From Oscillospiraceae bacterium (lineage in GTDB: Bacteria; Bacillota; Clostridia; Oscillospirales; Acutalibacteraceae): 64,000 bases of DNA. Below, in pieces: positions 1-64,000 of this stretch. Location of the stretch: positions 1 through 64,000 of the forward strand of contig SVOT01000004.1 in the NCBI GenBank assembly GCA_015066225.1, in the 5' to 3' direction. The position numbers and the translations under genes are program-made. Positions within the stretch are counted from its first letter, which is position 1. Each line of letters starts with the position of its first letter. The notes under the pieces are model-generated. The model was not told the origin of the DNA, did no database searches, and saw nothing but the letters and a program-made list of their open reading frames with translations.

Positions 1-2
1 GT

Positions 3-662
3 TATCGAAGAGTACATATATGGCTTGAAAGACAAGGAATACACCATAATCCCAAAACAATATTAAGGGTGATGCAGAAATACAATCTGTTATCAGAGGT
101 AAGAAGAAAGAAATATCACAATTATGGTGGATGTATTCATCGTTACGACAACTTGTTAAATAGAGATTTCAAAGCAGATAAACCTAATCAAAAATGGGTA
201 ACAGATATTTCTTACATAAAAACAGGACAAGGAACATTGTATCTTTCTGTAATCAGAGATTTGTACGATAACAGTATAGTTGCATACAAGACCGGAACAG
301 AACAAAACATAAATCTTGTATTAAGTACCATCAGAGCAGCTAAGAGAAAAGAAAAAGTCACTGCAGAGCTGCAACTCCACAGTGACCAAGGGTTTCAATA
401 TACATCCCAAGCATATTTTAACCTAACACAATCTTACGGCATAACGCCCTCAATGTCAAGACGTGGAAATCCGTATGATAATGCTATGGCTGAAAATTTC
501 TTTTCGATTCTTAAAACAGAATGTATTTATCGGACAAAGTTGCGAACCTATGAGGAGGCTCGCCTCCTCATAGGTCAATACATCCATTTCTACAACAATG
601 AAAGAATTCAACTAAAAACAAAACTGACTCCGCTTGAAAAACGAAATCAGTTTGTTGCTTAA
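3..662 (+). CDS. IS3-family transposase (OrfB), 5'-truncated by window edge
   Basis: DDE integrase-type transposase of an IS3/IS150-like element. The reading frame is open to the first bases of the window, so the true start lies outside. The first residues (YRRVHIWLERQGI) match the HTH_21 region that precedes the catalytic core. Core motifs follow: DISYIKT near the first catalytic Asp, HSDQGFQYTS with the second Asp, then RRGNPYDNAMAENFFSILKTE with the catalytic Glu and the usual C-terminal YNNERIQ. About 219 residues are visible, against roughly 270-290 for the family, so perhaps 60 are missing upstream. A right-end inverted repeat follows. It looks intact and probably mobile, but OrfA and the left end cannot be checked. 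Confidence 0.93.
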   Translation, partial: YRRVHIWLERQGIHHNPKTILRVMQKYNLLSEVRRKKYHNYGGCIHRYDNLLNRDFKADKPNQKWVTDISYIKTGQGTLYLSVIRDLYDNSIVAYKTGTEQNINLVLSTIRAAKRKEKVTAELQLHSDQGFQYTSQAYFNLTQSYGITPSMSRRGNPYDNAMAENFFSILKTECIYRTKLRTYEEARLLIGQYIHFYNNERIQLKTKLTPLEKRNQFVA

Positions 663-695
663 AATTTAATTTTATCTACCGTAAAGGTCTCTTTT

Positions 696-725
696 TGTAC
701 TGTCCGCACAATTTGGGGCAGTTCA
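696..725 (+). repeat. Right terminal inverted repeat of the IS3-family element
   Basis: About 34 bases after the transposase stop the sequence reads TGTCCGCACAATTTGGGGCA and ends in GTTCA. This is the usual IS3/IS150-type right end terminating in TCA. The element boundary is placed at 725; the left end is outside the window, so the target duplication cannot be verified. Confidence 0.75.
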
Positions 726-785
726 AAGCCTATAAAAGTCCTATTTTTAATAAAAATCGAATTTTTTTGGTTTTGTGCTACGAAC

Positions 786-830
786 AAACCTCGCCACTCG
801 ACGTACCTTTGTACGCCTTCGGGCAAACAA
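786..830. repeat. Intergenic hairpin repeat, copy 1
   Basis: A stem CGTAC-cttt-GTACG (802-815) lies in the 663-935 intergenic region. Its flanks (ACCTCGC before, CTTCGGGC after) resemble another intergenic hairpin at 54465-54500. The rest of this gap is AT-rich with no convincing gene. Confidence 0.4.
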
Positions 831-896
831 AAACAAGTCTGAAGCCTTGTTTTTGCTCGGTTTGTTCATTTTGCATCTTTTTTCCTAACCGCTAAA

Positions 897-931
897 AAGG
901 AACTGTAAAAACAAATTTTTTACAGCTCCTT
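897..931 (-). terminator. Rho-independent terminator of the phosphoesterase operon
   Basis: Two 15-nt arms (897-911 and 917-931) pair fully on the minus strand when one G-U pair is allowed, with a U-rich 3' side. It lies just after the stop of the 936-2009 gene. Confidence 0.8.
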
Positions 932-935
932 ATTT

Positions 936-2009
936 TTAAAATTTTGTATCGGTAATTCGGGGAATCTCAATGGATTCTGTATATAATTTTCTCGGCTCAT
1001 TTTCATCAAGCACAATAAGTCTGCCGCCGTGCTCCATACCATATGTGAAATAACCGGCACCAAGTGTCTGATAAAGGTCAATTCCGTCAACGTTCATTTT
1101 AAAATCATTGACGTGGTCGTGGCCGAAAAATGCGGCGAAAATGTCACCCGTTTCTTTCCAGCTTGCAAACTGCCGGGTATAATCCTGTTCCATATTCGGA
1201 GGACACGGCACTTCCCTAACCCTGCCTTCCAATATTTCGTTTGAAAGATAAAAATATTTTCCGTCACGCTCGAAGGTATATTCATCATCTGCAGTAACTT
1301 CCCTAAAGCCTTTAAGCTCTTCCTGAACGGGGATATGCTGAAAAAGTATAGCCGGAAGAGGCTCCCCGCCATTGGCTTTTCTGAGTTCTGCCGCTCTTTT
1401 TTCATACCACGCAATCTGATCCTCGTGAACGTGGTCGTAGCCGGTTTCGCCGTTTTCCTTAGGCTCATAATCGTTGGAATCCATAAGCCAAATTGCAAAA
1501 GCATCCTTTTCGCCGTCACTGCTTTTGATTGTTACGCAACAGTTACCGCAACCGTAAACATCCGCATCATTAAGATTTGAACGGCAATTTGCATATTCCA
1601 TATACTGCATCATCTGAAACTCGGTATGGAAGCCACACTCACCGTCGTGATTGCCGAAAACAACACAAAGAGGGATATTCCTCTTTCTTATAGGCTCAGT
1701 AATTTTCCGGATTGTACTCTGAATAAGGTCGTATGTAAATTCCTCCCAATAACCGCTGACGTTGTCTCCACCGAAAACAACAAGGTCGGGATTAGTCTTT
1801 GCCACAAGGCTTTCAATAACGTTGAGTGTTTCTTTATCTTTGTTATCGGGAATTTCACGAATTTCGTCATCATCCATTATTGGCTCAACGTCGTGAATAT
1901 CGGTAATGTGCAATATTTTGAATTTACCGTCTGCACCGAATTTTAACGGTGCAGGCATTTCTCTTTTAAATTTGTACGTTTTCCATTTTTTGGGGTAACC
2001 CATTGCCAT
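936..2009 (-). CDS. Calcineurin-like metallophosphoesterase
   Basis: Predicted cytoplasmic dinuclear-metal phosphoesterase of 357 aa. No signal peptide is seen. The metallophosphatase motifs occur in order: TDIHD (about residue 36), GGDN (about 80), FGNHDGE (about 119), FQHIP (about 225) and FGHDHVND (about 295). The N-terminus reads like the YkuE/Icc-type purple-phosphatase branch, but the substrate cannot be inferred. An AGAGG Shine-Dalgarno precedes the ATG. It starts 19 bases after the stop of the M29 aminopeptidase, so the two are probably co-transcribed. A second, more distant phosphoesterase with the same HDHVND ending lies at 48120-49289. Confidence 0.88.
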   Translation of the reverse strand: MAMGYPKKWKTYKFKREMPAPLKFGADGKFKILHITDIHDVEPIMDDDEIREIPDNKDKETLNVIESLVAKTNPDLVVFGGDNVSGYWEEFTYDLIQSTIRKITEPIRKRNIPLCVVFGNHDGECGFHTEFQMMQYMEYANCRSNLNDADVYGCGNCCVTIKSSDGEKDAFAIWLMDSNDYEPKENGETGYDHVHEDQIAWYEKRAAELRKANGGEPLPAILFQHIPVQEELKGFREVTADDEYTFERDGKYFYLSNEILEGRVREVPCPPNMEQDYTRQFASWKETGDIFAAFFGHDHVNDFKMNVDGIDLYQTLGAGYFTYGMEHGGRLIVLDENEPRKLYTESIEIPRITDTKF

Positions 2010-2028
2010 AGTTATATACCTCTTTTCT

Positions 2029-3255
2029 TTAAAACGCCCAATTACCCTGACGGAATATGGGGTATGCTTCGCCGTCTTTGTAGCCTGTTATTTCAAGGTC
2101 CGGGGCACCTATCATAAAATCAACGTGAATCATACTGTCGTTCACACCCATAGCCTGACACTCTTCAAGAGATTTCTCCTCAAAACCGTCAATAGTGTCA
2201 CAAAAGCCTCTGCCGAGAGCTACGTGACAGCTTGCGTTTTCATCAAACAGCGTGTTATAGAATAAAATCCCTGTGTCTGCTATCGGGCTGTTATACGGTA
2301 TCAGTGCAAGCTCGCCCAGATATTTTGCACCCTCATCCATAGAGAGCATTTTATCAAGCAAATCCTTGCCCTGCTCCGCCTCCCACTCAACGGCTTTACC
2401 GTCTTTGAAGGTGATTGAAAAATTGTTTATTATCTGCCCTTGATAAGACAGTGGCTTTGTTGAAACAAGCTTACCCTCCGCAAAGCCTTTTTTAGGTGAA
2501 ATAAATACCTCCTCCGTGGGAAGGTTGGGGTTAAAGAAGTTGCCCGAAAGTGTATTTTCACCGCCGCCGCACCAATGGCTTTCGGGTATAAGCGACGCTT
2601 TGAAGTTTGTTCCGTTTGAGCTTTTGTATTCAAGGTAATCAAACTTTTTGCCGTTAAGGTATGCAGTTCTTGATTTCAAATCTGCATTGTGCTTTTCCCA
2701 TTCTTCTTCAGGGTTATTGTCTTTTGAAACATAAACCGTTTTCAAAATAGCATCCCAAAGCATATTGTATGCCTTCGTCTTTGTTTCACCGGGGAAAACC
2801 TTTTTTGCCCACGCATAAGACGGCACTGCCGCAATACACCATTGGTCTTTATTTTCGAGTGCATCGCTGTATTTTTTTGTCACCTTGTAGCGAGCCATCT
2901 GTGATTTCTGCATTTTTTCGCGGTCAACGCCCGCAAGCCCATCCGGATCCTCGCTCTCAATATAAATCCTGCAAGGAATCTCCTCCACCATAAGCTTCAG
3001 ACGTTCCTCCTGCCAGGCGGGAACCTCGCTGAGAGATTTCAATGAACGGTAGCGGTAATTGAGCTTTGTAACCGCCTGAAATCCCCAATCCACCTCAACT
3101 CTTGATGCACCCGCTTTGTAGCATTCGGCAACAAGAATGGTAACAAACTCGTGCTGGTCTGCCTCGCAATAAATCCTTACGGGCTGACCTTTTTTTATGT
3201 TAGCGCCCACCCTTGCAATAAGGCGTGCGTATTTTTTCTGCATAGTTTTGGTCAC
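2029..3255 (-). CDS. M29-family metalloaminopeptidase (AmpS/PepS-like)
   Basis: Predicted cytoplasmic aminopeptidase (408 aa) that releases N-terminal amino acids from peptides, using metal ions held by conserved Glu, His and Asp residues. Recognisable family stretches include the N-terminal ARLIARVGANIKKGQPV, a central FIS.KKGFAEGKLVSTKPLSY segment, the LGELALIP.NSPI block and the C-terminal DSMIHVDFMIGAPDLEI. Length matches the family. The start is GTG, not the ATG 12 bases later, because GGAGG sits about 7 bases upstream of the GTG. It is the first gene of a two-gene unit with the metallophosphoesterase. Confidence 0.92.
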   Translation of the reverse strand: MTKTMQKKYARLIARVGANIKKGQPVRIYCEADQHEFVTILVAECYKAGASRVEVDWGFQAVTKLNYRYRSLKSLSEVPAWQEERLKLMVEEIPCRIYIESEDPDGLAGVDREKMQKSQMARYKVTKKYSDALENKDQWCIAAVPSYAWAKKVFPGETKTKAYNMLWDAILKTVYVSKDNNPEEEWEKHNADLKSRTAYLNGKKFDYLEYKSSNGTNFKASLIPESHWCGGGENTLSGNFFNPNLPTEEVFISPKKGFAEGKLVSTKPLSYQGQIINNFSITFKDGKAVEWEAEQGKDLLDKMLSMDEGAKYLGELALIPYNSPIADTGILFYNTLFDENASCHVALGRGFCDTIDGFEEKSLEECQAMGVNDSMIHVDFMIGAPDLEITGYKDGEAYPIFRQGNWAF

Positions 3256-3358
3256 AAAATCGCCTCCGCATATAATATTATCACACCGCTCGTGTAATTA
3301 CAACCATAGCCGAAAAAATTTGAACTCCGTGCGCCGAAAATTCAATATAATTAAACCA

Positions 3359-3394
3359 AAAGGAGAAACTACTCAAACCGAGCGTTTCTCCTTT
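3359..3394 (-). terminator. Terminator downstream of the spore protein gene
   Basis: Perfect 11-bp arms AAAGGAGAAAC (3359-3369) and GTTTCTCCTTT (3384-3394) with a 14-nt loop, followed on the minus strand by a short U-rich run. Confidence 0.65.
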
Positions 3395-3425
3395 CAGCGA
3401 CTTAGTAGTCATTTTCGGACTTTAC

Positions 3426-3632
3426 TTATCTGTTGCCTTCTTCGTAAGCCTGAATCATCTTTTTAACCATCTGGCCGCCGATAGAGCCTGCCTGACGAGA
3501 TGTGAGGTCGCCGTTATAGCCCTGCTTGAGATCAACGCCAACTTCCTGAGCAGCCTCCATCTTTACCTGGTTAAGGATCTGCTTTGCATTTGCCTTTGTA
3601 TCTGCGGGCATACCGCTGTTTTTTGATGCCAT
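3426..3632 (-). CDS. Small acid-soluble spore protein, alpha/beta type
   Basis: DNA-binding protein that coats and protects spore DNA and is degraded at germination. The hallmark second half is present: KMEAAQEVGVDL (the germination-protease region) and SRQAGSIGGQMVKKMI, which matches the family TARxNGSVGGEMVKR signature. The start is set at 3632 (68 aa): AAGGAG lies about 9 bases upstream, the size fits the family, and an upstream ATG at 3671 has no ribosome site and lies at or before the expected transcription start. A forespore-type promoter candidate lies upstream. This gene is the clearest evidence that the organism forms spores. Confidence 0.93.
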   Translation of the reverse strand: MASKNSGMPADTKANAKQILNQVKMEAAQEVGVDLKQGYNGDLTSRQAGSIGGQMVKKMIQAYEEGNR

Positions 3633-3675
3633 TTCATTCCACTCCTTCGCTGTGTTTTCTTGCGTTTGCATTCAT

Positions 3676-3706
3676 TATTATGAGTTTAATTTCGAATAAT
3701 ATTTCA
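3676..3706 (-). promoter_or_regulatory. Candidate forespore (sigma-G-type) promoter of the spore protein gene
   Basis: On the minus strand, TGAAAT, an 18-base spacer and CATAATA resemble the sigma-G pattern (TGHATA, 17-18, CATACTA), with about four of six and six of seven matches. Confidence 0.45.
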
Positions 3707-3726
3707 AGAAAAATTTTACATATTGT

Positions 3727-3755
3727 TTGACAACTTATGCTATGAATGATACACT
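3727..3755 (+). promoter_or_regulatory. Sigma-A-like promoter of the acetyltransferase gene
   Basis: TTGACA, a 17-base spacer, then TACACT, about 27 bases upstream of the start codon. Confidence 0.6.
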
Positions 3756-3782
3756 TGTTTTATAAATGCACGGAGGTTTTTT

Positions 3783-4937
3783 ATGGTTACAAGACTTCTT
3801 ACGAAAGACGATATTGACCAGTTTTCACAAGTATCATCAACAGCATATATTCACGATGCCGCTGAAACTGAATTCGATGAAACGAAGGATATCTTCGGCA
3901 CCTTCACCGATGACGGTATTCTGATTTCTCAAATAGAATGCGGCTTCAAAAATAACATTTACGGCAAGAATGTGCTAAAATGTGCCGCAGTCGGCGGTGT
4001 AGCAAGCCGACCGGAGCTTCGAAGGATGGGCGGTGTGCGTGCTACCTTTAAAGCCGTTTTTGAAAATGCTTTAAAGAAAAACTGCGATATCAGTATTCTG
4101 TACCCGTTTTCTGCCGAATATTACCGCAAATTCGGTTATGAAACAATAATGCACTACATCAATGCCGCTTGTTCGTTTAAGTCTTTTGAAAAAATCCCGC
4201 GATTTTTTGATGTAACTCTGGTAACAGACTCTTGTCGTCAAGAAATCACTACCGTTTACAAAAAAGCTGCGCGCACACAAAATATGATGTTTTTACGCGA
4301 AAATGCTGAAACCTTCTGTCTCACACCATACAACTCCATGCAATACGTTTATTTTGTAAACGATGGTGATAATTACGGCTACGTTTTTGTTAAACCGTGC
4401 AGAAAAGAAAAAACAATCCACGTTGATGAAATCGGGTTCTCGTCACCGGCTTCTCTTGTGCAGCTTTTAGGCTTTTTGAGAACATACGACGGAAACTATG
4501 ATACGGTAATTTTTGAAAAATTGCCGCTTTACTCGCCCATTTTCAATTATCTCTCTGACGAAAATAAGTATATCTCGAAAAAAATACTTATAGGTGGCGC
4601 GGCACGTGTTCTGAACATTGAAAGCATTCTTCTCAAAACAGAATACCCGAAAAACCATGGTAAATTCACAGTTAAAATAACCGATACCGAAATATCGGCA
4701 AACAACGGTGTTTTCTTTGTAAAATACGGTGACGGTGAATGCTTCGTAGAAAGAATTAATACTGAGGACTACGATTTGTCACTCGATATTCTCGCCGCTT
4801 CGAAAATTATTCTGGGAAGAGAGGGTGTCAGCACCGAAGAATTGAATTTCATCCCAGGAGTATGTGTAAAAAAGGATTGCGAAGATTTCACCCGTGCATT
4901 CGGGAAACGCTCAACCGTTTTTTACGACGATTTTTAA
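3783..4937 (+). CDS. Eis-like GNAT family N-acetyltransferase
   Basis: Acetyl-CoA-dependent N-acetyltransferase of 384 aa, close to the roughly 400 aa of the Eis family. That family has two GNAT-type folds and a C-terminal sterol-carrier-like domain. The N-terminal GNAT domain (about residues 1-140) shows the acetyl-CoA loop region AVGGVASRPELRRMGGVRATF and the SILYPFSAEYYRKFGYE segment typical of Eis-like proteins. The C-terminal part (about 280-384) fits the SCP2-like domain. Members acetylate amines such as aminoglycosides or lysines; the substrate here is unknown. It has its own promoter and a strong CGGAGG ribosome site, and is a single-gene unit ending at the hairpin at 4949. Confidence 0.82.
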   Translation: MVTRLLTKDDIDQFSQVSSTAYIHDAAETEFDETKDIFGTFTDDGILISQIECGFKNNIYGKNVLKCAAVGGVASRPELRRMGGVRATFKAVFENALKKNCDISILYPFSAEYYRKFGYETIMHYINAACSFKSFEKIPRFFDVTLVTDSCRQEITTVYKKAARTQNMMFLRENAETFCLTPYNSMQYVYFVNDGDNYGYVFVKPCRKEKTIHVDEIGFSSPASLVQLLGFLRTYDGNYDTVIFEKLPLYSPIFNYLSDENKYISKKILIGGAARVLNIESILLKTEYPKNHGKFTVKITDTEISANNGVFFVKYGDGECFVERINTEDYDLSLDILAASKIILGREGVSTEELNFIPGVCVKKDCEDFTRAFGKRSTVFYDDF

Positions 4938-4948
4938 TAAAACCCTTT

Positions 4949-4985
4949 GGTCTATTGTGTTTTTGCACAATAGACCCTTTTTCTT
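4949..4985 (+). terminator. Rho-independent terminator after the acetyltransferase
   Basis: Perfect 11-bp stem (4949-4959 with 4966-4976, GGTCTATTGTG arm) followed by a T-rich run. Confidence 0.85.
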
Positions 4986-5101
4986 TTTGTAAAATTTATA
5001 TGATAAATAGAACTTTTTGCTATTGACATTATTTTTGTTGCGAAGTGCGGATTCCAATGATAATATATAGTAGTATTTAAATATAAAGGTGAGAATTTAT
5101 T

Positions 5102-6415
5102 ATGGTAAAAGTTCTTAAATTCGGCGGCAGCTCCCTTGCAGACGCAGAGCAGTTCAAAAAGGTTGCCGCTATAATCAAAGCAGAGCCCGAGCGCAGATAC
5201 GTTGTTGCTTCTGCACCCGGTAAAAGATTTTCTGAAGACATAAAGGTTACAGATATGCTTTACGATTGCTACAAGCTCGTTAAAGCTAACCAATCTATCG
5301 ATGACGCTTTTGCTCTTATAGAAAACCGATACAACGGCATCATCAACGATTTGGGCATCGAGCTCGATCTTCAGCCCGAATTTGACAGAATCAAAAATGC
5401 CATTGTTCACCACGCAGGTCGCGACTACATCGCAAGCCGTGGCGAATACCTCAACTCAATGGTTCTTGCAAGCTTCATCGGTTACGATTTCATTGATGCA
5501 GAAGAGGGTATTTTCTTTAAAGACAACGGCACCCTCGACACAGAAAAAACAAACGAAGAGCTTTCTGCAATCCTTGAAAACCACACCCATGCCGTTATTC
5601 CCGGCTTCTATGGTGTAATGCCCAACGGCACAATCAAAACATTCTCACGTGGCGGCAGCGATATCACAGGTTCAATCGTTGCAAGAGCTATCAAGGCTGA
5701 TATATACGAAAACTGGACCGACGTTTCAGGTATGCTTATGGCGGACCCCAGATGTGTTAAAGACCCCAAGGTTATTCCCGTTATCACTTACGCAGAGCTT
5801 CGTGAGCTTTCATATATGGGTGCAACCGTTATGCACGAGGACGCTATTTTCCCCGTTCGCGAAATGGGTATCCCGATTAATATCAGAAACACCAACGCCC
5901 CCGAGGATGCCGGCACAATGATTGTTGCATCTGTTGAAAGCAACAAGGTTGACACAATCATCACAGGTGTTGCAGGCAAAACAGGCTTCTCTGTTATTGC
6001 TATTGAAAAAGATATGATGAATTCCGAGGTTGGTTTCGGCAAAAACGTTCTCGAGGTTCTTGAAAACTACAACATCTGCTTCGAGCATCTTCCTTCAGGT
6101 ATTGATACAATGTCGGTTGTTGTTAACGACCACGACTTTCTCCCCCACAGAATCGCCATCGTCAACGACATTATGAAAAGGACAAAGGCTGACGCCGTTA
6201 ACGTTTACGGCGGTATTGCTCTTATCGCAGTTGTCGGCAGAGGTATGACCGGTTCAAAGGGTACTGCAAGCAGGCTTTTCAAGGCTATTGCAGAAGGTGA
6301 CATCAACATCAGAATGATTGACCAGGGCTCCAGTGAGCTCAACATCATTGTTGGTGTTGCAGAAGAAGATTACGTTAAAGCTCTTAACGCAATCTATCAT
6401 GAATTTGTCAAGTAA
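5102..6415 (+). CDS. lysC: Aspartate kinase (monofunctional)
   Basis: Phosphorylates L-aspartate to aspartyl-phosphate, the first step towards lysine, threonine, methionine and diaminopimelate. The N-terminal kinase domain starts with KFGGSSLADAEQF and carries TFSRGGSDITGSIVARA (about residue 182) and ENWTDVSGMLMADPR (about 202). Two ACT-like segments follow (about 295 to the end), with the typical late motif GSSELNIIVGV. The 437-aa length fits. It is a single-gene unit. The 115 bases between the preceding terminator and the start codon are too short for a lysine riboswitch and none is seen. A weak promoter (TTGCGA, 17 bases, TAATAT at 5038-5066) is possible. Assignment as lysC rather than another paralogue is by convention only. 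Confidence 0.93.
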   Translation: MVKVLKFGGSSLADAEQFKKVAAIIKAEPERRYVVASAPGKRFSEDIKVTDMLYDCYKLVKANQSIDDAFALIENRYNGIINDLGIELDLQPEFDRIKNAIVHHAGRDYIASRGEYLNSMVLASFIGYDFIDAEEGIFFKDNGTLDTEKTNEELSAILENHTHAVIPGFYGVMPNGTIKTFSRGGSDITGSIVARAIKADIYENWTDVSGMLMADPRCVKDPKVIPVITYAELRELSYMGATVMHEDAIFPVREMGIPINIRNTNAPEDAGTMIVASVESNKVDTIITGVAGKTGFSVIAIEKDMMNSEVGFGKNVLEVLENYNICFEHLPSGIDTMSVVVNDHDFLPHRIAIVNDIMKRTKADAVNVYGGIALIAVVGRGMTGSKGTASRLFKAIAEGDINIRMIDQGSSELNIIVGVAEEDYVKALNAIYHEFVK

Positions 6416-6435
6416 TTGAATGTTTAATATGAGCT

Positions 6436-6474
6436 AAAGCAAAGCCCGTGGCATTGAGCCGCGGGCTTTGCTTT
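6436..6474 (+). terminator. Terminator after aspartate kinase
   Basis: Thirteen-bp stem AAAGCAAAGCCCG (6436-6448) with its complement at 6462-6474, ending in a T run. Confidence 0.85.
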
Positions 6475-6485
6475 TTAAAAAATAA

Positions 6486-6514
6486 TTGTCAATTATATTA
6501 TTAAGTAGTATAAT
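6486..6514 (+). promoter_or_regulatory. Sigma-A promoter of copA
   Basis: TTGTCA, exactly 17 bases, then a perfect TATAAT, 36 bases before the copA start. Confidence 0.75.
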
Positions 6515-6518
6515 AATT

Positions 6519-6531
6519 TTACAGCTTGTAA
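6519..6531. promoter_or_regulatory. Candidate copper-repressor operator
   Basis: Inverted repeat TTACA-gct-TGTAA placed at the expected transcription start of copA. It resembles the CopY box TACAnnTGTA but with a three-base instead of two-base centre, so assignment is tentative. Confidence 0.35.
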
Positions 6532-6550
6532 ATGCAAAAGAGGTGTAGCA

Positions 6551-9100
6551 ATGAAAACCTGCAAATTCAACGTTACCGGTATGACCTGTGCCGCTTGTCA
6601 GGCTAACGTCACAAAAGCTGCCAACAAGCTTGACGGCACAAAGAAAGCTGATGTCAACCTGCTTTCAGGCACCCTTACCGTAACCTTTGATGAAGAAAGG
6701 CTAACTGAAAAAGACTATATAGATGCGGTGAACAGCATCGGCTACGGTGCCTCTCTTTTTGGTGAAAATAAAAAGAACAATCTAAAAACACAATGGGAAG
6801 AAAGAAAAAAGAATGAATTCGAAAATACAGCTTCAATGAAAAAACGGCTTGCCTTATCTGCCGTTTTCCTTGTTGTTTTAATGTATGTTGCAATGGGTCA
6901 TATGGTAGGGCTACCTCTCCCCCATTTCCTTCACGGCACGGAAAATGCACTTCTGAACGCAGTTGTTCAGCTTCTCCTTACCCTCCCCGTGATGGTGATA
7001 AACAGGCGGTTTTTTATTTCAGGCTTCAAGGGTCTTGTTAAACGAGCAGCTAATATGGATTCCTTGGTGGCACTCGGCTCCTCTGCCTCTTTTCTTTACG
7101 GTATTTTTGCAATAGCTATGATGGCAAAAGCCACGACCGACGGTAACCTGCAAATTCTCCGGCACTATTCTCACCAGCTTTATTTTGAATCAAGTGCTAT
7201 GATTCTCACCCTTGTTACAGTCGGCAAATTTCTTGAAACACGCTCCAAGGGCAAAACAAGCGATGCCCTCGGCAAGCTTGTTGAGCTTTCACCCAAAACC
7301 GCAAATGTCATCAGAAACGGTGTTGAATTCACTGTTGATGCCGAGGATATCAACGTTGGTGACACTCTTATAATACGACCGGGCGAAAGGATTGCTGTTG
7401 ACGGAACGGTTTTAAACGGCAACGGCTTTGTTGACCAATCAGCCGTAACGGGCGAAAGCCTGCCGGTTGAAAAAACTGTTGGCGACGAAATAATTTCTGC
7501 CACGCTCAACAAAAACGGAACGTTTACAATGACTGCTTCACGTGTTGGCGAAAACACAACCCTTTCGCAGATAATAACACTTGTTGACGAAGCAGGCTCA
7601 TCGAAAGCCCCAATAGCCCGCCTAGCCGACAAGGTCAGCGGTATATTTGTCCCGGCTGTTATGATTATTTCCGCCATAACATTCATTGTGTGGCTTTTGT
7701 TCGGCAAGGATTTTGAAAATGCCCTTTCTTTCGCTGTTACTGTTCTTGTTATATCCTGCCCCTGTGCTTTAGGCCTTGCAACGCCCGTTGCAATTATGGC
7801 GGGAACGGGTAAAGCCGCCGAAAACGGAATACTCATAAAATCAGCCGAAGCTCTTGAAGCACTTGGGAGCGTCGACAAAATTGTGCTTGACAAAACGGGT
7901 ACGGTTACAAGCGGCGAAATGAGCGTCAGCGATATTTTCGTCTCAGATAAATCACTTTCAGAAAAAGAATTTCTTAAAATTTGCTCCGCTCTTGAAAAAG
8001 GTAGTGAGCACCCCCTTGCAAATGCTGTGAGAAAGCGGGGCGAAGGGCTTGATATTCCCGAGGTAACAGATTTCGAAGTGTTCGAGGGTAAGGGAATTTC
8101 CGGCGATATAAATTGTGTTAAATATTTTGCAGGCAACAAAAGATTTTTAAAAGAAAACAGCATCGATTTTTCTGTTGTTGAAGATAAAATAAACCAATAT
8201 TCTTCGCAGGGAAAAACGCCTTTGATTTTCTGCAAAGAAAAGAAAGTTATCGGTATAATAGCTGTTTCCGACACAATACGCGAGGACTCATTAAAAGCCA
8301 TTGAAGCCTTCAAAAAAATGGGTAAAAAAACCGTTATGCTTACGGGCGACAACAAATCTGCCGCCGAATTTGTGGGCAGAACGGCAGGTATAGACGAAAT
8401 ATACGCAGAGCTTCTGCCCAAGGATAAAGAAACTGCAATACGCACCTTGCAGAAAAAAGGTGAGAAAATCGCTTTTATCGGTGACGGTATAAACGATGCC
8501 CCTGCCCTTATGCGTGCAGATGTGGGTATTGCAATCGGTGCAGGGACAGATATTGCCATTGACGCCGCAGACATTGTTCTTATCAAAAGCTCGCTTTCAG
8601 ACGGTGCAAAGGCTGTAGAGCTGAGTAAATCCGTTATGCGAAACATTAAAATGAATCTTTTCTGGGCATTTTTCTACAACGTACTCGGTATTCCTCTTGC
8701 AGCAGGCGTGCTATACCCGGCATTTGCCCTGAGACTGACACCTATGATTGGCTCGGCGGCGATGAGCTTGAGTTCACTCTGTGTTGTAACTAACGCTTTA
8801 AGGCTAAGGTTTTTTAAATCAAAATATATAAAAGAAGAAAACAAAAAAACTGTTACAGACAATTCACCCGTAACAGAAGAGAAAGGAAAAAATATTATGG
8901 AAAAGGTTATTAAAGTTGAGGGTATGATGTGCCCACGCTGTGAAGCACACGTTGTGAAAGCGCTCACGACAATTGACGGCGTTGAAAGCGCAACGGCAAG
9001 CCACGAAGAAAACGTTGCAAGGGTTGTTCTTACTAAGGAAGTTGCCGATGATGTTTTAATCAAAGCAATAGTCGAGGAAGGCTACGAGGCAAGCATTTGA
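6551..9100 (+). CDS. copA: Copper-exporting P1B-type ATPase with N- and C-terminal metal-binding domains
   Basis: Membrane pump that exports Cu(I) using ATP. The 849-aa protein has an N-terminal heavy-metal-associated domain with GMTCAAC (residues 10-16), an actuator TGES (about 300), the transmembrane copper site SCPCAL (C403, C405), the phosphorylated D447 in DKTGT, and GDGIND (644-649). Unusually, a second metal-binding domain sits at the C-terminus (about 783-849, GMMCPRCEAHV), joined by a charged linker. That domain begins with its own Shine-Dalgarno-like AAAGGA and an in-frame ATG. The gene is monocistronic with its own promoter and a bidirectional terminator, and no separate copZ or csoR is adjacent. 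Confidence 0.95.
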   Translation: MKTCKFNVTGMTCAACQANVTKAANKLDGTKKADVNLLSGTLTVTFDEERLTEKDYIDAVNSIGYGASLFGENKKNNLKTQWEERKKNEFENTASMKKRLALSAVFLVVLMYVAMGHMVGLPLPHFLHGTENALLNAVVQLLLTLPVMVINRRFFISGFKGLVKRAANMDSLVALGSSASFLYGIFAIAMMAKATTDGNLQILRHYSHQLYFESSAMILTLVTVGKFLETRSKGKTSDALGKLVELSPKTANVIRNGVEFTVDAEDINVGDTLIIRPGERIAVDGTVLNGNGFVDQSAVTGESLPVEKTVGDEIISATLNKNGTFTMTASRVGENTTLSQIITLVDEAGSSKAPIARLADKVSGIFVPAVMIISAITFIVWLLFGKDFENALSFAVTVLVISCPCALGLATPVAIMAGTGKAAENGILIKSAEALEALGSVDKIVLDKTGTVTSGEMSVSDIFVSDKSLSEKEFLKICSALEKGSEHPLANAVRKRGEGLDIPEVTDFEVFEGKGISGDINCVKYFAGNKRFLKENSIDFSVVEDKINQYSSQGKTPLIFCKEKKVIGIIAVSDTIREDSLKAIEAFKKMGKKTVMLTGDNKSAAEFVGRTAGIDEIYAELLPKDKETAIRTLQKKGEKIAFIGDGINDAPALMRADVGIAIGAGTDIAIDAADIVLIKSSLSDGAKAVELSKSVMRNIKMNLFWAFFYNVLGIPLAAGVLYPAFALRLTPMIGSAAMSLSSLCVVTNALRLRFFKSKYIKEENKKTVTDNSPVTEEKGKNIMEKVIKVEGMMCPRCEAHVVKALTTIDGVESATASHEENVARVVLTKEVADDVLIKAIVEEGYEASI
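8897..9100 (+). CDS. Possible internally initiated copper chaperone (CopZ-like, 67 aa) within copA
   Basis: The in-frame ATG at codon 783 of copA is preceded by GAGAAAGGA with about 8 bases spacing. The resulting 67-residue product (MEKVIKVEGMMCPRCEAHV at its start) would be a complete heavy-metal-associated domain of CopZ size. E. coli makes a free chaperone from copA by frameshifting, so dual output from one gene has a precedent. Translation from this site is inferred only. Confidence 0.4.
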   Translation: MEKVIKVEGMMCPRCEAHVVKALTTIDGVESATASHEENVARVVLTKEVADDVLIKAIVEEGYEASI

Positions 9101-9120
9101 AAGTTCACAAGACAAAATTC

Positions 9121-9152
9121 AAAAGAACTACTCCGAGAGGAGTAGTTCTTTT
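9121..9152. terminator. Bidirectional terminator between copA and thrS
   Basis: Fourteen-bp perfect stem (9121-9134 with 9139-9152) with a four-base GAGA loop. T-rich sequence follows on the plus strand and a shorter run on the minus strand. Confidence 0.85.
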
Positions 9153-9156
9153 TTCT

Positions 9157-11097
9157 TTAGTTAATAACCTTATCGTCAACTTCCTTCTGAGCCATTTCGC
9201 AGAATGCGTCAACACTCATTGTGCCCATATCGCCCGCTTTTCTGCCACGGACTGCAACCTCGTTGTTTTCAATTTCCTTGTCGCCGAGAACAAGCATATA
9301 AGGAATTTTCTGAAGCTGTGCTTCACGGATTTTGTAGCCTGTTTTTTCTGCTCTGTCGTCAACAGTTACACGGAAGCCCTTTTCTTCAAGCTTTCTGCAA
9401 AGGTCATAGCAAGCATCGTGATGTCTTTCGGAGATGGGAAGAATTCTCATCTGCTCGGGAGCAAGCCACATGGGGAATGCGCCGGCATATTTCTCGATAA
9501 GAAGAGCGAGAGTTCTTTCATAGCAACCGATAGAAGTTCTGTGGATGATGTAGGGGTTTTTCTTTGTACCGTCACGGTCAACATATTCCATACCGAATTT
9601 TTCAGCAAGCATCTGGTCGATCTGGATTGTGATAAGAGTATCCTCTTTACCGTATACGTTCTTAATCTGGATATCAAGCTTGGGACCGTAGAAAGCCGCC
9701 TCACCGATACCGACTTTATAAGAAAGACCGATATCATCAAGGATTTCTTTCATAATGCCCTGTGCTTCATCCCACTGCTCTTTTGTGCCGATGTATTTTT
9801 CTGTATCAGCAGGGTCCCACTGCGAGAATCTGTATGAAACATCTTCATAAAGACCGAGAGTTTTGAGCATAAAGATGCAAAGGTCAAGACAACGCTTGAA
9901 CTCATCTGCAAGCTGCTCGGGGAGACACATCAGATGGCCCTCTGAAATTGTGAACTGACGAACACGGATAAGTCCGTGCATTTCGCCCGAGGATTCGTTT
10001 CTGAAAAGAGTTGATGTCTCAGCAAGTCTCATCGGGAGGTCACGGTATGAACGCGCTCTGTTGAGATATGCCTGATACTGGAAGGGGCAAGTCATAGGAC
10101 GGAGTGCAAAAACCTCGTCATCCTTTTCCTCGTCGCCAAGAACAAACATACCGTCTTTATAGTGATCCCAGTGACCCGAGATTTTGTAAAGGTCGCTTTT
10201 CGCCATAAGTGGTGTTTTTGTTCTCACCCAACCTCTTCTTGCTTCTTCATCCTCAACAAATCTCTGAAGAGTCTGAACAATGAATGTACCCTTTGGAAGA
10301 AGAATGGGAAGGCCTTGACCGATGCAGTCAACAGTTGTGAAAATCTCAAGCTCACGGCCTAATTTATTGTGGTCACGCTTCTTTGCCTCTTCAACTCTCT
10401 GAAGATGCTCTTCAAGCTCTGCATTTTTGGGGAAAGCTGTGCCGTAAACACGCTGAAGCATTTTGTTGTTCTGGTCACCTCGCCAATATGCGCCTGTGCA
10501 GGCAGTAAGCTTGAATGCCTTAACTCTGCCTGTTGAGGGGATGTGGGGACCCGCACAAACGTCAACAAATTCGCCCTGTTTATAGAAGCTGATGGGCTCG
10601 TTTTTGCCTGCGTGCTCTTCGATAAGCTCAACCTTGTAAATTTCGCCTTTTTCTTTCATTTCTTCAATGGCAGCCTGAGGCTCCATTTCAAATTTTTCAA
10701 GGGGCAAATCCTCTTTTACGATTTTTTTCATTTCAGCCTCAATCTTTGTGAGGATTTCGGGAGTAAATGAAATTTCGCTGTCAATATCATAATAGAAGCC
10801 GTTGTCAATAGCGGGACCGATAGCAAGCTTTGCCTCAGGATAAAGGCGTTTAACAGCCTGTGCAAGAATATGCGAAGCTGTATGCCAGAAAGCATGCTTA
10901 CCCTCTTCTGATTCAAAAGTCAAAAGCTCAAGCTCGCAATCCTCATTTATAGGAGTGCGGATATCTGCACTTTGTCCGTTAATAAGGCAAGCGCAAAGAT
11001 TTCTGTAAAGACCCATGCTGATTTCTTTGCAAACGTCAGCAGGTGTGATGCCGTTATCGAACTCTTTAACGTCGTCACGAAGTTTGATTTTAACCAT
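9157..11097 (-). CDS. thrS: Threonine--tRNA ligase
   Basis: Charges tRNA-Thr with threonine. The 646-aa protein has the standard order: N-terminal TGS domain (about 1-62), editing domain with HTASHILAQAVK (about 72) and the later CAGPH motif, then the class II core with motif 2 (RLAETSTLFRNESSGEMHGL) and motif 3 (GIGCYERTLALLIEKY region), and a C-terminal anticodon-binding domain. The start is the ATG at 11097: GAAAGG is 9 bases upstream, while an in-frame TTG at 11106 would directly abut that site. Expression is governed by the T-box leader just upstream. Confidence 0.97.
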   Translation of the reverse strand: MVKIKLRDDVKEFDNGITPADVCKEISMGLYRNLCACLINGQSADIRTPINEDCELELLTFESEEGKHAFWHTASHILAQAVKRLYPEAKLAIGPAIDNGFYYDIDSEISFTPEILTKIEAEMKKIVKEDLPLEKFEMEPQAAIEEMKEKGEIYKVELIEEHAGKNEPISFYKQGEFVDVCAGPHIPSTGRVKAFKLTACTGAYWRGDQNNKMLQRVYGTAFPKNAELEEHLQRVEEAKKRDHNKLGRELEIFTTVDCIGQGLPILLPKGTFIVQTLQRFVEDEEARRGWVRTKTPLMAKSDLYKISGHWDHYKDGMFVLGDEEKDDEVFALRPMTCPFQYQAYLNRARSYRDLPMRLAETSTLFRNESSGEMHGLIRVRQFTISEGHLMCLPEQLADEFKRCLDLCIFMLKTLGLYEDVSYRFSQWDPADTEKYIGTKEQWDEAQGIMKEILDDIGLSYKVGIGEAAFYGPKLDIQIKNVYGKEDTLITIQIDQMLAEKFGMEYVDRDGTKKNPYIIHRTSIGCYERTLALLIEKYAGAFPMWLAPEQMRILPISERHHDACYDLCRKLEEKGFRVTVDDRAEKTGYKIREAQLQKIPYMLVLGDKEIENNEVAVRGRKAGDMGTMSVDAFCEMAQKEVDDKVIN

Positions 11098-11242
11098 TTT
11101 AACCAACCTTTCTATATTTTATATCATTATTTTTCTGTATGCGCCGGAAAAATTGATGAAGTACCGGGAATTTTGCACCGAAGCTTTATAAAGATACTGC
11201 AAGTGTACAAAAAACCGATAATTCGCAATTTTAACAAGCAAA

Positions 11243-11480
11243 AAGACTTCATCCCAATGAAATGGGATGAAGTCTTGTACTCCACGGTTCCACCCAAATT
11301 ACACAAACCGGCAAAAGCCGTCGTGTCACTCGAGAAGTCTTAACGGGACTTGGGCGGCGATGCTTATCTCTCGCTTCGCACCGCACTCGGAAGTGGTCTT
11401 CGGGAAAAATCCTTTTGCACCTTTCACCAACCGGTGCACTCTCTGAAAAGGAGAAATTCCTTACTCTCTTCGTCATCGCT
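11243..11480 (-). ncRNA. T-box riboswitch leader (threonine) upstream of thrS
   Basis: Tandem leader that senses uncharged tRNA-Thr and prevents premature termination. On the minus strand the conserved T-box core GGGTGGAACCGTGGA lies at 11281-11295. It is followed by a 14-bp terminator stem (11243-11256 with 11263-11276) and a T run. Stem I closes with GCGATG (11474-11479) pairing CATCGC (11357-11362). The likely specifier codon is ACC (Thr) at 11395-11397, within GAAGACCACTT, which agrees with the downstream gene. Confidence 0.93.
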
Positions 11481-11501
11481 TTATCGTGTATTCATATTAG
11501 A

Positions 11502-11530
11502 ATAATAACTCTAAAAGCACAAAAAGTCAA
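11502..11530 (-). promoter_or_regulatory. Promoter of the thrS T-box leader
   Basis: Minus strand TTGACT, 17 bases, TATTAT, ending about 22 bases before stem I of the T-box. Confidence 0.7.
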
Positions 11531-11538
11531 CAAATAAA

Positions 11539-12495
11539 TTATTCTTCTGTTTTTTCAACGGGCTTTCTGGGCTCAATTTTACCATAACGTGAAGAAGAAA
11601 CTGCATCTACCTTCTGTTCTCTTTCAGCTGAAACCTGGGGAACATAGGGTGCTTTCTTTTCACGGGGACCTCTGCGGTCGTTTCTGTAGCCTCTTTTTTC
11701 GCCGCCTTCGGGTGTGATAACAACTCTGCGTCTGTCACCATCGCCGACTGAATGTGAGGTTACACCGTCAATTTCCTGGATTGCTGTGTGGATAATTCTT
11801 CTCTCGTAAGGGTTCATAGGCTCAAGAGCTGAGCTTCTGCCATATTTAAGAACACGGTTAGCCTGTCTTTTTGCAACAGCTCTGAGAGTTTCTTCACGGC
11901 GCTTTCTGTAATCGCCAACGTTAAGAGAAACACGTTTGCTGTTGTCTGTTTTGTTAACAAAAAGACGTGTAAGGTACTGCAACGCATCAAGGGTTTCACC
12001 ACGTCTGCCGATAATGTTGCCGTTATCCTCGCCACAGGTGATTTCAAAGAAAATATCTTCCTTTGCTTCCTTAGCTGTTACATTTACGTCTGTGAAGCCC
12101 ATACCCTCAAGAATGCTCTTGAGATAAGCTGTTGCTTCGGTTTCCTTTGCTTCGATTGTTGACAAATCGATTTCGGGAGCAGCTTCTTTTTTGGGTGCTT
12201 CCTTCTTAGTTTCTTTTTTAACTTCTTTTTTTGCTTCTTTTTTAGCCTGGGGCTTTTTATCAACCGGTTTTTTGGGAGCAGCTTCTTTTACGGGAGCTTT
12301 CTTTTCTTCAACACCGTCGTCATAAAAAGCTCTTACCTTAGCATCTGAGCCACCAAATAAACCTAAAACTTTCTTCTTGGGGAAAGCTACGATTTCAACC
12401 TGTACATCTGCATCATAGGGAGCGTGAAGATTCTCGACCGCAATTTTTCTTGCCTGGTCAACGTCTGCCGCTACACCGATAGCTTCTTTAATCAT
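11539..12495 (-). CDS. jag: Jag/KhpB RNA-binding protein
   Basis: RNA-binding partner encoded with YidC (SpoIIIJ-associated), implicated in cell elongation and small-RNA control in Gram-positives. The 318-aa protein has an N-terminal Jag_N domain (about 1-50), a long Lys/Glu-rich linker (about 68-115), a KH domain with GNIIGRRGETLDALQYL (about 156-172), an R3H domain, and a basic disordered tail. The order matches known Jag proteins, though the linker is long. It starts 12 bases after yidC, with AAGGTG as ribosome site. No terminator separates it from the thrS promoter. Confidence 0.93.
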   Translation of the reverse strand: MIKEAIGVAADVDQARKIAVENLHAPYDADVQVEIVAFPKKKVLGLFGGSDAKVRAFYDDGVEEKKAPVKEAAPKKPVDKKPQAKKEAKKEVKKETKKEAPKKEAAPEIDLSTIEAKETEATAYLKSILEGMGFTDVNVTAKEAKEDIFFEITCGEDNGNIIGRRGETLDALQYLTRLFVNKTDNSKRVSLNVGDYRKRREETLRAVAKRQANRVLKYGRSSALEPMNPYERRIIHTAIQEIDGVTSHSVGDGDRRRVVITPEGGEKRGYRNDRRGPREKKAPYVPQVSAEREQKVDAVSSSRYGKIEPRKPVEKTEE

Positions 12496-12507
12496 AATTG
12501 TTTCACC

Positions 12508-13458
12508 TTATTTCTTTTCTATCTCAATACGTCGCTTTGTATTATTCTCTTTTGAGCGTCTGGTAACTGTTTCGTCAACCATCTGCTGTGCAATAACTCT
12601 CTTTGGGCTGTAAAGGTAAGAAAGAGCAACCTGCTGAATGAAAGAGAGCACGTTTGATATAATCCAATAAAAACCAACGCCGGCAGGGAACATAAACGTA
12701 AACACCAATGACATAACCGGTGACATAAATGTCATGCAACCCATTGTGGGGTTTTTAGCCATATCGGGGTTCTGTTTGCGCTGGCGCATATACATAAATA
12801 CTGAGGACAGCATAGCTGTTGCAAAAGCAAGAATCGGAATAATCCAAAAAACGCTGGGCTCTGATTTATCCGGTGTAACTGAAAGGTCAAGGCCGAAAAC
12901 CGTGAATCTTTCTTTAAAATCCACAAGTGCCGAAACATCATCTGCACCGAGAACATCGCTCAATTTATCTGTGAAGCCTTCGAAGTTTTCGAGGATTTTA
13001 AGCTCAACAGTTCTTGCCTGTGAGCCTTTGCCTGCGGCATCAACAGAAATTTCCATTACCTTTGCAATTTTCTGAATCACATCGCTTTTAAACTGCAAAA
13101 CGCTTGAAAGGGGTGTGTAAATAACACCGTAAAGACCGATCATTACAATCATTTGAATCATAAGAGGGGCGCAACCCATATTTGCCGCACCGAAGCCCTC
13201 TCTCTGGTAAAGAGCCTGTGTTTCCTCTTGGATTTTTTGCTGATTGCCTGCATATTTTTGTTTTATTTTGTTAACCTTTGCTGAAAGGCGAACCTGCTTA
13301 GCTGAGTTTTTCTGCTGGCTGATTGAAGTCGGCAAAAGAGCAAGTCTTATAATAACAGTCAATAAAATAATAGCGAATATATAACTGTTTGTGAGATTGT
13401 AGAACAGGCTCAGTGCCGCGCCGAAAGGTATCGCCAAAACATCTCTGATGGCATCCAT
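12508..13458 (-). CDS. yidC: YidC/OxaA membrane protein insertase
   Basis: Inserts and folds membrane proteins in the cytoplasmic membrane, alone or with Sec. The 316-aa protein has an N-terminal membrane segment, the conserved hydrophilic-groove arginine in LLTVIIRLALLP, and the coiled cytoplasmic hairpin (QQKNSAKQVRLSAKVNKIKQ). Further membrane segments include MIQMIVMIGLYGVIYTPL, IIPILAFATAMLSSVFMY and the GVGFYWIISNVLSFIQQ region. The tail is basic. It lies between yidD and jag as in most Firmicutes. An insertion of about 50 residues between membrane segments is longer than in Bacillus SpoIIIJ. Confidence 0.95.
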   Translation of the reverse strand: MDAIRDVLAIPFGAALSLFYNLTNSYIFAIILLTVIIRLALLPTSISQQKNSAKQVRLSAKVNKIKQKYAGNQQKIQEETQALYQREGFGAANMGCAPLMIQMIVMIGLYGVIYTPLSSVLQFKSDVIQKIAKVMEISVDAAGKGSQARTVELKILENFEGFTDKLSDVLGADDVSALVDFKERFTVFGLDLSVTPDKSEPSVFWIIPILAFATAMLSSVFMYMRQRKQNPDMAKNPTMGCMTFMSPVMSLVFTFMFPAGVGFYWIISNVLSFIQQVALSYLYSPKRVIAQQMVDETVTRRSKENNTKRRIEIEKK

Positions 13459-13489
13459 TATTTAATATTTCCTTTCTTTTGTTAGGAGC

Positions 13490-13720
13490 TTACTTTTTCT
13501 TCTCCTTTTTCGGTGGAACAGGGTCCACCCCGCCGGGAAATAATATGTTGCACCTCATTAATCTGCGGATTGCCAGAATTGTTCCTTTAAAAGCCCCGTG
13601 AATTCTTATTGCATCAAGAGCATATTGGGAACAAGTGGGATAATACCTGCATTTGGGACCAAAAAGCGGTGAAATATGACGCTGATAAAATTCAATTGCT
13701 TTAGTAAGGAATTTTTTCAT
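13490..13720 (-). CDS. yidD: YidD membrane protein insertion efficiency factor
   Basis: Small inner-face protein that aids YidC-dependent insertion. The family signature is plain: [20 protein letters not shown], then [27 protein letters not shown] and the FPGGVDPVP ending. At 76 aa it has the usual length. Its ATG overlaps the rnpA stop by four bases (ATGA), indicating translational coupling. Confidence 0.95.
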
Positions 13721-14070
13721 TCATCGCCACTCTCCGTTAAAAGTAGCCCCTCCTGCGCAAATATGCGCAGCATCACTTCTTCGATATAGGTGCTTTTCAG
13801 ATACTTCGTTTTTGAGCGGGCTACAAAGACAAAATCATAGCCCGGAGCAACCTGAGAAGCCACCTTGCGGAACGCCTCTTTTATCACCCTTCGTGAACGG
13901 TTGCGTTCAACAGCGTTACCGATTTTTTTGCTTGTTGTTATACCAATACGGCAAATTCCCGCGCGGTTCTTTGAATAGTAGATAACCAGCGCAGGATCAG
14001 TTACAGCCTTTCCTCTATTGTATAACCGACGAAAATCGGGGTTGCAGTTAAGCGTGACGAAGTCTGACAC
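13717..14070 (-). CDS. rnpA: Ribonuclease P protein component
   Basis: Protein subunit that helps the RNase P RNA cut 5' leaders from pre-tRNAs. The 117-aa sequence carries the RNR signature as [17 protein letters not shown] and an N-terminal [12 protein letters not shown] segment. The start is GTG at 14070, with AGGAG 6-7 bases upstream; an overlapping ATG is out of frame. It lies between rpmH and yidD in the conserved order. Confidence 0.95.
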
Positions 14071-14092
14071 ATTATTCTCCTAATTTCGGGAA

Positions 14093-14227
14093 TTAGTATG
14101 TGAGCTGCTTTCTGCCTTTTTTGCGGCGACGAGCAAGAACCTTGCGGCCGTTTCTGTCTGCCATTCTTTTACGGAAGCCGTGCTCCATCTTTCTGTGTCT
14201 TTTCTTGGGCTGATAAGTTCTTTTCAT
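14093..14227 (-). CDS. rpmH: 50S ribosomal protein L34
   Basis: The 44-aa product begins [18 protein letters not shown] and ends in [13 protein letters not shown], the classic L34 sequence. It is too short for many gene finders. GGAG precedes the ATG and a strong promoter lies 120 bases upstream. It is the first gene of the rpmH-rnpA-yidD-yidC-jag operon. Confidence 0.97.
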
Positions 14228-14346
14228 TTTTATTTCTCCTATCTGTATATTCAGGCAAATTTTCGAAGTTAAAGAAGTGGTAAAATAAAGCCTGTTGTTT
14301 ATAATTTAATTGCTACAAACCATACATATCGACAGTAGCACATAGC

Positions 14347-14375
14347 ATTATATAAAAAATCAAGACAAAAGTCAA
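14347..14375 (-). promoter_or_regulatory. Promoter of the rpmH operon
   Basis: Minus strand TTGACT, 17 bases, perfect TATAAT. The 173-bp gap 14228-14400 otherwise shows no clear DnaA-box cluster or dnaA gene. Confidence 0.8.
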
Positions 14376-14400
14376 TAGCTAATTAGTTTAAAAACATAAA

Positions 14401-15582
14401 TCATTCAAACCAACTCAAATCAATATTATCTGCAACGATTTTGCCACCAAGCTTATTTGGGTGAACGTAGTCCTTGCCGAGATATTCTTTTTTTGTGCAG
14501 GTTGGCTTTTCGGGGTTGACACACAAAGCCGCCTGGTCATAAACAGCGTGAAAATGAGCTCTGTTCTCCCAAAGAAGCTTGTTTACCTCTGTTACCATTG
14601 CCTCTTTTTCCGGGCGGGAATCAATACTTTCACCGAAATTGAGAATATTGAACACAACAAGCTTTATCCCCTGTGTTTTCAGTCTATCTGCCACATCAAC
14701 CATAGCTTTTATAAATTCCTCAGGTGTGGGCTTCTCGGACTTAGGTGCGGCAACAGTGCCGTATTGCAGAAAATCATTTGTACCCAAAGCGATTATAACA
14801 TATTCAACATCGGGGTAATCGAGAATATCTCTTTCAAGTCGGTTAAGACCGCTTTTGCCGAAAAGACCCTTGCAGAAAAACCGCTTATTGAAATCGTAAA
14901 GAAGCCTTGTACCCATTATGGATTTGTTTATAACGGAATATCTGCCGAAATACGTTTCTCTTATCCTGTCAGAGAACATATTGGTCCAATAGCCCTGCTG
15001 GCTTATGGAATCGCCGTAAACAACAATGCTTTTGGCGTTTGTTGCGTTAAGAAGCTGAACGGATTGAAACAGCGGTATGGGCTTGTGAAAATACATTCTG
15101 AGAACAGTTGAAGCAATTTCACGCACCTTGTCGCGGATTCTTCGCTGATTTTCAATTGCAGGAGTATAAGAAACGTCGCCCTTGACGGTTAATACCGTTG
15201 CATCATCAATAAGGTTGCCGCTTCTTAGGGCGCCCCTCTCCACGTATGCATTAACGCAGAAATAATCCCCCGCTTCAACACTCAGCTCAACCTCATCACT
15301 CAAAACCACCTGCCCGATTTTAAGGCAAAGTGATTTTTGGGAATTGATGGTTGCGGTTTTGCATTCACCGATAAAATTGCCGTCCTTATCACATTTTGCA
15401 ACAGACAAGGCACCTATATAGACGTCGTTTTTTGCACATTCGTTTGAAAGCTCGAAACGTACCCGTTCACCCGAAATTGCTGATTTTATTATAAGTCTGT
15501 ATGTTTTTTCACATGACGGATAATAGAAAAAAGAGAAGGCAGAATGAGCCTGACCCCAAGCCTGAACCCATTTATTTTTCAT
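14401..15582 (-). CDS. SGNH/GDSL-family hydrolase (probable carbohydrate esterase)
   Basis: Serine esterase of the SGNH fold, probably removing acyl groups from a glycan. The 393-aa protein has an N-terminal beta-rich region (about 1-170) and a catalytic region. That region shows block I YGDSISQQG (nucleophile Ser), the block III GTND motif (IIALGTNDFLQYG) and block V KDYVHPNKLGG with the catalytic Asp and His. No signal peptide is evident despite the accessory setting, so the site of action is unclear. The start at 15582 is preferred because AAAGGGTGA precedes it at proper spacing; an ATG at 15606 has no such site. Confidence 0.83.
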   Translation of the reverse strand: MKNKWVQAWGQAHSAFSFFYYPSCEKTYRLIIKSAISGERVRFELSNECAKNDVYIGALSVAKCDKDGNFIGECKTATINSQKSLCLKIGQVVLSDEVELSVEAGDYFCVNAYVERGALRSGNLIDDATVLTVKGDVSYTPAIENQRRIRDKVREIASTVLRMYFHKPIPLFQSVQLLNATNAKSIVVYGDSISQQGYWTNMFSDRIRETYFGRYSVINKSIMGTRLLYDFNKRFFCKGLFGKSGLNRLERDILDYPDVEYVIIALGTNDFLQYGTVAAPKSEKPTPEEFIKAMVDVADRLKTQGIKLVVFNILNFGESIDSRPEKEAMVTEVNKLLWENRAHFHAVYDQAALCVNPEKPTCTKKEYLGKDYVHPNKLGGKIVADNIDLSWFE

Positions 15583-15645
15583 AAAAATCACCCTTTTGCT
15601 TTTCATAGCCTTATTTTAATATTTACAAGAATAAATGTCAACAAA

Positions 15646-15681
15646 CAATCAGCCGCCCGAGTTACCCCGAGCGACTGATTG
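15646..15681 (-). terminator. Terminator at the end of the GLUG/Ig fragment transcript
   Basis: CAATCAG arms pair into a long stem on the minus strand using G-U pairs, followed by TTTGTTGACATTT. Confidence 0.65.
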
Positions 15682-15708
15682 TTTTTTTATTTAGAGAGAA
15701 TTGAATTT

Positions 15709-16050
15709 TTAAAACCCGATTGTTACCCATTCGCCATCGAAGCTGCCACTGCCTTTCGGTGCTTCCACCGTAACCGTAATTTCAAATTCATCAGCAGAAC
15801 AGGTTTCAGTTTCTGCAACAGTAGCTTTTATCTTTTCTGTTCCCTGCAGCACAATATTAAGTGTTGACCCGTCAAGAGTACCTTCACCTGAAAGAAGCTC
15901 ATAGGTTACATTACCTGCACCGTCGGGGAGAGTGAAAAGAGTTTAAAGGTCTAATTTATTATCGTTATCATTAAAATAAACTGTTTTTGAAATATCTGCA
16001 ATATTCAGTTTTTTAAGACCGCAGATTTTACATTTATCTCCTGAAAACAT
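15709..16050 (-). pseudogene. Remnant of a secreted Ig-like domain protein with an in-frame stop
   Basis: A continuous frame from the ATG at 16050 to TAA at 15709 is interrupted by one TAA at codon 36 (15943-15945). The second part has the cadence LFTLPDGAGNVTYELLSGEG, TLDGSTLNIVLQG and FEITVTVEAP, which matches Ig-like beta-sandwich repeats common in Firmicute surface proteins. The first part has a CKICG pair and a short helical region. It lacks a signal peptide, so it is probably the broken 3' end of a larger surface gene. It directly follows the GLUG protein stop and shares its terminator. A sequencing error at codon 36 is possible. Confidence 0.6.
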
Positions 16051-16056
16051 ATGTGC

Positions 16057-19000
16057 TTATGAATCAATTTTGCCATAGATAGCTGTAAGCACAATTAAAT
16101 CTTCTTCGCTCACTTTTCCGTCAGCATTGATATCGCAAGCGTATTTCTCTGCTGTCGATAGACTTGATGGATTTTTTACAGCCTGTTTGATTGCATCTGA
16201 ATCTGCTTCTTCAAACGCTTTGCCGTTGCGGTTAAAGTCACCGACTGCATAAACATCAACAGCTTTATCGCCATTGATCATCCGCTCCAGAAGAGAAACA
16301 TCAACAACATCAAGATAGCCGTCACCATCAAGGTCATATTTCACTATATCATCATAGCTTGCAGTTTCGATTTGTTTAACAGCTTCTTGCTCAGGGTCTT
16401 CATTCAAAATAGCGTTCACAAGTACCTGATAGTCATTTACATCAACTGTTCCGTCACCGTTAGTGTCACCAACATTTGCAACGGAGTAGTTACCTGTTTC
16501 ACCTACTGTTACAACCTTGTAAAGCTCATTATCTGTAATAATCGGAAGTGAACCTTCTGTATTGCTCATCTGCCCCCAAACCTGCTCGGTATTACCTTGC
16601 TGGAGAAGATATGCAACCTCACCGCTTGCAAATTGCTCGACTGTCTTACCACCGTCCTCTGTTTCTGTTTCGGAAAGATAATAGGAATTTTTGTTATTAA
16701 AATGGAAAGTGGATATGTCATGAGCATTAGCATCACTCGTTACCTTACCTATATTAAAACAGTTATAGCATTGAGTATCAATTCTGGAGCCGAAAAGGCC
16801 ACCGGCATAGCTTTCGCCAGTTATATCGCCTGTATTGTAGCAATTTTCCATATAGCCGAAATACACTTTACCAGGTTCACCCATTGGCTCATAACCACAA
16901 ATGCCGCCTGCATAATAACCATCAATATTACCGTTATTACCGCACTGATAAAAATTTGTTTGTTTTATTTCTCCGCATATTCCGCCTGCATTATTCTCTG
17001 CGCTGACAGTAGCATTACTAACACAATTTGTTATTTTGCTATACATAGCCTTGCCGCAAAGGCCACCTGCAGAGGTTTTACCTTTTATATACGCATTGCT
17101 GATATTAAAGTCTTTAATATTAGCATTATAAGTAACGCCAAAAAAGCCTGCGTAATCAATATCGGAGTTTATGTAAATTCCGCTTATTGTGTGATTATTT
17201 CCGAAAAACTCGCCTCCTGATGTCTCTTCTTCTGTTCCCATGGGTGTCCATTCGTACCATCCGCTTGTAACAGGCTCACCGTTATAAAGCACAGTTCCGT
17301 CTTCATTAAACACATAGCCCGGATTCAAATCAATATCTGCAACAAGCTTAACATACATTTCATTGGCGCCGGCTTCATTTATAGCTTGTTGCCACCATAA
17401 AAGGTGACCTATGTTTGAAATCAGATAATATATATCGCCTTTTGGTGGTTGAGTATACATTCCGCAGAAAACACACTTATAATCAATATAGTTATGGCCA
17501 TTAGTTTCACTGCTATTTGAATATCCGGTGTCCCCTCCGCACACAGGAACCTTATAAAGCTTGCCTGCGTTTATTGTAGGTACATACTGCCGCGGTTTGC
17601 CATTATCAATATCCTGCCCCCAAACCTGCTCGGTGTTATTGCTTTGAAGATAGTACGCAATTCTGCCGTTTTCAAGGCCCTTCTGCGAGGCTGAGTTTGC
17701 TGTAATGTTAGTAACAGAATGAGCCAAACCATCAAGATAATAGTTATTTGAGCCTGCATTTGTTGAACCGTAATTTTTCAAGGTGCCAACAATAGCACCC
17801 CTGCCTTCAGGAAGTGTGCCAACGCTCAAGCAATTTGATATAGTCAATGCCTTTGCATTTTCACCATTATAATAGCCGAGAATTCCGCCAACATTCCCCC
17901 CTGAATATGTAGTGTCAATATCTCCGTAAAAGCCGCAGTTATTAATTTTGGCAGTTTTGCCGTTGTAAACATAACCAACTATGCCACCCACACAGTCAAG
18001 TGTGTTGCTGCCAAGAGAAAGCTTTCCGCTATATGAACACATATCTACAGTAATATTACCTGTTCTGCCAACAATACCACCAAAATATTTTTTTTGATAA
18101 GAATCGCCCGATGTGAGATTAACTGAGGAATGAACATTTCTTATTTCAGCTCCACCATCAGCCTGACCTACAACACCATACTGAACATCCACGTTAGAGG
18201 TAAGTGCTGTGGTTACATCACCATTAATTGAGAAGTTCTTAATTACCGTGCCTTCACCCGCAACGTATCCAAACAAGCCCCAGTTACCTACACTTGTAAT
18301 ATGAATATGAAAGTTTGAAATTGTATGACCTTGGCCGTCAAAAACGCCCGCGTATTTATTTGCAGCTTTACCAATAGGCGACAAAGCTCTGCCCTCAAGG
18401 TCAATATCTGCCGTGAGAACCGCATTGGCTGTTCTGTCAACGGTGTTGATATAATTTCCAAACCAGAAGAGCTGACCTCCATTGGAGATTTCATAATAGC
18501 CGTCTGCATTCATGGTCGCAGGATCGTAGATGCACAGGTCGCAGAAACCGTTTGCGGCACTTGCTCCGACATGATAACCCACCGCAGTGCAAACCTCGCC
18601 CGAAGCAAACCAATCGGCGGGCTTGGAATCAGTCTGACCGGTAACGTCCGCCGTCGTGCTGCCCGCAGTTTCATTGCCGACACCGAACTGTGTTACGTTG
18701 TTTCCGTCGGTTGCACAACCGTTCAAATAATAGCTGTTCATCACGGCGCCGTATGTGTCGTTTTCACCCAGTATACCGCCGATATTATAGTTGCCGCTGA
18801 CAGAGCCGGTATTATAGCAGTTCGTCACGGTGCTATTGTTACGGCCAATCACACCGCCGACCCTGTAGCTACCGCTGACAAAGCCGGTATTATAGCAGTT
18901 CGTCACGGTGCAGTAGTTGCAGCTATAGCCCGCCACACCACCAACATTGTAGTTACCGCTGACAGAGCCGATATTATAGCAGTTCGTTATAGTGTTGTAG

Positions 19001-19629
19001 TTATAGCCCGCCATGCCACCGACAAAACGAACGGCACAGATAACAGTGCCTGTGTTATAACAGTTTGTCATAGTACCCTTGTTATAGCCTACCACACCGC
19101 CTACATACGCTTCTGCGTTGAAGTATGAATCAATAACACCGACGTTTTGGACTTTACCGGCACGGCCTATCGCTCCAAACAGACCAACGTAGTCGACGGT
19201 GTCATCATTAAAGTACAAACCGCTGACGGTGTTTCTGTTGCCTTCAAAGATACCGGCGTAGTTGTTGTCTCCATTGCCTATGGGAGTCCATTCTCTGAAA
19301 TTCGAGACGTTGCCGTTCAGCCCGCCGTCACTGGTCAGCACGTTTTCGTTGACCGTGATATCTGCGGTCAGCTCACCGTTAATCGCATAGTTGCCGTCAT
19401 TCACCGCCGCCGCAAAAGCATACAGTTCATCGGCAGTGCCGATTTCATAGTAACCGTTGCTGTCGGCATCCCTGAGAGTTACGGATGTACCTGTGTCAAT
19501 GGTTACCGTAGTGTCAGTTGCCGCCGCACTTGCGGTTATACTCACCATTGGCACATAGCTCATTACAAGAGCAAGGCAGAGCGCAATGCTGAATATCTTT
19601 TTTATAGTTCTGTTAGTTTTGGTTTTCAT
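16057..19629 (-). CDS. Secreted GLUG-repeat protein with C-terminal dockerin-like domain
   Basis: Very large extracellular protein (1190 aa). A signal peptide is clear (KKIFSIALCLALVMSYVPMV, cleavage near ASAAA). Three blocks each open with a GYYEI..GxELY/LFWF segment followed by ADIDL..G...PIG...YAGVF.G..HTISG, then GLUG repeats of the type VGGVAGYN..TITNCYNIGSVSG. These should fold as a right-handed beta-helix. The C-terminal 150 residues carry four calcium-loop segments: DTNGDGTVDVNDYQ, DLDGDGYLDVVDVSLLERMI, DFNRNGKAFEEADSD and DINADGKVSEEDLIVL. The first, second and fourth match dockerin type I. A dockerin would tether the protein to a cohesin scaffold. The ligand is unknown. It lies 79 bases downstream of the ubiquitin gene on the same strand. 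Confidence 0.85.
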   Translation of the reverse strand: MKTKTNRTIKKIFSIALCLALVMSYVPMVSITASAAATDTTVTIDTGTSVTLRDADSNGYYEIGTADELYAFAAAVNDGNYAINGELTADITVNENVLTSDGGLNGNVSNFREWTPIGNGDNNYAGIFEGNRNTVSGLYFNDDTVDYVGLFGAIGRAGKVQNVGVIDSYFNAEAYVGGVVGYNKGTMTNCYNTGTVICAVRFVGGMAGYNYNTITNCYNIGSVSGNYNVGGVAGYSCNYCTVTNCYNTGFVSGSYRVGGVIGRNNSTVTNCYNTGSVSGNYNIGGILGENDTYGAVMNSYYLNGCATDGNNVTQFGVGNETAGSTTADVTGQTDSKPADWFASGEVCTAVGYHVGASAANGFCDLCIYDPATMNADGYYEISNGGQLFWFGNYINTVDRTANAVLTADIDLEGRALSPIGKAANKYAGVFDGQGHTISNFHIHITSVGNWGLFGYVAGEGTVIKNFSINGDVTTALTSNVDVQYGVVGQADGGAEIRNVHSSVNLTSGDSYQKKYFGGIVGRTGNITVDMCSYSGKLSLGSNTLDCVGGIVGYVYNGKTAKINNCGFYGDIDTTYSGGNVGGILGYYNGENAKALTISNCLSVGTLPEGRGAIVGTLKNYGSTNAGSNNYYLDGLAHSVTNITANSASQKGLENGRIAYYLQSNNTEQVWGQDIDNGKPRQYVPTINAGKLYKVPVCGGDTGYSNSSETNGHNYIDYKCVFCGMYTQPPKGDIYYLISNIGHLLWWQQAINEAGANEMYVKLVADIDLNPGYVFNEDGTVLYNGEPVTSGWYEWTPMGTEEETSGGEFFGNNHTISGIYINSDIDYAGFFGVTYNANIKDFNISNAYIKGKTSAGGLCGKAMYSKITNCVSNATVSAENNAGGICGEIKQTNFYQCGNNGNIDGYYAGGICGYEPMGEPGKVYFGYMENCYNTGDITGESYAGGLFGSRIDTQCYNCFNIGKVTSDANAHDISTFHFNNKNSYYLSETETEDGGKTVEQFASGEVAYLLQQGNTEQVWGQMSNTEGSLPIITDNELYKVVTVGETGNYSVANVGDTNGDGTVDVNDYQVLVNAILNEDPEQEAVKQIETASYDDIVKYDLDGDGYLDVVDVSLLERMINGDKAVDVYAVGDFNRNGKAFEEADSDAIKQAVKNPSSLSTAEKYACDINADGKVSEEDLIVLTAIYGKIDS

Positions 19630-19639
19630 AGTATCTTCC

Positions 19640-19700
19640 TTTTAGAAATATAGTCGCCATTCCCCGGAATTCTTACCCGGCAGTTGATAGCCGGAGACCG
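19640..19700 (-). other. GC-rich leader between the ubiquitin and GLUG genes
   Basis: Sharply more GC-rich than its surroundings. It contains CCGGC-N8-GCCGG and ATTCC-gg-GGAAT inverted repeats on the minus strand, immediately upstream of the GLUG gene ribosome site (AAAAGGAAG). It could be a structured 5' leader or a terminator of the ubiquitin gene. It does not match a riboswitch class I recognise. Confidence 0.35.
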
Positions 19701-19708
19701 GTGCTTTA

Positions 19709-20350
19709 TCACTGCATATCAGGACAGCATTTATATTCCGTTCCCGTAAGCATTGAAAAAATCGAATAAAAGAATTTCATAATAGTTGAATAAATAAGGT
19801 TGTTGGAATCGTGGCACCAACAGTTGTTGCAAATAAGAGATTTATCTTCTATGCCGTTTTCGATTTTAGTTTTAAGCTCTGAAAGCTCTGCAACCGCAAG
19901 GTTGATTTCTTCTTGTGTTTTTAAATTCTCTTTATTATATTTTTCTAAAGCATTCTCTATTTCTTCTCTTGCTGATTTTATGAGTCCGGCTGTATTTTTG
20001 AGTTCCTTTAGCTCCGCTGTGATATTCTCTAATTCCGCATAATCCGGACCTAATCTCAAAACAAGATGGATGGTGCTGTCCTTTTCTATGGAATAATCTG
20101 CAAGAGTTCTGCCATCTTCAAGTTCTTTTCCGCTAAAAATCAAGCGTTGCTGTTGGGTTGGTATTCCCTCTTTATCCTGAATTTTTTGTTTTACTGCTTC
20201 AACAGTATCACTGCTTTCAACTTCGAGAGTTATATTTCTACCTGTTAATGTTTTTACATATATCTGCATTGCTGATGCAGAAATTGCCATTGAAAAAACC
20301 AATATTATCGTTAAGACGCATACAGTGAATTTTTTTGTTATCCGTTTCAC
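19709..20350 (-). CDS. Secreted eukaryote-type ubiquitin with C-terminal helical, Cys-containing extension
   Basis: The 213-aa protein starts with a signal peptide (1-27, ending SASA). Predicted cleavage exposes [10 protein letters not shown], the exact start of ubiquitin. Residues 28-100 align without gaps to human ubiquitin 1-73 with 16 differences by my hand count (about 78% identity). The L8/I44/V70 patch, H68 and lysines 6, 27, 29, 33, 48 and 63 are kept; K11 is Arg. The conjugation tail RGG is replaced by GPD. A helical FIVAR-like region (about 104-170) follows, then CNNCWCH, a hydrophobic stretch (185-202) and CC near the end. Translation starts at GTG with AAGGGTGAG upstream, 11 bases after the TetR stop, so the two genes are coupled. 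No E1, E2 or deubiquitinase homologue is nearby. A role as host-directed mimic or cell-surface protein is inference. Confidence 0.93.
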
Positions 20351-20361
20351 AATCTCACCCT

Positions 20362-21021
20362 TTATTCATTCAAAAATTCATCTAATTGCTTGAGCATTTC
20401 TGTTTTGATTTTTTTATAGTCTGTTTCAAGAATTTTTGTAATAACTTTTTCTCGTTTTTCTTTTTCAAAATCATATATTTTCAAAAGGCAGGTAAGCGTT
20501 AAGCGAATTTTGTCTTCTAACGTGTAATCCTCTGTGCAAGGCTCTGCAAGGGCGCTTCGTTCTATACAGCAGGTCACATTTGCAACCCTTCTGAATCGCT
20601 TCAAATCCCAATCGGGAAGATATGCACCGAGAATATCAAAATTCTTTTCGGCAGTCCAATCTTTAAGAAAAGACATTGTAAGCGGCTCTGAATACATTGA
20701 ATAATAAATATCTCTTATATTTTCTTTTTCTTCGCACAGGGTTATCTGCACGATTATTTCAAGGCAATACGTATATAGATTTTCTTCATTTTTACTTTTA
20801 TTATATTCAATAAATTTTGTATGATAGCTCATTATCTTCTTTGTGAATTCAAGAAGAAGGTCTGCCTTTGAAGGAAACCAGAAGGTCAGATTACCGGGAC
20901 TTATTCCCACTTCCTCGCAAATCTTTTTTGCCGATGTATTGTGAAACCCGTTTACGAGAAACTGCTTAATTGCAGCATCAATAATCGCCTGTTGTGTTGT
21001 ATTGTTTTCTCTGTGCGCCAT
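20362..21021 (-). CDS. TetR/AcrR-family transcriptional regulator
   Basis: The 219-aa repressor-type protein has an N-terminal helix-turn-helix: [20 protein letters not shown], then [26 protein letters not shown] helical ligand-binding domain follows without a recognisable ligand signature. The start is the ATG at 21021, with AAAAGGA 8 bases upstream; a longer frame would run through the promoter. It is the first gene of an operon with the ubiquitin gene. A 14-bp palindrome next to its -10 box suggests autoregulation, and therefore joint control of the ubiquitin gene. Confidence 0.88.
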
Positions 21022-21051
21022 AGCCAAGTTCCTTTTAGCACGCTTACTATT

Positions 21052-21065
21052 TAGTATATATACTA
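21052..21065. promoter_or_regulatory. Palindromic operator of the TetR-ubiquitin operon
   Basis: Perfect 14-bp palindrome TAGTATATATACTA immediately downstream of the -10 element. A further TAGTA copy follows it and a partial copy (GTAGTATATGCACTA) lies in the spacer. Confidence 0.6.
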
Positions 21066-21093
21066 TATTAGTGCATATACTACATTTTGTCAA
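21065..21093 (-). promoter_or_regulatory. Promoter of the TetR-ubiquitin operon
   Basis: Minus strand TTGACA, 17 bases, TAATAT. The TetR start codon lies about 44 bases downstream. Confidence 0.75.
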
Positions 21094-21136
21094 CACTTTA
21101 ACAATCTTTTTATAAAAATTTTTTGAACCCTATTTG

Positions 21137-21165
21137 TTGATATTTACAACCCGGTGTGCTATATT
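21137..21165 (+). promoter_or_regulatory. Promoter of the Mrp gene
   Basis: TTGATA, 17 bases, TATATT, 30 bases before the start codon and divergent from the TetR promoter. Confidence 0.65.
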
Positions 21166-21194
21166 AATAAGGTATTATTAGGAGATGATTATAA

Positions 21195-22022
21195 ATGAGC
21201 GAATGCACACACAACTGCAGCACCTGTGGCCAAAACTGTTCCTCCAGAACAGAGCCCCAGAGTCTGCTTGAAAAACCCCACGAGCTTTCCAACATCAAAA
21301 AGGTAATCGGTGTTGTAAGCGGTAAGGGTGGCGTTGGTAAATCCCTTGTAACAACCCTTCTCGCTGTTACAATGCAAAGACGTGGCTTCAAAACCGCTAT
21401 TCTTGATGCCGATATTACCGGCCCCTCAATCCCCAAGGCTTTCGGAATAAAAGAAAAAGCACAGGGCACAGAAAACGGCATTATCCCCTGCAAAACAAAA
21501 ACAGGCATTGAGATTATGTCCGTTAACCTTCTTTTAGAGAATGACACTGACCCCGTTGTTTGGCGCGGTCCTGTTATTGCGGGTGCTGTCAAACAATTCT
21601 GGACAGACGTTATCTGGGATGACGTTGACTTTATGTTTGTTGATATGCCCCCCGGAACAGGTGACGTTCCCCTCACAGTTTTCCAGAGTCTTCCCGTTGA
21701 CGGCATTGTTATTGTTGCCTCTCCCCAGGAGCTTGTTGGTATGATTGTTGAAAAGGCAGCCAAAATGGCAGGTCTTATGAATATCCCCGTTCTCGCCTTT
21801 GCAGAGAATATGGCGTATTTCGAATGCCCCGATTGTGGCAAAAAGCACAAGGTATTCGGCGAAAGCCACATTGAAGAAATCGCAAAAGAATACAGCGTTG
21901 ACACGGTTGCACAAATACCGATTAACAACAAGCTTGCCGCCGCAGTTGATGCTGGCGCTGTTGAGCTTTTCGACGGCGACTGGCTTGACGGTGTTGCAGA
22001 CAAGCTTTTAGGATTACTTTAA
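21195..22022 (+). CDS. mrp: Mrp/NBP35-family P-loop ATPase, iron-sulfur carrier
   Basis: Cytoplasmic ATPase that carries and transfers [4Fe-4S] clusters to apo-proteins. The 275-aa protein has a deviant Walker A (VVSGKGGVGKS, about 36-46), a D-A-D-I-T-GPS switch region, VDMPPGTGDVPLT, and a C-terminal cluster-binding CPDC pair (YFECPDCGKK). It also has a Cys-rich N-terminus (CTHNCSTCGQNC) like Nbp35-type members, so it may hold two cluster sites. It is monocistronic, with its own promoter and terminator. Confidence 0.92.
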   Translation: MSECTHNCSTCGQNCSSRTEPQSLLEKPHELSNIKKVIGVVSGKGGVGKSLVTTLLAVTMQRRGFKTAILDADITGPSIPKAFGIKEKAQGTENGIIPCKTKTGIEIMSVNLLLENDTDPVVWRGPVIAGAVKQFWTDVIWDDVDFMFVDMPPGTGDVPLTVFQSLPVDGIVIVASPQELVGMIVEKAAKMAGLMNIPVLAFAENMAYFECPDCGKKHKVFGESHIEEIAKEYSVDTVAQIPINNKLAAAVDAGAVELFDGDWLDGVADKLLGLL

Positions 22023-22027
22023 AATAT

Positions 22028-22065
22028 AAAGGCGGCAAAATTAAGCACTTAATTTTGCCGCCTTT
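22028..22065 (+). terminator. Terminator after mrp
   Basis: Eighteen-bp perfect stem (22028-22045 with 22048-22065) with a two-base loop and short T-rich end. Confidence 0.85.
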
Positions 22066-22080
22066 CTTAAAAGGAATGTT

Positions 22081-22761
22081 ATGAATAAAAAAATTGTACT
22101 CTTAGACCTTGACAATACTTTAATCGATTTCAACGAATGTGCAAGGCACTCCATAATGAACATTTTCAATGAGTTGGGCTTCCCCTACACCGAAAAGGTT
22201 TTTGAAACGTTTATTTGCGAAAACGTAAAAATATGGAAAAGACTTGAAAATGGTGAAATCACAAAGGCGGAGCTTAGGGCAAACCGTTGGAATATTATTC
22301 TCTCAAGACTGGGCATTGAATACGACGGAACAATAATTGAAGAAGCCTTTGAAAACGGCGTAGCTCAGGGAGCTTATGCGGTAGAGGGTGCATACGAATT
22401 ACTGGATTACCTCTACCCCAAATACGAGCTTTATATAGTTTCAAACGGTTTTCGCTTTGTTCAGGAAAGTCGCCTTAAAATCGGTGATTTCAGAAAATAC
22501 TTCAAGGATATTTTCCTTTCCGAGGATATCGGCATCCAAAAGCCCGCCAAAGAGTTTTTTGACTATTGCTTCGAAAAGCTCGGAAACCCCAAAAAAGAAG
22601 ATGTAATTCTCGTCGGTGACAGTCTTTCGGCAGATATTATTGGTGGTCTTAATTACGATATTGACTGTATATGGTTTAATAAAAATGGTGACGAATTACC
22701 CAAAGACATTAAACCGACTTATACAGTTAATACATTGAAAGAAATCGAAGAAATATTATAA
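22081..22761 (+). CDS. yjjG: HAD-family nucleotidase, YjjG-like
   Basis: Haloacid-dehalogenase-type phosphatase; YjjG enzymes dephosphorylate pyrimidine nucleoside monophosphates and non-canonical nucleotides. The 226-aa protein has motif I LLDLDNTLIDFNE (DxD nucleophile), motif II VSNGF, motif III Lys in GIQKPAKEFF, and motif IV VGDSLSADIIGG. The cap follows motif I. AAAAGGA precedes the ATG. It has terminators on both sides and may depend on read-through or an unseen promoter. Confidence 0.85.
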   Translation: MNKKIVLLDLDNTLIDFNECARHSIMNIFNELGFPYTEKVFETFICENVKIWKRLENGEITKAELRANRWNIILSRLGIEYDGTIIEEAFENGVAQGAYAVEGAYELLDYLYPKYELYIVSNGFRFVQESRLKIGDFRKYFKDIFLSEDIGIQKPAKEFFDYCFEKLGNPKKEDVILVGDSLSADIIGGLNYDIDCIWFNKNGDELPKDIKPTYTVNTLKEIEEIL

Positions 22762-22788
22762 AAAGGATGGAGCAAGCTCCATCCTTTT
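22761..22788. terminator. Bidirectional terminator between yjjG and ybaK
   Basis: Thirteen-bp stem AAAAGGATGGAGC (22761-22773) with its complement at 22776-22788; it overlaps the ybaK stop codon. Confidence 0.8.
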
Positions 22789-23263
22789 AGTCTGTTATAT
22801 CGGCAAATTTAAAATTAATTACCTTTTTAAAATCCTCTGTTTTCAGCTCCACCTGCATACCGATTTTGCCGCCGCTGAAAAGTATGTTTTCCATACCCTC
22901 GGCAGTATTATGAACAACTGTTGGAAACTGTTTCTTCATGCCGATTGGTGAACAGCCGCCGTGAACGTAACCCGTGAGACCCAATAAATCCTTAGATTTT
23001 ATCATTTCTATATTTTTCTCACCAACGGCACTTGCCGCTTTTTTGAGATTGAGCTCTTTGTTAACGGGCACAAGAAAAACATAGTTTTGTTTCGTTTTGC
23101 CAACTGTTACAAGTGTTTTAAAAACCTCGTCGGGATTTTCCCCGAGAACACGTGCAACATCCTCCCCTGCAATTGCACCGCTGCTGACATAGTCGTGCAT
23201 TTTGTAGGGAATTTTCTTTTGCTCCAGAAGGCGCATTACGTTTGTTTTATCCTGCTTTGCCAT
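22787..23263 (-). CDS. ybaK: Cys-tRNA(Pro) deacylase YbaK/EbsC
   Basis: Hydrolyses cysteine mischarged on tRNA-Pro. The 158-aa protein shows the family layout: MRLLEQKKIPYKMHDY, DEVFKTLV, a VPVNKELNLKKAA segment with the key lysines, and GYVHGGCSPIGMKK. Its ATG overlaps the stop of the upstream FliB-like gene by one base (TAATG), so it is the last gene of a trmO-fliB-ybaK operon. Confidence 0.92.
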   Translation of the reverse strand: MAKQDKTNVMRLLEQKKIPYKMHDYVSSGAIAGEDVARVLGENPDEVFKTLVTVGKTKQNYVFLVPVNKELNLKKAASAVGEKNIEMIKSKDLLGLTGYVHGGCSPIGMKKQFPTVVHNTAEGMENILFSGGKIGMQVELKTEDFKKVINFKFADITD

Positions 23264-24255
23264 TACTCTTCTCCATAAATCAATAAATCTGTATTTTCTT
23301 CACTGTATTCAATCTGCTTTGACCAATTCTTGAGATTTTCTATTCTGTCCGTTAAGGTTAGCTCACCCTTTTCGGAATATGTTTTCACATCACATAGGTA
23401 AATGAATCTTACGCTTTCAACTGCAAAGCAGATTCGTTCTTTTATGCTTTTGTCAAACACTGCTTTAGTAAAATGGCGATAGATTATATATGCAAGTATT
23501 TTACTATACAACATATCACCTTTTATTTTTTCTTTAAACTCTGCTTCGACAGTCAAAGCTCTTTCAAAATTCTCGCTTAAATTGTCTATAAAATCAGTCC
23601 ATTTTTCATCAATGGGCTCAGTTTTTTTATAAAGAGCAAGGCTGTTTTTATAATTTCGGATTTTTATTTTTTCACCGCAGAATCTTTCAGTTTCAGAAAG
23701 AATTCTTACTATTTTTTCTTCAAAATCCACCGTTTCATTAAAGAGTATTTCAAATAACTTTTCACGGAAGGCTGAAAGGAAAATATATAAATCAGACTCT
23801 GCAACATCCTCTTTAGTTTCTAAAACAATTTCTTCGCCGTCGCTTTCTTCTGTAAGCGAAAACGGCTTATCGTTCCTCAATAAAATTCTGCAAACCTCTT
23901 CACAGCAAAGACCCAGACCGCATTCGGTGAAGCCTGTAAACCACTCATAAAATCGAGGATGCTCACGACAAATGTCGCAAAGGCACTCCTCCCCGCAGTT
24001 GATGATTATATCGCAAAGGTTATTTTCGTTAAGAAAAGGGCAACGCTCATTTTCTGAAAGCTTAAAACAACTGCTGCCATCCTCACTTTTTATGATTTGC
24101 GAACGGATTTTATCGCCAAAAAGTGTATTTATTTTATTGTATTTTTCAAGTGACGCTTCATCAACATCAATCTCCCAACCGATACAACAGTTATCGGTGC
24201 ATCTCCCTGCAATACACTTGAAATCATCATAAAAATCAGGCTTTATATAAAACAT
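23263..24255 (-). CDS. FliB-like Cys-rich (flagellin lysine N-methylase-type) protein
   Basis: The 330-aa protein begins with the CxGxCxxxCC cysteine cluster (CIAGRCTDNCCIGWEID), followed by CPFLNENNLCDI and GEECLCDICREHPRFYEW, then GLGLCCEEVCRILL. This is the pattern of proteins annotated as flagellin lysine-N-methylase FliB, thought to hold an Fe-S cluster. No flagellin or motility gene is in the window, so flagellin may not be the substrate. It sits between trmO (one base apart) and ybaK (one-base overlap). Confidence 0.75.
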   Translation of the reverse strand: MFYIKPDFYDDFKCIAGRCTDNCCIGWEIDVDEASLEKYNKINTLFGDKIRSQIIKSEDGSSCFKLSENERCPFLNENNLCDIIINCGEECLCDICREHPRFYEWFTGFTECGLGLCCEEVCRILLRNDKPFSLTEESDGEEIVLETKEDVAESDLYIFLSAFREKLFEILFNETVDFEEKIVRILSETERFCGEKIKIRNYKNSLALYKKTEPIDEKWTDFIDNLSENFERALTVEAEFKEKIKGDMLYSKILAYIIYRHFTKAVFDKSIKERICFAVESVRFIYLCDVKTYSEKGELTLTDRIENLKNWSKQIEYSEENTDLLIYGEE

Positions 24256-24256
24256 T

Positions 24257-24946
24257 TTATCCTCTTACAATGTCACAAACTACAATTTTTTCTTCTGTAT
24301 ATCTGAATTTGATTTCTAAATTTTCAAAAGAAAGGCCATAAACTCGTTCTTCATCGTTTTGATATGACGGCCTTGGGTCTAGAGAAAGCAGCTCTGTTAT
24401 ATTTTCTACTTGACTTTCTGTTAATTTTTCTTTCACTTCAGCCGGTATGTGAACCTCATAATAATCATTTTTATGTTCATCCGAAAAACCGCCCACGGCA
24501 TCGGGGATGCTATCAACGTAAGGGAGGTAGGGTTTTATGTCATAAATAGGCGTGTTATCCGCTAAATCGCCACCGCTGACTATAATCACCCTGCCGTTTT
24601 TTCTGTCCTCAATTTTTTCGAGCTTAACGCAAGAAAGCCCTATGGGATTTGGGCGAAAGGGTGAACGTGTGGCAAACACACCAACCCTTTTATTGCCACC
24701 TAAACGAGGGGGTCTGACTGTGGGCGACCACTGATTTTCGTTTTTCGAGAAGCCCCAGACCAGCCAGAGGTGTGAATACTGCTCAATATCCCTTATGCAA
24801 TTTTCATCACGAAAGCCATCACAAAACTCTATAACAGATTTCACAGACGGTGCAAGTCCGCTCTGACGGGGTACGCCGAATTTTTCTTTGTAGCCGTTTT
24901 TTATATATGCAACAGGCTCAATTAAAAGTGAATCATTCTTTTCCAA
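24257..24946 (-). CDS. trmO: tRNA (t6A37) N6-methyltransferase TrmO
   Basis: Methylates threonylcarbamoyl-adenosine 37 of tRNA-Thr using S-adenosylmethionine. The family core is clear: HLWLVWGFSKNENQWSPTVR, then PPRLGGNKRVGVFATRSPFR with PNPIGLSCVKL, and DNTPIYDIKPYLPYVDS. A C-terminal domain follows (about 229 aa total). The start is TTG at 24946, preceded by AAGGGCGGTG. The longer GTG frame at 24991 begins upstream of the predicted transcription start. First gene of the trmO-fliB-ybaK operon. Confidence 0.88.
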   Translation of the reverse strand: MEKNDSLLIEPVAYIKNGYKEKFGVPRQSGLAPSVKSVIEFCDGFRDENCIRDIEQYSHLWLVWGFSKNENQWSPTVRPPRLGGNKRVGVFATRSPFRPNPIGLSCVKLEKIEDRKNGRVIIVSGGDLADNTPIYDIKPYLPYVDSIPDAVGGFSDEHKNDYYEVHIPAEVKEKLTESQVENITELLSLDPRPSYQNDEERVYGLSFENLEIKFRYTEEKIVVCDIVRG

Positions 24947-24981
24947 AAAAGCACCGCCCTTCGTAATATATACTGTATAAA

Positions 24982-25010
24982 TATATACCACAAAAGACGG
25001 CTTTCGTCAA
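24982..25010 (-). promoter_or_regulatory. Promoter of the trmO operon
   Basis: Minus strand TTGACG, 17 bases, TATATA. Its -35 overlaps the stop codon of the upstream VanY-like gene. Confidence 0.6.
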
Positions 25011-25906
25011 TTTTCTGTTGTTTTAAAAGTAATAACTACGGCACCCGTATTATCTGCTGAAACATCGGCACTCACGAATTTTTCCGGCACATATATTTCT
25101 TTTGTATTCTGCCTCGTTATTATATAATTTTCGTATGTATAGTATTTGCCAAGCTCAAAAAAATCCATGTATTCTTCTAATGTTATTTTACTATTGCTTA
25201 TAATTTTTGAATGAGGTAATCCAACATAACGCAAATGCCACGGTTCATAGGTAATCCCCGTCTTTTTCTCACCAAAAATCGGATATCTGATTATAAAACC
25301 ATAATCACCGCAAACTTCATTTATAAACTGACCTGATTCGCTTTTTATAAAGCTTTCGCCTGCAAAATTTTTGACAAAAACATCCAAAGCAAGTCCTGTC
25401 TGGTGCTCACTGCAACCGGGATTTTGGGCAGTTGCACCCTCTTCCTCTTTTATTTCTTTTTGTTTTTCATAATCTCTGTAGGCACTTGAAATAAAAAGTG
25501 TTTCTTCAGTTTTCTCCAAAAGAGCTTTGCTCAACTCGTCAAAAGACTCTTTTGCACAAATATTCATTTTCACATCTCTTTCTTCGTGGTAAACCACCTG
25601 AGGAGAATAATTCTCGCTTAATTTATGCTTATCATTCACCAACAATAAGGATTCATCAACATTTACATTACCATAACCTAAAAATTCATCAAGAGATACT
25701 ACCTTAACCTCTGTTAGTTCCTTGGATTTCACATTTCCGATTTCATTGGTAGAAGCCCGCGAAAGATAATCAAGTGCTATAAATTTCACATCATTTTTAA
25801 AAACCAACTCAAAACCAATCAACACAAAAACTAAAATCCAAAGCAAAACAAGGATTTTTGTTCCGTTTTTCTTCTTTTTCTTTCTGTTTTTTACATCATT
25901 TTTCAA
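25007..25906 (-). CDS. VanY-like D-alanyl-D-alanine carboxypeptidase (M15B), membrane-anchored
   Basis: Zinc peptidase that trims the terminal D-Ala from peptidoglycan stems outside the membrane. The 299-aa protein has a Lys-rich start, one signal anchor (ILVLLWILVFVLIGFELVF), then the VanY core. The core shows SSAYRDYEKQ, NPGCSEHQTGLALDVF (zinc His and Asp), YGFIIRYP, and TGITYEPWHLRYVG (catalytic Glu, zinc His). A C-terminal region of about 60 residues is unassigned. The start is TTG at 25906 behind AAAGGGGCG. Confidence 0.88.
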   Translation of the reverse strand: MKNDVKNRKKKKKNGTKILVLLWILVFVLIGFELVFKNDVKFIALDYLSRASTNEIGNVKSKELTEVKVVSLDEFLGYGNVNVDESLLLVNDKHKLSENYSPQVVYHEERDVKMNICAKESFDELSKALLEKTEETLFISSAYRDYEKQKEIKEEEGATAQNPGCSEHQTGLALDVFVKNFAGESFIKSESGQFINEVCGDYGFIIRYPIFGEKKTGITYEPWHLRYVGLPHSKIISNSKITLEEYMDFFELGKYYTYENYIITRQNTKEIYVPEKFVSADVSADNTGAVVITFKTTEN

Positions 25907-26012
25907 AAAAATCGCCCCTTTGTTATTTTTTAACACAACAAAGGAACGAGTAAATTACACAAAAATTAAGAAAAGGTTAAAACTCATTCTAAAATGACAT
26001 TTATGGTGACAT

Positions 26013-26051
26013 CCAAAATGACATTTTGGCACTTTAAAAAATTTAAAGTGC
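26013..26051. repeat. Pair of abutting perfect inverted repeats
   Basis: CCAAAATG-a-CATTTTGG (26013-26029) is followed directly by GCACTTTAAA-aaa-TTTAAAGTGC (26029-26051). Partial direct copies flank them (AAAATGACATTT before, AAAGTGCAATTTT after). They lie between the XRE regulator and the VanY-like gene, so they may be regulator sites or hairpins. Confidence 0.6.
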
Positions 26052-26129
26052 AATCCAAAGTGCAATTTTCTATATTTCTTAGCACTTTGACGTAGGCAAG
26101 TGTACATAAATTCTAAAAAGAAAACAGAA

Positions 26130-26351
26130 TCATAAATATCTATCCGGATTATCTGTTTCCCCCAACAGATAATCTACGCTTGTATTGTAGAACCTTGCAA
26201 GTTTTATTAGCACAGTAGTAGGTAAATCGTTCTCTCCTGTTTCATATTTTGAGTAACCTGTTTGAGACATCCCTAATATTTTTGCTACCTGTGTTTGATT
26301 CAAATCCCTATCTTCTCGTAAATCACGAATTCTTCTATACAATATTGCCAC
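26130..26351 (-). CDS. XRE-family helix-turn-helix regulator
   Basis: The 73-aa single-domain DNA-binding protein has the Cro/C1 fold: IRDLREDRDLNQTQVAKIL, then GMSQTGYSKYETGENDLPT and LIKLARFYNTSVDYLLGET. The GAGGTG ribosome site precedes the ATG. Two TTTCAGA-n-TATT direct repeats overlap its promoter region, suggesting autoregulation. Its targets are unknown; the divergent small secreted-protein genes are candidates. Confidence 0.88.
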   Translation of the reverse strand: MAILYRRIRDLREDRDLNQTQVAKILGMSQTGYSKYETGENDLPTTVLIKLARFYNTSVDYLLGETDNPDRYL

Positions 26352-26360
26352 CTCTAAAAA

Positions 26361-26413
26361 ATTATATTCTAATCTATTTCAGAGTATTGACTTTTAACCT
26401 GTTTCAGATTATT
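26361..26413 (-). promoter_or_regulatory. Promoter region of the XRE gene with direct repeats
   Basis: A perfect minus-strand TATAAT lies at 26361-26366 with no strong -35. TTTCAGAGTATT (26377-26388) and TTTCAGATTATT (26402-26413) are spaced 25 bases apart. Confidence 0.45.
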
Positions 26414-26518
26414 ATGTATTTGTGCATAAAATCAGAAAATTAACTAACCTCTATTTAGATTACACTAAATGAAGTTCACAACTTTTTCTCTTAATATGAA
26501 TAAAATCTGGGAGGTTTT

Positions 26519-26965
26519 ATGAAAAGGAAAAAAATAATTATAATAACTATCGCAGTAATATTGATATTATCTTTTTCTTTAATTAACCACAAAACTGATA
26601 CTGATAAAATAATTGAGCGTTTTGAAATCTTTGAAGAAGCTTATTCAGCAGGGGATCTAGATGGTTGTATCGAATGTCTTGATGCCCAAAGTCGAAATTC
26701 ATTTAAAGGCATAGAATCACTCGGACCCCTGTTCGGTTTTAATACTGATTTACTTAACGGTTTATTTGCGCTTGGTGTTACAACGGGAAACGAGGAAATA
26801 GAAATCGACATTAAAAAAATTGCTTACTCTGATGATGCGCACGCACAAGTAACAACCGAACTCCGTCTAAAAGGATATTCCACCCAAAATGAAGTAGAAA
26901 CAGTTGTTTTTGATGTAGTAAAAGAAGAGAATGACTGGTATATTGTAGAACACACTTCATTTTGA
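26519..26965 (+). CDS. Small exported or membrane-anchored protein, NTF2-like
   Basis: Unknown function. The 148-aa product has a basic start and one hydrophobic segment (IIIITIAVILILSFSLI), then an alpha+beta domain of about 120 residues. The domain pattern (FEIFEEAYSAGDLDGCIECLD at its start, a Val-rich VETVVFDVVKEENDWYIVE ending) resembles NTF2-like DUF4878-type lipoprotein domains, but lacks a lipobox. GGGAGG precedes the ATG. It is followed 52 bases later by a predicted lipoprotein gene, so the two may be an operon. Confidence 0.65.
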   Translation: MKRKKIIIITIAVILILSFSLINHKTDTDKIIERFEIFEEAYSAGDLDGCIECLDAQSRNSFKGIESLGPLFGFNTDLLNGLFALGVTTGNEEIEIDIKKIAYSDDAHAQVTTELRLKGYSTQNEVETVVFDVVKEENDWYIVEHTSF

Positions 26966-27017
26966 ATGATTCAACAAAAACCACATTTCAAAACACTTTA
27001 AAAAGGGGTAAATTATA

Positions 27018-28286
27018 ATGAAAAAAATAATCGCAGTATTTTTAATTTTTTCCATACTTTTTGCTTTTACAGGTTGCAGTTTTAAAAAATCTGACAACAC
27101 TAACAATAATACAATCGAAATTATTTCTCCTAAAACGTCAACAGAAAATCCACCAGATACAATTACCAAAGCATCAGGGCTAAACATAACAAAACCCTTT
27201 GAGTTTTCAAATGGTTTTGCCTGGATCAATCACCAAAAACCTGAGGGTGGAACAACATATTCTCTGATAAACACAAAAGGAGATATTCTATATTCAAACG
27301 AAAACATTATATCTGCTCACGATATGAGTGGTGACACCTGTTTCATCGAAGAAAAAGATGGTGAAAATACAGTATATAAAATAATAGATAACGCAGGTAA
27401 AGAAGTTGCTTCGTCACAAAGCGGCAACTTTGACATTATATTATCCCAAGGTGATAATGCTTTTTTTGTATATAAACATATAAGCGATATCGACACATCC
27501 AAACATTTATTTGGTACAATAGACAATAAGGGTAATTTTATAAATGAATTAAAAGAAACTCCTCTATACAACACCTCAAACACCTTTAAATCTAACTATT
27601 TGGGAGCAGATTTTTTTGTTGTATGGTTAAGCATGTCAGATGGATTACTATACAATGCCAACACACAAAATTTTTTCTATATCGATAACATCGAATATGT
27701 AGATGAACCCATCAATATTGGTAGTAATTTGTATTTTAGATTTGACTATTACTCTCCCGGCATAACATACGAAAACACTCCTGATAAATGGAGCAAATTA
27801 AGTAATTACTTTTCACTTTCTAGCAACGGAACTGTAAAAGAAATTGAAAAATTTGGTAATGTTATAAATGAAAAGCTTTTAACGAAACTTGATAATAAAC
27901 TAACCGTATTTGATCCGATTTCTAACGAAAGCAAAACTTTCTCCAAATACCATGTTTTGAGTGCAAAATCTGCAGATAAAGATTCTTTCCTTTTGCAAGT
28001 ATGGGGAAAAGATAAAAAATCTTATTTTCTTCTTATTGATGCTAGCTGTAATATTACACTCGACCCTGTTCAAGCAGATTTTGCAGAGGCAAATGACGGA
28101 AAAATTATTTTAGAAAAAGATAATACATTCTTCATACTTGATTATTACGGAAATAAACTTTTTGAAACAAGCGAATATTCACAAATCAAACCATTTAATA
28201 GTGGTATTGCTTGTGCATATAAAAGCATTGATGGTACTACATATTACTATGGTTTAGATGCTAGTGGAAATGTTGTTATTTCATAA
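27018..28286 (+). CDS. Predicted lipoprotein with WG-like repeats
   Basis: Function unknown. The 422-aa product has a lipoprotein signal (IIAVFLIFSILFAFTGCS, Cys at about 20), an Asn/Thr linker, and repeated blocks such as SLINTKGDILYS, KIIDNAGKEV, GTIDNKGNFI and FILDYYGNKLFE. These resemble WG/beta-propeller repeats found in extracytoplasmic proteins. It is probably anchored on the outer face of the membrane. Codon use is AT-rich compared with the hydrogenase genes, hinting at acquisition. Confidence 0.65.
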   Translation: MKKIIAVFLIFSILFAFTGCSFKKSDNTNNNTIEIISPKTSTENPPDTITKASGLNITKPFEFSNGFAWINHQKPEGGTTYSLINTKGDILYSNENIISAHDMSGDTCFIEEKDGENTVYKIIDNAGKEVASSQSGNFDIILSQGDNAFFVYKHISDIDTSKHLFGTIDNKGNFINELKETPLYNTSNTFKSNYLGADFFVVWLSMSDGLLYNANTQNFFYIDNIEYVDEPINIGSNLYFRFDYYSPGITYENTPDKWSKLSNYFSLSSNGTVKEIEKFGNVINEKLLTKLDNKLTVFDPISNESKTFSKYHVLSAKSADKDSFLLQVWGKDKKSYFLLIDASCNITLDPVQADFAEANDGKIILEKDNTFFILDYYGNKLFETSEYSQIKPFNSGIACAYKSIDGTTYYYGLDASGNVVIS

Positions 28287-28314
28287 TACGCGAATATCTT
28301 TAAACTAACTAAAA

Positions 28315-28360
28315 AAAGAACACTCTGCTTTCATAGTATTAGCAAAGTGTTCTTTTTATT
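28315..28360 (+). terminator. Terminator after the lipoprotein gene
   Basis: AAAGAACACT (28315-28324) pairs with AGTGTTCTTT (28346-28355), followed by T-rich sequence. Confidence 0.7.
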
Positions 28361-28481
28361 TAGAATAACTAAAAATGTATACTAATATTAACAAAAAAAC
28401 ATAAAAAGCCGGTTCGGATACATAATGCTTTTTACGCTACCAAAGGTGTATATAGATACTCCGAGCAGGATAAAATGACTA

Positions 28482-28507
28482 ACCCCCGACCAAATATGGT
28501 CGGGGGT
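28482..28507. terminator. GC-rich hairpin closing the hydrogenase operon
   Basis: Eleven-bp arms ACCCCCGACCA (28482-28492) and TGGTCGGGGGT (28497-28507), 25 bases after the hydA stop on the minus strand. The U tail is weak, so it may be a stabilising 3' hairpin rather than a strict terminator. Confidence 0.6.
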
Positions 28508-28531
28508 GTTATGCGCAAAAGCGCTGTTTTA

Positions 28532-30283
28532 TCAGTAAACTTTACGCTCTGTATATCCTGTGTGAAGGATATCGTGAGCCTTGTGGCTACCGGGTTCACC
28601 GAAGAATTCGTCGTAAATTGCTTTGATGTCGGGATTCTGGTGAGATTTTCTTACAGGAAGATTTTCATCATCATTGTAAAGACCTGCTGCACGAAGTGCT
28701 CTTACATCCTCAAAGTTACGAACTGATGCGGGAACGATGGGCTGACCGCCGCCGTTTACGCAACCACCGGGACAAGCCATGATTTCAATGAAATCATATT
28801 TCTTTTCGCCGGATTTTACCATTTCGAGAACCTTCTTAGCATTTGCAAGACCTGAAGCAACTGCAACGTTAACTGTTACACCATCAAGGTCATAGGATGC
28901 CTCTTTAACACCTTCAACACCACGAACTGCCTTGAATGTTGCGAGGTCTGTAAGCTCCTTACCTGTAACAACCTCGTAAGCTGTACGAAGAGCAGCCTCC
29001 ATAACACCGCCTGTTGCGCCGAAGATTGTACCTGCACCTGAACCAAGTCCGAAGGGTGCGTCAAACTCTGCATCGGGGATTGCTCTGAAGTTGATACCTG
29101 CTTTTCTGATCATTCTTGCAAGCTCTCTTACTGTGATGGATGCATCAATATCGGGAAGACCTTTAACTGCGCTGTAATCTGTTCTTTCAGCTTCAAATTT
29201 CTTTGCAGTACAGGGCATTACGGAAACAACAAAGATATCCTTGGGGTCAATACCCATTTTTTCTGCATAGAATGTTTTTGCTACAGAACCGAACATACCC
29301 TGGGGTGATTTGCAGGAAGAAAGGTTAGGAATGAAATCGGGGTGATAGTGTTCGCAATATTTAACCCAACCGGGTGAGCAAGATGTGATAAGGGGAAGGT
29401 TTTTGCCTTCCTTGAATCTTGCGAGGAACTCTGTTGCCTCTTCCATAATTGTGAGGTCGGCAGCAAAGTTTGTATCAAACACGCCGTCAAAGCCGAGCAT
29501 CTTGAGAGCGGAAACCATTTTGCCTGTAACAACAGAGCCCATTTCGTAACCGAACTCTTCACCAAGACCGACACGAACTGCGGGAGCAGTCTGAACAACA
29601 ACGTGCTTTGTGGGGTCATTAAGAGCATCGAACACCTTCTGAGTGTCATCTCTTTCAGCAAGAGCGCCTGTGGGACAAGCTGTGATACACTGACCGCAGG
29701 AGATACAAGCAACGTCACCGAGGTTGTATTCGAAAGCGGAACCGATATGTGTATCAAAACCACGAGCGTTCGCACCGATAACGGAGATGCCCTGGATTTT
29801 ATCGCAAACTGCTACACAACGGCGGCAAAGAATACATTTTTCGTTGTCGCGATACATATGTGAAGCACTTGCATCAATTGAATAGTTAACAACATCGCCT
29901 GCGAAAGCGTTTTCGTCTTCAATGCCATATTCGTGGCAAAGCTTCTGCAATTCGCAGCTACCGCTTCTTACACAAGAAAGGCATTCCTTCTTATGAGTTG
30001 AAAGGATAAGCTCAAGAGTTGTTTTTCTTGCCTCGATAACCTTGGGAGTATTGGTGAAAATCTCCATACCCTCGTTAACGGGGAATACACAAGCGGCAAC
30101 AAGGCTTCTGGCGCCTTTAACTTCAACAACACAGATACGGCAAGCACCGATAGCGTTGATTTCTTTGAGATAGCAAAGAGTAGGGATTTCGATACCTACT
30201 GAATGAGCAGCTTCAAGAATTGTGGAACCGGCAGGAACCTGATAATCAAAGCCGTTAATTTTAATATTTACTGCATTTTCCAT
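28532..30283 (-). CDS. hydA: [FeFe] hydrogenase catalytic subunit (NADH-linked, HydA)
   Basis: Produces H2 from protons at the H-cluster, taking electrons from NADH and, in bifurcating relatives, ferredoxin. The 583-aa protein has an N-terminal [2Fe-2S] domain (C near 37, GACRICVVEV), the His/Cys cluster segment HKKECLSCVRSGSC, two [4Fe-4S] clusters (CILCRRCVAVC, CISCGQCITACP), and the H-cluster motifs. These are L1 TSCSPGW (about 298), L2 MPCTAKKFE (about 357) and L3 EIMACPGGCVNGGGQP (about 495). The L1 with Ser is the form I associate with multisubunit NADH-linked enzymes. It is the last gene of the five-gene operon. Confidence 0.95.
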   Translation of the reverse strand: MENAVNIKINGFDYQVPAGSTILEAAHSVGIEIPTLCYLKEINAIGACRICVVEVKGARSLVAACVFPVNEGMEIFTNTPKVIEARKTTLELILSTHKKECLSCVRSGSCELQKLCHEYGIEDENAFAGDVVNYSIDASASHMYRDNEKCILCRRCVAVCDKIQGISVIGANARGFDTHIGSAFEYNLGDVACISCGQCITACPTGALAERDDTQKVFDALNDPTKHVVVQTAPAVRVGLGEEFGYEMGSVVTGKMVSALKMLGFDGVFDTNFAADLTIMEEATEFLARFKEGKNLPLITSCSPGWVKYCEHYHPDFIPNLSSCKSPQGMFGSVAKTFYAEKMGIDPKDIFVVSVMPCTAKKFEAERTDYSAVKGLPDIDASITVRELARMIRKAGINFRAIPDAEFDAPFGLGSGAGTIFGATGGVMEAALRTAYEVVTGKELTDLATFKAVRGVEGVKEASYDLDGVTVNVAVASGLANAKKVLEMVKSGEKKYDFIEIMACPGGCVNGGGQPIVPASVRNFEDVRALRAAGLYNDDENLPVRKSHQNPDIKAIYDEFFGEPGSHKAHDILHTGYTERKVY

Positions 30284-30296
30284 TATTAGTTCCTCC

Positions 30297-32102
30297 TTAT
30301 TTATTTACTGCTTTAAATTTACAGTTACCGATACATACGCCACATTTTACGCACTTCTCAGCATCAATCTCGAATGATGCAAGCTTGTGACCGGGAGCGA
30401 TGTAATCAGTTCTTGTGATAGCATCAACGGGGCAGTTCTTTGCACAGATACCGCAACCGATACATTTATCTTTGTCGATAGAGAATGTAACAAGGTCTTT
30501 ACAAGCACCTGCGGGACATTTCTTGTCAACAACGTGAGCAATATATTCATCTTTAAAGAACTGGTATGTTGAAAGAACGGGGTTGGGAGCTGTCTGACCA
30601 AGACCGCAAAGAGAGTTCTCTTTGATGTAGTGGCAAAGCTTTTCCATTCTGTCAAGGTCTTCCATTGTACCTTTACCGCTTGTGATTTTTTCAAGAATTT
30701 CAAGAAGTCTTCTTGTACCTACACGGCAAGGAGTACATTTACCGCAAGACTCGTCAACAGTAAACTTAAGGAAGAATTTAGCAATATCAACCATACAGTC
30801 GTCTTCGTCCATAACAATAAGTCCGCCTGAACCCATCATTGCGCCTTTTGCAACAAGGTTATCGTAGTCGATTTCAATGTCAAGAAGACTTGCAGGGAGG
30901 CAACCGCCGGAAGGACCACCTGACTGAGCCGCTTTGAAGGTCTTGCCGTTGGGGATACCGCCACCGATATCTTCAACGATTTCGCGAAGGGTTGTACCCA
31001 TGGGAACCTCAACAAGACCTGTGTTGTTGATTTTACCGCCGAGAGCGAAAACCTTTGTGCCCTTACTCTTTTCTGTACCCATTGTGTTGAAGAATTCAGC
31101 ACCGTGGAGAATAATCTGGGGAATATTAGCGAAGGTTTCAACGTTATTTTCTGTTGTGGGTTTGCCGAAAAGACCCTTAACTGCCGGATAGGGAGGACGG
31201 GGACGGGGCTCACCACGGTTACCTTCGATAGATGTCATAAGAGCTGTTTCTTCACCGCAAACGAATGCGCCTGCACCGAGACGGATGAAGAGGTCAAAAT
31301 CGAAGCCTGAGCCGAAGATGTTTTTACCGAGAAGACCGTATGCACGGGCATCGTCGATAGCCTTCTGCAAACGCTGAACAGCAATGGGGTACTCTGCACG
31401 AACATATACATAACCCTCTGTTGCACCTGTTGCATAGCCGCAAAGAGCCATAGCTTCAACGATACAGTGGGGGTCACCTTCAAGAACTGAACGGTCCATG
31501 AAAGCGCCGGGGTCACCTTCGTCAGCGTTACATACAACATATTTCTGATCTGCCTGGTTAGCTGCTGTGAAGCTCCATTTACGGCCTGTGGGGAATCCGC
31601 CGCCGCCTCTGCCGCGAAGACCTGAATCGATAACTGTCTGGATAACATCCTGAGGAGTCATCTGAGTGAGGGCTTTAGCAAGAGCCTGATAGCCGTCATA
31701 AGCAATATATTCTTCGATGTTTTCGGGGTCAATAACACCGCAGTTACGAAGAGCAACACGGTGCTGTTTTTTGTAGAAGTTTGTTTCATTCAAGGGTTTA
31801 ACCGCATCTTCTGTTACAGTCTCGCTGTAAAGAAGTCTCTTAACAATTCTGCCCTTGAGGAGGTGCTCTTCAACGATTTCGGGAATATCTTCAACCTTAA
31901 CCTCGCTGTAGAAGCAGCCTTCGGGATATACAATCATAATGGGGCCCAATGCACAAAGACCGAAGCAACCTGTTCTTACAACCTGGATTTCTTCTTCAAG
32001 GCCTTTTTCCTTAATGTTTGCATTAAGTGCATCAATAAGCTCACCGCTGTGGCTGGAGGTACATCCGGTACCGCCGCAGACAAGTACATGAGAACGATAC
32101 AT
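30297..32102 (-). CDS. hydB: NADH-binding hydrogenase subunit (NuoF-like, HydB)
   Basis: Flavoprotein subunit that oxidises NADH and passes electrons to the hydrogenase. The 601-aa protein has an N-terminal thioredoxin-like [2Fe-2S] domain (CGGTGCTS, GCFGLCALGP), then the NuoF core with GLRGRGGGGFPTGRKW and CNADEGDPGAFMDR (FMN). GAGAFVCGEETALM (NAD) and SCGKCTPCRVGTRR ([4Fe-4S]) follow. A C-terminal two-cluster ferredoxin domain has CIGCGICAKNCP and CVKCGVCIGNC. The gene ends 13 bases before hydA. Confidence 0.95.
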   Translation of the reverse strand: MYRSHVLVCGGTGCTSSHSGELIDALNANIKEKGLEEEIQVVRTGCFGLCALGPIMIVYPEGCFYSEVKVEDIPEIVEEHLLKGRIVKRLLYSETVTEDAVKPLNETNFYKKQHRVALRNCGVIDPENIEEYIAYDGYQALAKALTQMTPQDVIQTVIDSGLRGRGGGGFPTGRKWSFTAANQADQKYVVCNADEGDPGAFMDRSVLEGDPHCIVEAMALCGYATGATEGYVYVRAEYPIAVQRLQKAIDDARAYGLLGKNIFGSGFDFDLFIRLGAGAFVCGEETALMTSIEGNRGEPRPRPPYPAVKGLFGKPTTENNVETFANIPQIILHGAEFFNTMGTEKSKGTKVFALGGKINNTGLVEVPMGTTLREIVEDIGGGIPNGKTFKAAQSGGPSGGCLPASLLDIEIDYDNLVAKGAMMGSGGLIVMDEDDCMVDIAKFFLKFTVDESCGKCTPCRVGTRRLLEILEKITSGKGTMEDLDRMEKLCHYIKENSLCGLGQTAPNPVLSTYQFFKDEYIAHVVDKKCPAGACKDLVTFSIDKDKCIGCGICAKNCPVDAITRTDYIAPGHKLASFEIDAEKCVKCGVCIGNCKFKAVNK

Positions 32103-32116
32103 TTATTCTTTCCTCC

Positions 32117-32491
32117 TTATTCGGTAACTGCGCCTACAGTATATTCAACTACGGGCTTGCCGTTAACAACATGTTCTGCAATAACTTTCACTGCTTTTTC
32201 TGCAGTCATCTGAACATAAGTAACTTTTTCCTTGCCGGGTTCAAAAACCTCAACAATGGGTTCATACTGACACATACCGATGCAACCGGTCTGTGAAACA
32301 GCAACGTTTTTAACGTTTCTTTTTGCAATTTCGTCTGTAATTGCTTTAAGGACAGGGCGAGCACCTGCAGCGATACCGCAGGTTGCCATGCCGACAACAA
32401 CTCTGATACCGTCGTTACCGTCAGCGTCACGAGCAGCCATCTGAGCCTGTGCTTTTTCTTTTATAGCAAGTAACTCTTCGAGTGATTTCAT
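32117..32491 (-). CDS. [2Fe-2S] thioredoxin-like ferredoxin of the hydrogenase operon
   Basis: The 124-aa protein has the thioredoxin-like ferredoxin layout with four Cys: GMATCGIAAGA in the first half and GCIGMCQYEP in the second, matching the NuoE/HoxE C-terminal type. It probably shuttles electrons among Hyd subunits. The start at 32491 is set by GAAAGGA 9 bases upstream; an ATG at 32500 is too close to it. It begins one base after the stop of the ATPase gene. Confidence 0.85.
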   Translation of the reverse strand: MKSLEELLAIKEKAQAQMAARDADGNDGIRVVVGMATCGIAAGARPVLKAITDEIAKRNVKNVAVSQTGCIGMCQYEPIVEVFEPGKEKVTYVQMTAEKAVKVIAEHVVNGKPVVEYTVGAVTE

Positions 32492-32492
32492 A

Positions 32493-33041
32493 TCATTCAT
32501 TCCTTTCAATTGATAAGGTGTTTTCTGCAATATAATCCTCAATCCAGCTCATAACGGATGGTTCCGAAAGAGGAACCCCGTCAAGGATAATTTTTATATC
32601 AGCAGATTTGAACGTAAACTCTTTATCGTTGATACAACGGGTATAAACGAAGTCTTTGTCCTCATTCATTGACACAATAGCGGCTATTGTGGATGCCATA
32701 TCGCCCAAGGGGGTAAAGTCAACGCTGTCTGTTTTAAAAATGGCATCAACTCTTGTGCCCACACCCACCTGCGAGGTTATTGTAAAGCTACCGCCTGTCT
32801 GCTCCGCCGCCAATTTAAAAAGGGGTATTCCCATACCGACCTTTCTTGTTGTGCGGGTCGTGAAGAAGGGGTCTTTTACGTTTTCAACCTGTTCGGGTGT
32901 CATCCCCTTGCCGTTGTCATAAATACCGATAAGAAGAGTTTTATCTTTAGTATTCTCTTTGACGAGTATCTCTGTGAGAGAGGCCCCTGCGGCAATGGAA
33001 TTCTGGGCAATGTCGAGAACGTTAAGTGATAGTTCGCGCAT
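32493..33041 (-). CDS. HATPase_c domain protein of the hydrogenase operon
   Basis: The 182-aa GHKL-type ATP-binding protein has an N box LDIAQNSIAAGAS, G1 YDNGKGM, the VGMGIPLFK lid and GVGTR. No histidine-phosphorylation domain or membrane segment is seen, so it is not a full sensor kinase. The C-terminal 80 residues are unassigned. It lies between hydC and the ferredoxin gene, a placement typical of Clostridial hydrogenase operons, and it may control assembly or activity. Exact role unknown. Confidence 0.8.
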   Translation of the reverse strand: MRELSLNVLDIAQNSIAAGASLTEILVKENTKDKTLLIGIYDNGKGMTPEQVENVKDPFFTTRTTRKVGMGIPLFKLAAEQTGGSFTITSQVGVGTRVDAIFKTDSVDFTPLGDMASTIAAIVSMNEDKDFVYTRCINDKEFTFKSADIKIILDGVPLSEPSVMSWIEDYIAENTLSIERNE

Positions 33042-33046
33042 AACGC

Positions 33047-33544
33047 TTAGTTCATATATTTTGCAAGGATTCCCGGAATATCGTCTGCGGTAATTTTTCC
33101 GTAAACCTCACCGTTGATTGTGAAAACGGGGGCAAGGCCGCAAGCACCGATGCAACGGCACTCTTCAAGAGAGAATTTGCCGTCTGCTGTACATTCACCG
33201 GGTTCGATACCGAGAACTTCGCTGATTTTGTCGATAATAGGCTGAGCACCTTTAACGTAACAAGCAGTACCAAGGCAAACTGAGATATCGTATTCACCTT
33301 TGGGAGAAAGAGAGAACTGAGCATAGAATGTTGCTACGCCATAGATTTTCTCCAAGGGAATGTCCATACCCTCTGCAATCATTACCTGCACTTCGCGAGG
33401 AAGGTAGCCGTAGATACCTTGTGCCTCCTGCATTACGTGCATAAGCTGACTTTTGTCATCCTTGCACTCTGCAATCACTGCATCGAGCTTTGCTTTCTGC
33501 TCAGGTGTACCGTTAAAAGGTATTGTGCTGATTTTCTTGAGCAT
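33047..33544 (-). CDS. hydC: Hydrogenase [2Fe-2S] subunit (NuoE-like, HydC)
   Basis: The 165-aa protein binds one [2Fe-2S] cluster that links the flavin subunit to the others. The NuoE pattern is plain: a helical N-terminal half ending YGVATFYAQFSLSPKG, then CLGTACYVKGA and CRCIGACGLAPV for cluster ligation. The start at 33544 follows GGAGG; the frame extends upstream into the promoter and is not used. It is the first gene of the hydC-ATPase-ferredoxin-hydB-hydA operon. Confidence 0.92.
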   Translation of the reverse strand: MLKKISTIPFNGTPEQKAKLDAVIAECKDDKSQLMHVMQEAQGIYGYLPREVQVMIAEGMDIPLEKIYGVATFYAQFSLSPKGEYDISVCLGTACYVKGAQPIIDKISEVLGIEPGECTADGKFSLEECRCIGACGLAPVFTINGEVYGKITADDIPGILAKYMN

Positions 33545-33611
33545 TAGATTTCCTCCATTCAGATTGTGTTTGTTACGGGCAAACGCAAAATCGCAATTTA
33601 CCACTTTACAT

Positions 33612-33646
33612 ACATCGGAATTATACCACAATATCCATTCCGATGT
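33612..33646. promoter_or_regulatory. Inverted-repeat operator of the hydrogenase operon
   Basis: Perfect 10-bp arms ACATCGGAAT (33612-33621) and ATTCCGATGT (33637-33646) with a 15-base spacer, overlapping the -10 and -35 of the hydrogenase promoter. A further half-site AATTCCGAT lies at 33745-33753. Confidence 0.65.
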
Positions 33647-33649
33647 CTA
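33620..33649 (-). promoter_or_regulatory. Promoter of the hydrogenase operon
   Basis: Minus strand TAGACA, 18 bases, perfect TATAAT, about 75 bases before hydC. Confidence 0.65.
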
Positions 33650-33835
33650 TACCAAATTTCGACTTTTTGCGTTTTTTTGATATTTTTTTAACATTTTTCC
33701 GTTTTGCACAAATGCACAGCAAAATTTTTTCTGCTTTTTATCCCAATTCCGATTTTTTACGCCTGTAAATATTGCAAGTTGTATGATACAATAATAATGT
33801 ATATGAATATACCTTTTGGTTGTGGAGGAATATAT

Positions 33836-34186
33836 ATGAAAATAAGTGAAATAAAATCCATTCTTAATGCAGAGCTTATCTGCGGTGAGGAATTCATCGA
33901 AAACGAGGTCCGCACTGCTTGTGGCAGTGATATGATGAGTGATGTTCTCGCATACGTTAAAGAACAGGCCGTTCTTCTTTCCGGACTTGTTAACCCCCAG
34001 GTTGTCAGAACTGCAGAAATGATGGATATGAAATGCATCGTCTTTGTTCGCGGCAAACAGCCCGATGAAGATATGATTGAGCTTGCGATTGAGCGTGACA
34101 TTGTTCTTTTGGGAACGAAGCTCGAAATGTTTACCGCCTGCGGTCTTCTTTACAAAAACGGGCTCAAAGGAGGTAGCGGCATCTGA
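33836..34186 (+). CDS. DRTGG-like domain protein 1
   Basis: The 116-aa cytoplasmic protein resembles the DRTGG domain found beside HPr kinase-like and phosphotransacetylase proteins, with a central VRTAEMMDMKCIVFVRGKQP stretch. The start is the ATG at 33836, with GTGGAGGA just upstream; the longer frame passes through the regulatory region. First gene of a five-gene operon divergent from hydC. Its stop overlaps the next start by one base (TGATG). A second copy of the domain is at 35949. Role is probably signalling, unproven. Confidence 0.72.
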   Translation: MKISEIKSILNAELICGEEFIENEVRTACGSDMMSDVLAYVKEQAVLLSGLVNPQVVRTAEMMDMKCIVFVRGKQPDEDMIELAIERDIVLLGTKLEMFTACGLLYKNGLKGGSGI

Positions 34187-34608
34187 TGGAGCTTCTTTCT
34201 TTGCACTATGATGTAAGCGGAACCGATTTCACCTGTGCCGGTGAAGCGTCAAGCAAAATAAAAAGAAATCTCAAGGAGCTGGGTTTCCCCGCATCAGTTG
34301 TAAGAAACGTTGCCATCGCCGTTTACGAGGGTGAAATAAACCTTGTTATTCACGGTGGGGGCGGTGTTATTGACGTTGAAATATCCCCCGAATGCATCTC
34401 AATAGTTCTTGCAGACCAAGGTCCCGGCATACCCGATGTTGCCCTTGCTATGCAGGAGGGTTATTCTACCGCACCCGACAATGTACGTCAGCTGGGCTTC
34501 GGTGCAGGTATGGGTCTGCCCAACATCAAAAAATATACTGATGAAATGATTATAGAAACAGAGGTCGGAAAAGGCACGACAATCAGGCTCAAAGTGTTTG
34601 TTAAATAA
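34186..34608 (+). CDS. RsbW-like anti-sigma/serine-kinase-type ATPase
   Basis: The 140-aa HATPase_c protein has VAIAVYEGEINLVIHG (N box), LADQGPGIPD (G1) and GFGAGMGLPNIKKYTDE (G2), ending in a GKGTTIRLKV segment. This is the RsbW/SpoIIAB-like single-domain class that acts as anti-sigma factor or serine kinase. Partner unknown, and no sigma factor lies next to it. Tightly coupled to the upstream DRTGG-like gene. Confidence 0.82.
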   Translation: MELLSLHYDVSGTDFTCAGEASSKIKRNLKELGFPASVVRNVAIAVYEGEINLVIHGGGGVIDVEISPECISIVLADQGPGIPDVALAMQEGYSTAPDNVRQLGFGAGMGLPNIKKYTDEMIIETEVGKGTTIRLKVFVK

Positions 34609-34628
34609 TCTGACTGAAAGGATTTGTT

Positions 34629-35939
34629 ATGGATACATATTTCCACTCGGTGCGTCTTGACAAAGATAAATGCCGAGGATGTACTAACTGTATAAAGCGT
34701 TGCCCCACACAGGCTATACGTGTGCGAAACGGCAAGGCTGTTATAATTAAAGAGCGCTGTATTGACTGCGGTGAGTGCATTCGTGTTTGTCCCCATCACG
34801 CAAAATACGCAAGCCGTGATGTGCTCTCTCAGATTGAGGACTACAAATACAAGGTTGCTCTCCCTGCCCCTGCTCTTTACGGCCAATTCAACAATCTTGA
34901 TGATATAAACATAATTCTTAACGCACTCCCCGCTTTAGGGTTTGACAGCGTTTTTGAGGTATCAAAGGCGGCAGAGCTGATATCCGAGGCAACCAGAATT
35001 TATATGCAGGAAAATACTCATATAAGACCGCTGATATCCTCCGCCTGCCCCGCAGTTGTAAGACTTATAAGAGTCTGCTTCCCGGAGCTTGTTGATAACA
35101 TTATCCCCATAACCGCTCCCGTTGACGAGGCAGGTCGCCTTGCAAGAATAAAAGCGGTGCAAAAAACAGGGTTGAAGCCAGAAGAAATAGGTGTATTTTT
35201 CATTACACCCTGCCCCGCAAAGGTTACAGCCATAAAACAGCCCATAGGCATAGAAAAATCTCACGTTGACGGTGCAATAGCAATCAACGATATTTACCCC
35301 GCACTATTGAAGGCAATGGAAAAAACAGAACAATCCGACGAACTCAAGGCGTTGCACGAAAGCGGTGTTATCGGCATCGGTTGGGCTACAAGCGGCGGAG
35401 AAGCCTCGGGCACACTCCACGACAACGCACTTGCGGCAGACGGCATTGAAAATTGTATGAAAATACTTGAGGAAGTGGAACGAGGCTCACTCGACTCCGT
35501 TGATTTCATTGAGTTAAATGCTTGTCAGAGTGGCTGTGTCGGCGGAAGCCTTACCACAGAAAACCCCTTCATCGCAAAATCACGACTTATGAAATTGCGT
35601 AAATACAGCCCCATTTCATGCAACCATCTTGGTAACAGAGTTCTTCCCAAGGAGCTTCTTTGCACAAGCCCCGTTGAGCCCTGCGACGACGTTATGAAGC
35701 TTGCCGACAACGTTACTGAAGCAATGGCAAGAATGAACAGAATGAAGGAGCTTCTCAAGGTGTTCCCCGGTCTTGATTGCGGAACCTGCGGTGCTCCGAG
35801 CTGCAGAGCTCTGGCAGAAGATGTTGTCCGCGGCTTCACCACAGAGCAGGATTGCGTTTTCAGAGCAAGAGAGGAATTGCACGAAATCGACAGCGACGAA
35901 TGTCTTGACAGATTTATTCCACCACCTTTCAGAGAATAG
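34629..35939 (+). CDS. Sensory-type [FeFe] hydrogenase-like protein
   Basis: The 436-aa protein has two N-terminal [4Fe-4S] clusters (CRGCTNCIKRCP, CIDCGECIRVCP), a hydrogenase large-subunit domain with degenerate H-cluster motifs, and a C-terminal four-Cys domain (CGTCGAPSCRALAEDV). The H-cluster motifs are L1 SSACPAVV, L2 TPCPAKVTAI and L3 ELNACQSGCVGG. The four cubane ligands appear kept, but the proton-relay Cys of the canonical TSCCP is Ala. Relatives are thought to sense H2 or redox rather than catalyse. Its position between an RsbW-like ATPase and a PHP protein, divergent from the hydrogenase operon, supports a regulatory job. Confidence 0.85.
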   Translation: MDTYFHSVRLDKDKCRGCTNCIKRCPTQAIRVRNGKAVIIKERCIDCGECIRVCPHHAKYASRDVLSQIEDYKYKVALPAPALYGQFNNLDDINIILNALPALGFDSVFEVSKAAELISEATRIYMQENTHIRPLISSACPAVVRLIRVCFPELVDNIIPITAPVDEAGRLARIKAVQKTGLKPEEIGVFFITPCPAKVTAIKQPIGIEKSHVDGAIAINDIYPALLKAMEKTEQSDELKALHESGVIGIGWATSGGEASGTLHDNALAADGIENCMKILEEVERGSLDSVDFIELNACQSGCVGGSLTTENPFIAKSRLMKLRKYSPISCNHLGNRVLPKELLCTSPVEPCDDVMKLADNVTEAMARMNRMKELLKVFPGLDCGTCGAPSCRALAEDVVRGFTTEQDCVFRAREELHEIDSDECLDRFIPPPFRE

Positions 35940-35948
35940 AGTGAAAAT

Positions 35949-36281
35949 ATGACAGTTAAAGAATTACAAGAAAAGCTTAATTTGAGTTTCATCTGCAACG
36001 AAAATCTTGCAGAGCAAAAAATGGTTACAGGCTGCTATTGCGGTGACCTTTTGAGTTGGGTTATGTCCCGTGCCACCGACGGTGATGCATGGCTCACCGT
36101 TATGGGCAATGTAACCTCTATCGGTGTTGCCGTTCTTGCAGACGTTGCCTGCATAATACTCACAGAAAATGCACCTGCAGACAAGGATGCCGTAAAACGC
36201 GCAGAAGAAAACGAGGTTATAATCCTCGGCACCGAGAAAAACTCTTATCAGGTTGCCGTGGAGATTTCAAAGCTGATATGA
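35949..36281 (+). CDS. DRTGG-like domain protein 2
   Basis: The 110-aa paralogue of the 33836 gene product shares the pattern GCYCGDLLSWVMSRA, then a beta-strand, IILTENAPADKDAVKRAEEN and IILGTE. The second half is consistent with a small ligand-binding Rossmann-like domain. It lies ten bases after the sensory hydrogenase gene and overlaps the next gene by four bases. Confidence 0.7.
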   Translation: MTVKELQEKLNLSFICNENLAEQKMVTGCYCGDLLSWVMSRATDGDAWLTVMGNVTSIGVAVLADVACIILTENAPADKDAVKRAEENEVIILGTEKNSYQVAVEISKLI

Positions 36282-36988
36282 AAATATATTACGATTTTCA
36301 CATTCATTCGTGTCTGAGTCCCTGTGGCGACAACGAAATGACCCCCAACAACATTGTCAATTTCGCAAAAATTATGGGGTATGATGCCATCGCACTGACA
36401 GATCACAACACAGCTCTCAACTGCCCCGCGGTGGCAAAGCTTGCTGAGAAAAAAGGAATAACCTTTATACCCGGAATGGAGCTGTGCACATCCGAAGAAG
36501 TGCACGTAGTCTGTCTTTTTTATGAATTGGATAATGCGTTGAAATTTTCTGAATACGTTAAATCAACAACGCCGACCATAAAAAATAAGCCCTCCATATT
36601 CGGAGAACAGCTGATTTGTGACGAAAACGATAACGTTATCGGTCAGGAAGAGGCCTTGCTTGTTACAGCAAGCGGCATAAGCACTGAAAAGGTAGTAAAA
36701 AAAGTGGAAGAATACGGCGGTATATGCTACCCCGCCCACATTGACCGTTCTTCTTTCAGCATTCTTTCAAACCTTGGCACGATTGATGAGTATTTCGGCT
36801 TCAAGTGTGCAGAAATATTTGATATTGAAAAAGAAAATGAGCTCAAAGAACGGCACCCATATCTCAAAAATATGAAAATACTCTCAGATTCGGACGCACA
36901 TTATCTTGAAAATATGCGATTACCCGAGCAGGTTATTGATGTGCCCGAAAACACCACCAAGGCAATTTTAGATTATCTTAATAAATAA
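36278..36988 (+). CDS. PHP-domain metal phosphoesterase
   Basis: The 236-aa protein shows the PHP metal ligands: YDFHIHSCLSPCGDNEMTP, LTDHNT, GMELCTSEEVHVV, HIDRSSFSIL and DSDAHYLE. Members hydrolyse phosphate esters such as histidinol phosphate or small nucleotides; this stand-alone group has no assigned substrate. The start at 36278 overlaps the previous stop (ATGA). It closes the sensory hydrogenase operon. The repeated association of such a protein with Clostridial hydrogenases suggests a nucleotide second-messenger role, which is inference. Confidence 0.85.
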   Translation: MKIYYDFHIHSCLSPCGDNEMTPNNIVNFAKIMGYDAIALTDHNTALNCPAVAKLAEKKGITFIPGMELCTSEEVHVVCLFYELDNALKFSEYVKSTTPTIKNKPSIFGEQLICDENDNVIGQEEALLVTASGISTEKVVKKVEEYGGICYPAHIDRSSFSILSNLGTIDEYFGFKCAEIFDIEKENELKERHPYLKNMKILSDSDAHYLENMRLPEQVIDVPENTTKAILDYLNK

Positions 36989-37007
36989 TATCAAAGGAGG
37001 TTGCCGG

Positions 37008-38510
37008 ATGGAAATTAGAGAAAAAGTTTCCACACTTACTGCGGAGCCGCGGCGCTACGTTGGTAAAAAAGAAACTATCGCCTACGTTCTTAACGACGTT
37101 GCGGCAAGTCTTAACATTGACGACTACAAAGAGCGTTACATTTATGACGTTGTAAAAATCGACTTTAATCTGCTTGCGATACAGAACGTTGTTGCAACAG
37201 TATGGGACTCCTTCAACGACACCTTTATAGGTGTTATGGTTGATAAAACCAGAACGCGCTGGGGTAAATTCAAGCCCTATGTTCTTTTCGGCGAAATACC
37301 TCTCACTATTCTTGGTATGTGGTATTGGTTGATCCCATTGCTTTTTCCCGACACCCCGGGAAACTACCTGCCAAAATGGATTTTTTATTTTGCAATGAGC
37401 ATCATCACCGAAACGGCAGGAACCTTTACCTCTGTTGCTAAAACGGGATTTCTTTCAACGATAACTCCGGAGCCGCTTGAGCGTTCAAGGCTGATTGCCC
37501 TTGCAAACGTCTCTTCACATTTAGTTGAGGATTTGCCAAAGCAGGCGTTCGGTATAATATATGACCTAATCGCAAACAAAAAGCTGAATTTCCCGTTACA
37601 GAAGCTATTCTCGATTTTCGGCATAGCCTGTGCATCATTATCGGCGGCATTCGCTCTGTACTTCATCACAAACTCTAAAGAGCGTGTTTCACAATCCATA
37701 AAGCAGCCATCTGTAAAGCACTGTCTTAAAGCAGTTATCCACAACAAGCCTATGCTGATTTACCTGTTGTCGTCATTTCTTTCAGGCTTCAGCATCGGAA
37801 AAAGCAGAACAAACTTCTATATTGATGTTTTGGGGTCTGTTACGTGGAAAACAATTGTGGGCATACCCGCGTTCCCGGTTAAATTCATCAGCTATAGCTT
37901 TGTCGAGCCTTTGAGAAGACGCTTTGCCACAAAGACCCTATGGATTCTCGAGGATGCCTGGACTGATATGCTGTGGCTGACAGTTTTCGGAATCGGCTCA
38001 ATAAACAAAAACTTTATGAAAAAGCCTGTCATTCTACCAATGATGGCAATAGAAGAAATTTTTGAAATGTGCGTTTATGGACTAAGACGTGTTGTTCCGG
38101 CAGAAATTCAAAACGAAGCACTTGATTACTGCGAATGGAAAAACGGCTACCGTTCAGAAGCTATGATAGGCGTTTCAATGAGCCTTATCACAAAGCTTCA
38201 GCAAGCGGTTATGGGTAGTGTAAACAACATTGTTATGGGCAAAATCGGTTATGCTCAGGGCTTGGAAATCGGTACCCAGACCGACAAAACAAAGTGGTGG
38301 ATTTTCGCACTGGGCACAGGTATCCCCATTATTTCATCAAGCCTTGGAATCATCCCCAAATTTTTCTATCCTCTTTCGGCAGAAACACGTGAGCGTATGT
38401 ATGCCGACCTTCAGGAGCGAAGAGCCGCTATGGCAGAATTTATGAAAACTGCAACCAAAGAAGAGGTTGATGCAATCGCAGAAAAACAGCTTCAAGGACA
38501 ATTCAATTAA
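37008..38510 (+). CDS. GPH-family (glycoside-pentoside-hexuronide) cation symporter
   Basis: The 500-aa integral membrane protein has about twelve hydrophobic segments. The loop after transmembrane segment 2 carries WDSFNDTFIGVMVDKTRTRW, then GKFKPY, the family hallmark (D...G...D.T.TRWGKFRPY). The first 40 residues are hydrophilic. It imports sugars or glycosides with H+ or Na+; the substrate is unknown. AAAGGAGG precedes the ATG, 19 bases after the PHP stop, so read-through from the sensory operon is possible. Confidence 0.85.
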   Translation: MEIREKVSTLTAEPRRYVGKKETIAYVLNDVAASLNIDDYKERYIYDVVKIDFNLLAIQNVVATVWDSFNDTFIGVMVDKTRTRWGKFKPYVLFGEIPLTILGMWYWLIPLLFPDTPGNYLPKWIFYFAMSIITETAGTFTSVAKTGFLSTITPEPLERSRLIALANVSSHLVEDLPKQAFGIIYDLIANKKLNFPLQKLFSIFGIACASLSAAFALYFITNSKERVSQSIKQPSVKHCLKAVIHNKPMLIYLLSSFLSGFSIGKSRTNFYIDVLGSVTWKTIVGIPAFPVKFISYSFVEPLRRRFATKTLWILEDAWTDMLWLTVFGIGSINKNFMKKPVILPMMAIEEIFEMCVYGLRRVVPAEIQNEALDYCEWKNGYRSEAMIGVSMSLITKLQQAVMGSVNNIVMGKIGYAQGLEIGTQTDKTKWWIFALGTGIPIISSSLGIIPKFFYPLSAETRERMYADLQERRAAMAEFMKTATKEEVDAIAEKQLQGQFN

Positions 38511-38518
38511 TTATAAAC

Positions 38519-38559
38519 AAAAAAGTCTGTTACGATTTTTCATCGTAACAGACTTTTTT
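38519..38559. terminator. Bidirectional terminator
   Basis: Eighteen-bp perfect stem (38519-38536 with 38542-38559) with a TTTTC loop and T runs on both strands; it serves the symporter and the FN3 gene cluster. Confidence 0.9.
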
Positions 38560-38562
38560 ATC

Positions 38563-41500
38563 TTAATATTTATCTTTACATTTTATGCCGGACTCTGTTT
38601 TGCCGGTATAAGAACCGCTGTATGCCTTAACCGTGTAGGTGTATGTAACACCTTTTTTTGCTGTTTTGTCAACATATTTCACGGTATCCTTGCCTGAAAC
38701 CTTAGCAATTCTTTCCCAAGCACCTGAGCCCACACGTCTGTAAACATAGTAGCCGGATGCACCCTTTTCAGCTTCCCACCTTACGGTTATACCGCTCTTT
38801 GAGCTGACGGCACTCACAAGCTCCGGAACGCCCAACCTTTTAATTGTGATTCCCGTTGAGCTGTGAGCAGATGTTGAGCTTGAATTCACGGCTTTGACTG
38901 TGTAGATGTAAGTCTTGCCATCGGATACCTTTTTATCTGTATAAGATGTGCTTTTGACACCCGTTGCAATTTTCGTCCATGAATCATCGCCTTTGAGCTT
39001 TCTGTAAACATTATATGTTTTCGCACCACTCACCTTGCCCCAGCTTACAGTAATGCTTCCCGCATTGTTGACAGCCTTTGTAAGCTTAGGTGTTGTGAGT
39101 CTTATTATTGACCAACCGCTAGATTTATAGCTTGAAAATTCCTTACCGTTATATGATTTAACTGTGTAGGTGTATTTCTTGCCCGCAGTAACGTTCTTGT
39201 CGGTATAAGAAGTTTTACTTGCAATACCCACGCGCTTCCACGATGAATCTCCGGGGCCCTTTCTGTAAACATAATAGCTCTTTGCACCGGGAATTGAATT
39301 CCACGAAACGCTTATTGCCGAACCGGAGTTTTTAAGAGTAACGGTTGGCGCCGCAAAGTATTTAATGCTCTTTGTTTGGTAAGTGCTCAGACTCTTTCCG
39401 TTTTCGGCTCTGACAGCATACGTTGCGTTAACATTGTTTTTGGCTGTTTTGTCAAGATAGCTCAGGGATTCTGATGAAACTGTGCCAAGCTTAGTCCAGC
39501 TTTTTTCACCCGTCAGTTTTCTGTAAACTCTGTATTTATTTGCACCCTTAACGCTGCCCCAACTGATTTTGACGCCACCATAGGCGTTAGAAACCTTTGA
39601 TATTGAAGGTGCTTTCATAAACACGTTTTCACAATAATCAGAATTTGCACTCTTTAAAGAGCCGTCAATACTTCTGATTATATAACGGTACCTTGTTCCT
39701 GCGGAAACCTCCGTATCTTCAAAGGACGTAACCTTATATGATACCGTTGCAATAACCGTATATTCGCCGACTTTTCCGCCGGAGCCCACTTTGGCTCTGC
39801 GTATTTCGTATTTATCGGCACCGCCCACACTTTTCCAGGAAAGAAGTGTTGATGCTGATTTGTTTTCTGCTTTGAGCACGGGTGATGCAAGGAAGCTGAC
39901 TGAAACAACCTCATCCTCCGAAACGCCACCCTTGAAGCCGCTGAGAACCGGCTTTATTGCATACTTATATTCATTGCCGCTGGCTACTGTATCATCAACA
40001 TAGCTTGTATCTTCTACCCCAGCAAGCTCCACCCAGCCGTTGCCGTCGTTTCTGCATACAATATAACTATCGGCACTACGGTGGACACGCCACGTTATTT
40101 TAACGCTGTCTGAGAGCATTTTTACACTGACATTTTCAACACAAGCAATACGCATTGTACCCTGCTGAATATCTGAGTTTCTGCTTTCACCTTTAAGGCT
40201 ATATGCTTTGAGGACGTAGAAATAAACGCTACCCTCAGTTACGTCAGTGTCAATATACTCAAGGGGCTCACCCTTTTTAACTGTTTTCACAAATTCAAAC
40301 TGACCGTTTTCGCCCACACGACGCATAAGCTCATAATGCTGAGCGTCGCCGACCGCTTCCCATATAACCTTTATACCCGCCTTGTTGTTATCAACAACGG
40401 GCTTCGGTGCGGCAAGATAATAAACCTTTTCAGCAGAAGAAACCCTTGCACCCTCGGAGTTACCGATATAGGGAGCTACAGCATAATAATATTCATTTCC
40501 GCTTATTACAGAGGTATCTTTATAATAATCAGCCGTTGACCTTACTGAGCCGACCTTTTCCCAAGCGGAAGCCTCGGTTCTTCTGTAAACGTAATAACCG
40601 TTAACACCATTTACGCTTTCCCAGAAGACAGTCACGTTATCAGCGCCCGTTGCCATGCTTGAAACAATCGCCGAAGGAACTCTTGTTATTGTGTAGCCTG
40701 TTTTGGTTACGGCACTTTCACCGTAGTCGTTAACCGCTTTCACTGTATATGTATATGCCTTGCCGTCTGTAACAAGTGAATCAACAAACGTATTTGTTGT
40801 TACGGTTTCATATTCTTTAAAATCTGTATCTGTGCCCACAGCGCGTCTGTAAACGACGTAATATGAAGCATTTTCCAGTTCTTTCCATGTGAGCTCTATG
40901 CCGTTTTCTGTGTTGCTGAGCGATAATACCGACGGGGTTTCAAGATAAGAAATCATAACACCCTGCTCAGCAGTATCTGTTGTAAATGAGCCTACAGCAG
41001 AGTTAACGTCATATTCGTAGGTTTTGCCGTTTTCGACCTTTGTATCCTTATAAAGAGTTGTTGAGGCGGCTGAACGGGTAACAAGCTTGGTCCACTGTTC
41101 AGCACCAGCCTCACGGCGCATAATAACGTAATTATCTGCACCTGCAGCTTTATCCCACGTAATTTCAATACCGCCAACAGAATTTGCTGCCGCAATATTT
41201 TCCGGCTTGCTTACATATTTACAGGACACGCCGTTTGAGTTATATGCGCTTGTGGCATCACCGTTAACAGACTGAACAAAATATGTGTATGTTTTACCGC
41301 TGATAAGCTCGCTGACATCAACATATTCAAGCACGTCTGCCGACACCTCTGCAATTATCTCTCTGCCGCTGTCTTCGCACTCACGTCTTATAACGTATCC
41401 GTTAGCACCATCTGCCGCATCCCACGAAAGTGTTATTTTGTTTGTGCCAAGCTTCGCACCTTTGAGCTTCGGTGCCTCAAGAGTAGGTACGTCGGGAATT

Positions 41501-42009
41501 TCTTTTATAAGCTGTAAACCGTCTGAAACGGTGATATTCTGCTCTGAATCGGTAGTTGAATAAAACTCCTTGCAATAAAATGCCAGTGACGTTGAGGGGC
41601 GGTTGTCATCCACAACCTCAAATCGCATTGTAAAGAACGGTGTCACCGTTGTGGTTTTTACAGGCGAACTGTTTATATAAGCGATTGAATAAACGTTATC
41701 GGTATCCTTCACAAGACCGTGCTGATAAACACCCTTGAATTGCTGCGCTCCTGACGAATTGGTGGCAGGCTCGCAGTCAACAGGCTTCAGGACCGTGCTG
41801 TCAAACTCTACAAGCACTACCGCACCGCCTATACCCTCAATGCCCGAAGCCATATTGATGGTATAGGTTATTATTTTATCCTTTACATACCCGTCTTTGA
41901 CAGAAAAAAGCTTCTGGGCATTGCCCATAGCATAAACAGTTGTGGCTGTTGCGCTGAAGACAGATATGCACATTACGAAACATAAAAGAAGTGATAAAAA
42001 TCTTTTCAT
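38563..42009 (-). CDS. Secreted cohesin-like plus fibronectin-III repeat protein 1 (11 repeats)
   Basis: Exported protein of 1148 aa. Signal peptide RFLSLLLCFVMCISVFSATA (to about 27), then a beta-sandwich (about 33-165: FSVKDGYVKDKIITYTINMA, VLVEFDSTVLKPV) that resembles a cohesin/carbohydrate-binding fold. Eleven repeats of about 85-90 residues then follow, each with the FN3-like cadence xxPxxxxxGVxxxWxxVxGAxxYxVYRR ... YTYTVKAxxG. It ends in IKCKDKY. There is no LPXTG, S-layer or membrane anchor. Two paralogues lie upstream on the same strand. AAAGGAG precedes the ATG. The cohesin assignment is by eye. Confidence 0.85.
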   Translation of the reverse strand: MKRFLSLLLCFVMCISVFSATATTVYAMGNAQKLFSVKDGYVKDKIITYTINMASGIEGIGGAVVLVEFDSTVLKPVDCEPATNSSGAQQFKGVYQHGLVKDTDNVYSIAYINSSPVKTTTVTPFFTMRFEVVDDNRPSTSLAFYCKEFYSTTDSEQNITVSDGLQLIKEIPDVPTLEAPKLKGAKLGTNKITLSWDAADGANGYVIRRECEDSGREIIAEVSADVLEYVDVSELISGKTYTYFVQSVNGDATSAYNSNGVSCKYVSKPENIAAANSVGGIEITWDKAAGADNYVIMRREAGAEQWTKLVTRSAASTTLYKDTKVENGKTYEYDVNSAVGSFTTDTAEQGVMISYLETPSVLSLSNTENGIELTWKELENASYYVVYRRAVGTDTDFKEYETVTTNTFVDSLVTDGKAYTYTVKAVNDYGESAVTKTGYTITRVPSAIVSSMATGADNVTVFWESVNGVNGYYVYRRTEASAWEKVGSVRSTADYYKDTSVISGNEYYYAVAPYIGNSEGARVSSAEKVYYLAAPKPVVDNNKAGIKVIWEAVGDAQHYELMRRVGENGQFEFVKTVKKGEPLEYIDTDVTEGSVYFYVLKAYSLKGESRNSDIQQGTMRIACVENVSVKMLSDSVKITWRVHRSADSYIVCRNDGNGWVELAGVEDTSYVDDTVASGNEYKYAIKPVLSGFKGGVSEDEVVSVSFLASPVLKAENKSASTLLSWKSVGGADKYEIRRAKVGSGGKVGEYTVIATVSYKVTSFEDTEVSAGTRYRYIIRSIDGSLKSANSDYCENVFMKAPSISKVSNAYGGVKISWGSVKGANKYRVYRKLTGEKSWTKLGTVSSESLSYLDKTAKNNVNATYAVRAENGKSLSTYQTKSIKYFAAPTVTLKNSGSAISVSWNSIPGAKSYYVYRKGPGDSSWKRVGIASKTSYTDKNVTAGKKYTYTVKSYNGKEFSSYKSSGWSIIRLTTPKLTKAVNNAGSITVSWGKVSGAKTYNVYRKLKGDDSWTKIATGVKSTSYTDKKVSDGKTYIYTVKAVNSSSTSAHSSTGITIKRLGVPELVSAVSSKSGITVRWEAEKGASGYYVYRRVGSGAWERIAKVSGKDTVKYVDKTAKKGVTYTYTVKAYSGSYTGKTESGIKCKDKY

Positions 42010-42031
42010 CTTTTACTCCTTTAAACTACTT

Positions 42032-42055
42032 TCTCTCCCGCGTAGGCGGGAGAGA
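42032..42055 (-). other. Intercistronic hairpin between FN3 genes
   Basis: Ten-bp arms TCTCTCCCGC (42032-42041) and GCGGGAGAGA (42046-42055) with a GTAG loop (CTAC on the minus strand). There is no U run after it, so it is more likely an mRNA stabiliser or partial attenuator than a full terminator. Confidence 0.55.
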
Positions 42056-42062
42056 AGCAAAA

Positions 42063-45000
42063 TTAATATTTATCTTTTATAGTTTTACCGCTCCTGTTTG
42101 CACTTGTATATGAGCTGTAATATGCTTTGACTGTATAGGTGTAGGTTTTTCCTTTTTTCGCCGTTTTGTCAACATAGCTCACCTTTGATGCGCCTGAAAC
42201 CTTAGCGATTTTTTCATAAGAACCCGAGCCTGTTTTGCGGTAAACGTAGTAACCGGAAACTCCCGAAACCTTTTCCCATTTAACGGTAACACCGCTTTTT
42301 GAGCTAACGGGTGTTTTTAAAACAGGTGCCTTAAGGAACACTATTTTAACACCGCTTGTATTATAAGCAGATACTAAGCTGTCCTTCTGGGCTTTAACCA
42401 TATATGTGTAGGTTGTCTTATTCTTAACGTTCTTATCTGTGTATGACGTTGAGGTTGTAGTTGCAATCTTTGTCCAGCTCTTTGCACTGCCTGCCTTGCG
42501 GTAAACAATGTATTTCTTTGCACCGCCTACCTTACCCCAGGACACCTTAACACCGGAGGTCGTGTTCGAGGTTTTTACAACGGGAGCTGCAAGATAGCTG
42601 CAGGCAACGCCCTTTGTGTTGTAGTAGGAATATGAGCCTGAATAATACGCTTTTACTGTGTAATAGTATTTTGTATTACTCTTTGCAGAGGTATCGGTAT
42701 ATGAGGTTGATGTAACGGTTTTGATTTTTGTCCATTCGTCATCACCGCTCTTTTTACGGTAAACAACGTATTTTGAAGCGCCTGTTACCTTGCTCCATGT
42801 AACCTTGACACCACCGTATGCATTTTTAGCACTTGAGAGTGTGGGTGTTGAAAGGAAACGGATTCCCCAACCGTTTTTATTATAAGGTGACCACTCATAG
42901 CCGTCATAGGCTTTTACGGTGTATTCGTAGTCCTTACCGCTTTTAACGTTACTGTCCTTGTAGCTTGTGCTTTCGGTATCACCGATTTTGCTCCAGCTTT
43001 TTTCGCCCTTGAGTCTGCGATAAACTCTGTAGATTTCAGCACCGTCAACCTCTTTCCAACGAAGAGTAACGTTCTTTGAAGCATTTTCAATGTAGTTGAT
43101 TTCGGGTGCGGCAAAGTAATAAATAACTTCCTGACCCATTGTGGATTCAATATCGCCGCAAACCGCCTGGATTGCATAGAAGTTGTTTCTTGCACTCTTG
43201 GGGGTTTTGTGAACGTATGAAAGAGTTTTTGCATCAACTGTTTTGAGAACAGCCCAGTCATAGCCGGGAGCCTTGTACCAGATAACGTACTGCTCCGCAC
43301 CGGCTACCGCCGCCCACTTGATTGTTACGCCGCCATAAGCTGATGTAAGGCTTGTAACCTCGGGCTGTGAAAGTCTGCAGGAAACCTTTGACTCACACAT
43401 AGGTGTAACAGTTTCACCGTATACTGCACATACACCGTAAATGTACTGGATGCCCGAAACAGCAGTTTTATCAACGTAAACTGTGCTGTCAGCACCGGCT
43501 TCGCCAATAAGCTTGAATTCGCCGCCGACTTCTTTTCTGTAGATTTTATAAAGCTCGGCGCCTTTAACCTTGTTAAATACAATCTCCATACCCTCAGAGC
43601 CGTTTTCAACGAACTCAACAACAGGAGAATCAAGGTAATATACTTCATTTGAAACAACGGATTTTTGTGTAACCATGCCGTTTGCAGATGTGGCAACCGC
43701 ATAAGAATACGTCTCACCGCTCTGAACGGATTTATCCTCAAATTTGTCCTTTGAGGCGTCAACTGTTGCAATGGGCTGAGAATTGCGATAGATAATGTAC
43801 TCTTCAGCAAGGTCAACCTTTTCCCAGCTGACAGTTACTTTTTTAACACCGAGAGTCGCTGTAACCTTGCCAGTAATCGGGAGCTTAACAACAGAATAGC
43901 TGCTTGCACCGATTGCACTTTCAACGTCACCGCTGACAGCCTGGATTTTATAGAGGTATGTTTTGCTTGTCTGCACGTTTGTGTCTGTATAAGCATTGCC
44001 CTCAATAACGTCGGTTACCTGAACAAAGTCTGCATCCGCGGGACCCTTTCTGAAAACCTTGTAGCCTGTTGCGCCTTTTATAACAGACCAGTTAATTACA
44101 ATGTCGTTGTAGTTGATTTCTGCATAGTTAACCGTGGGAACTGAAACGTAAACGCTTGATGCCGGCTCTACAGATGCTTCTGCCAGATATTTGCCCTGAA
44201 TAGCTTTTACTGTGTAATAATACACTGTTCCGCTTGTGAGATTTGTGCTTTCGTAGAACGTTTCTGTGGTTGTACCGATTTTCAACCACTTATCTTCACC
44301 CTCGGCTTTCCTGAAAACATCATATTTTTCAGCACCGTTAAGTGCACCCCATGTAACCTTGAGGCCTTTTTCGGTTATCTCTTCAACGTTGATTTCGGTA
44401 ATTGTGCCGAAATACATTCCGGGAAGACCGGTTTCGTCTTTTTCTCTTTCACCGAACTCGTTTTCTGAAGATACGGTGTAATAATACTCAACGCCCTTTG
44501 TTATTGAAGTGTCAACGTAATCAGTAACGTCACCGGGAACCTCCAAAAGCTTTTCCCATTCGCCGGCAGCCTCTCTGCGGTAGATGTTGTAGTGATCTGC
44601 GCCCTTAACACCGTTCCAGAAGAAATGAAGGCTGTTTTCGGCAGAAGTAACCTCTTTATTGGTTGCCGCTGACAAGGTGAAGAAGCTATCCTCATAAACA
44701 AGCTGTTTTCCGTCACCTTTTCTTATATCGTTATCGTTGTTTTCATCTTCCGTGATATATTCTTCACAATAAATTTTAACGTCTGTAATGGGACGTGCAT
44801 CACCAACAGCGGTTAAAATAATGTCAATAAAAGCAGTTTCCTTATCGCCTGTTGTAAAGCCGTTGGGATTCAGATAAGCGAATGAATAAACACCATTATC
44901 GTCATAAGTAACGCCTTTTTCATATATGCCGTTGATGTTGAGAGCAAATTCACCATTAACAAATTTGCCTGCAGCACCGCTGGCTTCAGAAACAGCGAGA

Positions 45001-45218
45001 ATATTCTCGTCAAATTCAACCTTTATAACGGCGCCCACAATTTTTTTCTGGTTTGGGGCTACCGATACGGTATATGTTACCGTATCGTTCTCAAACCCTG
45101 TGCTTTTGACGCTGAATATTTCATTTGTTGCGCCCAATGCCTTTACTTCCGTAATGGTTGTGGTGAAAACAGTCACACACATTACAAGGCACATAAGCAA
45201 GGATAAAACTCTTTTCAA
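42063..45218 (-). CDS. Secreted cohesin-like plus fibronectin-III repeat protein 2 (10 repeats)
   Basis: Exported protein of 1051 aa, paralogous to its neighbours. Signal peptide RVLSLLMCLVMCVTVFTTTI, cohesin-like domain (about 33-170: VTYTVSVAPNQKKIVGAVI, VEFDENILAV), then ten FN3-like repeats and a KTIKDKY end. The start codon is TTG, with TAGGAGGA 8 bases upstream. The last three repeats are nearly interchangeable with those of the other two genes, suggesting recombination or recent duplication. No anchor motif is seen, so retention may rely on the cohesin-like or repeat region. Confidence 0.85.
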   Translation of the reverse strand: MKRVLSLLMCLVMCVTVFTTTITEVKALGATNEIFSVKSTGFENDTVTYTVSVAPNQKKIVGAVIKVEFDENILAVSEASGAAGKFVNGEFALNINGIYEKGVTYDDNGVYSFAYLNPNGFTTGDKETAFIDIILTAVGDARPITDVKIYCEEYITEDENNDNDIRKGDGKQLVYEDSFFTLSAATNKEVTSAENSLHFFWNGVKGADHYNIYRREAAGEWEKLLEVPGDVTDYVDTSITKGVEYYYTVSSENEFGEREKDETGLPGMYFGTITEINVEEITEKGLKVTWGALNGAEKYDVFRKAEGEDKWLKIGTTTETFYESTNLTSGTVYYYTVKAIQGKYLAEASVEPASSVYVSVPTVNYAEINYNDIVINWSVIKGATGYKVFRKGPADADFVQVTDVIEGNAYTDTNVQTSKTYLYKIQAVSGDVESAIGASSYSVVKLPITGKVTATLGVKKVTVSWEKVDLAEEYIIYRNSQPIATVDASKDKFEDKSVQSGETYSYAVATSANGMVTQKSVVSNEVYYLDSPVVEFVENGSEGMEIVFNKVKGAELYKIYRKEVGGEFKLIGEAGADSTVYVDKTAVSGIQYIYGVCAVYGETVTPMCESKVSCRLSQPEVTSLTSAYGGVTIKWAAVAGAEQYVIWYKAPGYDWAVLKTVDAKTLSYVHKTPKSARNNFYAIQAVCGDIESTMGQEVIYYFAAPEINYIENASKNVTLRWKEVDGAEIYRVYRRLKGEKSWSKIGDTESTSYKDSNVKSGKDYEYTVKAYDGYEWSPYNKNGWGIRFLSTPTLSSAKNAYGGVKVTWSKVTGASKYVVYRKKSGDDEWTKIKTVTSTSYTDTSAKSNTKYYYTVKAYYSGSYSYYNTKGVACSYLAAPVVKTSNTTSGVKVSWGKVGGAKKYIVYRKAGSAKSWTKIATTTSTSYTDKNVKNKTTYTYMVKAQKDSLVSAYNTSGVKIVFLKAPVLKTPVSSKSGVTVKWEKVSGVSGYYVYRKTGSGSYEKIAKVSGASKVSYVDKTAKKGKTYTYTVKAYYSSYTSANRSGKTIKDKY

Positions 45219-45261
45219 AGCCGATTCCTCCTAATTAAACGTGCGATTAATTAATTGTTAA

Positions 45262-47133
45262 TCAATATTTGTCTTTGCAAGATACCGCGTTTGAAGCAGC
45301 GCTCTTACTTGAGCTCTTATAAGCATAAACTCTATAGGTGTATGTCTTACCCTTTTCTGCAGTTTTATCAGCGTAGCTTACCTTTGTGTTACCGCTGAAT
45401 TTAGCAATTCTTTCGTATTCACCGGAGCCTGTTTTGCGTTCTACAATGTAGCCTGAAGCACCGGAAACCTTGCCCCACTTAACAGTGATGCCTGTTTTGG
45501 AGCTTGTTGCACTTGAAACAGAGGGTGTTTTAAGGAAATAGATTGTGTCACCCTTTGTGTCGTATGCTGAATAGAAGCTACCGTTGTAAGCCTTGACTGT
45601 ATATGTGTATTTTGTTCCTGCTTTTACGTTTTTGTCAACGTAGCTGTTTGTGGTTATTGTTGCGATTTTTGTCCAGCTTGTTGCACTGCCCGCTTTGCGG
45701 TAAACAACGTATTTTTTTGCACCGGAGATTTTGCTCCAGGAAAGCTTGACACCTGAGCTTGTATTTTTTACAGATGCGTTGGGGGCTTTAAGATAATTAA
45801 CTGCGCCGCCCTTTGTGCTTCCGCTTGCATCCTCTGTATATGCTCTTACAGCATAGTAAAGCTTCTTGTTGTTGGTTGCATTTTTATCAACGTAGGATGT
45901 TTTGCTGCCATCAACGGTAGTAACGGTTACGTATGAACCACCGCTGACTTTTCTGTATATTTTGTATTTAACTGCACCGTCAACAGCTGTCCAGCTGACC
46001 TTTACACCGCTTGTTGTTGACTTTGCTGTTACCTTGGGAGTTTCAACGTAATTGATATTGCCGTAAACATATGTTGCGCTGTAGCCGCCGTCACCGTAAG
46101 CTCTGACGGTGTATTCATATTTAACGCCTGTTTCAAGCTTGCTTTCGTCTGTATAGCTGCAGGCAGTAACCTTTTTGGCAACTATCGTCCAACCGCTCTT
46201 GGTGCCGTCTTCTTTGATTACTCGTCTGTAAACTCTGTAGTAATCAGCACCGTCAACCTTGCTCCATGAAACATTCACGGCATTGGGCTTAATGGCAGTT
46301 GTTATTTTTGCGGGAGCATTAAAGAATCGTGTGCTCACACCGTCTTTATCATACTCTGCTACCATACCCCATTCATTTTTGGGCTTGACTGTATAAGTAT
46401 ATTTTTTGCCGTTTTCAACATTTTCGTCAACATAGGATGTTTCCAATCCTTCAATGTCAACGAGCTTGCTGTATGAGCTTGCTCCCTCAGCCTTTCTGTA
46501 AACCCTGTAGCCTGTAGCACCAACGGTAGCATTCCAGGTAACCTCAACACCGCCCTTTACGGATTCTGCTTTTTCGAGAACCGTAGGACCGCACAATGTA
46601 TGGAAGGTGTGCTCTGCAACGGGGGCCTTGCTTCCGTTTGCGATATTGTTTGCAGGAGTATTTACACTTGAAAATTCATAGCAATAAAACTCAACTGTTG
46701 TTTCGGGTCTTACCTTGCCGATAGCCTGGAAGGTGAACTGCACGAAGGCTTTATTTTTCGAGCCAACCTTGTAGTCGGTCTCACCGGAGTAAACATAGCC
46801 GACAGCATAGCAATCGGTCGTGCCGTCAACGTAACCCGACTCATAAACGCCGGAGACTGAATCGTACTTGTCACCGTCGGGGTCTGTGAGCTTAACGCTG
46901 CCTGCGCTGACAGGCTTCAAATCAGCCTTATTGAATTTAGCGTGAATAACTGCACCCGAGAGGGTTACCTCTTTATTGAGATACACGGTGTAGGTGATTT
47001 TATCGTTTTTGAAATCACCCGCCGAAACAGTGAAAAGTGTTGTTGCATCAACTGCCTCTGCCGCAACGCCCACAACAGAGAACATACTCAGAAGCATTGC
47101 TATACACAACACCAAAGAAAGACTTTTTTTCAT
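45262..47133 (-). CDS. Secreted cohesin-like plus fibronectin-III repeat protein 3 (5 repeats)
   Basis: Shortest (623 aa) and promoter-proximal member. Signal peptide KKSLSLVLCIAMLLSMFSVV, cohesin-like domain (about 30-170: KITYTVYLNKEVTLSGAVI, HAKFNKADLKPV, FVQFTFQAIGKVRPE), five FN3-like repeats and the end VSCKDKY. The start is the ATG at 47133, behind GAAAGG at 9 bases; an ATG at 47142 overlaps that ribosome site. The three genes are 43-53 bases apart and likely one transcription unit from the promoter at 47230. Confidence 0.85.
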   Translation of the reverse strand: MKKSLSLVLCIAMLLSMFSVVGVAAEAVDATTLFTVSAGDFKNDKITYTVYLNKEVTLSGAVIHAKFNKADLKPVSAGSVKLTDPDGDKYDSVSGVYESGYVDGTTDCYAVGYVYSGETDYKVGSKNKAFVQFTFQAIGKVRPETTVEFYCYEFSSVNTPANNIANGSKAPVAEHTFHTLCGPTVLEKAESVKGGVEVTWNATVGATGYRVYRKAEGASSYSKLVDIEGLETSYVDENVENGKKYTYTVKPKNEWGMVAEYDKDGVSTRFFNAPAKITTAIKPNAVNVSWSKVDGADYYRVYRRVIKEDGTKSGWTIVAKKVTACSYTDESKLETGVKYEYTVRAYGDGGYSATYVYGNINYVETPKVTAKSTTSGVKVSWTAVDGAVKYKIYRKVSGGSYVTVTTVDGSKTSYVDKNATNNKKLYYAVRAYTEDASGSTKGGAVNYLKAPNASVKNTSSGVKLSWSKISGAKKYVVYRKAGSATSWTKIATITTNSYVDKNVKAGTKYTYTVKAYNGSFYSAYDTKGDTIYFLKTPSVSSATSSKTGITVKWGKVSGASGYIVERKTGSGEYERIAKFSGNTKVSYADKTAEKGKTYTYRVYAYKSSSKSAASNAVSCKDKY

Positions 47134-47229
47134 AGAAAACATCCTTTCAAAATACTCGGTTCAATCTTTTGGATTGGTCGCATTATCGAAAAAATCGCGA
47201 CACTCCCGAACATAATTTTGTACATTATA

Positions 47230-47259
47230 AATATATCATAAAAAGTGCCGTTCTGTCAA
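47230..47259 (-). promoter_or_regulatory. Promoter of the FN3 gene cluster
   Basis: Minus strand TTGACA, 18 bases, TATATT, leaving a leader of about 90 bases before the first start codon. Confidence 0.65.
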
Positions 47260-47300
47260 TGAAATCAAAGGAAAACTAAAGGTAAAAATAACCAAAAAAC

Positions 47301-47340
47301 AACCCCGTTTTTTATTCACCAAAAATAAAAAATCGGGGTT
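47301..47340 (-). terminator. Terminator of the flavodoxin-like gene
   Basis: AACCCCG (47301-47307) pairs with CGGGGTT (47334-47340), extended by a long A/T stem. Minus strand continues GTTTTTTGG. Confidence 0.75.
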
Positions 47341-47395
47341 TTTCAACACAGTTAAAAAATATTTAATTTTGGATTAACAATTTCGTAATAAATCT

Positions 47396-47863
47396 TCAGA
47401 CAGCCAGCTTATGACGAACATAAAAAAGAATATCCTCATCACAGGTTTTAAGAGCCTTTGCAGACACTGTTATGGCGTTTTTTACCGTCCCGCCGGAAAG
47501 GGCTACCCTTACCCTCAAACCATCCGCCGCTTTTTTTGCAAAGGAGCCGTTACCAAAAACAATGCAGACAACGTTTTTGAAACGCAAATCGCTGTTTTCA
47601 ATAAAGCTGTTAAGAACAGGCGGAACAGCACCCATCCACTCCTCGCAGGCAAAAATAACCGTATCGTACTCATCAAGAGAAATGTTACGCAAGCCGAGCT
47701 TTCCCCTTTTATTCTTCAAAGAGTTTATTTTGCAACCCATTTTGCTAGAAGCAGAAAACTCACGAAGCTCAAGAACGTCTGTATCAATATCATTTTTGCC
47801 GCTACGGCGGCACAAGTAACCTATGTCATCATCATAAGAACAATGAACGAGCAGTTTTTTCAA
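47396..47863 (-). CDS. Flavodoxin-like protein
   Basis: The 155-aa protein has the flavodoxin-like alternation of strands and helices. Notable segments are KKLLVHCSYDDDIGY, DTVIFACEEWMGAVPPVLNSF (the W/PP loop of flavodoxin-type quinone reductases), and NVVCIVFGNGSFAKKAADGL. The FMN phosphate-binding first loop (T/SxTGNT) is not recognisable, so flavin binding is uncertain. The start is taken as TTG at 47863 because GAGGTG lies six bases upstream; a TTG at 47887 is possible. Confidence 0.6.
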   Translation of the reverse strand: MKKLLVHCSYDDDIGYLCRRSGKNDIDTDVLELREFSASSKMGCKINSLKNKRGKLGLRNISLDEYDTVIFACEEWMGAVPPVLNSFIENSDLRFKNVVCIVFGNGSFAKKAADGLRVRVALSGGTVKNAITVSAKALKTCDEDILFYVRHKLAV

Positions 47864-48119
47864 AAATAACACCTCGCAATTCTTCAAACAACATATTGTT
47901 TAAAAAATCTCGTTCCACAACAATATATAGTATATCATAAACAGACGCAAATTGTAACTGTATATTACAAAATACAACAATTATCTACTTATTGCACAAA
48001 ACACCTTGCTTTATTTTATGCAATTTCCCCTACATCATAAACTACACTACCACCATTGAAAAATACGGAATATTGTGTTAAGATTATTGCATCAAAAAGC
48101 ATATGAAAAGAGGATACCA

Positions 48120-49289
48120 ATGAAACCCATCAGAACATTCATACAGCAAAACGCAATCAAAGCCTTGCTTGTTGCAGAAAGACCCATACACAAGCTTTCG
48201 GGCGGAAGACTTGCACAAAATCTGTTCTTATCTTCACTTGACATTCCTTTTGTAGGAACAAAGGTTAAAATCTTAAAAGAAACCGAAACATCAACGTTTA
48301 TTGCGAAATATAATGATGACGGCACTATCGACAGCGGCGATTTCAAGATTATTGCCACCACCGATATGCACACAGACGAGGATTATTCACTCAATGACAA
48401 ATCACTGCAGATGCTTATTAACCAGATTCGTGACGAAAAGCCCGACCTTGTTGTTCTCACAGGTGACTGCATACAGTCAAAATTCCAACAGATTGAAGCT
48501 GTTGAATTTGCACAGATGATGGAAAAAATCGGTGTTTATTGGGTTTACGTATTCGGCAACCACGAAGCAAGGGACGAAAAAGAGTTTCATAAATATCTTC
48601 TTATGAAGAGCCTTTCTGATTACCCCCACTGTCTTTCAAAATTCGGTGATCCCAACCTTTTTGGCTACGGCAACTTCATTGTCAACGTAATGAACTCTGA
48701 AACAGAGCTTAAGCAGAGCCTTGTATTTATGGATTCGGGCAGAGATATCATAGAAAAATATATGGCTCGTGACGGTGTACCCGCAGAAATGAAAGGCGGC
48801 TACGATTACATAAAACCCGACCAGATTAAATGGTACACCGACGAAATGAATGCTCTCAAAAAAGAATACGGCAAAGCCCCGAACCTTCTTTATATGCACA
48901 TCCCGATTAAGGAATATGAAGAAGTTTTCACTTTGGACGATGACGGCAAATACGTGCCCACAGGCAAGGCAGAAATTCTCTATGGCAGAATGTTTGAAAG
49001 CGTAGGCTGTTCACCCTTCAACAGCGGTCTTTTTGAAGCCATGAAGAAAAACGGCGCTCAGGGTATTTTCTCTGGTCACGACCACGTCAACGACTGGGCA
49101 GCAAAATACGACGGTATCTGGCTTGTATATAACCAAATGGGTAGCTATAACGCATACAATCTCGGCAACTACAACGGCGTTTCCCGCCCGGAGGAAGAAT
49201 GGCAACAGGGTGTAACCGTGACCACCATCCACAACGATGGCTCGTTTAATTTGCGCCAGAGCTTCAACATCAAATACATAAAAAAATAA
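48120..49289 (+). CDS. Metallophosphoesterase
   Basis: Predicted cytoplasmic phosphoesterase of 389 aa. Motifs: ATTDMHTDED (about 82), LTGDC (about 118), FGNHEARDE (about 147), LYMHIPIKEYE (about 260) and FSGHDHVNDW (about 320). The Asp normally following GNH is Glu here. It shares the HDHVND end, YGCGN/YGYGN and overall layout with the protein at 936-2009, so they are distant paralogues. The N-terminal 60 residues are extra. The start at 48120 is set by AGAGGA six bases upstream. Substrate unknown. Confidence 0.85.
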   Translation: MKPIRTFIQQNAIKALLVAERPIHKLSGGRLAQNLFLSSLDIPFVGTKVKILKETETSTFIAKYNDDGTIDSGDFKIIATTDMHTDEDYSLNDKSLQMLINQIRDEKPDLVVLTGDCIQSKFQQIEAVEFAQMMEKIGVYWVYVFGNHEARDEKEFHKYLLMKSLSDYPHCLSKFGDPNLFGYGNFIVNVMNSETELKQSLVFMDSGRDIIEKYMARDGVPAEMKGGYDYIKPDQIKWYTDEMNALKKEYGKAPNLLYMHIPIKEYEEVFTLDDDGKYVPTGKAEILYGRMFESVGCSPFNSGLFEAMKKNGAQGIFSGHDHVNDWAAKYDGIWLVYNQMGSYNAYNLGNYNGVSRPEEEWQQGVTVTTIHNDGSFNLRQSFNIKYIKK

Positions 49290-49300
49290 CAACAAACGAA

Positions 49301-49333
49301 AAACTCCTCTGCTTTCGCAGAGGAGCTTTTCTT
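49301..49333 (+). terminator. Terminator after the phosphoesterase
   Basis: CTCCTCTGC (49304-49312) pairs with GCAGAGGAG (49317-49325), with a TTTC loop and a CTTTTC tail. Confidence 0.75.
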
Positions 49334-49363
49334 AGGGGTAAATATGGAAATAAGGAGATAGGA

Positions 49364-49459
49364 ATGAAAACCTATTCGGTGGCTTGCCACCTGACGAAAC
49401 GTGGTGCTTTGTCGTTTCGTCAGTTACACTATACACCACACTTTTTAATTGCGTATTAA
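49364..49459 (+). other. Structured element with a 31-codon reading frame
   Basis: Between the phosphoesterase and rqcP, AAGGAGATAGGA is followed by an ATG opening a 31-codon frame (starts MKTYSVACHLTKRG, ends IAY). The same bases form two adjacent hairpins: GGTGGC-tt-GCCACC (49378-49391) and a 10-bp stem TGACGAAACG/CGTTTCGTCA (49392-49422). It could be a small peptide, a structured RNA or a palindromic mobile repeat. Strong pairing over codons favours RNA or a repeat. Confidence 0.4.
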
Positions 49460-49513
49460 AAAGATGTGAACTTTTTTATATTTTCAATGAACAATTTGTA
49501 AATTGCAAAAAAT

Positions 49514-49536
49514 AAAACCTCTGAAACAGAGGTTTT
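49514..49536 (-). terminator. Terminator of rqcP
   Basis: AAAACCTCTG (49514-49523) and CAGAGGTTTT (49527-49536), followed on the minus strand by ATTTTTTG. Confidence 0.85.
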
Positions 49537-49541
49537 AATAA

Positions 49542-49784
49542 TCAGTTTACAACTTCGTACATATTTGCCGCTTCGTCTTTTTTTGCATATTCGTTAACGG
49601 AAAGCACCTTATATTTTGTAAGGCTGCTACCCATCTGAATTGCAATAACATCGCCAACCTTAACGTCATATGACGCCCTGGCAATTTTGCCGTTAACCTC
49701 AACGTGCTTTGCGTCGCAAACCTCGTTTGCAACCGTGCGGCGCTTTATGATTCTTGAAACCTTCAAATATTTATCTAATCTCAT
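49542..49784 (-). CDS. rqcP: RqcP/YabO-type S4-domain RNA-binding protein
   Basis: Binds 23S rRNA and the P-site tRNA and aids alanine tailing of stalled chains with RqcH. The 80-aa protein is a single S4 domain: MRLDKYLKVSRIIKRRTVAN, VCDAKHVEVNGKIARASYDV and KVGDVIAIQMGS, ending in an acidic tail. Size and sequence match the Firmicute family. It is separated by 96 bases from the upstream cyclase; that gap contains an ACGGTC-aa-GACCGT palindrome (49852-49865). Confidence 0.9.
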   Translation of the reverse strand: MRLDKYLKVSRIIKRRTVANEVCDAKHVEVNGKIARASYDVKVGDVIAIQMGSSLTKYKVLSVNEYAKKDEAANMYEVVN

Positions 49785-49880
49785 ATGCTTATCCTATCCG
49801 TAAATAAGGGGGAACTTGACCCTCCCGTGATATCATCCGTTATTAATCGTTACGGTCAAGACCGTACCCTGCACTAAATT

Positions 49881-50486
49881 TTATCTTCCGCTCCAGAAAA
49901 GGTGTTCTTTAACAAGAACCGCTCTCAACGGTGCGGCTTCAACTCCCGATATTTTCAAGGGCTGTGCCAGAAGAAAATATCTGCCGGGCTCAACAAGCGA
50001 CAAATCAAGACCCTCAATTATAGGTACGCCTGCACCTAAAAGAGCTTTGTGTATAACATCATTTGTGCCGTGGGTGCCGATTGTCGGGGCATCTATACCA
50101 ACAAGCTTTATGCCCGAATCTGCAATATAGTACGCACTGCTCTCCATAAGGTGAGCAAAGCCGTTGCCTTTAATAAGCAACCTCTCACAGCCCGACCACG
50201 GGAAGTGCTGTTCGGCAAATGCCCCCGTTATCGGCCCGGGCGGAGCCTCAACAACACAACAATCACCAATAAATAAATCCAACGGCAAAGACTCCACATT
50301 ACCTGCGCCGCCGATAAAATGGGATGGCGCATCAACGTGGGTCGCGGTATGCAAACAGGTATAAAGAGCGTTGAGGTTGCAATCATCCCCCGCCCTTATA
50401 CTTTTTGCATTGTCTATATAGCATTCCGGGTCACCGGGATACACAGGAGTTTTCAATATATCTCTTGAAATATCAACTATCTCCAT
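49881..50486 (-). CDS. Cyclase/kynurenine formamidase-like hydrolase
   Basis: The 201-aa protein belongs to the cyclase family (KynB-like metal hydrolases). The metal signature HxxTHxDxPxH appears as HTATHVDAPSHF, preceded by PVYPGDPE and followed by VGIDAPTIGTHG and ALLGAGVPIIEGLDL. Members cleave formamides or cyclic amides; with no tryptophan pathway nearby the substrate is open. It starts 14 bases after hisS, implying co-transcription. Confidence 0.85.
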   Translation of the reverse strand: MEIVDISRDILKTPVYPGDPECYIDNAKSIRAGDDCNLNALYTCLHTATHVDAPSHFIGGAGNVESLPLDLFIGDCCVVEAPPGPITGAFAEQHFPWSGCERLLIKGNGFAHLMESSAYYIADSGIKLVGIDAPTIGTHGTNDVIHKALLGAGVPIIEGLDLSLVEPGRYFLLAQPLKISGVEAAPLRAVLVKEHLFWSGR

Positions 50487-50500
50487 AAAAACACCTTATC

Positions 50501-51829
50501 TTATTGAGCTCCTAAAAGAGCATTAATATCAAAATCGCCAAAGTCTGCAACAGTTTTATTGATAACTGTTCTTTCGAATTCTGTGTCAAAATCGGCAAGC
50601 GAAACCTCTGTTTCAGTGCCGTCAGCCATACATTTGAGCTTTGCAACGCCGCTCTCAAGCTCGTTATCACCAAGAACAACGGTGTATTCGGAGCCTATCT
50701 TGTTGGCATATTTCATCTGTGCCTTGATGGACCTGCCGAATGTATCGATATTTATGTTGTAGCCCTGTGCTCTTAAATCTGCAGAAATCCGAAGAGCCTC
50801 GAGAATTGCCTTTTCGCCTGCTGTTACAATTGAAAGGTTGCAAGCGGGGGCTTCGGGAAAGCTTACCCCACTTTCTTCCATAACAATAAGAAGTCTTTCA
50901 AGGCCTATTGCAAGACCGCAAGCGGGTGTGGATGCTCCGCCCAACTCCTCAACAAGTCCGTCATAACGGCCACCGCCGCACAAAACGAGCCCCTTTGTTT
51001 TTTCTGCCTTTGAAACAAACTCAAAAACAGTTCTTGTATAATAATCAAGACCCCTGACTATACGGGGGTTTACGGTGTATTCAATACCCAATGCCTCAAG
51101 ATATGTTTTGAGCTTCTCAAAATGCTCTCTGCAATCGTCGCAAATGAAATCAAGAACAACGGGTGCACCCTCTGCAATTTCAGAGCAAACGGGACTCTTG
51201 CAGTCAAGAATACGCATGGGGTTACGGTCAAGTCTTGAAAGACAGGTTTCGCAAAGCTCACCCTTACGTGATTCAAAATATGCTTTGAGCGCCTCTGAAT
51301 ATTTCTTTCTGCATTCGGGACAACCGATTGAATTTATCTCAAGAGCAAGCTCTTCTATGCCCAAAAAATCGAAGTAACTTTTAGCAAGGGCGATAACCTC
51401 TGAATCTGCAAGGGGTGAAGCCGAGCCAAAGCATTCTATACCAAACTGATGGAACTCACGGAGCCTTCCCGCCTGAGGCTTTTCATAGCGGTAGCAGGAT
51501 GTGAGATAGCAGATTTTCTGCGGCAGCGGTTCATTAAAAAGACCATGCTCAAGAAAGGCTCTGACCGCACCCGCAGTACCCTCGGGACGAAGTGTTATTG
51601 AACGCTCACCCTTGTCGTTGAAGGTGTACATCTCTTTCTGAACAACGTCGGTTGTTTCACCGACTGAACGGTCAAAAAGCTCTGTATATTCAAAAACAGG
51701 CGTTCTCATTTCGTGGAACCCATATGTTTGGGCGGTGGAAAGCGCCGCCTGCTCAATATATTGAATTTTATAACTCTCGTTGGGCAAGGTGTCCTTAGTG
51801 CCCTTGATTGCTTTAATGCTTACAGCCAT
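50501..51829 (-). CDS. hisS: Histidine--tRNA ligase
   Basis: Charges tRNA-His. The 442-aa class II enzyme has KGTKDTLP near the start, motif 1, motif 2 TLRPEGTAGAVRAFLEH, HQFGIECFGS, the His-specific RGLDYYTRTVFE (about 265), and AIGLERLL (motif 3). The anticodon-binding domain is C-terminal. A four-Cys segment (CPECRKKY, CETCLSRL) lies in the insertion domain, as in several Clostridia. AAGGGAGC precedes the ATG. Confidence 0.97.
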   Translation of the reverse strand: MAVSIKAIKGTKDTLPNESYKIQYIEQAALSTAQTYGFHEMRTPVFEYTELFDRSVGETTDVVQKEMYTFNDKGERSITLRPEGTAGAVRAFLEHGLFNEPLPQKICYLTSCYRYEKPQAGRLREFHQFGIECFGSASPLADSEVIALAKSYFDFLGIEELALEINSIGCPECRKKYSEALKAYFESRKGELCETCLSRLDRNPMRILDCKSPVCSEIAEGAPVVLDFICDDCREHFEKLKTYLEALGIEYTVNPRIVRGLDYYTRTVFEFVSKAEKTKGLVLCGGGRYDGLVEELGGASTPACGLAIGLERLLIVMEESGVSFPEAPACNLSIVTAGEKAILEALRISADLRAQGYNINIDTFGRSIKAQMKYANKIGSEYTVVLGDNELESGVAKLKCMADGTETEVSLADFDTEFERTVINKTVADFGDFDINALLGAQ

Positions 51830-51872
51830 AATTAGCTCCCTTTTCGATCGAAGATTAATAAAATGAATAAAT

Positions 51873-51894
51873 CGGGTGCCAGCAATGACACCCG
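51873..51894 (-). terminator. Hairpin between mgsA and hisS
   Basis: CGGGTG (51873-51878) and CACCCG (51889-51894) form a short stem just after the hisS promoter and 43 bases before the hisS start. It is either a weak leader structure or a terminator for mgsA; no T-box core is seen. Confidence 0.4.
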
Positions 51895-51899
51895 AAAAG

Positions 51900-51928
51900 T
51901 TTATACAACAAAACCGTTATAAAATCAA
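51900..51928 (-). promoter_or_regulatory. Candidate promoter of hisS
   Basis: Minus strand TTGATT, 17 bases, TATAAA. Confidence 0.5.
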
Positions 51929-51963
51929 GTCTTAGACGCAAAAATAGTGCAACAAAACCGATT

Positions 51964-52371
51964 TTATTTATTTTTGGGGTTAACCAAATCACGCCAGTCA
52001 AGGTCGCCGTTTTCGAGGCTGTGAATAAGCGCCTCAGCAGTAGCGATATTTGTGGCAACGGGAATATTGTGAACGTCGCAAAGCCTGAGAAGATTTGCTT
52101 CATTGGGCTCGCCCGGTTTCGGGTTAAGCGGGTCACGGAACAAGAGCAAAAGGTCAATTTCGTCGCAAGCAATGCGTGAACCTATCTGCTGAGCGCCGCC
52201 CTGAGAACCGCTGAGATATTTTTCTATATCAAGGCCTGTTGCTTCTGCAACAAGCTTACCTGTTGTGCCGGTAGCACAAATGCTGTGTTTGCTCAAAATT
52301 CCGCAATATGCTATGCAGAATTGAGTCATAAGTTCTTTTTTAGAGTCGTGTGCAATTAATGCGATATTCAC
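51964..52371 (-). CDS. mgsA: Methylglyoxal synthase
   Basis: Converts dihydroxyacetone phosphate to methylglyoxal and phosphate, bypassing lower glycolysis under phosphate stress. The 135-aa protein has the full family sequence: IALIAHDSKKE, ATGTTG, GSQGGAQQIG (phosphate binding), and LLLLFRDPLNPKPGEPNEA with the catalytic Asp. It starts at GTG with AAAGGAG upstream and has its own promoter. Confidence 0.95.
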   Translation of the reverse strand: MNIALIAHDSKKELMTQFCIAYCGILSKHSICATGTTGKLVAEATGLDIEKYLSGSQGGAQQIGSRIACDEIDLLLLFRDPLNPKPGEPNEANLLRLCDVHNIPVATNIATAEALIHSLENGDLDWRDLVNPKNK

Positions 52372-52408
52372 TAAACCTCACTCCTTTGTGAATAACAACT
52401 TTCAGAGT

Positions 52409-52437
52409 ATTATAGCAGAAACTATATTCTTTTTCAA
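52409..52437 (-). promoter_or_regulatory. Promoter of mgsA
   Basis: Minus strand TTGAAA, 17 bases, perfect TATAAT. Confidence 0.75.
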
Positions 52438-52475
52438 TAATTAAATGTAATATTTTGTCAGATATTGCCCGAAAA

Positions 52476-54065
52476 TCAAGAATTAAGCGCTGCAAAATTC
52501 TTTTTGTTTGCAGGATAAAGTGATTTATACACCTCATAGTATTTGTCATAAACCTTTTTCTTTTCCATATCCGGTTCAAAGGTTTTGCTGACGGGGATTA
52601 GCTTTTTCGCATCCTCAATGGAATCACACATACCGAGACCGACTGCAATAAGCACTGTTGCACCCATTGCACCAACGTTCTGGGGTGTTTCAACGGTTTC
52701 AATAATCTTACCTGTGCAATCGGCAAGAATCTGGCATGTAAGGTCAGAAAGCGCACCGCCACCGACAAAACGGACTCTGTCAGATGATTTCACCTTTTTC
52801 TCCTCAGTTTCAAGGAACCAACGAAGGTGATAGCAAACACCCTCGAGAACGGCTCTTATCATTTCGCTCTTGCCTGTTTCAAGGCTGATGTTAAAGAACA
52901 TTCCCCTTGCGTTAGGGTCTTCAAAGGGGCAACGGTTGCCGTGAAGCCAGGGTGTAAAAATAACACCACCGGAGCCTGCGGGAACGTCTTTTACGACGTC
53001 GGTCATATAATCGTAAAGGCTTGTATATTTTTTCTCGTAACCGTCTGTGATATTTTTCTGGTCAAGATAAACGCCGATTTCATCAAGGGCAAGGTGATCC
53101 TTTACCCATTCGAGGCATTTACCCGCCGTTTCAAGCTCGCCGAAATAGTTGTATCTGCCCTCTTCAGCGCCCACAACCGCGGCAATCATTGCAGAAGCAT
53201 CAACAATGCTCTTGTCAACAACAGTGGAAACCCAACCGGATGTGCCGCTGTAAATGTGGGTGTCGCCAAGTGCAACAGAGCCCGCACCAACGCCGATAAG
53301 CGAAGCATCGCCGCCACCGCCGAAAACAGCTGTGCCGGGTGCAAGACCAAGCTCCTTTGCAGGCTGTTCAAGGAGCTCACCGATTTTTTCGCTTGATTTT
53401 TTAATTTCGGGCAAATGGTCGATGTTAACCTTTAACATTTTGCACATTGCGGGGCTGAACTCGTGCTTTTTAATATCGTAAAGAAGAGTTGCAAAAGCAG
53501 AGTCGTGGGTCATGCAGAATTTACCCGTCATTCTTGTGATAAAATATTCTTTAACATCAAGCCATTTATGTACTTTTTTGAAGTTTTCGGGCTCGTTTTT
53601 CTCAACCCATTTATATTTCCACACAGGGTCTTTTACCGATGCGGAAACCGCACCTGTTATCATAAGAGACTTCAAAAGCTTGGGAATAAACGCACCTGCT
53701 ATCTGGGGACCGTACGCAATCCCCTCTTTAAGCTCTTTTCTTGCACGCTGGTCCATATAGCTCATTGCACGGCGCACGGGCTTGCCGTCTTTATCAACAA
53801 GAACAACACCCTGCATCTGTGAACAGAAAGAAATACCACAGATATCCTTAACATCAACATCGCATTTGCCGAGAACGGTTCTCGTTGTGGAGCACATAGC
53901 ATCCCACCACTCCTGAGGCTCCTGCTCAGCGCCACCGTCGGGCAAAACATAGAGATTGTAGCCCTCTGAAGCCGCAGATATTAATTTTATGGTTTCGCCA
54001 AGCTCAAATATACAGGTTTTAACACCTGTTGTGCCTATATCGTAGCTGATAGCATATTTTCCCAT
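52476..54065 (-). CDS. xylB: FGGY-family carbohydrate kinase (xylulokinase-like)
   Basis: Phosphorylates a sugar, most likely D-xylulose. The 529-aa protein has the ASKHA fold: YDIGTTGVKTCIF at the N-terminus, QMQGVVLVDKDGKPVRRAM with SYMDQRA, then GGGGDASLIGVGAG and RFVGGGALSDLTCQILADC with GAMGATVLIAVG in the C-terminal half. The start is the ATG at 54065, seven bases after GGAGG; longer frames begin in the promoter. It is monocistronic. Specificity for xylulose versus another pentulose is not settled. Confidence 0.85.
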   Translation of the reverse strand: MGKYAISYDIGTTGVKTCIFELGETIKLISAASEGYNLYVLPDGGAEQEPQEWWDAMCSTTRTVLGKCDVDVKDICGISFCSQMQGVVLVDKDGKPVRRAMSYMDQRARKELKEGIAYGPQIAGAFIPKLLKSLMITGAVSASVKDPVWKYKWVEKNEPENFKKVHKWLDVKEYFITRMTGKFCMTHDSAFATLLYDIKKHEFSPAMCKMLKVNIDHLPEIKKSSEKIGELLEQPAKELGLAPGTAVFGGGGDASLIGVGAGSVALGDTHIYSGTSGWVSTVVDKSIVDASAMIAAVVGAEEGRYNYFGELETAGKCLEWVKDHLALDEIGVYLDQKNITDGYEKKYTSLYDYMTDVVKDVPAGSGGVIFTPWLHGNRCPFEDPNARGMFFNISLETGKSEMIRAVLEGVCYHLRWFLETEEKKVKSSDRVRFVGGGALSDLTCQILADCTGKIIETVETPQNVGAMGATVLIAVGLGMCDSIEDAKKLIPVSKTFEPDMEKKKVYDKYYEVYKSLYPANKKNFAALNS

Positions 54066-54102
54066 TTCCATACCTCCGAAATATCCATATAAACTCAGTA
54101 TT

Positions 54103-54131
54103 ATTATGCACCAAATTATGTTAATAATCAA
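54103..54131 (-). promoter_or_regulatory. Promoter of the carbohydrate kinase gene
   Basis: Minus strand TTGATT, 17 bases, CATAAT. Confidence 0.55.
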
Positions 54132-54212
54132 CAGTTTTTTGATAAAAAAGTTGCACAAAATTAAGTAATCTGAAAAAACTCCGGAATTTTTTATTTTTTT
54201 TGAAATTTTGTG

Positions 54213-54240
54213 TTGACATTTATAAAATCCGTGATATAAT
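54213..54240 (+). promoter_or_regulatory. Strong promoter of the 5S rRNA gene
   Basis: Perfect TTGACA and TATAAT hexamers with a 16-base spacer, 34 bases before the rRNA. Confidence 0.85.
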
Positions 54241-54273
54241 AGTCAACGTTGTCAACGGCAACACAAATGAATA

Positions 54274-54390
54274 GTCGGTGTTGATGGCGTTGAGGGTCCA
54301 CCCGTTCCCATCCCGAACACGGTAGTTAAGCTCAACAGTGCCGAAGATACTTAGTGGGAAGCCGCTTGGGAAAATAGGGCGATGCCGACA
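54274..54390 (+). rRNA. rrf: 5S ribosomal RNA, stand-alone
   Basis: About 117 bases with the conserved CCCGTTCCCATCCCGAACAC core, the TTAAGCTC segment and ends GTCGGTG / GCCGAC that pair to form helix I. No 16S or 23S gene is adjacent, so this copy is isolated. It has its own consensus promoter and a strong terminator. Confidence 0.93.
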
Positions 54391-54395
54391 CAAAC

Positions 54396-54431
54396 AAAGC
54401 AATCACTCAATCGAGTGGTTGCTTTTTTCTT
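54396..54431 (+). terminator. Terminator of the 5S rRNA gene
   Basis: Thirteen-bp stem with one G-U pair (54396-54408 with 54413-54425), followed by TTTTTTC. Confidence 0.88.
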
Positions 54432-54464
54432 TTGTGTGATAAAATCGCGATATTTGGCGTTTGC

Positions 54465-54500
54465 TCACCTCGCTGTACCTTTATACAGCTTCGGCTCACA
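54465..54500. repeat. Intergenic hairpin repeat, copy 2
   Basis: GCTGTA-ccttta-TACAGC (54472-54489), flanked by CTCACCTC and CTTCGGCTCAC. It is similar to the element at 786-830. Confidence 0.4.
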
Positions 54501-54540
54501 ATTCACCAAATCTCATCAATTTTCTCTACACAACGGTTTA

Positions 54541-54906
54541 TTAATCGTCTTTCATTTCATTATCAAATCTCACAAGAAAATCCGTTATTCTGTTTTCTTC
54601 CAAATCCAAAATCCAATCTTCACACTCTTCAATGAATCCATTATCACGTTCAGGAACCGGTCTTTCCTTTTCTTGTTTGATCAAAACACGCAACAGCATA
54701 ACTATAACTTCTTCGTCAACACTCATTTTAGAAAGACCATAGCTTTCACCTGTAAAAATACCCTCCGTGTATTGCTGGGCTTTTATAAGCTTTTCTTTCA
54801 CGTCAGAATCATGACATTCTTCAATGACTTTTGTAACCTCATTAAAAATGTAGTTATACATTTTCTTGTATGCACCAAGCTCTCTGGTAATATTAATATC
54901 GTTCAT
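54541..54906 (-). CDS. Acidic helical protein of unknown function
   Basis: The 121-aa protein is predicted almost wholly helical and acidic, with no signal peptide, membrane segment or motif I recognise. A strong GGAGGG precedes the ATG, and a good promoter (TTTACA, 17, TATAAT) lies upstream, so it is a real gene. It is divergent from a small XRE regulator and the two promoters overlap. Such a pair could be a toxin-antitoxin or small phage-derived module, but neither protein matches a known one by eye. Confidence 0.7.
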   Translation of the reverse strand: MNDINITRELGAYKKMYNYIFNEVTKVIEECHDSDVKEKLIKAQQYTEGIFTGESYGLSKMSVDEEVIVMLLRVLIKQEKERPVPERDNGFIEECEDWILDLEENRITDFLVRFDNEMKDD

Positions 54907-54934
54907 TTTCCGTCACCCTCCTCAGTATGTTTAC

Positions 54935-54963
54935 ATTATATAATGTATTAGTCTATATGTAAA
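54935..54963 (-). promoter_or_regulatory. Promoter of the acidic protein gene, overlapping the XRE promoter
   Basis: Minus strand TTTACA, 17 bases, perfect TATAAT. On the plus strand TTTACA at 54930-54935 with CTATAT 17 bases on may serve the XRE gene. Confidence 0.6.
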
Positions 54964-55012
54964 GCCTAAAAATAAGATACGATTTAAAAAATATCTAATG
55001 AGGGCGTATCTT

Positions 55013-55213
55013 ATGATAAAATTACGAGTTTTAGAATTATTGGAAAAAGAAAATAAAACAAAATATTGGCTCTATAAGCAGTTGGGCATGAGTTATCAAA
55101 ACTTCAGCAAAATGGTAAATAACGAAACAAAATCCATAAGATATGAAAATATTGAAACACTGTGTCTTATTTTCAACTGCACTCCCAATGACTTATTTGA
55201 GATTACTGAGTAA
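55013..55213 (+). CDS. Small XRE-family (Cro/C1-type) regulator
   Basis: The 66-aa protein is a bare helix-turn-helix domain: LRVLELLEKENKTKYWLYKQ, LGMSYQNFSKMVNNETKSIR and LCLIFNCTPNDLFEI. The start is set at 55013 by GAGGG a few bases upstream; an ATG at 54998 precedes that site. An 8-bp inverted repeat AAGATACG/CGTATCTT has its second arm between the ribosome site and the start codon, which could allow operator or translational control. Confidence 0.85.
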   Translation: MIKLRVLELLEKENKTKYWLYKQLGMSYQNFSKMVNNETKSIRYENIETLCLIFNCTPNDLFEITE

Positions 55214-55238
55214 TCCTTTTCTTTTAAAAAACAAAGGC

Positions 55239-55274
55239 GTGTCCTTACCTCTCTTCAAAGAGAGGTAAGGACAC
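55239..55274. terminator. Bidirectional terminator
   Basis: Seventeen-bp perfect stem (55239-55255 with 55258-55274), CA loop; it separates the XRE gene from trmB, which converges on it. Confidence 0.85.
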
Positions 55275-55320
55275 CAATTTTTTCTATTTAATATACATTC
55301 ATATAATACCGGTTTTGTTT

Positions 55321-55962
55321 TTACTCAAAATAGCACTCCACCCGATTAATCGGCACACCCATAGAGGAAAAGCGTTTCTCGTACTCGGTCATAACGTTTC
55401 CCTCCATATACTCGGAGTTATGAAGATCGAAGGTGAGCTTTTCCATTCTCATACCGAACTCTTTAAATTCCTCAAGTGAGAAATCGAAAAGACCTCTGTT
55501 GTCGGTTTTGAAATGGATTGCACCGCCTTTTTTGAGAATTTTCTTGTAGATTGCAAGAAAGCTTCTGTATGTAAGTCTGCGTTTTTCGTGGCGTGATTTT
55601 GGCCACGGGTCAGAAAAGTTAAGATATATTCTGTCGATGCTGCCCTCGGGGAAAATTTCTTCAAGCTCCTTTGCATCCACGCAACACACACGGATATTTT
55701 TAAGCTCGGAGCGTTTAACCTTTTCAGCCGCAAGCATCAACACGTCAGAAACCTTTTCAACAGCAAGAAAGTTTACGTCAGGCTCCTTTGCCGCCGTGCC
55801 CACTATAAAATCGCCCTTACCGCAACCTATTTCTATTCTTATGGGGTTATCGTTGCCGAAAAGTGCCTGAGAGGTGTTACCCTCTGCCTTTAAATCCTTG
55901 ATAACAATATCACCGCAGGCTTCAAGTCGCTCTGCTCCGTGCTTTTTCTTTTTAACTCTCAT
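55321..55962 (-). CDS. trmB: tRNA (guanine-N7)-methyltransferase
   Basis: Makes m7G46 in tRNA using S-adenosylmethionine. The 213-aa protein shows IEIGCGKGDFIVGTA (SAM motif I), CVDAKELEEIFPEGS, LNFSDPWPKSRHEKRRL (hallmark), and FKTDNRGLFDFS. Full length. It starts nine bases after the PP2C-like gene, behind GGAG, so it is in that operon. Confidence 0.95.
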   Translation of the reverse strand: MRVKKKKHGAERLEACGDIVIKDLKAEGNTSQALFGNDNPIRIEIGCGKGDFIVGTAAKEPDVNFLAVEKVSDVLMLAAEKVKRSELKNIRVCCVDAKELEEIFPEGSIDRIYLNFSDPWPKSRHEKRRLTYRSFLAIYKKILKKGGAIHFKTDNRGLFDFSLEEFKEFGMRMEKLTFDLHNSEYMEGNVMTEYEKRFSSMGVPINRVECYFE

Positions 55963-55971
55963 ACTTACTCC

Positions 55972-56766
55972 TTACACCTTAAACCTTATATATGTTCTGT
56001 CGTCGAAAGAAATGCTGTCTTGCACCAAGCCCTTTGTTGAACGGTATTCACCATCACACAAGGGGTTATTTTTCAATTCTTCTTTTAAAAGCTCTTCGCT
56101 TTCACTAAGGGTGCTTTTCAGATATGGGTAGCCGTCTGAAGCCAGCACTACCTCGTCGCCCGTCTGCACCTTGTGTATTACAATGTGCTCCTCGGGAACA
56201 GGTGTCCCGTTAAAAACGCCGTAAGAAAATCTGCCTGTTTCATTTGCAAAAACGTGCTGATTTTCAAGTATTGGCAAAATAAAAGCCCTGCCCACGTCAT
56301 TCCCCAGAAGCTCCCCACTTGTTTTGCCCTGCTTCTTTGCAAGAGCCAGCACAAGTGCACGCACGTCGGCATTGATTTTGTCGATTTCTTTTTCGTGTGA
56401 AAACAGCCTGCCGTTTATAAGACATTGGCAATCGCCCACGCTCCAGATTTCCTTCTTCACTTTGCTGAAAATAATGGCACATGCCGCCGCATCACCTTTA
56501 GGCTCGTTTTCATTATAAAGCATTGAAACAGCATTTGTGATTTTTTCGGCTGCTTCTTTTGCGGTTATGTTTACATCAAAATTTTTGACTGCATCAATTA
56601 CCGCTTTCGCCGCTTTTCTGCCACCGGTTACACCGTCGAAATGTCTGGCGTTTTTCGCTGTAACGCCGTCAACAACAGCGATAAAATCCTCGGTTATTAA
56701 AAACGCATCCTCATTTTTATTACAATCTGTTTTTTTACCGCAGGTAAACTTTTCGATTATTTCCAC
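55972..56766 (-). CDS. PP2C-like serine/threonine phosphatase
   Basis: The 264-aa metal-dependent phosphatase-like protein has KNEDAFLI, AVVDGVT (metal Asp), GDAAACAIIF, WSVGDCQ, VVLASDGYPYL and a final DDRTYI. These match PP2C motifs, although GDAAACA replaces the usual SGSTA. No membrane segment is present. No partner kinase is adjacent. The start is GTG at 56766, behind GGCGGTGA. A very good promoter (56791-56819) drives it and trmB. Confidence 0.8.
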   Translation of the reverse strand: MEIIEKFTCGKKTDCNKNEDAFLITEDFIAVVDGVTAKNARHFDGVTGGRKAAKAVIDAVKNFDVNITAKEAAEKITNAVSMLYNENEPKGDAAACAIIFSKVKKEIWSVGDCQCLINGRLFSHEKEIDKINADVRALVLALAKKQGKTSGELLGNDVGRAFILPILENQHVFANETGRFSYGVFNGTPVPEEHIVIHKVQTGDEVVLASDGYPYLKSTLSESEELLKEELKNNPLCDGEYRSTKGLVQDSISFDDRTYIRFKV

Positions 56767-56790
56767 AAAATCACCGCCAATTCCTGCAAT

Positions 56791-56819
56791 ATTATACGTA
56801 CAAATAATACATTTGTCAA
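56791..56819 (-). promoter_or_regulatory. Promoter of the PP2C-trmB operon
   Basis: Minus strand TTGACA, 17 bases, TATAAT: a full consensus promoter. Confidence 0.85.
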
Positions 56820-56826
56820 TTTACTC

Positions 56827-56855
56827 TTGTTTTTACGACACCTTTTATATATAAT
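56827..56855 (+). promoter_or_regulatory. Promoter of the YfcC-like carrier gene
   Basis: TTGTTT, 17 bases, perfect TATAAT, back to back with the PP2C promoter. Confidence 0.65.
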
Positions 56856-56888
56856 GTTTGTTATATTTTTTATAAGGAACAGAAAACA

Positions 56889-58346
56889 ATGGAAAATGCG
56901 AACAAAAACGATTCATTAGGCTTGAGTCTTAACAAAAAAACCATGGCAATGATCTCTCTTGTGCTTGTAGTGATTCTTGCCTTCATCGGTTTCCTTACAC
57001 AAACTCTCCCCCGAGGAGAATACCAGATAATTGACCAAGACGGTCACGAGGCTATTGTTGACGGAACCTACACCGTTCTTGAGGACTATAAAATGCCCTT
57101 GTGGAAAATAATTCTCTCACCCATTCTTTGTCTTGGAAGCAGCTACGCGGGAACAGGTGTTGCCATAATCGGAATTATTGTTTTAATCGGTGGCGCTTTC
57201 CTCATTCTTGACAAATGCGGTATTCTGAAATATATAATGGCAACGCTCATAAAAAAATACAGCAACAAAAAATACACCCTTATGGCTACTGTTTTATTTG
57301 TTTGTATGGCACTGAGCTCCACCGCAGGTGTGCTTGAAGAATCAATAACTCTTGTACCCATTGCCGTTGCAGTTTCGCTGGCTCTCGGGTGGGACTCTTT
57401 AGTCGGTCTTGGGCTGAGCCTTGTTTCAATTGCCTGGGGCTTCACCGCGGCAACCTTTAACCCCTTTAACGTGGTAACCGTTCAGAAGCTTGCGGATTTG
57501 GAGGTTTTTTCAGGCTTATGGCTTCGACTGATAGTTTTCGTCGGTGTTTACGTTATACTGTTTTTATTCTTGTATTTTTACGCAAGAAAAATTGAAAAAG
57601 ACCCCACAAAGTCACTTGTTTATGAATCTGACAGGGCACTTCGCGAAAAATTTACAATGACCGACACGGAGGCAATTCTCGGGAACGACAACATCCGCAA
57701 GGGAACAAGAGCATTTGTCACCTGCATTTTAATTGATGCAATATTCATCGTGCTTGACTTCGTTTTCAGCCTTGGCGGTGTGCTTTCACTCCCCGCTATG
57801 GGAATCCTTTTCACGGTAGGCGGTCTTCTTGCAGGCCATTTTTCAGGTCTGAAAGGCAAAAACCTTGCAACAAGCTTTTTCAAGGGTGCTAAAACAATTG
57901 CTCCGGCCATACCCCTTATTGTGTTTGTTATTGCCATTTCCTACGTTCTCAACGAAGGAAAAATTATGCACACAATTCTTTACGAATTAAACAACGCAAT
58001 GCACGGTGTATCACCCTTTATTGCAATATTTATTCTTTTCGCCGTTATTGCCGTGCTTGAATTTTTCATCGGCAGCGGCACGGCAAAAGCCTTTCTCATT
58101 ATGCCCCTTGTGGCACCGCTTTCAGACCTTGTGGGAATCACCCGCCAGAGTGTTGTTACCACCTTCTGCCTTGCAGACGGCTTTACAAATCTTTTGTATC
58201 CCACAAGCGGAATTATGATTATAGCAATCGGTCTTATTGGTGTTTCTTACGGCAAATGGATTAAATGGTCGTGGAAATTGTTCTTGCTAGAATTTCTTTT
58301 CTCTGCGGCAATTATGCTGTTTATGGTTGCTATCAATTACAAATAA
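56889..58346 (+). CDS. YfcC-family membrane carrier (C4-dicarboxylate/amino acid type)
   Basis: The 485-aa polytopic membrane protein has about 11-12 hydrophobic segments and the YfcC/DcuC-like pattern: MISLVLVVILAFIGFLTQTL then PRGEYQ, a STAGVLEESITLVPIAVAV stretch, WGFTAATFNPFNVVT, FFIGSGTAKAFLIMPLVAPL, and TSGIMIIAIGLIGVSYGKW. Family members are linked to arginine/ornithine or dicarboxylate transport. The substrate here is undetermined. It is a single gene with a bidirectional terminator. Confidence 0.85.
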   Translation: MENANKNDSLGLSLNKKTMAMISLVLVVILAFIGFLTQTLPRGEYQIIDQDGHEAIVDGTYTVLEDYKMPLWKIILSPILCLGSSYAGTGVAIIGIIVLIGGAFLILDKCGILKYIMATLIKKYSNKKYTLMATVLFVCMALSSTAGVLEESITLVPIAVAVSLALGWDSLVGLGLSLVSIAWGFTAATFNPFNVVTVQKLADLEVFSGLWLRLIVFVGVYVILFLFLYFYARKIEKDPTKSLVYESDRALREKFTMTDTEAILGNDNIRKGTRAFVTCILIDAIFIVLDFVFSLGGVLSLPAMGILFTVGGLLAGHFSGLKGKNLATSFFKGAKTIAPAIPLIVFVIAISYVLNEGKIMHTILYELNNAMHGVSPFIAIFILFAVIAVLEFFIGSGTAKAFLIMPLVAPLSDLVGITRQSVVTTFCLADGFTNLLYPTSGIMIIAIGLIGVSYGKWIKWSWKLFLLEFLFSAAIMLFMVAINYK

Positions 58347-58384
58347 AAAGAATCCTTACAGCGTCGCTGTAAGGATTCTTTTTT
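58346..58384. terminator. Bidirectional terminator
   Basis: Eighteen-bp perfect stem (58346-58363 with 58367-58384), GTC loop, T runs on both strands. Confidence 0.9.
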
Positions 58385-59447
58385 ATTCATCATCGTCTGA
58401 ATCAGGTAAACCATAATCCGGCTCAACGCTGTCGTGGATTATTTTACCTTCCTTGAAGCCGTCTTCAACCACGATTGTTTCATCTATCCAGCCGTCGTCT
58501 TCAACGTCTTCGATAATTTCATCGGGGTCAAAGCCTGTTTCGTAGAGTCTTCTGCGGCGAACAAGAACGACTGCCACGGCGATCACTGCAAGCACCAAGC
58601 CCGCGCCGGCAATTATAAAAGGTAATATATTCTTTTTCTCCACCGGCTTTTCTTCTTGCGGGATATCTTCAAACTCAACGCTCACAACAACCTTGCCCTT
58701 TGGCATTGTGAAGCTGAAGATGTCGCTAGGCTCACCATTTATAAGAAGACTGCCTGCAACAACACGCTTACCTTCATCCGGGATAACGGTTATGGTTACG
58801 TTTTCATCCACGCAAGCCTCACTTGGGTTTGCATAGATTTTCCCGCCCTTTGACTGCTTGACCTCAACGGGATAAACAGTTGCACTACCGTCGGATTTCC
58901 ATTTAACGTATATAGTCATTTCGCCCTTGGCTATATCCGTAGCAAAATTCCACGGTTTCTTGAAATCGGGGTCGAGATACCAGCCATCGAAAACAAAGCC
59001 TTTTCTGACAGGGGTCGTGGGCTCGGGAACGTAGCCCTCGCCGTTCATTTCGTAACGTCTGATTTCATCGCCGTTATTTTGCTGCAAAAAGATATAAAAC
59101 CATCCCTCGGGGAGGGGGGGATACGTTGACTGCTCCTCAGTAGTAGCTTCGGTAGTTGTAGTGGTGGTATTGTTCTGCGCGGGGCCCACGGGTGTGTCGT
59201 CGGGCCTTGGTGTGGGCTTCTCCGTTGTTTTTTCTTCAGGTTTCTCAGAGGGCTTCTCTGTCGGCTCCTCTGTCGGCTCCTCTGTCGGCTCTTCGGTGGT
59301 CTCTTCGGTGGTTTCTTCGGTGGTTTCATCCCCCATTATCCAATCATCACCAAAACCGCCTGTTACTGCACAAGCCGTGAAAGAACTGCAAAAAACACAC
59401 GCGCTTAAACACACGCAGATTATAATTTGCAAAAATCTTTTAATCAT
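58383..59447 (-). CDS. Membrane-anchored surface protein with InlB/Listeria-Bacteroides repeat
   Basis: Function unknown. The 354-aa protein has a signal peptide (FLQIIICVCLSACVFCSSFTA), a Thr/Glu/Pro-rich linker of repeated TTEE/PTEE units (about 40-110), and one Listeria-Bacteroides repeat (PVRKGFVFDGWYLDPDFKKP ending ITMTIYVKW-like as MTIYVKW). A second beta domain (about 195-265), a transmembrane helix (LPFIIAGAGLVLAVIAVAVV) followed by RRRR, and a long acidic cytoplasmic tail ending DSDDDE complete it. The start at 59447 follows TGAGG, which overlaps the upstream dehydrogenase stop, so the genes are coupled. Confidence 0.8.
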   Translation of the reverse strand: MIKRFLQIIICVCLSACVFCSSFTACAVTGGFGDDWIMGDETTEETTEETTEEPTEEPTEEPTEKPSEKPEEKTTEKPTPRPDDTPVGPAQNNTTTTTTEATTEEQSTYPPLPEGWFYIFLQQNNGDEIRRYEMNGEGYVPEPTTPVRKGFVFDGWYLDPDFKKPWNFATDIAKGEMTIYVKWKSDGSATVYPVEVKQSKGGKIYANPSEACVDENVTITVIPDEGKRVVAGSLLINGEPSDIFSFTMPKGKVVVSVEFEDIPQEEKPVEKKNILPFIIAGAGLVLAVIAVAVVLVRRRRLYETGFDPDEIIEDVEDDGWIDETIVVEDGFKEGKIIHDSVEPDYGLPDSDDDE

Positions 59448-59455
59448 AATTAACC

Positions 59456-60613
59456 TCAATAAGTTGAATCCATATTTTCGTTAACAACTTCTTTGACTTC
59501 TTTAACAAAGGTTGAATTTGCAATCTTTTCCTGAAGCATTTTGTGGAAAAGCTCCTCATCAACAGGCAACGTTACCGTTTTACCCAACCAGGAGGACAAA
59601 AATGCCGCATTTGAAATCATAAGACCGTTTATTCCCTCCTGCCCTTTAGCTGTAAGGGGTTCACCTCTGAGAATTGCGCCTGCAAATTTGTTCATAACCT
59701 CAATGTGCTGTTCGTTTCTGCCGTCAAGCTCAGCCTCAAAGGTTTTGTATTCAATAGAAGCAAAGCCGTCTTCTGAATTTTTTGTAAACTCAGCTAAACC
59801 GCAGGTAAGCTCATTTACGATAAGCTTACCGTTTTCGCAAATGAGTTTAGCCTTGTCAAGAGTAATTTCAAGGCGGTTTGTTCCGGGATAGTCACCTGTT
59901 GTTGTTATAAATGTGCCTGTTGCCCCGTTGGGATATTCGGCATAAATCATAACATCATCTTCAACCTCAATGTTATGCCATTTTCCCTCGTGGCATACCG
60001 CTGTGATTTTTTCGGGCATGCCGCAAATCCACTGCCACAAGTCAAGCTGATGGGGGCATTGATTGAGAAGAACTCCGCCGCCTTCACCCGACCAGGTTGC
60101 ACGCCATCCGCCGGAGTTATAATAAGCCTGTGTTCTGTACCAATCGGTAATAATCCATGTAACACGCTTCATTTCGCCATAAATTCCGCTATGAACAAGC
60201 TCGTGAGCTTTTCTGTAAAGGCAGTTTGTTCTTTGGTTGAACATAATTGCAAAAATTTTATCGCTCTCGTTTGCAACCTCATTCATTTCACGAACCTGCT
60301 TTGTGTAAACACCTGCAGGCTTTTCGCTCATTGCGTGCAAGCCCTTGCTGAGAGCCTCTTTCACAAGGGGCGGGTGGTCATAGTGAGGTGTTGCGATAAG
60401 AACAGCCTCAACCTCGCCGGAATCCATAAGCGCAGATGCATTATCATAGATTTTAACCTCCGGGAGCTGCTCCTTTGCCCACTCCAATCTATCGGGCTTT
60501 ATATCTGCAACAGCAGTAATTTCAATTTCGGGCATTTTGCCGTTAAGGTAGTTTTTAATATGGCTTGAACCCATATTACCGACACCGATTATACCTAAAC
60601 GAACTTTTTCCAT
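59456..60613 (-). CDS. Gfo/Idh/MocA-family NAD(P)-dependent oxidoreductase
   Basis: Oxidoreductase of 385 aa acting on a sugar or inositol-like substrate. The N-terminal Rossmann fold has LGIIGVGNMGSSH (GxGxxG) and the AVLIATPHYDH segment. The family MSEKPAGVYTKQV motif (catalytic Lys) follows, with GVLLNQCPHQLDLWQWICG in the C-terminal domain. AAAGG lies about 11 bases before the chosen ATG at 60613; an ATG at 60622 is only 2 bases from it. The substrate is unknown. Confidence 0.87.
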   Translation of the reverse strand: MEKVRLGIIGVGNMGSSHIKNYLNGKMPEIEITAVADIKPDRLEWAKEQLPEVKIYDNASALMDSGEVEAVLIATPHYDHPPLVKEALSKGLHAMSEKPAGVYTKQVREMNEVANESDKIFAIMFNQRTNCLYRKAHELVHSGIYGEMKRVTWIITDWYRTQAYYNSGGWRATWSGEGGGVLLNQCPHQLDLWQWICGMPEKITAVCHEGKWHNIEVEDDVMIYAEYPNGATGTFITTTGDYPGTNRLEITLDKAKLICENGKLIVNELTCGLAEFTKNSEDGFASIEYKTFEAELDGRNEQHIEVMNKFAGAILRGEPLTAKGQEGINGLMISNAAFLSSWLGKTVTLPVDEELFHKMLQEKIANSTFVKEVKEVVNENMDSTY

Positions 60614-60710
60614 AACGCTCATATCCTTTCCGATTTTTATGATTTAATGTAAAGACAATGTATTAATATTCCTTCTCTTTTTTCGCATAATACCTTTTGA
60701 GGTGAAAAAA

Positions 60711-60860
60711 TTGAAAAAAGAAAACAAAGAAATAACTGAAAAAATTATTGACACCTTTAAGCACGTCTCAGATGAAAAAATTCCCTCAGACGTGCAGGGC
60801 TCATATACAGGTGTGCCCCTTGACGGCAAAAAGCCGATTCAGGATGCAGATGACCTTTGA
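60711..60860 (+). CDS. Conserved small protein with GSYTG...PIQDADDL ending
   Basis: The 49-aa protein, easily missed because of its TTG start, reads KKENKEITEKIIDTFKHVSD then DVQGSYTGVPLDGKKPIQDA and DDL. The DVxGSYTGxP and PxQDADDL pieces match a short hypothetical family I recognise from Clostridia; its function is unknown. GAGGTGA lies six bases before the TTG; an in-frame GTG at 60702 is the alternative. Its last seven codons overlap the converging pseudo-ATPase gene by 22 bases. Confidence 0.75.
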   Translation: MKKENKEITEKIIDTFKHVSDEKIPSDVQGSYTGVPLDGKKPIQDADDL

Positions 60861-63379
60861 TTGTTTTTGGGCTGTTTTCTTCTGCTTTTTGCATTCATAC
60901 GGTTTTTGAGGGCGTGATTGCCGTTCATAACAAAAACAGCAAAGCCTGCAAAAAAGCCCTGAATTGCTATAAGGTGAAGACAGCTCATTGAAGCCATGCC
61001 GCCTGCAAAAGCCATAGCCGCAACAAACGCTATGCCGATACCCATTGCACAGCTCTGGAATACGTTGAGAATATGCTTAACGGAGCCAAGTGAAAGCGCG
61101 CTGTTTATCGCGTGCAAAAAACTGAGAGGCTTGCCGTCGTGCATAAGCAATGCATCCGATGCCGAGGTAACACATTTGCGATAATCGTTGAGTACCTCGC
61201 CCGATACACCCGAAAGAACCTTCACACCGCTTTGGGGGATACGAAGCCTCTCTGCAACAAGTGCATCGGTTATATATGGGTCTGTTGAACTGACAAGAAG
61301 CGAAAGGCTGTTTCGCTCAATGCTTCTTACAACCTTTGAAACAAGAATATTTTCGGGGTAAGAAACTATTATTACCGCCGCCGCTTTACCGTCAACGGCA
61401 AGATACAGTGGGTAATTTCCATCTCTGAGCATACCCTCAATTTTTTCAAGTGCAGGTATTTCTACGTTATGATTTTTGAGAAGTGACGCATTACCGACAA
61501 GAATTCTTCTGTTGAGAATCCAGCCCGATATACCGAGCTTATCTTCGTAATTCCATTTTTCAACCGGCGGAAGAAGAGAGTAATCGTCACCAATAACCTT
61601 TTTGAATGCATGGCTGAGAGGTCCGCCGGAGGCTATAACCAAAGCCGCCGTCCACAAGGTTGCGTGGTATTGGTCCATATCGGAAATGGGGCGGATACCT
61701 GCAAAGATATTATCCTCACCATCAAAAATATCTGCAGAATCAAAGGCAACGGCGTTGGCGTTACTACACTCTCTGAAGGCATCCCAGCCGGAAAGCATTG
61801 CCCCCCTGTTCAAGAGCTTTTCAGATGCTTTTGAAATTGTAAGAACGTCGGCAAGATATGAAAAATACGGAACGCTTACACAGACGCATGCCGTAAATGC
61901 CGAAACAGCCACAAGCACGTCCTTGGTAACAAGCATTGCAACCGCACTTACAAGAACCGATGCCCCGAAGCTGATGGGAATAAGCTTTTTGTTTATTTCA
62001 TCGCTGGGATAATATTTTCTTGAAAGCTCAATAAACTTTCTCGGGAATTTTGTTTTTTGTGAAGAAATAACCGTTGGTTCATCCAACAAAAGTCCTCTGC
62101 CAACCTGAAATGCCGTTTCTTCCTTATCGATTTTACCGATACAATATAATTCATCTCTTGTAATGAATTTAAAGTTTTTAATTATACGGTTAAACTCAAG
62201 ATAATCGGCCGTTCTGTTAAACGCAAGTGGCAGAATTGCTGCCGAGCAGAACAGCATAAGACCGTTCCCCATAGGCGAAACGGAGCTTACCGCAAAAGCC
62301 ACAAGCTGAACTATTGCCGCCAAAACGCCTATAAGTGCACCCGTATTTCTGCCAAAACGCAAGCCCTTAAATGAACGCAAGCCGTCTAGCAACGCCCCTG
62401 CATTGGCACAAATTGCAATAAGAACAGAAATTATAGAAACGATAATCACAACGCCCGATGTCTGTGTCAATTCCTTTCCGACAAGCGCCGCAACAAGCAG
62501 AACGCCAAAGCAAATATAGCTGATAACGGCGCTGATTGTTGCATTTTTTCTGTTTTTCTTCAGGTAATAATTAACCTTCAAATCGTCATCGGTGCTTCTG
62601 TATTCATCGGTACCGAATTTTTGCGATGAATCATCGCTGTTAACGGTAACCTCTTCATTGGAGATAGTAAAGCTCTCTGCTTTCTCTCTCCTCTTTTTTA
62701 TAAGCTCCTCTTCAACCTCTTCTTCATCAACAATCTGAACCTCTTCCTCAGTGTTGAAGCCCTCAAATGAAAGCTGCACATCCTCCTCTTCCTCAGGAAG
62801 CTCAACGTCGTGAGCATCGCCGTCGGTAACGGCAAGTGAGCGAAGAGCCGAGGTTCTTGTTTTAGTTTTATCTTTTTCGTTGTTCACGCTGACCTCACGT
62901 GTTTTATCATCAGCGCCAACAACAATTGTTTTGTCTGAGGCAAGAGCCTCTTCTCTGTATTTTTCGGTTGAAATTATTTTCGGAACAGGCCCGAATTCGC
63001 CTGTTGCGATTTTGTCGCTTTTTCTTCTGACAAAACCGCTTCTTTCGTATTTTTGCTCCTCCTCCGGCACAAATTCGTGCTCGGCGGTTTTTTCAATGTT
63101 TCTGATGGGCTTGTTGAAAAATCTGTCTCTGTATTTATTGCTGACAAACGACCCGTAAATCTGGGGCTCGGCAACGCTTTCTGAACGCTCCACCTTTTCG
63201 GTGATAATACGGTGCTCGATATTTTCATTTCTGATGGGTCTCGGATCTATTGCTTCAGCTTTTTTTACAGGCTCCTCTTCCTGCTGAGGCACATCCTTTT
63301 GAAGCATACCGCTATCCTGTAAAAGCGCATCAATTTCTTCCAAAGACCATTTTCTCGGAGTTTTGCGTTCATCTGCCAT
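60839..63379 (-). CDS. Degenerate P-type ATPase-like membrane protein
   Basis: The 846-aa protein has a long charged, disordered N-terminus (about 1-275), then a P-type ATPase-like body. Membrane segments lie near 280-330, 345-390, 465-515 and 765-820. The phosphorylation loop reads AFDSADIFDG (545-554) instead of xDKTGTLT. The ILVGNASLL, AVDGKAAAVIIVSYPENI, LLVSSTD (normally MLTGDN) and DALLMHDG (normally GDGIND) segments align in order. The KTGT, TGD and GDG catalytic groups are therefore gone, and ion pumping seems unlikely. GAGGG precedes the ATG. It lies between the small protein gene and rlmB. A regulatory or scaffolding role is inference. Confidence 0.8.
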   Translation of the reverse strand: MADERKTPRKWSLEEIDALLQDSGMLQKDVPQQEEEPVKKAEAIDPRPIRNENIEHRIITEKVERSESVAEPQIYGSFVSNKYRDRFFNKPIRNIEKTAEHEFVPEEEQKYERSGFVRRKSDKIATGEFGPVPKIISTEKYREEALASDKTIVVGADDKTREVSVNNEKDKTKTRTSALRSLAVTDGDAHDVELPEEEEDVQLSFEGFNTEEEVQIVDEEEVEEELIKKRREKAESFTISNEEVTVNSDDSSQKFGTDEYRSTDDDLKVNYYLKKNRKNATISAVISYICFGVLLVAALVGKELTQTSGVVIIVSIISVLIAICANAGALLDGLRSFKGLRFGRNTGALIGVLAAIVQLVAFAVSSVSPMGNGLMLFCSAAILPLAFNRTADYLEFNRIIKNFKFITRDELYCIGKIDKEETAFQVGRGLLLDEPTVISSQKTKFPRKFIELSRKYYPSDEINKKLIPISFGASVLVSAVAMLVTKDVLVAVSAFTACVCVSVPYFSYLADVLTISKASEKLLNRGAMLSGWDAFRECSNANAVAFDSADIFDGEDNIFAGIRPISDMDQYHATLWTAALVIASGGPLSHAFKKVIGDDYSLLPPVEKWNYEDKLGISGWILNRRILVGNASLLKNHNVEIPALEKIEGMLRDGNYPLYLAVDGKAAAVIIVSYPENILVSKVVRSIERNSLSLLVSSTDPYITDALVAERLRIPQSGVKVLSGVSGEVLNDYRKCVTSASDALLMHDGKPLSFLHAINSALSLGSVKHILNVFQSCAMGIGIAFVAAMAFAGGMASMSCLHLIAIQGFFAGFAVFVMNGNHALKNRMNAKSRRKQPKNNQRSSAS

Positions 63380-63414
63380 TTTTCTCTACCCTCATAAAAT
63401 CAACTTTGCTGAGA

Positions 63415-64000
63415 TTACATATCTCTTTGTCTGGATATTTCATACATAAGAATACCTGCGGCAACCGATGCGTTAAGGGAGTTTATCCTGCCCTTCATAG
63501 GCATAGATAAAACCACGTCGCATTTTTCCTTAACAAGCCTGCCCACACCGTTACCCTCGGAGCCGATAACAAGTGCAACGGCACCCTTAAGGTTGGCTGA
63601 ATAAAAGGCTTCGCCATCCATATCCGCACAATAGACCCAGACGCCTTTTTCCTTGAGCTCATCAATAGTCTGGGGAATGTTGGTTACCCTTGCAACGTGC
63701 ATAAACTCAACCGCACCCGCAGAGGTTTTTGCAACGGCAAAGCTCAGCGGTGCACTACGTCTTTTCGGAACAATAACACCGTGAGCACCTGCGGCTTCTG
63801 CAGTTCTTATGATTGCACCAAGGTTGTGGGGGTCTTCAATCTCGTCACATATAATTATGAACGGTGATTCGCCCCTTTCCTCTGCAAGAGCAAATATATC
63901 GTCAACGGTTGAATAAGCTTTAACGGCACCAACTGCAATAATACCCTGATGGTTGCCGTGACCGCACATAAAATCAAGCTTTTTGCGGTCAACCTCTTTA
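63415..64000 (-). CDS. rlmB: 23S rRNA 2'-O-methyltransferase, TrmH/RlmB family, 5'-truncated by window edge
   Basis: SpoU-type methyltransferase that modifies a ribose in 23S rRNA (G2251 in RlmB) or another RNA. The visible 195 codons show the family: the VDRKKLDF/GNHQGIIA linker, then FIIICDEIEDPHNLGAIIRT (motif 1), VALVIGSEGNGVGRLV (motif 2), and SMPMKGRINSLNASVAAGIL (motif 3, knot). The frame stays open to the edge, so the substrate-binding N-terminal domain and start lie outside. The gene ends 36 bases before the pseudo-ATPase start. RlmB is favoured over other SpoU members but not certain. Confidence 0.9.
   Translation of the reverse strand, partial: KEVDRKKLDFMCGHGNHQGIIAVGAVKAYSTVDDIFALAEERGESPFIIICDEIEDPHNLGAIIRTAEAAGAHGVIVPKRRSAPLSFAVAKTSAGAVEFMHVARVTNIPQTIDELKEKGVWVYCADMDGEAFYSANLKGAVALVIGSEGNGVGRLVKEKCDVVLSMPMKGRINSLNASVAAGILMYEISRQRDM

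Follow-up and report, generated by a model that had tools for sequence, protein, structure and literature searches.

The window, the 64,000-nucleotide stretch of a Clostridia contig analysed here, carries on its reverse strand a gene whose product is predicted to be a secreted protein headed by a eukaryote-type ubiquitin domain (Table 1). Immediately 5′ of the GTG start is the sequence AAGGGTG, which overlaps the stop codon of the gene for a TetR-family regulator, and the two genes likely share one transcript. The GC content is 34.9% for the ubiquitin ORF, 34.3% for the TetR gene and 42.1% for the whole window.

Table 1. Features of the ubiquitin locus, in window positions.
Feature	Position	Strand	Basis
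Predicted secreted ubiquitin-headed protein, 213 aa, GTG start	19709..20350	-	ORF list, profile match
Putative signal peptide, residues 1-27, ending ASA	20270..20350	-	sequence and heuristic (hydrophobic stretch plus AxA), not SignalP
Ubiquitin domain, residues 28-100 (Met1-Leu73)	20051..20269	-	Pfam, alignment, AlphaFold, Foldseek
C-terminal extension (residues 101-213) with GPD, a pair of long helices by prediction and a low-confidence final part	19712..20050	-	sequence, AlphaFold
Cys-rich and hydrophobic end, residues 174-213 (CNNCWCH...)	19712..19831	-	by eye, resembles the CxxCGxxH-plus-hydrophobic ends of loci L108 and L109
TetR-family regulator, ending 11 bp short of the ubiquitin start	20362..21096	-	profile match, gene order
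Next gene: 1190-aa protein, predicted secreted, with signal peptide, GLUG repeats and dockerin	16057..19629	-	ORF list, profile match
674-bp segment missing from congener G007, containing just the ubiquitin gene	19695..20368	-	flank alignment

The ubiquitin domain matches Pfam PF00240 with an E-value of 2.7e-30 (104.4 bits; cut-off 25.4), which excludes a chance resemblance and bears out the preliminary description, made from the DNA letters, of a eukaryote-type ubiquitin in a Clostridia genome. The count of 16 differences from human ubiquitin over residues 28–100 given there is exact, with 57 of 73 residues identical (F4Y, K11R, T12N, P19S, I23V, N25A, A28Q, P38T, D39Q, A46S, Q49E, S57A, N60S, Q62E, E64D and L67I); the alignment also confirms that the L8/I44/V70 patch, H68 and six of the seven lysines are kept, the one loss being K11R. 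The structure prediction proposed at the same time, carried out with AlphaFold, returns a ubiquitin fold with block pLDDT values of 87–96 over residues 1–70, the tail helices being modelled at lower confidence. Among the 50 matches listed by Foldseek against the PDB, the hits were ubiquitins, ubiquitin variants or ubiquitin-containing chains, with a TM-score by target of 0.89–0.99 for most single-ubiquitin chains, lower values for multi-unit chains and a few others at 0.31, 0.32 and 0.77. The profile score above the curated cut-off and the predicted fold together place the domain in the ubiquitin family. In an NCBIfam scan of eight proteins (six with ubiquitin and two neighbours), the ubiquitin domains matched rad23 alone, below the cut-off.

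The flanks of the domain point to export without conjugation. The residues A-S-A stand immediately ahead of ubiquitin Met1 and close a hydrophobic stretch, in agreement with the earlier prediction that export would leave Met1 exposed, a call made here by heuristic and not by SignalP. Past R72-L73 the protein reads G-P-D, followed by 110 further residues, in place of the R74-G75-G76 end, as the preliminary description had also stated; a conjugatable ubiquitin ends in LRLRGG, free or processable, whereas the window protein continues as RLGPD plus 110 residues and has no conjugating end. The extension has no recognisable anchor, and its residues 104–213 gave no match across the 21 other genomes of the genus searched. 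The Cys-rich end of the window protein did not pass the search pattern used for CxxCGxxH-like C-terminal segments. At loci L108 (2481–4506) and L109 (1094–3542), a CxxCGxxH-like plus hydrophobic C-terminal segment is common to neighbouring secreted-type proteins and is perhaps a sorting tag. The E2 profile PF00179 found no match in the window's own genome (0 of 1) and likewise none in the control genomes (0 of 14).

The ubiquitin gene is native to this genome and not a contaminant. The contig measures 190.8 kb in a 2.04-Mb genome that carries one such ubiquitin gene, and no other of the genus's 22 genomes, 11 of which reach 90% completeness with contamination of 5% or less, has a PF00240 match. 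In the congener G007, window positions 21105–20369 align at 81.9% and positions 19694–19547 at 78.7%, in blocks that lie 8 nt apart; there, 75 bp separate the TetR orthologue (81% identical at the protein level) from the gene for a secreted-type protein that comes next. A second congener, G020, likewise lacks the ubiquitin gene. Because the G007 flanks align and nearly adjoin, the ubiquitin gene constitutes a clean 674-bp presence/absence segment, and the misassembly that the preliminary description had raised as a concern is very unlikely. Eukaryotic contamination or a chimeric contig was rejected on the same alignment, and its probability is negligible. A scan of GTDB genomes gave at least 361 confirmed stretches, and the best 80 that were retained do include contaminant-looking entries, such as the polyubiquitin L085; against this, the window gene has a bacterial start, a putative signal peptide, a long contig and congener flanks, and its relatives among the best 80 include 14 isolates by title, one of them a complete genome (CP011265.1), 12 of which pass the signal-peptide heuristic.

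In the genus at large, the TetR regulator precedes a large protein whose start resembles a signal peptide at 10 of 11 TetR loci (L116–L126, a count that leaves out second matches and the weaker matches L127–L134), L126 being the exception. At L125, a 98-aa gene (1115–1411, reverse strand) lies between TetR and the large, GLUG-like protein and so fills the slot that ubiquitin holds in the window; its product presumably resembles the four-helix-bundle S23 proteins. The order TetR, ubiquitin, secreted-type protein recurs in genomes of two other genera (G337 and G243), whose TetR proteins share only 23% identity with that of the window and in which a C-terminal CxxCGxxH-like plus hydrophobic segment is common to the ubiquitin protein and the product of the next gene. 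By Pfam, GLUG repeats are also present in the tails of ubiquitin proteins from Clostridia (L047, L084 and L072) and, barely above the cut-off, from Fibrobacter (L064); none was found by Pfam in the L054 tail. Within the window's family, genome G036 encodes two ubiquitin domains fused to GLUG proteins, the partner type found downstream in the window.

Relatives across bacteria were chosen by ubiquitin-like peptide patterns and likeness to the window. By the heuristic, a signal peptide ends at Met1 in 60 of the best 80 GTDB loci and in 75 of the 99 rows collected, which include duplicates (L033 = L159). The window ubiquitin, presented earlier as a special case, is therefore one of many, and the design with a signal peptide ending at Met1 is, by the look of these sequences, widespread among bacteria; some of the best-80 rows without a signal peptide are probably eukaryotic contamination. 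Pfam annotation of 58 tails (53 passing the heuristic and five with signal peptides recognised by eye; tails shorter than 30 aa or containing X omitted, long ones clipped at 900 aa) gave, among the families listed (25 of 38), autotransporter (12), dockerin (6), SLH (5), fn3 (5), GLUG (4), Flg_new (4) and IPTL-CTERM (4). Matches, counting the window's own genome and weak ones, were found in 19 of 398 genomes of the family, 5 of 394 in an order sample, 5 of 398 in a phylum sample and 0 of 14 controls. Two of 72,556 plasmid records matched, the second (Pseudoalteromonas) at 39%, and no match was found in 50,697 phage records. IMG/VR yielded one locus and nine more, with signal-peptide-like starts in L169, L172–L174 and L176 (L173 and L174 by eye), and ubiquitin may thus be carried on phage-like contigs. 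At locus L105 (8497–10003, reverse strand) of genome G113, a leader ending LSEEELELVIGG is common to a tandem array of four small genes (103–123 aa), three of which match PF00240; a C39 peptidase gene is located elsewhere in this genome, and the tandem ubiquitin-like proteins look exported via the double-glycine route.

The phylogeny that the preliminary description had also proposed was built from 101 rows and 73 columns, with L045 left out because it is out of register by one residue. The tree is little resolved, its bootstrap did not settle, and its eukaryotic sampling amounts to a single human row and two further rows, besides likely contaminants and viral contigs. The window ubiquitin forms a clade with three Bacilli rows at a support of 98/93: L025 from goat colon, L028 from water deer rectum and L079, a Lactobacillales record with no source given. 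The nearest rows by path are two Bacilli, at 0.23 and 0.26, followed in third place by a plant ubiquitin at 0.27. Because the window ubiquitin groups with Bacilli, it appears likelier that the gene passed from one bacterium to another than that it was captured straight from a plant or an animal. The plant/protist affinity that had been read from Ser19 and Ala57 was not supported: alanine at position 57 is shared by 44 of the 75 rows with a signal peptide, and serine at position 19 by 11 of the 36 that are non-redundant. A direct plant or protist donor for the window gene was rejected on the position with Bacilli, which argues weakly given the sparse eukaryotes, the plant row in third place and the unsettled bootstrap.

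Bacteria have likely captured ubiquitin more than once, as far as sequence comparison tells. For two members of the window's family, and with multi-unit chains, whose scores add up, set aside, the top PDB matches are 4GSW for L004 (136.7 bits versus about 124 for human, ~12 more) and 5XY3 for L003 (141.8 bits versus about 124, ~17 more). The former is described as the ubiquitin of Entamoeba histolytica (PMC8588831) and the latter as that of Trichomonas vaginalis (PMC8215155). In AU tests, the hypothesis that the ubiquitins of the window's family all share one origin was rejected (p 0.017 with nine rows and 0.023 with seven, the groups having been named after the tree was seen); a grouping of the window clade with the Entamoeba-like rows was not (p 0.33).

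The ubiquitin domain evolves under constraint. Rough Nei-Gojobori estimates place its dN/dS at 0.03–0.20 in 12 of 14 pairs; the outliers are L057/L101, at 0.6 on very few changes, and L003/L005, which is saturated. Between L108 and L109, dN is 0.031 in ubiquitin versus 0.151 in the tail, at a dS of 0.45 and 0.50. Over 36 non-redundant rows, residues of the I44 patch are conserved at 0.78–1.00, except Q49 at 0.56, and the mean identity to human ubiquitin is 0.856, figures that are inflated because the rows were picked by ubiquitin-like patterns and likeness to the window. Part of the constraint could stem from fold stability.

Ubiquitin is held to belong to cells with nuclei. The precedent for a secreted bacterial form named in the preliminary description, BfUbb of Bacteroides fragilis, holds good: BfUbb is reported to be secreted and cleaved exactly at Met1, its synthetic 76-mer inhibits sensitive B. 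fragilis strains, and the authors' data suggest that producers need no immunity protein (PMC5705921). It inhibits other strains of the same species and is an antibacterial precedent (PMC5705921); the host mimicry or decoy suggested in the preliminary description may be one of several readings. BfUbb is described as lacking the GG end (PMC3352274), and Tyr119 of a PPIase as critical for sensitivity to it (Jiang 2024, as cited in PMC12396204). BfUbb is described as a free 76-mer with 63% identity to human ubiquitin, whereas the window ubiquitin has 78% identity over 73 residues and a 113-aa tail, and its gene belongs to a Clostridia host and adjoins TetR and GLUG/dockerin genes. The window protein thus shares with BfUbb a signal peptide ending at Met1, by the heuristic, but not a mature product consisting of ubiquitin alone.

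Other systems resemble the window protein in part. In the Firmicute Ruminococcus albus 7, plasmid pRUMAL01 encodes WP_013483628.1, annotated as ‘ubiquitin family protein’, in which a signal peptide, ubiquitin at Met1 and a tail follow one another as in the window protein; it differs in being plasmid-borne and in its tail, which, judged by eye, looks like the small secreted-type products of the genes to either side. Among the papers listed in a literature search for R. albus and ubiquitin, none dealt with WP_013483628.1. The nearest domains, those of the Bacilli L025 and L028 (84% and 82% identity to that of the window), belong to proteins that, together with L079, differ in having C-terminal NPxT-type anchors (NPxT-hydrophobic-basic) and, by eye, no TetR directly upstream. 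A secreted ubiquitin extension protein of Globodera rostochiensis likewise combines signal peptide, ubiquitin and C-terminal extension, but it is described as the effector of a eukaryotic parasite, with a 12-aa extension that is cleaved in the plant (PMC5705921). Among the matches listed in a search of literature titles and the starts of abstracts, which covered sources other than subscription papers and bioRxiv, a secreted bacterial ubiquitin appears for B. fragilis only.

We propose, at roughly even odds (about 0.5), that the window encodes a laterally acquired, exported, non-conjugating ubiquitin that serves as an extracellular binding head. On this view, the gene for a eukaryote-type ubiquitin would have arrived by lateral transfer, been equipped with a signal peptide of bacterial type and a new C-terminal tail, and come to lie between the genes for a TetR regulator and a GLUG/dockerin surface protein. 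The protein would leave the cell via Sec, signal peptidase would expose the native ubiquitin N-terminus, and the GPD end and helical tail would block conjugation. Outside the cell, the I44 patch would act as a non-covalent binding head toward neighbouring cells, made together with the surface protein. We infer co-transcription, export, cleavage and binding alike; non-covalent binding would be the simplest use because export exposes Met1 and the conjugating end is lost. This account is favoured by the Pfam match and fold, the presence/absence segment, the recurring TetR-ubiquitin-secreted order, the GLUG fusions, the Bacilli clade with its anchors, the surface-type tails, the low dN/dS and the conservation of the I44 patch. 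Speaking against it are the patchiness of the gene (1 of 22 genomes in the genus, 19 of 398 in the family), a tail without anchor or relatives in the genus, the two dN/dS outlier pairs and the choice of rows by likeness. The surface-type tails that many relatives carry would agree with bacteria or eukaryotes being bound at the cell surface.

As to what would be bound, the analogy with BfUbb ranks other bacteria slightly above protists or the host. The window protein might be a diffusing or contact-acting antibacterial whose target in related bacteria would lie outside the cytoplasm and could, for example, be a peptidyl-prolyl isomerase; this is a possible but less likely reading, which draws on the secretion, Met1 cleavage, strain inhibition, apparently dispensable immunity protein, missing GG and PPIase Tyr119 of BfUbb, on a GG-less oyster ubiquitin reported to be bacteriostatic (PMC10892293) and on the bacteriocin-like look of the G113 tandem proteins, with their double-glycine leaders and C39 peptidase gene. 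It sits less well with the many relatives that are fused to surface-type domains instead of being free 76-mers, and with the 113-aa tail of the window protein. Ubiquitin readers are mostly cytosolic, which counts against a mimic aimed at eukaryotes, in which the displayed ubiquitin would engage such readers, or receptors, in grazing protists or in the animal host. The kept I44 patch, the proximity of L004 and L003 in the PDB to ubiquitins of gut and mucosal protists, and the reported, disputed effects of extracellular ubiquitin on mammalian cells (PMC10892293) would suit such mimicry; some relatives, however, come from bacteria with record titles that give no hint of an animal, such as the pond MAG L027, the identity of the donor is uninformative on the target, and we regard this reading as unlikely.

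Less probable still is a purely structural cap: a stable domain that folds fast would help surface proteins to be exported, to fold or to resist proteases, and would have no partner. Ubiquitin is indeed joined to many unrelated surface-type domains, usually directly behind the signal peptide, but its identity to human ubiquitin, in rows chosen by likeness, seems to exceed what the fold alone should need, and in the window and several other cases there is no large fusion partner to be served. 

It is possible, at a little under an even chance, that ubiquitin-headed surface proteins make up a class that is widespread in bacteria, and perhaps present in some archaea, but has gone unrecognised. 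In this class, ubiquitin would have been captured more than once from eukaryotes, including relatives of gut protists, passed between bacterial phyla and wired to the anchor of each lineage (autotransporter, S-layer, dockerin, sortase or IPTL-CTERM) as a means of recognising or attacking neighbouring cells. Should the surface-type form prove as frequent as the GTDB loci make it look, R. albus 7 and the Cohnella, Dyella and Pedobacter isolates would be hosts in which to study binding by the extracellular ubiquitin face. The case bears on the bacterial reuse of eukaryotic domains.

Three further arrangements were encountered among the relatives. In a Clostridia MAG from water buffalo rumen (L041, 7033–8174), genes for two secreted-type ubiquitin proteins lie back to back. 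Signal-peptide ubiquitin fusions are also present in Methanothrix/Methanotrichaceae MAGs (L039 and L091), which are archaea if the binning is right. At four loci (L082, L046, L068 and L169), a signal peptide and ubiquitin are followed by an intact RGG end and stop, and these ubiquitins are therefore predicted to be secreted and possibly conjugation-competent; that of Dyella OK004 (L082) is identical to human ubiquitin at 72 of 73 residues.
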